Shown here one piece after another: positions 1-21,228 of a DNA stretch of 21,228 nucleotides. The position numbers and the translations under genes were made by a program. The first letter of the stretch is position 1. Each line of letters starts with the position of its first letter. The DNA is from a virus, in IMG/VR virus record IMGVR_UViG_3300034175_000192, positions 1 through 21,228 of that record, one strand, 5' to 3'. The notes under the pieces are model-generated. The model did no database searches. It was not told the DNA's origin and saw only the letters and a list, made by a program, of their open reading frames with translations.

Positions 1-1494
1 GTGCCAAAGCCCTACCAATCAGAGATCAGGGACAGCACCATCCGGCGGCTGGTGCTCAAGGTCAAAGAGCAGGACTACGGCCAGTATTTGCGGAAAATTC
101 GGCTCAACAAGGTTCGCGCGTTCGAAGGCGAGGCGGTGGACTTGGATTTTCCCGTCACCGCGCTGATCGGCACGAACGGGGGAGGCAAGTCTACCATCTT
201 GGGTGCAGGCGCTATCGCTCACAAAAGCATCAGGCCCGCGTTGTTCTTTCCGAAGAGCTCTATTGGTGACGAGTCGATGGCGAACTGGAGCATCGGCTAC
301 GAGATCATCGACAAAGAGAAAAATCCTACCCAGACCGTGCTGCGCAGCGCCCGTTTCAAAAACTCGAAATGGGCCCGAGATGACTTGATTGATCGACCAG
401 TTTTATATTTCGGTATCCAGCGGACAGTACCTGCGGGTGAGCGAAGAGAGTTTAAGAAGTTTGCGACGTTTAACTACAGCTTTTCCGGCAAGCGTATCGA
501 GCTGACAGGGACTGTTCAGGAGCAGGTTGCCAAAATACTTGGAAAAGACGTCTCAAAATTTACAAAGGCGGACGTTTCGGTGAACCATACGCTTTACGTG
601 GGCAGCGATGGGAATATAAGCTACTCCGAGTTCCACTTTGGAGCTGGCGAGTCTTCGGTCATTCGTATGGTAAGCGCAATTGAGGCCGCGCCGGTAAACG
701 CTCTCGTGTTGATTGAAGAGATAGAAAATGGTCTTCATCCTGTGGCGGTGCGCAGGATGGTAGAATACCTCATGGACGTTGCAGAGCGACGGTCGATCCA
801 GTCGATTTACACCACCCACTCTGAGGACGCCCTTGCACCCCTTCCGTCAGAGGCGATCTGGTCGTCTATCGACGGCAAGGTAAGGCAGGGTAGAATTTCG
901 ATTGAGGCTCTGCGAGCAATCACAGGCCGGATTGACGAAAGAATGGCAATCTTCGTTGAAGACAATTTTGCGAAGGAGTGGGTCGAAAGCATCGTCAGGA
1001 CGGCCCTTCCCCAGCATGCGGATGAAATCGGTGTGTACGCTGTCAGCGGAGACGGACAGGCCCATTCCATTCATCATTCACAGAGGATCAATCCTGCTGT
1101 TTCCCGCGATAAAAAGTCTCTTTGTGTCTTGGATGGAAATAGCACCAAGGCGGAGGATCTCGACTCCGGTGTTCTGAAGCTTCCTGGCGATGTGCCGGAA
1201 GCAGAAATATTCGACTACGTCAAAGCAAATATAGACACGCTATCAATGAAGCTAGCTATTGCGCTGCATCTCCCTGCTGAGAAGGACGCGAAGGTTAAGG
1301 AAGTGGTAGTCGGTGTCTCACTCACAAACCGCGACCCGCACCTCCTTTTCAATCAGGTCGGGCAGCAGCTTGGGTTCATCCCATCTAACATCGTCTCTTC
1401 AGCTTTCATTGCGCTATGGGTGGCTGGTAACGAGGACGCGGCCAATCGCGTAGCGGATTTCATCCAGTCGAACGTTGAACTCGAATTTGTTTAG
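1..1494 (+). CDS. OLD-family-like AAA ATPase with TOPRIM-type C-terminal domain
   Basis: The 497-residue protein starts at a GTG on the first base of the window, so the true start could lie upstream and no ribosome site can be checked. The N-terminal half is an ABC/SMC-type ATPase. Walker A is GTNGGGKST (residues 57-65), a signature-like FGAGE lies near 213-217, Walker B is LVLIEE (235-240) and the switch histidine is H273 in YTTHSED. The C-terminal half resembles a TOPRIM nuclease, with IFVED (E320) and CVLDG (D378). This order is typical of OLD nucleases, which include phage-interference and Gabija GajA proteins. Family assignment is by motif; a defence role is inferred. Two sampled 60-base lines are about 45-50% GC against about 80% for a sampled line of the GTA genes, which suggests separate, possibly horizontal, origin. 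Any partner gene would lie upstream, out of view. Confidence 0.8.
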   Translation: MPKPYQSEIRDSTIRRLVLKVKEQDYGQYLRKIRLNKVRAFEGEAVDLDFPVTALIGTNGGGKSTILGAGAIAHKSIRPALFFPKSSIGDESMANWSIGYEIIDKEKNPTQTVLRSARFKNSKWARDDLIDRPVLYFGIQRTVPAGERREFKKFATFNYSFSGKRIELTGTVQEQVAKILGKDVSKFTKADVSVNHTLYVGSDGNISYSEFHFGAGESSVIRMVSAIEAAPVNALVLIEEIENGLHPVAVRRMVEYLMDVAERRSIQSIYTTHSEDALAPLPSEAIWSSIDGKVRQGRISIEALRAITGRIDERMAIFVEDNFAKEWVESIVRTALPQHADEIGVYAVSGDGQAHSIHHSQRINPAVSRDKKSLCVLDGNSTKAEDLDSGVLKLPGDVPEAEIFDYVKANIDTLSMKLAIALHLPAEKDAKVKEVVVGVSLTNRDPHLLFNQVGQQLGFIPSNIVSSAFIALWVAGNEDAANRVADFIQSNVELEFV

Positions 1495-1503
1495 GAACGG
1501 ATG

Positions 1504-1638
1504 ATGGCCGACACCCCCTCCCAGCTCGACAAGTTCAAGCAAGCCGCGCGCGAGCTAGAGACGGACGACGATCCGCAGCGGTACAAGGAACGGCTGCGCA
1601 AGCTGGTGAGGCACAAGCCGGTGGAGAAGCCGGAGTGA
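1504..1638 (+). CDS. Small charged hypothetical protein (44 aa)
   Basis: This short ORF begins just after the ATPase gene and encodes a hydrophilic protein starting MADTPSQLDKFKQ and ending in a Lys/Pro-rich tail. Two ATGs are adjacent (1501 and 1504). The second has better spacing, six bases, from AGGAA at 1493-1497. The composition (many D, E, K and R, no cysteine, no membrane segment) suggests a soluble, probably helical peptide. It overlaps the next gene by a GTGA junction, so the two are probably translationally coupled. It resembles small conserved proteins of unknown function that I associate with sphingomonads, but I cannot name a family. No function is proposed. Confidence 0.6.
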   Translation: MADTPSQLDKFKQAARELETDDDPQRYKERLRKLVRHKPVEKPE

Positions 1639-1802
1639 GAGACTGGGCGGGGTTCGCCCTTTCCTTGGTCCTACTGTTGGCCGCCGCCGCCTACTTCCTG
1701 ATATGGGGAACGGAGGGTCACTACCCTGCAAAGGCGACGCTTGCCGCCGTCGTGGGTGCGGCGGGGCTGATCCTCTACACCTTTCGCCGCCGCGCAGGCT
1801 AG
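1635..1802 (+). CDS. Small two-helix membrane protein (55 aa)
   Basis: The ORF starts with a GTG that overlaps the TGA of the preceding small gene (GTGA junction) and ends at 1802. The protein has a hydrophobic stretch at about residues 5-23 (rich in L, A, V and F), a short polar loop containing WGTEGHYP, a second hydrophobic stretch at about 33-49, and a basic end (RRRAG). This is a hairpin of two membrane helices with a probably cytoplasmic positively charged tail. The coupling and the coding-like reading frame support it as real, although it is too short to assign to a family. The terminator-like hairpins that follow suggest it ends the first transcription unit. Confidence 0.6.
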   Translation: MRDWAGFALSLVLLLAAAAYFLIWGTEGHYPAKATLAAVVGAAGLILYTFRRRAG

Positions 1803-1871
1803 CGGGTTTGTAAACTACATAATCGCCACAAGTTGCACAGGCTGAGGAAGTGTAGCTGATTCGGTTGAGAG

Positions 1872-1897
1872 GCCCGGGCGGAGTGCCTGGGCTTTGT
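1872..1897 (+). terminator. Terminator-like hairpin 1 upstream of terS
   Basis: Arms GCCCGGGC (1872-1879) and GCCTGGGC (1885-1892) pair over 8 bp with one G-U pair around a 5-base loop, followed by a weak T-run (TTTGTCGTTTG). It could end the small-gene unit or act as an attenuator in front of the GTA genes. The T-run is imperfect, so termination strength is uncertain. Confidence 0.5.
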
Positions 1898-1905
1898 CGT
1901 TTGTG

Positions 1906-1940
1906 GGCCGGCGCGGCGGGGTCGCGGCCGGCCTTTTGTT
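1906..1940 (+). terminator. Terminator-like hairpin 2 upstream of terS
   Basis: Perfect 7-bp arms GGCCGGC (1906-1912) and GCCGGCC (1927-1933) enclose a 14-base loop and are followed by TTTTGTT. It lies only about 19 bases before the terS start, so any GTA transcript starting upstream must read through it. The rest of 1803-1958 shows no gene and no convincing promoter that I can identify. Confidence 0.55.
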
Positions 1941-1958
1941 TGTCCGAGGGAGCGCGCC

Positions 1959-2438
1959 ATGGCCACGAGCGGCAAGATCGACTGGCGGTACACGGAGACG
2001 CGGCGACGCGATTTCCTGCGGGTGCTGGCGGAGACCTACGACGTGGATGCGGCGCTGACGGCGGGGAGGCTGACCTGGCCGCAGGTCTGCGAGCTGAGAG
2101 CGCGGCATCCGGAATTTGCCGAGCGGTTCGAGCAGGTGATTGCCGCCGGCTATGACCGGCTCGAGGCGCTGCTGCTGCGGCAGTCGGGGCTGGGCCGCGG
2201 GGGGCAGATCGACCTGGCGCTGGCGCAGGCCCTGCTGAAGCAGCGGCGCGCGGCGAAGGTCGAAGCGACGGCCGGCCGCGCCAGGCGCGGGAGCGCGGAG
2301 ACGGCGCGGTCGCGGAACGTGAACCACATCATCAAGCAATTCGAGCTGCTGCGCGCGGGGCAGGGGCAGGGGAGCAGGGCCGATGCAAATGGATCCGGTG
2401 GTCGCAATGCTTCGCAGGCAGCTGGCCGGGATCAGTGA
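1959..2438 (+). CDS. Small terminase subunit-like protein (GTA gp1 position)
   Basis: The 159-residue protein sits directly before the large terminase, the position of GTA gp1/TerS, which selects DNA and hands it to the packaging motor. The N-terminal third reads like a helix-turn-helix region (YDVDAALTAGRLTWPQVCELRARHPEF, quoted in parts: DVDAALTAGRLTW then RARHPEFAERF). An alpha-helical, possibly oligomerising middle follows, then a basic segment (residues about 97-120). The ATG at 1959 is preceded by a purine-rich CCGAGGGAG. The last 18 or so codons overlap the start of terL by 56 bases; this tail is low-complexity (G, S, A, N) and may be dispensable. Assignment rests on position and size more than on a diagnostic motif. 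Confidence 0.7.
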   Translation: MATSGKIDWRYTETRRRDFLRVLAETYDVDAALTAGRLTWPQVCELRARHPEFAERFEQVIAAGYDRLEALLLRQSGLGRGGQIDLALAQALLKQRRAAKVEATAGRARRGSAETARSRNVNHIIKQFELLRAGQGQGSRADANGSGGRNASQAAGRDQ

Positions 2439-3711
2439 CTATGAGGTGGAGATGGTGTGCGGATGGCTCGATGCCCGACCGCGCAAGCCCGATTGGATGC
2501 CGCATCCCGGGCAAAGCGCGCCCCCGGGGGCGTGGCGGGTGTGGCTGATGCTCGCCGGGCGGGGGTTCGGCAAGACGCGGGCGGGAGCGGAATGGGTGTC
2601 CAAGCTGGCGCGCCAGGATGAGAGGATGCGCATCGCGCTGGTCGGCGGGACGATCGACGAGGTCGCCAACGTGATGATCCGCGGCGAAAGCGGGCTGATG
2701 GCGGTTGCGCGGGCGGACGAGGAATTGGTGTGGGTGCCGTCCACGCGGACATTGACCTTCGCGAACGGCGCGCAGGCATTCGCTTATTCGGGCGAACGGC
2801 CGGACAAGTTGCGCGGCCCCGAGCATCATATCGCCTGGTGCGACGAGCTGGCCAAATGGTCGCATCCGCAGAAGACGTGGGACAATCTGATGCTCGGGCT
2901 GCGGCTGGGGCGGCGGCCGCGGGTGCTGGTGACGACGACGCCGCGGCCGATCACACTGGTGAAGCAGCTCGCGCGCGATCCGCAGACAGTACGGGCGAAG
3001 GCGCCGGGGAGGACGCAGGACAATCCGCATCTGCCGGGCGCGTTCGTGGCGGACGTGCGCGAGCGCTATGGCGGGACAAGGCTGGGGCGGCAGGAGCTGG
3101 ACGGCGAGCTGATCGAGGATGTGGAAGGCGCGTTGTGGACGCGCGACATGGTGGAGCGGGCCAGAGTGGCCGTCGGCTTCGCCCGGGACGAGCGGGATCT
3201 GTTCACGCGGATCGTGATCGGGGTGGATCCGCCGGTGTCGGCCGAGGGCGATGCGTGCGGGATCGTGGCCGTAGGCCTCGGGGCGGACGGCATCGGCTAT
3301 GTGATCGGCGACCATAGTGTGAGCGGGCTCAGCCCCGAAGGCTGGGCGCGGGCGGTGGCGGCCGCCGCCGAGGCGCACGGCGCGGACCGGGTGGTCGCCG
3401 AGGCGAACCAGGGGGGTGCGATGGTGGAAAGCGTGCTGCGGGCGGCCGATTGCGCGCTGCCGGTGCGGCTGGTCCATGCGCGGCGCGGCAAATCGGCGCG
3501 GGCGGAGCCGGTCGCGGCCCTGTTCGAGAACGGACGGGCGCGGTTCGCGGGAGCGTTTCCGGAGCTCGAGGACGAGCTGACCGGGCTCACCATCGGCGGC
3601 GGCTATGAAGGGCCGAGCAGGTCGCCGGACCGGGCGGACGCAATGGTGTGGGCGATGACCGAGCTGATGCTGAAGCCCAAGGGCGCCGCGCCGCGGATCA
3701 GAATGCTTTGA
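2383..3711 (+). CDS. terL: Large terminase subunit, DNA-packaging ATPase/nuclease (GTA gp2)
   Basis: This is the packaging motor. The N-terminal ATPase shows an adenine-binding/Walker A region LAGRGFGKTRAGAEW (P-loop about residues 59-65), Walker B with catalytic acid in IAWCDE (D154-E155), and the coupling motif TTTPRP (184-189). The C-terminal RNase H-like nuclease shows a first acidic strand VIGVDPP (D282), a second in VVAEANQGG (E340) and a final DRADAM (D416/D419). The length (442 aa) is normal for GTA-type terminases. The start at 2383 has a G-rich Shine-Dalgarno (AGGGGAGCAGGG) and overlaps the terS end; a second in-frame ATG at 2389 is possible. In canonical GTA clusters the portal follows directly; here two unrelated genes intervene. 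Confidence 0.95.
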   Translation: MQMDPVVAMLRRQLAGISDYEVEMVCGWLDARPRKPDWMPHPGQSAPPGAWRVWLMLAGRGFGKTRAGAEWVSKLARQDERMRIALVGGTIDEVANVMIRGESGLMAVARADEELVWVPSTRTLTFANGAQAFAYSGERPDKLRGPEHHIAWCDELAKWSHPQKTWDNLMLGLRLGRRPRVLVTTTPRPITLVKQLARDPQTVRAKAPGRTQDNPHLPGAFVADVRERYGGTRLGRQELDGELIEDVEGALWTRDMVERARVAVGFARDERDLFTRIVIGVDPPVSAEGDACGIVAVGLGADGIGYVIGDHSVSGLSPEGWARAVAAAAEAHGADRVVAEANQGGAMVESVLRAADCALPVRLVHARRGKSARAEPVAALFENGRARFAGAFPELEDELTGLTIGGGYEGPSRSPDRADAMVWAMTELMLKPKGAAPRIRML

Positions 3712-3761
3712 GGTTCGCATCGTGGTAGTTCGATGCGGGCAGATCGGGAGTTGGAGCATCC

Positions 3762-4754
3762 ATGAAGCCGGAAGAAGGCGAGCCGGAGAAGGACGCGGAG
3801 GCGCAGCTGGCGCTTGGGCGGCGGCTGATGATCGCAGAAGGGGTGGAGCGCGAGGCCGCGCAGGGCGCGCGGCTGATCGAGCAGGCTTGCGCGGGGGGCA
3901 GCGCCGAGGCGGCGGCGACGATGGCGGCATTCGCCGCCATGGGTGCGGGCCGGCCGCAGAATTGGGAGCAGGCGTTCGATTATCTGTTGATTGCGGCGCA
4001 GCGGGGCTCGGGTGCGGCGCGGGGGCAGCTGGCGCTGCTCGGCCGCGATCCGGGACTGGCCGCCGAGGCGCAGCGCGGGGAGCCGGAAGCGGCGGACCTG
4101 TGGAAACGGCTGCGGGCGGGAGTGGATGTCGCGGGGTTGACGGCGGCGCCGGAGCGCAGGCCGATCTCGGAAACGCCGCGCGTGCGGGTGATCGAGGGGT
4201 TCGCGACGGCGGCCGAATGCGATTGGGCGGTGGCGGTGGCGAAGGACAGATTGAGCCGGGCCGCGATCCTCGACCCGGGCAGCGGCGAGAAGAAGAGCCA
4301 CCCGGACCGGACCAACAGCGCTATGGGGTTCGAAGCCGTGGATATGGACGTCGTCATACAAGTGCTGAGGGCCAGGATCGCGGCGGTGAGCAATCTGCCG
4401 GTGCCGGTGTTCGAGCCCGCGCAGATCATGCATTATTCCGTGGGCCAGGAGTTCCGGCCGCATTTCGACTACATGGACCCCCAGACGCCGGGCGGGCGGC
4501 AGGAGCTTGGACGCTTCGGACAGAGAATCGCGACCTTCCTTCTGTACCTGAACGACGATTTCGAGGGTGGGGAGACCGAGTTCCCGCGGGCCGGGATTCG
4601 CTACCGCGGGCGCAAGGGCGACGCGCTGCTGTTCGGCAATGTGGATGGGGCGGGGCGGCCCGACCCGCTGACGCTGCACGCCGGGCGGCCCCCGAGCCGG
4701 GGCGAGAAATGGATATTGTCGCAGTGGATCAGGGACCGGTCGCCGGGGGCATGA
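3762..4754 (+). CDS. Sel1-like repeat plus prolyl-4-hydroxylase-type 2OG-Fe(II) oxygenase
   Basis: The 330-residue protein has two parts. Residues about 10-120 are Ala/Gly-rich helical repeats of Sel1/TPR-like type (RRLMIAEGVEREAAQGARL, then NWEQAFDYLLIAAQRGSGAA). Residues about 138-325 are a P4H-type oxygenase: iron ligands H234 and D236 in FRPHFDYMD, the third ligand H306 in LHAGRPP, and the 2-oxoglutarate-binding lysine K316 ten residues later in GEKWILSQWIRDR. GGETEFP (269-275) is also characteristic. All key residues are present, so it should be active, hydroxylating a protein or peptide with 2-oxoglutarate, O2 and iron. The start has GGAG seven bases upstream. It lies between terL and the portal, where RcGTA has no gene; the substrate is unknown. 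Confidence 0.88.
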   Translation: MKPEEGEPEKDAEAQLALGRRLMIAEGVEREAAQGARLIEQACAGGSAEAAATMAAFAAMGAGRPQNWEQAFDYLLIAAQRGSGAARGQLALLGRDPGLAAEAQRGEPEAADLWKRLRAGVDVAGLTAAPERRPISETPRVRVIEGFATAAECDWAVAVAKDRLSRAAILDPGSGEKKSHPDRTNSAMGFEAVDMDVVIQVLRARIAAVSNLPVPVFEPAQIMHYSVGQEFRPHFDYMDPQTPGGRQELGRFGQRIATFLLYLNDDFEGGETEFPRAGIRYRGRKGDALLFGNVDGAGRPDPLTLHAGRPPSRGEKWILSQWIRDRSPGA

Positions 4755-4857
4755 AGCGGCGCGGGCGGCGGGCTGGCGGTGACGGGTCGGCGCTTGCGCG
4801 GCGGGGCCCGGGAGGGCAATCTGCCGCGTCATCGCATCCGGGAGGGGGACCGCCGGC

Positions 4858-5376
4858 ATGATGTGGATACGTCTTTTCTTCTTCGCCGTGCCGGTGGGGT
4901 TCATCGCCGCGGGCCTGTGGCTGCTGATATCGGGCGGGCAGTCGGTTGCCGAAGCCGAGGGGTGGGAGACCACGCAAGGGATCGTCCTGTCGTCAGACCG
5001 GATCGACCCGCGGCTGATGTCCGACGGGCGGACCAGCGGCAACCGATATAATGCGGCGATATCCTACCGCTACGACGTGGGCGGGCGCACTTATCATAAC
5101 GACCGGGTGTGGCTGACGCAGAATGCCGGTTGGGCCACGACGGACGGCGCCGATGAATTCCTGGAGGATTATCGGCCGGGCGCGCCGGTCGCGGTGATAT
5201 ACGACCCGCAGGACCCGGCGCGGTCGGCGTTGCGCATGGAGCGGGGCTGGATGTTGCCGCTGGTGTTGCTCGGCTTCGGGCTGATGGCCTTGTACACCGC
5301 GATCAAGGCGATGCGGCAATATGAGCGCGGCCCGCAGCGGAAGCGGCCGGCGCCGCGGGCGGCTCGCCGGGACTAG
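4858..5376 (+). CDS. DUF3592 membrane protein
   Basis: The 172-residue protein has a membrane helix at residues about 5-25 (LFFFAVPVGFIAAGLWLLI), an extracytoplasmic beta-rich domain (about 30-125), a second membrane helix at about 131-148, and a basic cytoplasmic tail (RKRPAPRAARR). The domain carries the DUF3592 pattern: a W-x-T-T-x-G-x-V strand near 36-43, YRYDVGGRTYHNDRV (70-84) and VAVIYDPQDPARSAL (111-125). The start ATG at 4858 follows GGGAGGGGG by about nine bases; an ATG at 4861 is an equal alternative. No enzymatic role is known for the family. It is the second cargo gene between terL and the portal, and no GTA role can be deduced. Confidence 0.85.
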   Translation: MMWIRLFFFAVPVGFIAAGLWLLISGGQSVAEAEGWETTQGIVLSSDRIDPRLMSDGRTSGNRYNAAISYRYDVGGRTYHNDRVWLTQNAGWATTDGADEFLEDYRPGAPVAVIYDPQDPARSALRMERGWMLPLVLLGFGLMALYTAIKAMRQYERGPQRKRPAPRAARRD

Positions 5377-5430
5377 AAGTCGCGGGCGGCGGAGAGATCC
5401 GCTGGCACGGACGGAGCAGAGGAGCGGCAG

Positions 5431-6609
5431 ATGAAATGGTTTGGCCGGAAGGCCGTGCGGGATGCCGCGCGGCCTTTTTTGTTGCGTGGCGCGTGGGGCG
5501 CGATCGGGGCGGAGGCTTTGCCCCGCTCCTACGAGGCGCAGGTGCGCGAGGCGGTTTGCGGCAATGCGGTGGCGCAACGCTGCGTGCGGCTGGTGGCCGA
5601 GGCGGTGGGTTCGGTGACGGTGGATGCCGCCCAGGGAGAGAAGGACAGCCCCCTTCAACTGCCTGCCTCCGGCAGTCGCTCAGGACAGGCTTCGACAGAC
5701 TCAGGGAAGGCGGTTTCCCTGATATCCGGTGGCCTCCTGGAGACGGCGGCGATGCATTTGCTGCTGCATGGCAATGCCTTCGTCCAGGTGGCGCAGGACG
5801 GGGCGGCGATGCCGGCGGGCCTGTTCGCGCTGCGGCCCGAGCGGGTGAAGGTGGAGCCGGACGCGGGCGGGTGGCCGGCGGCCTATCGCTACCGAGCCGG
5901 GGCGGCGGAGCGGCGCTACGCGGCTGTGGATGGGTTGGGGCGGCCGGGCGTGGTGCATGTGCGCGCGCCCCATCCGCTCGACGATCATTATGGGCTGGGG
6001 TGCCTGGGCGCGGCGGCGGCGGCGGTGGGGGTGCACAATGCGGCGGCGCGGTGGAACCAGGCATTGCTCGACAATGCGGCGCGGCCCAGCGGGGCCCTGG
6101 TCTACGATTCGGGCGACGGGGCGGTGCTGGCGCCGGCGCAGTTCGAGCGGCTGAAGAATGAGATGGAAGCGCAGTTCATGGGAAGCGGCAATGCCGGGCG
6201 GCCGATGCTGCTGGAAGGCGGGCTCAAATGGCAGGCGATGAGCCTGTCGCCGGCCGACATGGACTTCGTGGAGATCAAGGCGGCGGCGGCGCGGGAGATC
6301 GCTTTGGCATTCGGGGTGCCACCGATGCTGGTCGGGCTGCCGGGCGACAATGCCTATGCCAATTACCGCGAGGCGGTGCGCTCGCTGTGGCGGCTTACCG
6401 TGCTGCCGATGGCGGGGCGGATATTGGAGGCGCTCGGCGAGGGGCTGAGCGCGTGGTGGCCGGGGCTGAAGCTGGCGGTGGATGTCGACCAGGTGAGCGC
6501 GCTGCACGCGGACCGATCTGAGCTGTGGGCGCAGGTGAGCGGGGCGGACTTTCTCACCAAGGAGGAGAAACGGGAGATGCTGGGCTTCTCGAGGGAGGCG
6601 GTGCGATGA
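5431..6609 (+). CDS. HK97-family portal protein (GTA gp3)
   Basis: The portal forms the dodecameric ring at one capsid vertex through which DNA enters and to which the tail attaches. The 392-residue sequence shows the usual family landmarks: RSYEAQVREA near residues 32-41, VAQRCVRLVAEAVG (47-60), MHLLLHGNAFVQV (108-120), HPLDDHYGLG, and the C-terminal wing/clip segment with AFGVPPMLVGLPGDNAYANYREA (in parts: AFGVPPMLVG, GDNAYANYREA). Start ATG 5431 follows GGAGCGG. Two oddities are overlaid on the coding sequence: a terminator-shaped hairpin over codons 7-17, and a palindromic repeat giving a low-complexity peptide at about residues 73-93 (SPLQLPASGSRSG), where portals normally have a conserved loop. 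The frame is intact, so the protein is probably functional. It overlaps the next gene by ATGA. Confidence 0.93.
   Translation: MKWFGRKAVRDAARPFLLRGAWGAIGAEALPRSYEAQVREAVCGNAVAQRCVRLVAEAVGSVTVDAAQGEKDSPLQLPASGSRSGQASTDSGKAVSLISGGLLETAAMHLLLHGNAFVQVAQDGAAMPAGLFALRPERVKVEPDAGGWPAAYRYRAGAAERRYAAVDGLGRPGVVHVRAPHPLDDHYGLGCLGAAAAAVGVHNAAARWNQALLDNAARPSGALVYDSGDGAVLAPAQFERLKNEMEAQFMGSGNAGRPMLLEGGLKWQAMSLSPADMDFVEIKAAAAREIALAFGVPPMLVGLPGDNAYANYREAVRSLWRLTVLPMAGRILEALGEGLSAWWPGLKLAVDVDQVSALHADRSELWAQVSGADFLTKEEKREMLGFSREAVR
5451..5480 (+). terminator. Intrinsic-terminator-shaped hairpin inside the portal gene
   Basis: Arms GGCCGTGCGG (5451-5460) and CCGCGCGGCC (5465-5474) pair over 10 bp, one of them a U-G pair, around the tetraloop GATG, and are followed directly by six T then GTT. 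It covers codons 7 to 17 of the portal gene. In form it is a textbook Rho-independent terminator or attenuator on the coding strand; active translation of the first codons would be expected to prevent its folding. Confidence 0.6.
5651..5706 (+). repeat. REP-like palindromic repeat in frame within portal gene
   Basis: The segment contains CTGCC-TCC-GGCAG (5663-5675) and GCTCAGGACAGG next to GGCTTCGACAGACTCAGG. The latter is a variant of the CTTCGACAAGCTCAGG repeat seen elsewhere in this window (14918-14940, 18509-18533). It encodes a Ser/Gly/Pro-rich peptide without breaking the frame. Confidence 0.6.
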
Positions 6610-6917
6610 GCGATGAGGCGATGCTGGCGCAGCTGATGCGGCAGGCGGGGCAGGAAGGGGCCGCGCTGGTGACGATCCGCGCGCTGGCCGAGGAGGCGAG
6701 CGAAATCGGGGCGGAGCGGGCGCTGACCCTGCTCGGGCTCGGCGACCCCAAGGCGCGGCGCGATATGGATGAGCTGCGGGAGCTGCTGCAGGCGTGGCGC
6801 GATGCGAAGAAGAGCGCCTGGGCCGCGGTGGTGACCTGGGTGGTGCGGATCGGTCTGGCGGCCTTGGTAGCGGGGATGGCGGTGAAATTGGGCCTGCTCG
6901 AAAGGCTGACGGGATGA
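6606..6917 (+). CDS. DUF6127-like protein (GTA gp3.5 position)
   Basis: The 103-residue protein starts at an ATG overlapping the portal stop (ATGA), which indicates translational coupling. An N-terminal amphipathic helical region (EEASEIGAERALTLLGLGD, then ARRDMDELRELLQAWRDAKK) is followed by a single hydrophobic helix at about residues 76-97 (AAVVTWVVRIGLAALVAGMA). This arrangement and the slot between portal and protease match the small proteins annotated DUF6127 in sphingomonad GTA clusters. Its role in particle formation is not established; the membrane helix suggests a membrane-associated assembly step. Confidence 0.75.
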   Translation: MSDEAMLAQLMRQAGQEGAALVTIRALAEEASEIGAERALTLLGLGDPKARRDMDELRELLQAWRDAKKSAWAAVVTWVVRIGLAALVAGMAVKLGLLERLTG

Positions 6918-7471
6918 GCGTCCGCCAGCTGGACGTCTCTTGTAAAGCCTTCCCCCTTGTGGGGAGGGTTGGGTGGGGGCGCGAGCCGGCAGGCTCGCCA
7001 CAGAGGACTCCTTCGGCCGCAGACGCGGCCCGCCCCCACCCTAACCCCTCCCCACAAGGGGGAGGGGCTATTCGCTTTGCCGGCTACGCGGCGGTGTTCG
7101 ACCGGGTGGACCGGGGCGGGGACGTGGTGCGGCGGGGGGCGTTTGGGCCTGTAGCTCGGGCGGTGCCGCTTCTGTGGGAGCATAAGGGGCAGGCGATCGG
7201 GCGGTGCGAACTCGTTCGCGAGGATGCGCGCGGGCTGCGGGTGATCGCGAGGGTGACCGATGCCCGGGCGGCGGAGTTGCTGCGGGAGCGGGCGGTGACG
7301 GGGCTGAGCTTCGGCTACCGGGTTCTCTCGACTGCGCATGTCGACTTCGCTCGATGCTGCGCTCGAGATGAGCGGGTGGTCAGGGAGCTGACGGGGCTCG
7401 AGCTGGTGGAGGTGAGTTTGGTCAGCTTTCCAATGCAGCCGCTGGCGCGGGTGCATGCGTTGAGCGACTGA
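6914..7471 (+). CDS. HK97-family prohead protease (GTA gp4), with repeat-derived N-terminus
   Basis: This serine protease (family U35) trims the capsid protein's N-terminal delta domain during head maturation. Conserved parts are FAGYAAVFDRVDRGGDVV (55-72), catalytic His90 in LLWEH, and catalytic Ser132 in GLSFGYR, followed by the conserved ELVEVSLVSFPM (163-174). Start ATG 6914 overlaps the preceding stop (ATGA). Two insertions are remarkable. Residues about 12-52 are encoded by a 120-bp palindromic repeat and give Pro/Gly-rich sequence (RPHPNPSPQGGG) ahead of the usual domain start. Residues about 138-154 (LSTAHVDFARCCARDER) come from a second palindrome in the loop after the catalytic serine strand. 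Both keep the frame, so activity is likely retained. Confidence 0.88.
   Translation: MSVRQLDVSCKAFPLVGRVGWGREPAGSPQRTPSAADAARPHPNPSPQGGGAIRFAGYAAVFDRVDRGGDVVRRGAFGPVARAVPLLWEHKGQAIGRCELVREDARGLRVIARVTDARAAELLRERAVTGLSFGYRVLSTAHVDFARCCARDERVVRELTGLELVEVSLVSFPMQPLARVHALSD
6948..7067 (+). repeat. 120-bp long inverted repeat inside protease coding sequence
   Basis: The left arm (6948-6982, beginning CCTTCCCCCTTGTGGGG) is nearly the reverse complement of the right arm (7031-7067, ending CCCACAAGGGGGAGGGG), giving a stem of about 33 bp with a few mismatches and a loop of about 48 bases. Each arm also contains its own CCCC-TTGT-GGGG mini-palindrome. It is related in style to the intergenic element at 13974-14128. 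Confidence 0.8.
7325..7373 (+). repeat. REP-like palindrome in protease catalytic-loop codons
   Basis: Outer arms TCTCGACTGCGCA and TGCGCTCGAGA are imperfect inverted complements, with an inner GTCGACTTCGCTCGATG. This matches the TCTCGA...TCGAGATGAGC style of palindrome that I associate with sphingomonad chromosomes. It is translated in frame. Confidence 0.55.
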
Positions 7472-7475
7472 ATTT

Positions 7476-7573
7476 TTCACGCGGAGGCGCGGAGGAGAAG
7501 TAGCGGCGCGGAGGAGGGGGAGCACACTTCTGCCTCTCCGCGCCTCCTTTTGCTCTTCGCTTCTCCGCGTGAA
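7476..7573 (+). repeat. Palindromic intergenic repeat, copy 1 (upstream of capsid gene)
   Basis: Outer arms TTCACGCGGAG (7476-7486) and CTCCGCGTGAA (7563-7573) are exact inverted complements. Inner arms GGAGGCGCGGAG (7483-7494) and CTCCGCGCCTCC (7536-7547) are also exact complements. The first 25 bases are identical to the start of the copy at 8794. It fills the gap between the protease and capsid genes. Confidence 0.8.
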
Positions 7574-7604
7574 CATTAGCCTGCGGCGCAGCAGGTTGGT
7601 CAGG

Positions 7605-7627
7605 GGGCGCTTCGGCGCCCTTTTTTT
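7605..7627 (+). terminator. Strong intrinsic-terminator hairpin 25 bases before the capsid start
   Basis: A perfect GC stem GGGCGC (7605-7610) / GCGCCC (7615-7620) with the stable tetraloop TTCG is followed by seven T. This is a canonical Rho-independent terminator. It sits between the protease and capsid genes with no room for a promoter downstream, so it must be bypassed, or serve as a 5' stabilising hairpin for a processed capsid mRNA. Confidence 0.8.
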
Positions 7628-7652
7628 GTCTTTTGAAGCGGGAGAATGGGTG

Positions 7653-8765
7653 ATGACTGAGGTGGTTACGGACAAGCTGGAGGCGTCGTTCGAGGCGTTG
7701 GAGCGGGAGCATGTCGAGGTGGAGGGGCTGCGCGATGAGGTGGCGCAGTTGAAGGCGCGGCTGTCTGCCTCGGAGCGGCCGCTGTTGAGCGGGGCGAAGT
7801 CGGAAGGGTCGGCTTTCGTGGAGCGGTATCTGCGGCGCGGGCTGGAGCATGGGGTGGAGCTCAAGGCGATGTCCGGGGTGAGCGATCCGGCGGGCGGCTA
7901 TGCGGTGCCCGAGGAGATCGATGCGGCGATCGAGCGGACGCTGTCGGCCATCTCGCCGATCCGAGCGATTGCCTCGGTCGTGAAGGTCGGCAGCGCCGGC
8001 TATCGCAAGCTGGTGACTTCGGGCGGGACGCCGTCGGGCTGGGCATCGGAGACGGGTGCACGCGCCGAGACGGCGACGCCGGTGTTCCAGGAAGTGGCGC
8101 CGCCGTTCGGTGACCTTTACGCCAATCCGGCCGCGAGCCAGGCGATGCTCGACGATGCGGCGTTCGACGTCGAAGCGTGGCTGGCCGAGGAGATTGCGCG
8201 GGAGTTTGCGCGGGCCGAGGGCGCGGCGTTCGTCGCCGGCAACGGGGTCAACAAGCCCAGGGGGTTCCTGGCGGCGCCGTCCACCGACGAGGTCGACGGG
8301 GTGCGGGCATTCGGGACGCTGCAATTCCTGAAGACGGGGGTGGCGGGGGGCTTTCCGGCCTCCAATCCGCAGGACCGGCTGATCGACCTGGTCCAGGCCT
8401 TGCGGTCGCCTTACCGGCAGGGGGCGGTGTTCGTGATGAACTCGGCGACGGCGGCGCGGATCAGGAAGTTCAAGACCCAGGACGGCGCGTTCCTGTGGCA
8501 GCCGGGACTGGTGGCGGGCCAGCCGGACAGCCTGCTGGGCTATCCCGTGGTGGAGGCCGAGGACGTGCCGGACGTGGCCGCGGACACGACTTCGATCGCG
8601 TTCGGCAATTTCAAGGCCGGCTATCTGATCGCCGAGCGGACGGAGACGCAGATCCTGCGTGATCCGTTCACCAACAAGCCGTTCGTGCACTTCTATGCGA
8701 CGCGGCGCGTGGGCGGGCAGGTGATGAACTCGGAGGCGATCAAGCTGCTGAAGTTCAGCGCCTAA
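7653..8765 (+). CDS. HK97-family major capsid protein (GTA gp5)
   Basis: The 370-residue protein forms the icosahedral head. Residues about 5-48 are a charged coiled coil (EALEREHVEVEGLRDEVAQL), the scaffold-like delta domain removed by the prohead protease; the mature part probably begins near residues 65-75 (ELKAMSG). Family landmarks follow: SDPAGGYAVPEEI, IASVVKVGSAGYRKLVTSGG, the GWASETGARAET E-loop, AFVAGNGVNKPRGFL, FVMNSATAARIRKFKTQDG, LLGYPVVEAEDVPDV and FGNFKAGYLIAER. The ATG at 7653 is chosen because GGGAGA lies eight bases upstream; the frame is open further 5' but that is repeat and terminator DNA. The gene is bracketed by two copies of the same palindromic repeat and preceded by a strong hairpin terminator. 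Confidence 0.95.
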   Translation: MTEVVTDKLEASFEALEREHVEVEGLRDEVAQLKARLSASERPLLSGAKSEGSAFVERYLRRGLEHGVELKAMSGVSDPAGGYAVPEEIDAAIERTLSAISPIRAIASVVKVGSAGYRKLVTSGGTPSGWASETGARAETATPVFQEVAPPFGDLYANPAASQAMLDDAAFDVEAWLAEEIAREFARAEGAAFVAGNGVNKPRGFLAAPSTDEVDGVRAFGTLQFLKTGVAGGFPASNPQDRLIDLVQALRSPYRQGAVFVMNSATAARIRKFKTQDGAFLWQPGLVAGQPDSLLGYPVVEAEDVPDVAADTTSIAFGNFKAGYLIAERTETQILRDPFTNKPFVHFYATRRVGGQVMNSEAIKLLKFSA

Positions 8766-8782
8766 GATGATCAGCGCCTAAG
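8755..8782 (+). repeat. 12-bp direct repeat across the capsid stop codon
   Basis: TCAGCGCCTAAG occurs at 8755-8766, containing the capsid stop TAA, and again at 8771-8782 with a 4-base spacer. It looks like a small local duplication next to the repeat insertion at 8794. Confidence 0.7.
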
Positions 8783-8793
8783 TAGAAAAGTGG

Positions 8794-8952
8794 TTCACGC
8801 GGAGGCGCGGAGGAGAAGGGGAGACGCGGAGGGCCGAGGGGTGCGGCGGGCGTGGCGCTCAGTCTCGACTGCTTTTGCTGGCGAGCTTTGCTCGCCTTTT
8901 TCTTCTCCGCGTCTCCCCGTTTTCCCTCCGCGCCTCCGCGCCTCCGCATGAA
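8794..8952 (+). repeat. Palindromic intergenic repeat, copy 2 (downstream of capsid gene)
   Basis: The left end (TTCACGCGGAGGCGCGGAGG, continuing five more identical bases) repeats copy 1. The right end CCTCCGCATGAA (8941-8952) is its inverse with one mismatch. The interior carries further inverse stretches such as GCGAGC-TTT-GCTCGC (8881-8895). With the half element at 9033-9057 it fills the 302-base gap between the capsid and fibre genes; I see no gene there. Confidence 0.75.
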
Positions 8953-9032
8953 AGTATCTTCTCTGCGCTTCCGAACGGCAGCGCGTCCCTTCGCCAAGCT
9001 GCGCTGGCCGCTGACGCGGCCGGCTTCGCTAT

Positions 9033-9057
9033 CCTCGCCCGCAAGGGGAGAGGAGGG
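9033..9057 (+). promoter_or_regulatory. Repeat-derived Shine-Dalgarno of the fibre gene
   Basis: A half copy of the CTCCCCTTGCGGGAG-type repeat (CTCGCCCGCAAGGGGAG) ends in GGGGAGAGGAGGG (9045-9057), ten bases before the fibre ATG at 9068. The same 13-mer precedes the gene at 14137. The repeat tail therefore appears to be the ribosome binding site. Confidence 0.6.
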
Positions 9058-9067
9058 AGTTGAAATC

Positions 9068-10429
9068 ATGACCTTGTTCTTTGCCGATCTGGTTCGGGAA
9101 TATTCGCTGTCGGCCGGGGCGGGCGATTTCGTGCTGGCGGGCGCGGTGGCTGGGCATCGGCGGTTCGGCGATGCGGTGCCGGCGGGCGCGCGGTTCCACT
9201 ATGGGATCGCCGGCGTCACGCATCCGGAGGAGTGGGAGACGGGCGAGGGGGAGATTGGCAGCGGCGGCACCTTGATGCGCGCGCCTTTGGTCTCCTCGGC
9301 AGGCGTGGTGTCGGAATCGGAGCAGGTGCGGCTGGTGGACTTCGCGCCCGGCCTCAAGGTCGTGACGCTGACGGTGGCGGCCCAGTGGTTCGACCGCCAG
9401 GAGGCGGGGGTCGGGATCGCGGACGTCACCGGGCTGGCGGCGGCGCTGGCCGGGAAGGCGGCCGCCGGGCACGACCACCAGGGCAGCTACGCGCCGGCGG
9501 CCCACCATCACGACGAGGCTTATGCGGCAGCGGGACACGGGCATGACGGCGTCTATGCGGCGGCCGGGCATCACCATGACGGCGCCTATGCGCCGGCTGG
9601 GCACAATCATGACGGGAGTTACGCGCCGGCGGGGCACGATCATGACGGGAGTTACGCGCCGGCCGGGCACGATCATGAGGGCATCTATGCCGCGGCGGGG
9701 CACGACCATGATGGCGATTATGCCGCCGCCGGCCATGACCATGACTCGGCCTACCAGCCGCGCGATGCGGAGCTGGACGCGCTGGCGGGGCTGAGCGGCG
9801 CGGCGGATCGAGCCCCTTATTTCACCGGTCCAGGGGAGGCGGCGCTGACGCCGCTCACCGGCTTTGGCCGCAGCCTGATCGACGATGCCGACGCGGCGGC
9901 GGCGCGGTCGACGCTTGCGCTGGGCAGCGCCGCAGTGAAGGCGACCGGCACGAGCGGCGATGCGGTCCCGGTGCTGAACGGGGGCGAGGCGAACTGGAGC
10001 GCGGGTGCGACCTTCAACGGGATCATCACTTCGACCGTGGGCGGCATCAACAGCTACGGCGTGCTGCGCGGCTTCGACGATTATCACCGGATCATCCTGC
10101 GCGGGTCGCAGGATGCGTCCGGCACCGTCACGCTGGGTGACCTGACGACGTTTTCGCAATGGGGCGGCGAGTACCGGTTCGAGCAGCGCACGACGACGGG
10201 AATATTCCGCAGGCTGCTGCACATCACGCCGGAAAGCATATCCTTGCGCCCGCTCGGGTCGACAATGCTGAACATCGACGCTTCCGGCGCCCAGGTGGCC
10301 GGCGCGCTGCGCTGCGGCAGCCTGCAGATCGACGCGGCGCCCCAGGCGGCGCCTGGGGCGGCGGCGACCCACAAGCTGGCGGTGAACCTCAACGGCACAA
10401 TCTACCACCTGCTGCTGAGCAGCAGCTGA
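9068..10429 (+). CDS. Tail-fibre-like protein with nine His-x-His repeats
   Basis: The 453-residue protein begins with a virion-anchoring-type domain (residues about 1-110, ending [14 protein letters not shown]), as seen at the N-terminus of alphaproteobacterial phage fibres. Residues 134-232 are nine 11-residue repeats of consensus [11 protein letters not shown], every one with an H-x-H motif. H-x-H pairs in trimeric phage fibres and spikes bind metal ions along the axis. A linker with [12 protein letters not shown] follows (about 233-250), and the rest (about 255-453) is a beta-rich, presumably receptor-contacting, region. Start ATG 9068 is chosen for the Shine-Dalgarno upstream; the open frame before it is repeat DNA. 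Placement directly after the capsid gene is unusual for a tail fibre. Confidence 0.8.
9467..9763 (+). repeat. Nine tandem 33-bp repeats in the fibre gene
   Basis: Nine in-frame units of 33 bp starting at 9467, 9500, 9533, 9566, 9599, 9632, 9665, 9698 and 9731 encode the 11-residue H-x-H unit. Units 5 and 6 are close to identical at the DNA level. Copy number could vary by recombination without breaking the frame. Confidence 0.9.
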
Positions 10430-10452
10430 CCGGCCGCCCGGGGAGAGATCCA

Positions 10453-10620
10453 GTGATCGGAAGAGCGATTGGCGCCGAGGCGATCGGCGGCGGCGGAGCC
10501 GTGCCCGGCGCGGCGCCGGAAGCCGCACGGGCGGCCGGAGCGGCGAGCGATATTCGGCCGGGGCGCGATGCGCCGGTCCGGGCCGGGGGCCACGCCGCGA
10601 CGGCCGCGGCGAGACGCTAG
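10453..10620 (+). CDS. Possible small Ala/Gly/Arg-rich protein (55 aa)
   Basis: A GTG at 10453 follows GGGGAGAG by a few bases and opens a 55-codon frame between the fibre and the adaptor gene. The sequence (VIGRAIGAEAIGGGG, ending ATAAARR) is low-complexity and in this GC-rich DNA could be chance. In favour are the good ribosome site and the fact that the frame fills the gap exactly. No family is recognised. Confidence 0.4.
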   Translation: MIGRAIGAEAIGGGGAVPGAAPEAARAAGAASDIRPGRDAPVRAGGHAATAAARR

Positions 10621-10646
10621 CAGACACTCAAGAACAGGACGGTGCG

Positions 10647-10928
10647 ATGGAGCTTTACCTCAAGGATCCCGAGGCGGTGGTCAGCTATGCGATCGACTGG
10701 GGCTTTGCCTATCTCGGGCCGCTGGCGATCGCGGTGAGCGAGTGGGAGATCAGCCCGGTCGAGAGCGGCGGGCTGATGCTCGCGGCGCACGACCATGACC
10801 TGCGCTCGACCAGCGCCTCGGTCGGCGGCGGCATAATCGGCCATGTCTACCGGCTCGCCAACAAGGTGATGCTGAGCGACGGCAGCCGCGACGTGCGGTC
10901 GATCGGCCTGCGCGTGGAGGCACGGTGA
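10647..10928 (+). CDS. Phage fibre-tail adaptor-like protein
   Basis: The 93-residue protein starts with the pattern DPEAVVSYAIDWGFAYLGP, continues IAVSEWEISP, and ends GHVYRLANKVMLSDGSRDVRSIGLRV. The alternating beta pattern (D-x-D-A-x-x-Y-x-x-D-W, then Y-R-L-x-N at about 67-71 and R-S-I near the end) is characteristic of the small immunoglobulin-like proteins annotated as fibre-tail adaptor proteins. AGGA lies seven bases before the ATG. It shares one base with the next gene's ATG and follows the fibre gene, so it probably anchors that fibre to the particle. The partner assignment is inferred from adjacency. Confidence 0.7.
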   Translation: MELYLKDPEAVVSYAIDWGFAYLGPLAIAVSEWEISPVESGGLMLAAHDHDLRSTSASVGGGIIGHVYRLANKVMLSDGSRDVRSIGLRVEAR

Positions 10929-11452
10929 TGGCGAGTATGGCGAGCGAGCCGGCGCCGGTCATGGTCGGCCTGCACGAGCTGAAGGCGCTGCTGCGGATCG
11001 ACGGCGGCGCGGAGGACGCGCTGCTGGCGGGGTTCCTGCGCAGTGCCTGGGCTGCGTGCGAGGCGTTTACCGGCCTGCTGCTGGTGGCGCGGCCCGGCGA
11101 GGAAATATTGGAGGCGGATGGGCGCTGGCGGCGGCTGGTGGCGGCGCCGGTGCAGGCAATCGAGCAGGTCGAGGCGCCGGACGGCGCGGCGCTGCCGGTC
11201 GAGCAATGGTCGGTCGACATCGACGCGGACGGCAATGGCTGGGTGCGGGCGATGGGCGGCGGCCAGCGGCGGGTGCGGGCGAGGTTCCGCGCCGGGCTGG
11301 CGGCGGACTGGAACGGCGTGCCGGAGCCGCTGCGCCACGGCATCGTGCGGCTGGCGGCGCACCTCTACACCGGACGCGAGGATGGCGGCGCGGCGCCGCC
11401 GGCGGCGGTGGCGGCTTTGTGGCGGCCGTGGCGGCGGCTGCGGGTGGGCTGA
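10928..11452 (+). CDS. Head-tail connector / DNA-packaging adaptor (gp6-like, GTA gp6)
   Basis: The 174-residue protein has the classical start of gp6/phiE125-gp8-type connectors: LHELKALLRIDGGAEDALLAGFLRSAW (in parts: LHELKALLRIDGG, EDALLAGFLRSA), then ACEAFTGLLLV, a variable beta section, and FRAGLAADWNGVPEPLRHGI followed by a final helix LAAHLYTGREDG. These proteins form a ring under the portal. The ATG at 10928 overlaps the preceding TGA by one base; an upstream GTG (10925) and a downstream ATG (10937) are alternatives. Gene order (after capsid and fibre module, before DUF3168) agrees with GTA gp6. Confidence 0.87.
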   Translation: MASMASEPAPVMVGLHELKALLRIDGGAEDALLAGFLRSAWAACEAFTGLLLVARPGEEILEADGRWRRLVAAPVQAIEQVEAPDGAALPVEQWSVDIDADGNGWVRAMGGGQRRVRARFRAGLAADWNGVPEPLRHGIVRLAAHLYTGREDGGAAPPAAVAALWRPWRRLRVG

Positions 11453-11455
11453 GCG

Positions 11456-11677
11456 ATGTTCGAGCGGTTGAGGGATCGGGCGATGCGGGTGGCGCGGGCG
11501 CGGGCGGCGGCGCGGCGGGAGGAATTGGCCGAGCGGCTGCGCGCGGCGGCGCCGGGTGGCGTGGCTGTGGAGCTGGGCGACGAAGCAGTAGTGCTGAGCG
11601 GGCGGGCGCTGTCGCGGCGAATCGCGAGCGAGGCCGAGCTGCGCTGGCTGGTGAAGGAGGCGCGGGATGGCGGATGA
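11456..11677 (+). CDS. Small basic protein in the GTA gp7 slot
   Basis: The 73-residue protein occupies the place where RcGTA encodes the head-tail closure protein gp7, but it is shorter and I cannot see that family's beta-barrel pattern. The first half is a highly charged Arg/Ala helix (RARAAARREELAERLRAA); the second half has GVAVELGDEAVVLSGRALSRRIASEAELRW, a possible small beta hairpin then helix (quoted in parts: GVAVELGDEAVVLSGRAL). No clear Shine-Dalgarno precedes ATG 11456, so translation may depend on coupling with the gene ending at 11452. It overlaps the next gene by 11 bases. It is either a reduced gp7 or an unrelated neck component. Confidence 0.65.
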   Translation: MFERLRDRAMRVARARAAARREELAERLRAAAPGGVAVELGDEAVVLSGRALSRRIASEAELRWLVKEARDGG

Positions 11678-12086
11678 AGGAGCGGCGGCGACGATTGTGG
11701 GCGCGGTGAGCGCGGCGCTGCACGGGGTCGCGGGCTTGAGCGGAGTGTTCGATGGAGCGCCGATGCGAGCAGGCGATGCGCATGCGGTGGTGGAGATCGG
11801 GCCGGAAAGCGACTGGGGGCATAAGAGCGGGGCGGGGGCGGAAGTGCGCCTGGCCGTGCTGATCCGCTGCGGCGGCGAGCGGCCCGGGCGGGCGCGCCAG
11901 CTGAGCTATGCGGCGCGCTCGGCGGTGGAGGCGATCGGGCCGCAGCTTGGGGCTTGGCGGCTGGTCAGCCTGGCGATGCTGCGATCGCGGGTGCTGGCGA
12001 CGCGCGAGGGCGGCCGCAGCGAACCGGGGCCGGGATGGACCGGCGTAGTGGAATATCGGGCACGGATGCTCAGGAGCGAAGCGTGA
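11667..12086 (+). CDS. DUF3168 tail terminator/completion protein (GTA gp8)
   Basis: The 139-residue protein shows the DUF3168 layout: an N-terminal helix (IVGAVSAALHGVAGLSGVF), then AVVEIGPESDWGHKSGAGAEVRL with the usual W near residue 48, VLIRCGGERPGRARQLSYAA, and a C-terminal strand pair with WTGVVEYRARM. DUF3168 proteins cap the end of the tail tube next to the head. It starts inside the preceding gene (11-base overlap) with GGAGG just upstream, and ends shortly before the minus-strand gene's stop, so the + strand operon is interrupted here. Confidence 0.87.
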   Translation: MADEGAAATIVGAVSAALHGVAGLSGVFDGAPMRAGDAHAVVEIGPESDWGHKSGAGAEVRLAVLIRCGGERPGRARQLSYAARSAVEAIGPQLGAWRLVSLAMLRSRVLATREGGRSEPGPGWTGVVEYRARMLRSEA

Positions 12087-12102
12087 CGCGGCTGCAGGCC
12101 CT

Positions 12103-12147
12103 GGAAATCAGGCCCCCGGAGATCAGGCCCTGGGAGATCAGGCCCTG
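12103..12147 (+). repeat. Three tandem 15-bp repeats
   Basis: Units GGAAATCAGGCCCCC, GGAGATCAGGCCCTG and GGAGATCAGGCCCTG follow one another between the DUF3168 stop and the 3' end of the minus-strand gene, whose stop codon (12138-12140 on the + strand) lies inside the third unit. Confidence 0.85.
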
Positions 12148-12473
12148 GGAGTGGTGGCGTCCTCGAAACGCGCCTTCGCGTTCAGCCGGGAATCCTCGAC
12201 TTCCATCTTCTGGATCTCCTCGACCTCGGCCGCGGGCATGCGCCCGGCGCTGGCGCGGATCGCGGTACGGAAGGACTGCTCCTCATTCTGGCATTGCTGC
12301 GCGAATTGGGTGTCGAAGTCGGGCCGGCTGGTCCGGTCCTGCGCCGCCTTGTCGACATAAGCGAACAGGCAGCGGGTGAAGGCATCCCGCGGAGCGCGGG
12401 TGGGGTCGGGCTGAAGCGCCATCAAGGCTGCGGCGCCCAATATTGAAGAGCCAAGTATCGAAGATACAATCAT
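12138..12473 (-). CDS. Small exported protein of unknown function, antisense within GTA cluster
   Basis: The 111-residue protein is read from 12473 down to 12138. It begins with a signal-peptide-like segment (MIVSSILGSSILGAAALMAL) and continues with a charged helical domain holding two cysteines (TRCLFAYVDKAAQ and QFAQQCQNEEQSF) and a C-terminal EVEEIQKMEVEDSRL. A good ribosome site GGGGGAAT precedes its ATG on the minus strand, and the protein looks genuinely coding. The open frame extends much further 5', but that region is a shadow of tail genes. It is divergent from the tail tube gene with only 45 bases between, and convergent with DUF3168. The family is not recognised; periplasmic location is inferred. 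Confidence 0.75.
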   Translation of the reverse strand: MIVSSILGSSILGAAALMALQPDPTRAPRDAFTRCLFAYVDKAAQDRTSRPDFDTQFAQQCQNEEQSFRTAIRASAGRMPAAEVEEIQKMEVEDSRLNAKARFEDATTPRA

Positions 12474-12518
12474 TTTGATTCCCCCGAACGACTCAAGAGA
12501 GACTGAGGAGAATGCGCC

Positions 12519-12926
12519 ATGAGTGCACAAAAAGGAAGTGCGTTTCTGTTGAAGGTCGGAAATGGCGGCACGCCGGTCGGCTATGCGACGGTGGCGGGGC
12601 TGCGCACGACTCAGCTGTCGGTGAACGGCGAGGCGGTTAACGTCACGTCCAAGGATTCGGGCGGGTGGCGCGAATTGCTGACGGGCGCGGGCGTGCGCTC
12701 CGTGTCGGTGGCGGGGAGCGGGATCTTCACCGGGTCGGCGGCGGAGGTGCGGCTCAAGGGCAACGCGCTGGGCGGGCTGATCGACGATTATGAGCTGAGC
12801 TTCGAGGGCGGCGAGCGGATGCGCGGGCGCTTCCTGGTGACGCGGCTGGACTATGCCGGCGATTATAATGGGGAGCGGACCTACACTTTGAGCCTGGAGA
12901 GTTCGGGCGCGGTGGCGGCGCTGTGA
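12519..12926 (+). CDS. Major tail tube protein, TP901-1 type (GTA gp9)
   Basis: The 135-residue protein builds the hexameric tail tube. It begins with MSAQKGSAFLLKVGNGG and shows the characteristic VAGLRTTQLSVNGEAVNVTSKDSGGWRELL (in parts: VAGLRTTQLSVNGE, VNVTSKDSGGWREL), then VRSVSVAGSGIF, and ends with LDYAGDYNGERTYTLSLESSG, all typical of the TP901-1 major tail protein family used by GTAs. AGGAG lies eight bases before ATG 12519. It is the first gene of the second structural block, after the antisense gene, and overlaps gp10 by GTGA. Confidence 0.93.
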   Translation: MSAQKGSAFLLKVGNGGTPVGYATVAGLRTTQLSVNGEAVNVTSKDSGGWRELLTGAGVRSVSVAGSGIFTGSAAEVRLKGNALGGLIDDYELSFEGGERMRGRFLVTRLDYAGDYNGERTYTLSLESSGAVAAL

Positions 12927-13234
12927 ACGCCAACCCGGTACGCGGTGAGGCGGAGCTTTGCGTGGCGGGCGAGCGGCTGGTGCTGCGGCCGTCTTTTGCG
13001 GCTCTAGTGGCGGCGGAGGGGGAGCTGGGCTCGCTGTTCGCGCTGGTGGAGCGGGCGGCGGAGGGGCGGATGACGTTGAGCGAGGTGGCGGCCTTGTTCT
13101 GGCATTGCCTGGCCGAGCGGCCGGAGGCGCTGAACCGCGAGCGGCTGGGCGAGGCGGTCGCGGAGATGGGCCTGGCGACGACGGCGCCGGTGCTGAAGGG
13201 GCTGCTCCGGCAGATATTGCAAGGTCGTGTTTAG
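12923..13234 (+). CDS. GTA gp10-family tail assembly protein
   Basis: The 103-residue protein begins at a GTG overlapping the tail tube stop (GTGA). The pattern VRGEAELCVAGERLVLRPSFAALVAAE, GSLFALVERAAEGRM and EVAALFWHCLAE corresponds to the GTA_gp10 family (quoted in parts: LVLRPSFAALVAAE). Helical, small and placed between tube and tape measure, it fits the role of the first tail assembly chaperone (gpG-like). It overlaps gp10.1 by 8 bases in a different frame, the position where tailed phages often use programmed frameshifting, but no canonical slippery heptamer is visible. Confidence 0.85.
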   Translation: MNANPVRGEAELCVAGERLVLRPSFAALVAAEGELGSLFALVERAAEGRMTLSEVAALFWHCLAERPEALNRERLGEAVAEMGLATTAPVLKGLLRQILQGRV

Positions 13235-13415
13235 CGATGCGGCCGGCCGGTTGGCGGGGCTCGCCGGGGCGGTGCTCGGGTGGCGGCCGGACGAGTTCTG
13301 GGCAGCGACGCCGTCCGAGCTGGCGGGCGTGCTCGCCGCCTTGTGCGGCGGGCAGGAGCCGGCCGCGGGTGCGGTCGACCTCGACCGGCTGAAGGAGATG
13401 TTCCCCGATGGATGA
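13227..13415 (+). CDS. GTA gp10.1-type phage tail assembly chaperone
   Basis: The 62-residue protein starts at a GTG within the end of gp10. It contains AGLAGAVLGWRPDEFWAATPSEL, the hallmark of the small rcc01693-like tail assembly chaperones (quoted in parts: GAVLGWRPDEFWAATPSEL): a helix, then W-x-P-x-x-F-W, then a helix with ELAGVLAAL. It ends overlapping the tape measure gene by 8 bases. It probably coats the tape measure during tail assembly together with gp10. Confidence 0.83.
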   Translation: MFSDAAGRLAGLAGAVLGWRPDEFWAATPSELAGVLAALCGGQEPAAGAVDLDRLKEMFPDG

Positions 13416-13968
13416 AGAAATCGAAAGGCTGATCGTCAGCGTGCGGGCCGACACAGGCGCGTTCGCGCGGGACGTGGCGGTGATGCGCGGCGAGCTGGAC
13501 GGGCCGTTTGCGGACGGGCTGGAGCGGGCCGGGGCGCGGCTGGAAAACGCGCTGGTGCGGGCGGTGCGGACGGGGAAGTTCGGGTTCGAGGAGCTGAAGG
13601 CGACGGCGCTGGCGGCGATGGCGGACATCGCCGCGTCGGCGATCCGCGGCGGGATCGGCGCGATTGGCGGCGGCGGCGGCATCGGCGGGTTGCTGACGGG
13701 GTTGCTGGGCGGGCTGCACGGCGCGCCGGGGCGGGCCACGGGAGGACCGGTGGCGCCGGGGCGTGCCTTCATGGTCGGCGAGCGCGGGCCCGAATTGTTC
13801 GTGCCGACGGCGAGCGGACGGGTGGAGACGCTGACCCCGGCGGGCGGGCGCAAGGTGCGGGTCAACGTGACGATCAACGCGCCGACGGGCGGCGAGGCGC
13901 GGGCGCTGCAGGCGTCGGGGCGGCAGGTGGCGCGGGCGGTCAAGGCGGCGCTGCTGCGGGTGGAGTGA
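13408..13968 (+). CDS. Short tail tape measure protein (GTA gp11)
   Basis: The 186-residue protein follows the chaperones, as tape measures do. Its layout is MDEEIERLIVSVRADTGAF at the N-terminus, an Ala-rich amphipathic helix (ELKATALAAMADIAASAI), a very Gly-rich stretch (GGIGAIGGGGGIGGLLTG), then GRAFMVGERGPELFVPTASG, a motif shared by many tape measure C-termini, and a final helix. AAGGAGA about nine bases upstream supports ATG 13408. The shortness implies a short tail: at 0.15 nm per residue, as in lambda-like tails, at most about 28 nm of helical ruler. Confidence 0.88.
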   Translation: MDEEIERLIVSVRADTGAFARDVAVMRGELDGPFADGLERAGARLENALVRAVRTGKFGFEELKATALAAMADIAASAIRGGIGAIGGGGGIGGLLTGLLGGLHGAPGRATGGPVAPGRAFMVGERGPELFVPTASGRVETLTPAGGRKVRVNVTINAPTGGEARALQASGRQVARAVKAALLRVE

Positions 13969-13973
13969 CATTG

Positions 13974-14128
13974 CCTTCTCCCCTTGCGGGAGAAGGTGCC
14001 CCGGAGGGGCGGATGTGGGGTTGCGGCCTGCCGGCCGCAGGGCGCTGAAGCGCCGAGCCCTCACCAGGCTACGCTAGTCCCGGCCTTCGCCGGGACAAGC
14101 TTCGCCATCCTCTCCCGCAGGGGAGAGG
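13974..14128 (+). repeat. Composite palindromic element (five hairpins) before the DUF2460 gene
   Basis: Hairpins in order are CCTTCTCCC/GGGAGAAGG (13974-13996), TGCGGCC/GGCCGCA (14022-14039), GGCGC/GCGCC (14041-14054), GTCCCGGC/GCCGGGAC (14077-14096) and CCTCTCCC/GGGAGAGG (14109-14128). First and last are inverse relatives, so the whole element is also one long inverted repeat. Its right end supplies the ribosome binding site of the next gene. Confidence 0.8.
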
Positions 14129-14132
14129 AGGG
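14120..14132 (+). promoter_or_regulatory. Repeat-derived Shine-Dalgarno of the DUF2460 gene
   Basis: GGGGAGAGGAGGG, the edge of the composite repeat, lies just before ATG 14137 with its GGAGG core about five bases away. It is identical to the 13-mer at 9045-9057 before the fibre gene. It decides the start, since the frame is open further upstream through repeat DNA. Confidence 0.6.
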
Positions 14133-14136
14133 AAAC

Positions 14137-16434
14137 ATGGGACATTGGCTTGTGCCGGAGAGCTCCGGGCGGCGGGACGGCTTCTTGAAGCGGTTTGCGG
14201 CGCCGTTTTGGACAGTGGATTTTCCGCGGCCTATGATGGCGAGCGTTTGTACGACTGCGCCGGACGCATTGCGGGTGGAGTGCCTGTTCTACCGGCAGGA
14301 CGATCTGGCGGGGTTGATCTGGGCGGCTCACGACAAGGCCGACCATGTGCTGCTGCGCTACGAGACGGCGCGGGATTTCCGGCGGTGCCGGCTGAGCTTT
14401 CGGTGGCGGTCGGGCGGCGTGAAGGCGCTGGATGCCGTGCACGGGCCGACCTTGACGATCGAGGGACGGGACGCGGCGGGGCAGGCGCGGACGTGGCTGG
14501 TGCGGCTGTGGAATTATGCCAGCGGCGCGCCCGAGGACGCGGCGGTGAGCCTCGACTTCGGCGATTTGCGGGCGGGTTTCTTGGCGGGCGGCGAGCCCGT
14601 CTTCGCGGGGGATGTGGACCGGATGTTCATCTCGCTGGTGGCGCCCGGTTATACGGCGCAGGACCTGCCGCTGGCGGCGCCGGCGCAAGGGTGGGCTGAG
14701 CTTTCGCAGATCGCCTGCGACGGATCGGGTTCGGTGCTCGCGGTCGGCGAGGCATTGGTGCCGGAGCACCGGCTGCGGATCGCCACCGGATATGACGATC
14801 TTTATCACCTGGCGCCTGAGCGGGTGCTACGGAACATCGTGGCGCTCGGCTATCGCGGGGCGATCAACCATTATGTCGGGATGAGCCACTATTTCCTTCT
14901 GGATGAGGAAGGAAAGGCAGGGCCTTCGACAAGCTCAGGCAAGACCGAGGTCTTGAATGGGCCATGCCGGGCATGGCACGCGGATTTCGCACAGCGGGCG
15001 AAGGCGCTGGGAATCGAGCTGATCTGGTCGCTCTCCTACGAGCTGCTCGACATGCATTGCCCGGAGGCTTGGAAGCAGCGGGCTGCGAACGGGTCGCCGG
15101 CGCTGACCGGGTGGGAACCGCCTTCGGCGTTGCTGTCGCCGGCGCATGACGAGGCGATGGGCTATTTGCGGGCGGTGACGGCGGCGTTTGCGGGCATCGC
15201 CGTCGAGGCCGGGTTGGGGGTGCGGTTCCAGGTGGGCGAGCCGTGGTGGTGGGTGACCGCGGATGGGCGGATCTGCCTCTATGACGCGGCGGCGGTCGCG
15301 CGCTTTGCGCCGGTGGCGATTGCGGATGTGCGGGGGTCGCTGAGTGCGCCCCAGGTGGCGACGCTGGACGCGGCGGGGGCGGTGCTGGCGGAGTCTACGG
15401 CGGCCTTGTGTGGGGCGGTGAAGGCGGTGGCGGCGGACGCGGAGAGGCTGCTGCTGGCCTATCTGCCGACGGTGCTGGACACGCAGGCGCCGGAGGTGAA
15501 GCGGGCGAATTTGCCGATCGGCTGGGCCTATCCCGGGTTCGATGTGCTGCAGCTGGAGGATTATGACTGGGCGGCCGCCGGCGCGCACGGCGCGACCGCA
15601 CGCGGGGTGGCGGAGGCGGAAGCGCGGCTCGGCTACGGACCGGAGCGGCAGCATTATTTCGCCGGCTTCGTGCTGCGGCCGGAGGATCGGGCGCAATGGG
15701 ATGCGATTGCGGAGGCGGCGGGGCGGGCGCTGGCGCGGGGGACTGCGGAGGTGTTCGTATGGGCGCTGCCGCAGGTGCTGCGCGACGGCTTCCTTTGGTT
15801 TGGCGAGGAGGATGGGGTGGAGAGTTTCGACGATGTGCTGTTTCCCGTGTCGCTAGGGCGGGAGGCGAGCGTGGAGCCCGGCTTTTCGACGGCGATCGTG
15901 GAGACGGCGGGCGGGACGGAGCAGCGCAATGCGGACTGGGCTGATGCGCGCATGCGGTTCGACGCCGGGCCAGGGGTGCGGGGGGAAGCGGAGCTGGGCG
16001 CGCTGATCGCCTTCTTTCGAGCGCGGCGCGGGGCGGCGGCGGCCTTCAGGTTTCGCGACCCGTTTGACGACAGTTCGAACGGGATGAGCGGGGTGCCTGG
16101 CGCGGCGGACCAGCTGCTGGGCGTGGGGGACGGGGTACGGACCGACTTCGCGCTGGTGAAGGATTATGGCGGGCAGGAGCGGCGGATCACGCGGCCGGTG
16201 GCGGGGAGCGTGCGGGCGTCGGTCGGGGGGGTGGAGCGGTTGAGCGGGTGGACTCTGGCGCAGAAGGGCGTGGTGTCGTTCGCGGTCGCGCCGGCGGCTG
16301 GAGCGGAGGTGCGCGCGGGGTTCCGGTTCGACGTGCCGGTGCGGTTCGAGGAGGACCGGCTGCAGGTCAGCCGGGCGACGTTCCTGGCTGGCGAGGCGGC
16401 GAGCGTGAAGCTGGTGGAGGTGCGGGAGGTTTAA
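14137..16434 (+). CDS. DUF2460 tail protein with long N-terminal TIM-barrel-like extension (GTA gp12 position)
   Basis: At 765 residues this is several times longer than a plain DUF2460 protein (about 200). Residues about 575-765 are the DUF2460 domain: STAIVETAGGTEQRNADW, ELGALIAFFRARRG, AFRFRDPFDD, FRFDVPVRFEEDRL. DUF2460 is the distal tail (baseplate) component of GTAs. The N-terminal part has a beta domain (about 1-240: PFWTVDFPRPMMASV, LSFRWRSGGVKAL) and a likely alpha/beta barrel (about 240-560) with ELIWSLSYELLD, RFQVGEPWWWV and INHYVGMSHYFLLD, similar to what is annotated in some phages as non-contractile tail sheath protein. A repeat-derived peptide (GPSTSSGKTE, about 261-270) sits in this barrel. 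The gene stop overlaps the stop of the minus-strand gene. Confidence 0.85.
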   Translation: MGHWLVPESSGRRDGFLKRFAAPFWTVDFPRPMMASVCTTAPDALRVECLFYRQDDLAGLIWAAHDKADHVLLRYETARDFRRCRLSFRWRSGGVKALDAVHGPTLTIEGRDAAGQARTWLVRLWNYASGAPEDAAVSLDFGDLRAGFLAGGEPVFAGDVDRMFISLVAPGYTAQDLPLAAPAQGWAELSQIACDGSGSVLAVGEALVPEHRLRIATGYDDLYHLAPERVLRNIVALGYRGAINHYVGMSHYFLLDEEGKAGPSTSSGKTEVLNGPCRAWHADFAQRAKALGIELIWSLSYELLDMHCPEAWKQRAANGSPALTGWEPPSALLSPAHDEAMGYLRAVTAAFAGIAVEAGLGVRFQVGEPWWWVTADGRICLYDAAAVARFAPVAIADVRGSLSAPQVATLDAAGAVLAESTAALCGAVKAVAADAERLLLAYLPTVLDTQAPEVKRANLPIGWAYPGFDVLQLEDYDWAAAGAHGATARGVAEAEARLGYGPERQHYFAGFVLRPEDRAQWDAIAEAAGRALARGTAEVFVWALPQVLRDGFLWFGEEDGVESFDDVLFPVSLGREASVEPGFSTAIVETAGGTEQRNADWADARMRFDAGPGVRGEAELGALIAFFRARRGAAAAFRFRDPFDDSSNGMSGVPGAADQLLGVGDGVRTDFALVKDYGGQERRITRPVAGSVRASVGGVERLSGWTLAQKGVVSFAVAPAAGAEVRAGFRFDVPVRFEEDRLQVSRATFLAGEAASVKLVEVREV
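14918..14940 (+). repeat. REP-like repeat in frame within the DUF2460 gene
   Basis: CAGGGCCTTCGACAAGCTCA and the following GGC match the repeat at 18507-18526 and the variant in the portal gene. It is translated in frame as a Gly/Ser/Thr-rich peptide between two conserved barrel segments. Confidence 0.7.
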
Positions 16435-16898
16435 GGTGTGTTCGGCCGCTCCCGCCAGCATGGCTCAAGGACCGCAAAGGTCTCGGCGATCCAGCGGGCG
16501 AGCGGCGTGTTGACGTTGCTTTGGAGCATCACGCTCGCGGGCGCACCACCAAAGCGGGCCGTCCCCTCAAGTCGATAAATAACGCCATCAAGGGTGATGA
16601 ACTTCGTCTCCTGGCCAAGGCCGGGAACATCCAGGGCGGGAAGCTGCAGATTTTCCATCGCGGCCAATTGCGCCCTGACTGCCGGGCAGCGCCGCGTCAT
16701 GGCCCATGTCACAACCGCCGATCCCCGACCGATTGCGGTGCGCCGCAGAAGGTAGTCGCCACGAGCGTCGGGGTCGTGGGTGATGCAGACTTGTTCGGAC
16801 GAATGTGGCGGCGCCGGTGCCCGGCTGAAGCTCAGGAAACCGCAGTCCACGGGGTCCAGCGGCTGGGAAAAGGCAGCGAGCGCGATCAGCAGCGACAT
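16431..16898 (-). CDS. Exported cysteine-containing protein of unknown function, antisense within GTA cluster
   Basis: The 155-residue protein reads from 16898 to 16431. A short hydrophobic start (MSLLIALAAFSQP) is compatible with a signal peptide. Four cysteines (C19, C38, C71, C147) could make two disulfides. The middle has ARGDYLLRRTAIGRGSAVVTW, and a beta segment ETKFITLDGVIYRLEG follows (quoted in parts: TKFITLDGVIYRLEG). A strong AAGGAGA stands seven bases before its ATG, so expression is credible. Its stop overlaps the stop of the DUF2460 gene (tail to tail), and its start is divergent from gp13 by 67 bases. No family is recognised. It looks like independent cargo inserted between gp12 and gp13. 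Confidence 0.77.
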   Translation of the reverse strand: MSLLIALAAFSQPLDPVDCGFLSFSRAPAPPHSSEQVCITHDPDARGDYLLRRTAIGRGSAVVTWAMTRRCPAVRAQLAAMENLQLPALDVPGLGQETKFITLDGVIYRLEGTARFGGAPASVMLQSNVNTPLARWIAETFAVLEPCWRERPNTP

Positions 16899-16965
16899 GG
16901 ACCGTCTCCTTACGGTGGTTGAAAGATCGCACAGCGAGGTTCTGGGGGAAAGACAGGAGACGCAG

Positions 16966-17775
16966 GTGGACGATTTTCTTCAACATGACCTCACCACTGC
17001 ATGCCTGTGCTGGCGGCTCGAGCGGCGGGACGGAGTGGGGTTGGGGTTCACGACCCATGACCGGGATCTGGCGATCGGGGGGCTGGTTTATCAAGCGGCG
17101 CCCGGGATGCTGCCGTCGGCGGTGAGCGTGTCGGACGGGTTCGATGTGGACAATGTCGATGTGCGCGGGGCGCTGAGCAGCGCGGCGATCAGGGGCGAGG
17201 ATCTGAAGGCAGGGCGGTGGGACGGCGCCGCGCTGACCATCTTTATGACCGACTGGCGCGCGCCGGGTGCGGAGACGCTGCAGGTGGCGCGGGGGACGCT
17301 GGGCGAGGTAAGCGTGGTGGGGGATGGCTTCACCGCCGAGCTGAAGGGGCCGAGTGCGGCGCTGGACGCGCCGGTGGTGGAGCAGACATCGCCTGAATGC
17401 CGCGCGGCGCTTGGCGACAAAAGGTGCCGGGTGGACATGGCCGGGCGCGTGCGCATGGCGCGGGTGGTCGAGCTTGTGGACGAGCGGGTGGTCGTGGTGG
17501 ACGCGGCCGAGCCGGGGGCGAACGCTTACGGCCATGGGCGGCTGCGGTGGATCGGCGGGGCGAATAGCGGGATTGCGAGTGACGTAAGGCGATCGGAGGG
17601 GAACCGGCTGATCCTGCGCGAGGCGCCGCCGTTCGCGGCCGCGGCCGGCGATCTGGTCGAGATTTCGGAAGGGTGTGACCGGCGGTTCGAGACCTGTGTG
17701 GGGCGGTTCGGGAATGCGGTGAACTTTCGGGGCGAGCCGCATCTGCCGGGGATGGATTTGCTGACGCGGTATTGA
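16966..17775 (+). CDS. DUF2163 / phage BR0599-family hub protein (GTA gp13)
   Basis: The 269-residue protein starts at GTG 16966, chosen because AGGAGA (16954-16959) lies six bases upstream and homologues of this family begin with a similar short leader before CWRLERRDG. Upstream ATG 16897 is in frame but lies across the divergent promoter region. Features are LGFTTHDRDLAIGG (26-39), SAVSVSDGFDVDNVDVRGAL (51-70) and RWDGAALTIFMTDW (84-97). The C-terminal domain has four cysteines, C145 and C154 in SPECRAALGDKRC and C237 and C244 in GCDRRFETC, then FRGEPHLPGMD. Four such cysteines fit an iron-sulfur site of the lambda gpL kind; that is inference. It probably joins the distal tail ring to the gp14/gp15 tip. 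Confidence 0.9.
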   Translation: MDDFLQHDLTTACLCWRLERRDGVGLGFTTHDRDLAIGGLVYQAAPGMLPSAVSVSDGFDVDNVDVRGALSSAAIRGEDLKAGRWDGAALTIFMTDWRAPGAETLQVARGTLGEVSVVGDGFTAELKGPSAALDAPVVEQTSPECRAALGDKRCRVDMAGRVRMARVVELVDERVVVVDAAEPGANAYGHGRLRWIGGANSGIASDVRRSEGNRLILREAPPFAAAAGDLVEISEGCDRRFETCVGRFGNAVNFRGEPHLPGMDLLTRY

Positions 17776-17781
17776 AGAGAC

Positions 17782-17863
17782 CCGCCGCCAGGAGGCGGCG
17801 GCCCCTCCACCATCCGCCTTCACTGAAGCTTCGGCCGATAGTCCCCCTCCCTGTGCCGGGAGG
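17782..17863 (+). repeat. Intergenic palindromes between gp13 and the lipoprotein gene
   Basis: A perfect hairpin CCGCCGCC/GGCGGCGG with loop AGGA (17782-17801) follows the gp13 stop by seven bases. Further on, CCTCCC (17846-17851) and GGGAGG (17858-17863) form a second small hairpin. Neither has a T-run, so they are more likely chromosomal REP-type repeats than intrinsic terminators. Confidence 0.65.
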
Positions 17864-17887
17864 ATCTAAACAACAAGGAGAAGAAAG

Positions 17888-18115
17888 ATGCGGTTGCGGG
17901 CTGGCATTGGGTTGCTGTGCGTGGGGCTGGCGGGGTGCCAGCATTTACCCGAGGGGGTGAAGATCGACCTCCCCAATCGAACGGTGGAGGTGGGGCCGTG
18001 CCGGTGCCGGCTGCCCGCGCCGGGGGAGGCGAATCCGGTGGCGGCGGCGCCTGGGGGTGAGGCTGTGCCGGCTGCCGCTCCCGATGAGGCGGCTGGCGGC
18101 GATGAGCCGCGCTGA
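17888..18115 (+). CDS. Small predicted lipoprotein (75 aa)
   Basis: The 75-residue precursor has a lipoprotein signal (MRLRAGIGLLCVGLAGC) with lipobox LAGC and lipidation cysteine C17. The mature part contains two more cysteines in GPCRCRLP and a Pro/Ala/Gly-rich tail (PGGEAVPAAAPDEAAGG). AAGGAGAAG lies directly before ATG 17888. It overlaps the gp14 gene by 14 bases, so it is coupled to the peptidase. Small Pro-rich outer-membrane lipoproteins next to peptidoglycan enzymes recall Rz1-type o-spanins, but no inner-membrane partner is visible, so that idea is weak. Otherwise the family is unknown. Confidence 0.72.
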   Translation: MRLRAGIGLLCVGLAGCQHLPEGVKIDLPNRTVEVGPCRCRLPAPGEANPVAAAPGGEAVPAAAPDEAAGGDEPR

Positions 18116-18482
18116 TGAGATCGTCGCGCGGGCACGGGCGCTGATCGGGACCCGGTTCCGCGCCCAAGGGCGGCGCGGCGACGGGGTGGACTGCGTCGGG
18201 CTGGTGGCGGCGGCGCTTGGGCGCAGCGGCGTGCGGCGGGATTATGCCCTGCGCGGGGGCTGCCTCGAGGCGCTGCGGGCGGAGCTGGTGGGCGCTGAAC
18301 TGCAGCCAGCGCAGGTTGCCCAGGCGGGCGATGTGCTCGTGGTGCGGGCCGGCGCTGGGCAGCTCCACCTCGGTATTTGGACTGGTGACGGGCTGGTCCA
18401 TGCGGATGCGGGGCTGCGGCGGGTCGTGGAGCGGCCGGGGGAGGTTCCCTGGCCGGTGGTGGGGGTTTGGCGGGAGGGCTGA
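18102..18482 (+). CDS. NlpC/P60 peptidoglycan peptidase (GTA gp14)
   Basis: The 126-residue enzyme is the tail-tip cell-wall peptidase. The catalytic cysteine is C31 in GDGVDCVGLVAAAL. The catalytic histidine is H89 in GQLHLGIWTGDG, and H100 in LVHADAG is the likely third polar residue. ALIGTRFRAQGRRG (13-26) before the cysteine is typical of GTA gp14. ATG 18102 is preferred because MSRADEIVARAR is a normal family N-terminus; in-frame ATGs at 18057 and 18084 would add residues encoded over the lipoprotein gene. It probably cuts peptide cross-links during DNA delivery through the periplasm. Confidence 0.9.
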   Translation: MSRADEIVARARALIGTRFRAQGRRGDGVDCVGLVAAALGRSGVRRDYALRGGCLEALRAELVGAELQPAQVAQAGDVLVVRAGAGQLHLGIWTGDGLVHADAGLRRVVERPGEVPWPVVGVWREG

Positions 18483-18504
18483 ACCCCGCGCCGATCCCAA
18501 GAAG

Positions 18505-18537
18505 GTCAGGGCTTCGACAAGCTCAGCCTGAGCGGTT
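18505..18537 (+). repeat. REP-type repeat between gp14 and gp15
   Basis: The segment contains GGGCTTCGACAAGCTCAG and ends with the palindrome GCTCAG-C-CTGAGC (18521-18533), a complete copy of the repeat whose fragments occur in the portal and DUF2460 genes. GGTTTTC follows, so it could work as a weak terminator. Confidence 0.75.
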
Positions 18538-18564
18538 TTCAAAAGGTGGAGGGGGAGGGGCATC

Positions 18565-20721
18565 ATGGCGACGCTTGTCCTGACGGCGGTCGGTACTGCG
18601 GTCGGCGGGCCGATCGGCGGGGCGATCGGGGCGGTCATCGGTCAGTCGGTCGATGGCATTCTGTTCGCGCCCAAGGCGCGGCAGGGGCCGCGGCTCGGCG
18701 AGCTGGCGGTGCAGACGTCATCATACGGCACGCCGATCCCCAAGCTGTTCGGGACCATGCGGGTGGCGGGGACCGTGATCTGGTCGACCGACCTGATCGA
18801 GCGGCGATCGACCAGCGGGGGCGGCAAGGGGCGGCCCAGCCAAGTCGACTATAGCTATTCGGCGAGCTTCGCGGTGGCGCTTTCTGCGCGGAAGGTAGCG
18901 GAGGTGCGGCGGATCTGGGCAGACGGGAAGCTGCTGCGAGGGGCCGGTGGCGACTTCAAGGTGAAGACCAGGTTCCGGCTCTATCCGGGGGATGAGGAGC
19001 AGGCGGTCGACCCCCTTATCGCCGCGGCCGAAGGGAGCCAGGGCGCGCCGGCGTTCCGGGGAATCGCTTATGCGATGTTCGAGGAGCTGGAGCTGGCGGA
19101 GTTCGGAAATCGGATCCCCTCGCTGACCTTCGAACTAGTGGCCGACGATGGAGCGGTGACGATCGGGGCGATCGCAGCCTCGCTGGCCCCGGAGCTGAAG
19201 GAAGGTCCAGGGACGCCGGCGCTGCTTGGCTATGCGGCGAGCGGCGGGAACGTGAGGGCCGCGATCGAGGAAATGGCCGAGCTTGCGGACCTGTCGCTGC
19301 GAGACGACGGGGCGGCGCTCGAGCTCGGCGGCGCAGCGGGCGAGCCGGCAATGCTGTCGCGGGGGCGGGAAAGCGGGCGGCGCGAATTGGTGCGGCGGGC
19401 GGCGGGCAGCGTCGCGGGCGAGGTCACCATCACTTATTATGATGCGGCGCGGGAGCATCAGACGGGGCTGCAGCGGGCAGCTTCCGGCGGCGCGCTGCCG
19501 GAGGCGCAATCGGAGCGGCGGGCGCTGCCGGCGGCGCTCGGGGCGCAAGCCGCCAAGGAACTGGCCGAACGGCGGCTCGACGCCTTGCGGGCGCAGCGGG
19601 TGAGCGCGACGGTGACGTGCGGCTGGGCCTGCGCGCAGCTGCGGCCGGGGCTGCTGCTACGGCTGGAGGGGGAGAGCGGGAGCTGGCGGGTGCGCCGCTG
19701 GACGCTGGGCGACATGCAGGTGAAGCTGGAGCTGGTTCGTGCCGGCGGCGGAGCCGTGAACGGCGGCGCGGCAAGCCCGGGGAGGACGATCAGCCAGGCG
19801 GATCTTCCGCACGGGCCGACGATCCTGCGCCTCTATGACCTGCCGCTGGCCGAGATCGGCAAGGGCGGCGTCGCGCTGGCGGCGCTCGCGGCGGGGAGCG
19901 GCGGCGGGTGGCGCCGCGCCGAGCTTTCGGTGAGCTTCGACGGCGGGACGAGCTGGCGCGACATCGGCGGCACGGCGGCGCCGGCGGTGCTGGGGACGGC
20001 ACTGACCGCCTTGCCCCCGGGGAGGTCGGCGCTGTTCGACCGCGCCAATGCAGTGGAGGTCGAGCTGCTCCACCCGGGGATGGAGCTGGAGGCGCGGGAC
20101 GAGGATGCGCTGGCGGCCGGCGCGAATCTGGCGCTGATCGGCAGGGAGCTGGTGCAGTTTGGAGCGGTCGAGGCGTTGGCGCCGCGGCGGTTCCGGCTGT
20201 CGCGGCTGCTGCGCGGGCGGCGTGGCACCGAATGGGCGGCGGGCGCACACCAGGCCGGCGAGGACTTCGCGTTGATCGAGCCGGCGAGCGTGCGGGCGAT
20301 CGAGTTGCCGCCGGGGGTGGGCGCGGGGACGCTCGTCCAGCTGCTGGCGAGCGGGGTCGCCGACGCGCAGCCCGTGGCGGCTGGGCTGGTGGCGGGGGCG
20401 GAGGCGCTGCGGCCGCCGGCGCCGGTCCACTTGCGGGCGGAACCCACGGGCAGCGGGGGCATCATGCTGAGCTGGGTCAGGCGCAGCCGGCTCGGGTGGA
20501 ACTGGGCGAGCGCCAGCGACACGCCGCTGGGTGAGGAAAGCGAGCTGTATCAGCTGGAACTGGCGGGCGCGGGCGGCTCGCGCGCCCTGGAGCTGAGCGA
20601 GAGCGGGTTCCACTACGATGCAGCGGCGCGGGCGGCGGACGGGCCTGGCCCGATCCAGGCGGCGGTCGTGCAGCTGGGCACGCACGGGCGCTCGCGCGCC
20701 GCGATCACCATCATCGACTGA
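18565..20721 (+). CDS. GTA gp15-like baseplate/host-contact protein, short form
   Basis: The 718-residue protein begins with a Gly/Ala-rich hydrophobic segment (TAVGGPIGGAIGAVIGQSVD) then SSYGTPIPKLFGTMRVAGTVIW, SYSASFAVALSARKV, RRIWADGKLLRG, and AFRGIAYAMFEELELAEFGNRIP (in parts: FRGIAYAMFEELELAEFGNR), all landmarks of GTA gp15 and related tail-tip megaproteins. The middle (about 230-400) is a hub-like tail domain; the end (about 620-718) is fibronectin-like beta sequence. RcGTA-type gp15 proteins are much longer and carry a TIM-barrel glycoside hydrolase-like domain near the N-terminal third; none is visible here. GGAGGGGGAGGGG just upstream supports ATG 18565. Confidence 0.9.
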   Translation: MATLVLTAVGTAVGGPIGGAIGAVIGQSVDGILFAPKARQGPRLGELAVQTSSYGTPIPKLFGTMRVAGTVIWSTDLIERRSTSGGGKGRPSQVDYSYSASFAVALSARKVAEVRRIWADGKLLRGAGGDFKVKTRFRLYPGDEEQAVDPLIAAAEGSQGAPAFRGIAYAMFEELELAEFGNRIPSLTFELVADDGAVTIGAIAASLAPELKEGPGTPALLGYAASGGNVRAAIEEMAELADLSLRDDGAALELGGAAGEPAMLSRGRESGRRELVRRAAGSVAGEVTITYYDAAREHQTGLQRAASGGALPEAQSERRALPAALGAQAAKELAERRLDALRAQRVSATVTCGWACAQLRPGLLLRLEGESGSWRVRRWTLGDMQVKLELVRAGGGAVNGGAASPGRTISQADLPHGPTILRLYDLPLAEIGKGGVALAALAAGSGGGWRRAELSVSFDGGTSWRDIGGTAAPAVLGTALTALPPGRSALFDRANAVEVELLHPGMELEARDEDALAAGANLALIGRELVQFGAVEALAPRRFRLSRLLRGRRGTEWAAGAHQAGEDFALIEPASVRAIELPPGVGAGTLVQLLASGVADAQPVAAGLVAGAEALRPPAPVHLRAEPTGSGGIMLSWVRRSRLGWNWASASDTPLGEESELYQLELAGAGGSRALELSESGFHYDAAARAADGPGPIQAAVVQLGTHGRSRAAITIID

Positions 20722-20733
20722 CGGGGAATGAAT

Positions 20734-21228
20734 ATGACCGAGACCAGCGCGCGCTTCGGCCTGCCCTTCATCCTGCCGGGGCAGGCGCAGAAGGAGGTCT
20801 TCCACAACGAGGCGCTGGCGGCGCTGGACGGGCTGATCCACCCGGCAGTGGCCGGCACGGCCACGGCGCCCCCCGCGAATCCGGCAGATGGCGCGAGCTG
20901 GATCGTCGCGGCGGGGGCGAGCGGCGAATGGGCGGGGCAGGCGGGGCGGCTGGCGCTGCGGACGGGCGGCGGATGGCGATTCGTCCAGCCGGCTCCGGGC
21001 ATGAGCGTGTGGGACGAGGGCGCGGGACACGCCCGACACTGGTCGGGAACCGCTTGGAGTGACGGCAAGCTTCCCGTCGCCGGGATCGTGGTGGCGGGCG
21101 AGCAGGTGGTGGGGGCGCGGCTTGCCGCAGTGCCAAGTCCTTCTGGCGGAACGACAATCGACGTAGAGGCGAGGGCGGCGGTCGCCGCGCTCATTGTGGC
21201 ACTAAAGACACATGGTCTGACGGATTGA
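20734..21228 (+). CDS. DUF2793 protein
   Basis: The 164-residue protein starts MTETSARFGLPFILPGQAQKEVFHNEAL, a start diagnostic of DUF2793 (quoted in parts: GLPFILPGQAQKEVFHNEAL). PANPADGASWIV, GEWAGQAGRLAL, GGGWRFVQPAPGMSVWDE and a W-x-G-x-x-W end to the repeat region follow, then a C-terminal helical segment (EARAAVAALIVALKTHGL). DUF2793 proteins accompany gp15 in alphaproteobacterial phages and GTAs and are probably fibre or receptor-contact proteins. ATG 20734 has GGGGA six bases upstream; ATG 20728 is too close to it. The stop codon is the last three bases of the window, so the gene is complete. Confidence 0.85.
   Translation: MTETSARFGLPFILPGQAQKEVFHNEALAALDGLIHPAVAGTATAPPANPADGASWIVAAGASGEWAGQAGRLALRTGGGWRFVQPAPGMSVWDEGAGHARHWSGTAWSDGKLPVAGIVVAGEQVVGARLAAVPSPSGGTTIDVEARAAVAALIVALKTHGLTD

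What the first reader, a model, noticed from the sequence alone, without database searches (positions are those of the whole stretch)
5451..5480. Terminator-shaped hairpin embedded in the first codons of the portal gene
A 10-bp stem with a tetraloop and six T lies over codons 7-17 of the portal gene, on the coding strand. Being inside a gene start, it could work as a translation-sensitive attenuator: if the first codons are not translated, transcription of all downstream particle genes would stop. That would couple GTA expression to ribosome loading or to an antitermination factor.
Basis: partly seen in the sequence, partly recalled or inferred. Interest (0 to 1): 0.7.

Follow-up and report, generated by a model that had tools for sequence, protein, structure and literature searches.

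The report
Transcription terminator hidden inside portal gene
The first codons of the portal-protein gene in this bacterial gene-transfer-agent cluster also spell a strong transcription-stop signal, which a whole group of related sphingomonads has kept by matching changes on both sides of the hairpin; this suggests the cluster is gated by a polymerase read-through mechanism like the one shown in Caulobacter.

Summary
Codons 7-17 of the portal gene (ATG 5431) encode a 12-bp GC-rich hairpin (5449-5460/5465-5476, GAUG loop) followed by six T (5475-5480). In 33 related sphingomonad portals of the same type, 26 carry a hairpin plus T-run at this place, against about 1 expected from their amino acids and codon usage. 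The stem pairs in 98.6% of cells, with changes on both sides at five of 12 pairs. Codons CCT and GCC there show the strongest codon-choice excess of 205 conserved portal columns. So RNA-level selection acts inside the reading frame. Equivalents lie just upstream of the portal ATG in other sphingomonads. Sense-strand terminators also cluster before the terminase genes, at the capsid start and after the capsid, with almost none on the reverse strand. Caulobacter's GTA has a tested terminator after its terminase gene that GafZ lets polymerase bypass, and sphingomonads carry a DUF6456 (GafA-family) gene. Best reading: a dual-coding intrinsic terminator that blocks unmodified polymerase and is passed by GafA/GafZ-type antitermination. 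No RNA data were available.

The parts
5449..5460 (+). 5' arm of the terminator stem (AAGGCCGTGCGG; codons 7-10, K A V R of the portal)
5461..5464 (+). GATG tetraloop
5465..5476 (+). 3' arm of the stem (CCGCGCGGCCTT; codons 12-16)
5475..5480 (+). Six-T tract (first two paired), expected 3' end of transcript about 5477-5482
   Evidence: codon CCT kept in 29 of 33 homologues against 11% overall usage
5431..6609 (+). Portal protein gene in whose codons 7-17 the terminator is embedded
   Evidence: Pfam PF04860, TIGR01537 portal_HK97
5419..5433 (+). Shine-Dalgarno-like GGAG and ATG of the portal, directly upstream of the hairpin
   Evidence: read from sequence
2383..3711 (+). Large terminase gene, the anchor upstream of the terminator
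   Evidence: Pfam Terminase_6N/6C
3762..4754 (+). 2OG-Fe(II) oxygenase gene lying between terminase and portal
   Evidence: Pfam PF13640
4858..5376 (+). DUF3592 gene ending 54 nt before the portal ATG; no other strong terminator in this gap
   Evidence: Pfam PF12158; scan
1905..1934 (+). Sense intrinsic terminator just upstream of the small-terminase-like ORF (hotspot shared by other loci)
7604..7627 (+). Sense intrinsic terminator between prohead protease and major capsid genes (hotspot shared by other loci)
8880..8901 (+). Sense terminator-like hairpin after the capsid gene (weaker hotspot)

Best explanation
This is a genuine intrinsic (hairpin plus U-tract) transcription terminator written into codons 7-17 of the portal gene and maintained by selection in one sphingomonad clade of RcGTA-like gene transfer agents. 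Polymerase entering the particle genes from upstream (terminase, inserted host genes, read-through) should stop at about 5477-5482. Because the signal lies inside the ORF, every productive portal mRNA must come from polymerase that has passed it. The likely passer is an antiterminated polymerase carrying the GafA/GafZ-family (DUF6456) protein, as shown for the terminator after the terminase gene of the Caulobacter GTA. Shown here: presence, RNA-level selection, positional recurrence, presence of a DUF6456 gene. Inferred: that it terminates in vivo, and that GafA/GafZ-type antitermination relieves it.
For: Hairpin and T-run confirmed. Terminator present in 26 of 33 RPF/RPL-type portals against 0.98 expected from amino acids and codon usage. 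Covariation: 98.6% of cells paired, 5 of 12 pairs with changes on both sides, score 0.286 against 0.070 shuffled, and it collapses when the partner is slid by one column. The two most variable pairs use C-G, G-C, U-G, A-U and G-U with no mismatch; the G.U pairs point to RNA. Codons 15 (CCT) and 8 (GCC) rank first and second of 205 conserved columns for codon-choice excess. Codon insertions and deletions leave the stem intact (L013, L081, L160) or shift it whole (L004, L017, L169). A homologue examined only after the pattern was defined, L282, has it too. Sense terminators peak at portal -50..+50 (39 of about 186 loci, 2 reverse), capsid -100..+100 (51 of 165, 0 reverse), capsid end 0-200 (18 of about 143, 2 reverse) and 400-900 nt before terL (25 hits, 85-124 loci per bin, 0 reverse). 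In L010 the terminase stop is only 11 nt before the portal ATG and the terminator is still there. Caulobacter terGTA lies just after gtaT and is bypassed with GafZ (PMC11150451). A DUF6456 family member is in all 6 sphingomonad genomes tested and in Caulobacter; gafA homologues are in 196 of 208 GTA genomes (PMC9765227).
Against: No 3'-end or RNA-seq data. Not universal: most sphingomonad loci have no strict terminator between terminase and portal (123 of 160). Inside the clade several members have lost the T-run (L001, the nearest relative by identity; L082, L146, L243) or interrupt it as TTTG (L159, L160, L166) while keeping the stem. GafA-dependent antitermination is untested in sphingomonads. 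The Caulobacter terminator is a different structure (three 150-bp repeats). Sequences are related, so shuffles are not true probabilities.
Confidence: 0.6

Rival explanations
1. Translation-sensitive attenuator: a ribosome on the first portal codons keeps the hairpin from forming, and without translation the head-tail genes are not transcribed.
For: The hairpin is inside translated codons with a Shine-Dalgarno-like site just upstream. Translation-dependent attenuation is documented in alphaproteobacteria (S. meliloti uORF/DUF1127, PMC12218461).
Against: Equivalent terminators lie upstream of the ATG in about 20 loci, and the distance from ATG varies from +17 to +98. No conserved competing structure seen. 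Polymerase reaches the U-tract about 50 nt after the ATG, so a ribosome would have to load at once. In the window the upstream gene ends 54 nt before the ATG.
Confidence: 0.15
2. A plain transcript-end terminator or insulator for the upstream gene(s), leaky enough for the portal, with no dedicated antitermination; or a partial terminator that sets the ratio of particle proteins.
For: Sense-only terminators at module boundaries look like transcription-unit ends. In the window two non-GTA-like genes lie upstream.
Against: The signal is inside the portal ORF, so no portal mRNA can start downstream of it. It persists where the terminase stop is only 11-67 nt upstream (L010, L193). The predicted terminator is strong, not weak.
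Confidence: 0.2
3. Accident of protein sequence and GC-rich codon usage.
For: The KA and RPF residues naturally give AAGGCC and GGCCTT.
Against: Synonymous null 0.98 against 26 observed; covariation; CCT 88% here against 0-36% at the other conserved proline columns.
Confidence: 0.02
4. Programmed -1 frameshift at T TTT TTG making a second protein.
For: CCT TTT TTG is slippery and the window's -1 frame is open for 227 codons.
Against: The -1 frame length ranges from 17 to 479 codons among homologues, and many have CTG or TTTG, which breaks the heptamer.
Confidence: 0.01

Closest known systems
terGTA of the Caulobacter crescentus GTA with GafY/GafZ antitermination (PMC11150451)
   Same: A terminator between the terminase gene and the rest of an RcGTA-like cluster; polymerase must pass it to make the particle genes; a GafA-family relative (DUF6456) is present in sphingomonads.
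   Different: terGTA is three 150-bp repeats downstream of gtaT; here it is a single compact hairpin plus U-tract inside the portal coding sequence. Antitermination has not been tested here.
Phage lambda Q/tR' and N/tR1 antitermination (general knowledge)
   Same: Terminators gate downstream genes until a modified polymerase reads through.
   Different: The lambda terminators are not, to my knowledge, embedded in the first codons of a structural gene; no Q or N homologue is implied.
Translation-dependent attenuators and ORF-internal 3' ends in bacteria (PMC12218461; PMC7815308)
   Same: Premature termination at or near the start of a coding sequence.
   Different: The S. meliloti case depends on translation of a separate uORF; this one lies within the main ORF and is conserved with covariation. 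PMC7815308 was seen as an abstract only.

Membership tests
Intrinsic (Rho-independent) terminator | Stable GC-rich hairpin | tested here: met
   12-13 bp, about -26 kcal/mol
Intrinsic (Rho-independent) terminator | U-tract directly after the stem | tested here: met
   TTTTTT at 5475-5480
Intrinsic (Rho-independent) terminator | Transcripts end at the U-tract | not testable with these tools
   No RNA data
RcGTA-like gene transfer agent cluster (setting) | GTA-type structural genes in order terminase, portal, protease, capsid, tail genes | tested here: met
   Pfam PF04860, PF04586, PF05065, GTA-gp10 PF11836, Rcc01698_C PF23666; NCBIfam Rcc01695 family. The GTA_megatron hit is below its curated cut-off.
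GTA antitermination checkpoint (terGTA-like) | Terminator between terminase and the downstream particle genes | tested here: met
   Embedded at the portal start; equivalents upstream of ATG in other loci
GTA antitermination checkpoint (terGTA-like) | GafZ/GafA-family gene in the host | tested here: met
   DUF6456 over cut-off in 6 of 6 sphingomonad genomes, two of them with portals carrying the hairpin (L132, L081). The window's own host genome is not held.
GTA antitermination checkpoint (terGTA-like) | Read-through depends on GafZ/GafA | not testable with these tools
   Needs a reporter or Term-seq
GTA antitermination checkpoint (terGTA-like) | Tandem 150-bp repeats as in Caulobacter | not tested
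   The window shows a single compact hairpin here; no dedicated repeat search was run
Translation-coupled attenuator | Conserved competing structure or leader peptide | tested here: inconclusive
   None seen by eye in the window or aligned homologues; no formal search of upstream regions

The most novel reading that the evidence does not exclude
The coding sequence of a GTA structural gene has been shaped, in codon choice and partly in amino acids, to carry the operon's antitermination checkpoint, so that portal mRNA can only be made by antiterminated polymerase. Sphingomonad GTA clusters more generally carry several such sense-strand checkpoints (before the terminase genes, at portal, at capsid, after capsid), implying processive antitermination of the whole cluster.
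Probability: 0.5. Interest if true: 0.75.

Novelty: new variant of a known kind. Interest (0 to 1): 0.62.

Why it matters
GafZ-type antitermination of GTA genes was shown in Caulobacter with an unusual repeat terminator. A compact, conserved, covarying terminator at the matching place in sphingomonads suggests that the checkpoint is a wider principle of GTA control, and it gives a 50-nt target that can be tested with a simple reporter. It is also a clear case of dual coding: protein and terminator in the same codons, with matched changes across the stem.

Tried and rejected
-1 frameshift: no conserved product. Codon-usage accident: synonymous null. DNA-only palindrome: G.U pairs at the variable positions and the sense-only T-run argue for RNA. 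Misannotated start (hairpin in the 5' UTR): the MK-W-FGRK N-terminus is conserved across sphingomonads and the indels in this stretch are whole codons. Terminator belonging only to the inserted upstream genes: also present where the terminase is 11-67 nt away. The background gene-caller control placed the portal start downstream of the hairpin in its own genome and so missed it; it is used only as a rough background. The terminator scanner and its thresholds were written after the window's hairpin was known.

Full report
Observation. The sequence at 5431 reads ATG AAA TGG TTT GGC CGG AAG GCC GTG CGG GAT GCC GCG CGG CCT TTT TTG TTG. The ORF 5431-6609 is a phage portal protein (PF04860, E=3e-73; portal_HK97). 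AAGGCCGTGCGG (5449-5460) pairs with CCGCGCGGCCTT (5465-5476) around a GATG loop; T5475-T5480 is a six-T tract. RNA folding gives this hairpin as the centroid, -26.5 kcal/mol, z -2.8 in 60 nt and -3.9 in 144 nt.

Setting. The cluster is of the RcGTA type: terminase, portal, DUF6127, prohead protease, capsid, then connector, tail tube, GTA-gp10, Rcc01695-family distal tail protein, NlpC/P60 and an Rcc01698-like protein. A 2OG-Fe(II) oxygenase and a DUF3592 gene lie between terminase and portal. The portal ATG follows the DUF3592 stop by 54 nt.

Conservation. Portal relatives were collected from viral contigs and genomes and reduced to 196 distinct loci. Portals whose N-terminus reads ...RKA.......RP(F/L)(L/V/F) form most of one clade of about 39 rows (local support 93), which includes Sphingosinicella, Allosphingosinicella and UBA2369 members. 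In 33 of these the codons are AAG (32/33), GCC (33/33), CGG (33/33) and CCT (29/33), although CCT is only 11% of proline codons in these genes. Of 205 well-conserved portal columns, codons 15 and 8 rank first and second in codon-choice excess. Keeping each protein sequence and drawing codons from usage, a terminator of this class should occur in 0.98 of 33; it occurs in 26. L282, examined after the pattern was defined, also has it.

Covariation. On 29 distinct stems, 98.6% of cells pair, 5 of 12 pairs show changes on both sides, and the covariation score is 0.286 against 0.070 for shuffles and 0.11 or less when the partner is slid. The most variable pairs (columns 8-21 and 9-20) use C-G, G-C, U-G, A-U and G-U without one mismatch, while the residues there change among A, G, E and V. 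L243 swaps A-U for G-C at the 2-27 pair. L013 and L160 lose a codon and L081 gains one, yet the stem re-forms; in L004, L017 and L169 an insert after codon 7 moves the hairpin whole. Shuffles do not correct for relatedness, so these numbers are strong but not exact probabilities.

Position across GTA clusters. In the wider set, sense-strand terminators peak sharply at the portal start (-50..+50: 39 of about 186 loci, reverse strand 2), either just before the ATG (for example L092, L097, L187, L201, L120) or inside the first codons. L007 and L004 have both; L015, which lost the embedded T-run, has one overlapping the terminase end. Other sense-only peaks lie 400-900 nt before terL (just upstream of the small-terminase-like ORF in the window), at the capsid start (51 of 165, reverse 0) and after the capsid (18 of about 143, reverse 2). 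The peaks are not universal: 123 of 160 loci have no strict terminator between terminase and portal.

Mechanism. In Caulobacter a terminator directly after the first gene, the terminase gtaT, stops a constitutive promoter, and GafZ allows part of the polymerase through, probably with NusA, NusG and NusE (PMC11150451). Caulobacter GafY and GafZ correspond to the N- and C-terminal parts of Rhodobacter GafA. gafA homologues, annotated DUF6456, occur in 196 of 208 GTA-bearing alphaproteobacteria of all GTA-containing orders (PMC9765227). A DUF6456 gene was found in all six sphingomonad genomes tested; in L220 it lies divergent from a Cro/C1-type HTH gene. That DUF6456 marks the GafZ side of GafA is inferred, not shown. 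The portal-embedded terminator occupies the same functional place as terGTA. Because it lies inside the ORF, portal mRNA cannot be made by starting downstream of it; polymerase must pass it. Antitermination is therefore the simplest account. Translation masking is less likely because equivalents lie upstream of the ATG and because polymerase needs to travel only about 50 nt past the ATG.

Limits. No RNA data, no sphingomonad test of GafA. The scan is a heuristic, and its thresholds were set after seeing the window. Some clade members lost the T-run or interrupt it. The whole-genome background count is rough. I found no earlier report of it in the held library, which is not the whole literature.

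Noticed in passing
window 5640-5720 and 14925-14939: Two copies of TTCGACA(GA/AG)CTCAGG (chance 0.00) inside coding sequence; the first sits in an in-frame stretch of the portal gene (DSPLQLPASGSRSGQASTDSGK), looking like a dispersed sphingomonad repeat.
   Followed up: partly
L004:1500-1530, L017:3190-3215, L169 about 3060-3090, L128 portal start: A short palindromic insert (CATCRAAG-TGGTA-CTTYGATG in L004 and L017) sits in frame after portal codon 7; related peptide inserts are seen in L169 and L128. The core AAGTGGTACTT also occurs elsewhere in several GTA loci. Possibly a mobile repeat family.
   Followed up: partly
L007 -59..-30 and +20..+43 relative to portal ATG: Two almost identical terminators, one before and one inside the portal gene, suggesting local duplication or gene conversion.
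   Followed up: no
window 7604-7627 and 1905-1934, plus same positions in other loci: Further sense-strand terminators at the protease-capsid boundary and before the small-terminase-like ORF; same orientation bias.
   Followed up: partly
window 3762-5376: 2OG-Fe(II) oxygenase and DUF3592 genes lie between terminase and portal; the terminase-portal gap varies from about 0 to more than 2,500 nt among relatives.
   Followed up: partly
window 13984-16431: A TIM-barrel domain (PF23845) is fused to the DUF2460 distal tail protein, while the Rcc01698-like protein is short (718 aa; the GTA_megatron model has 1299 positions).
   Followed up: no
window 8852-10429: Repetitive AGH(D/H)HD-rich protein between capsid and tail genes, fibre-like.
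   Followed up: no
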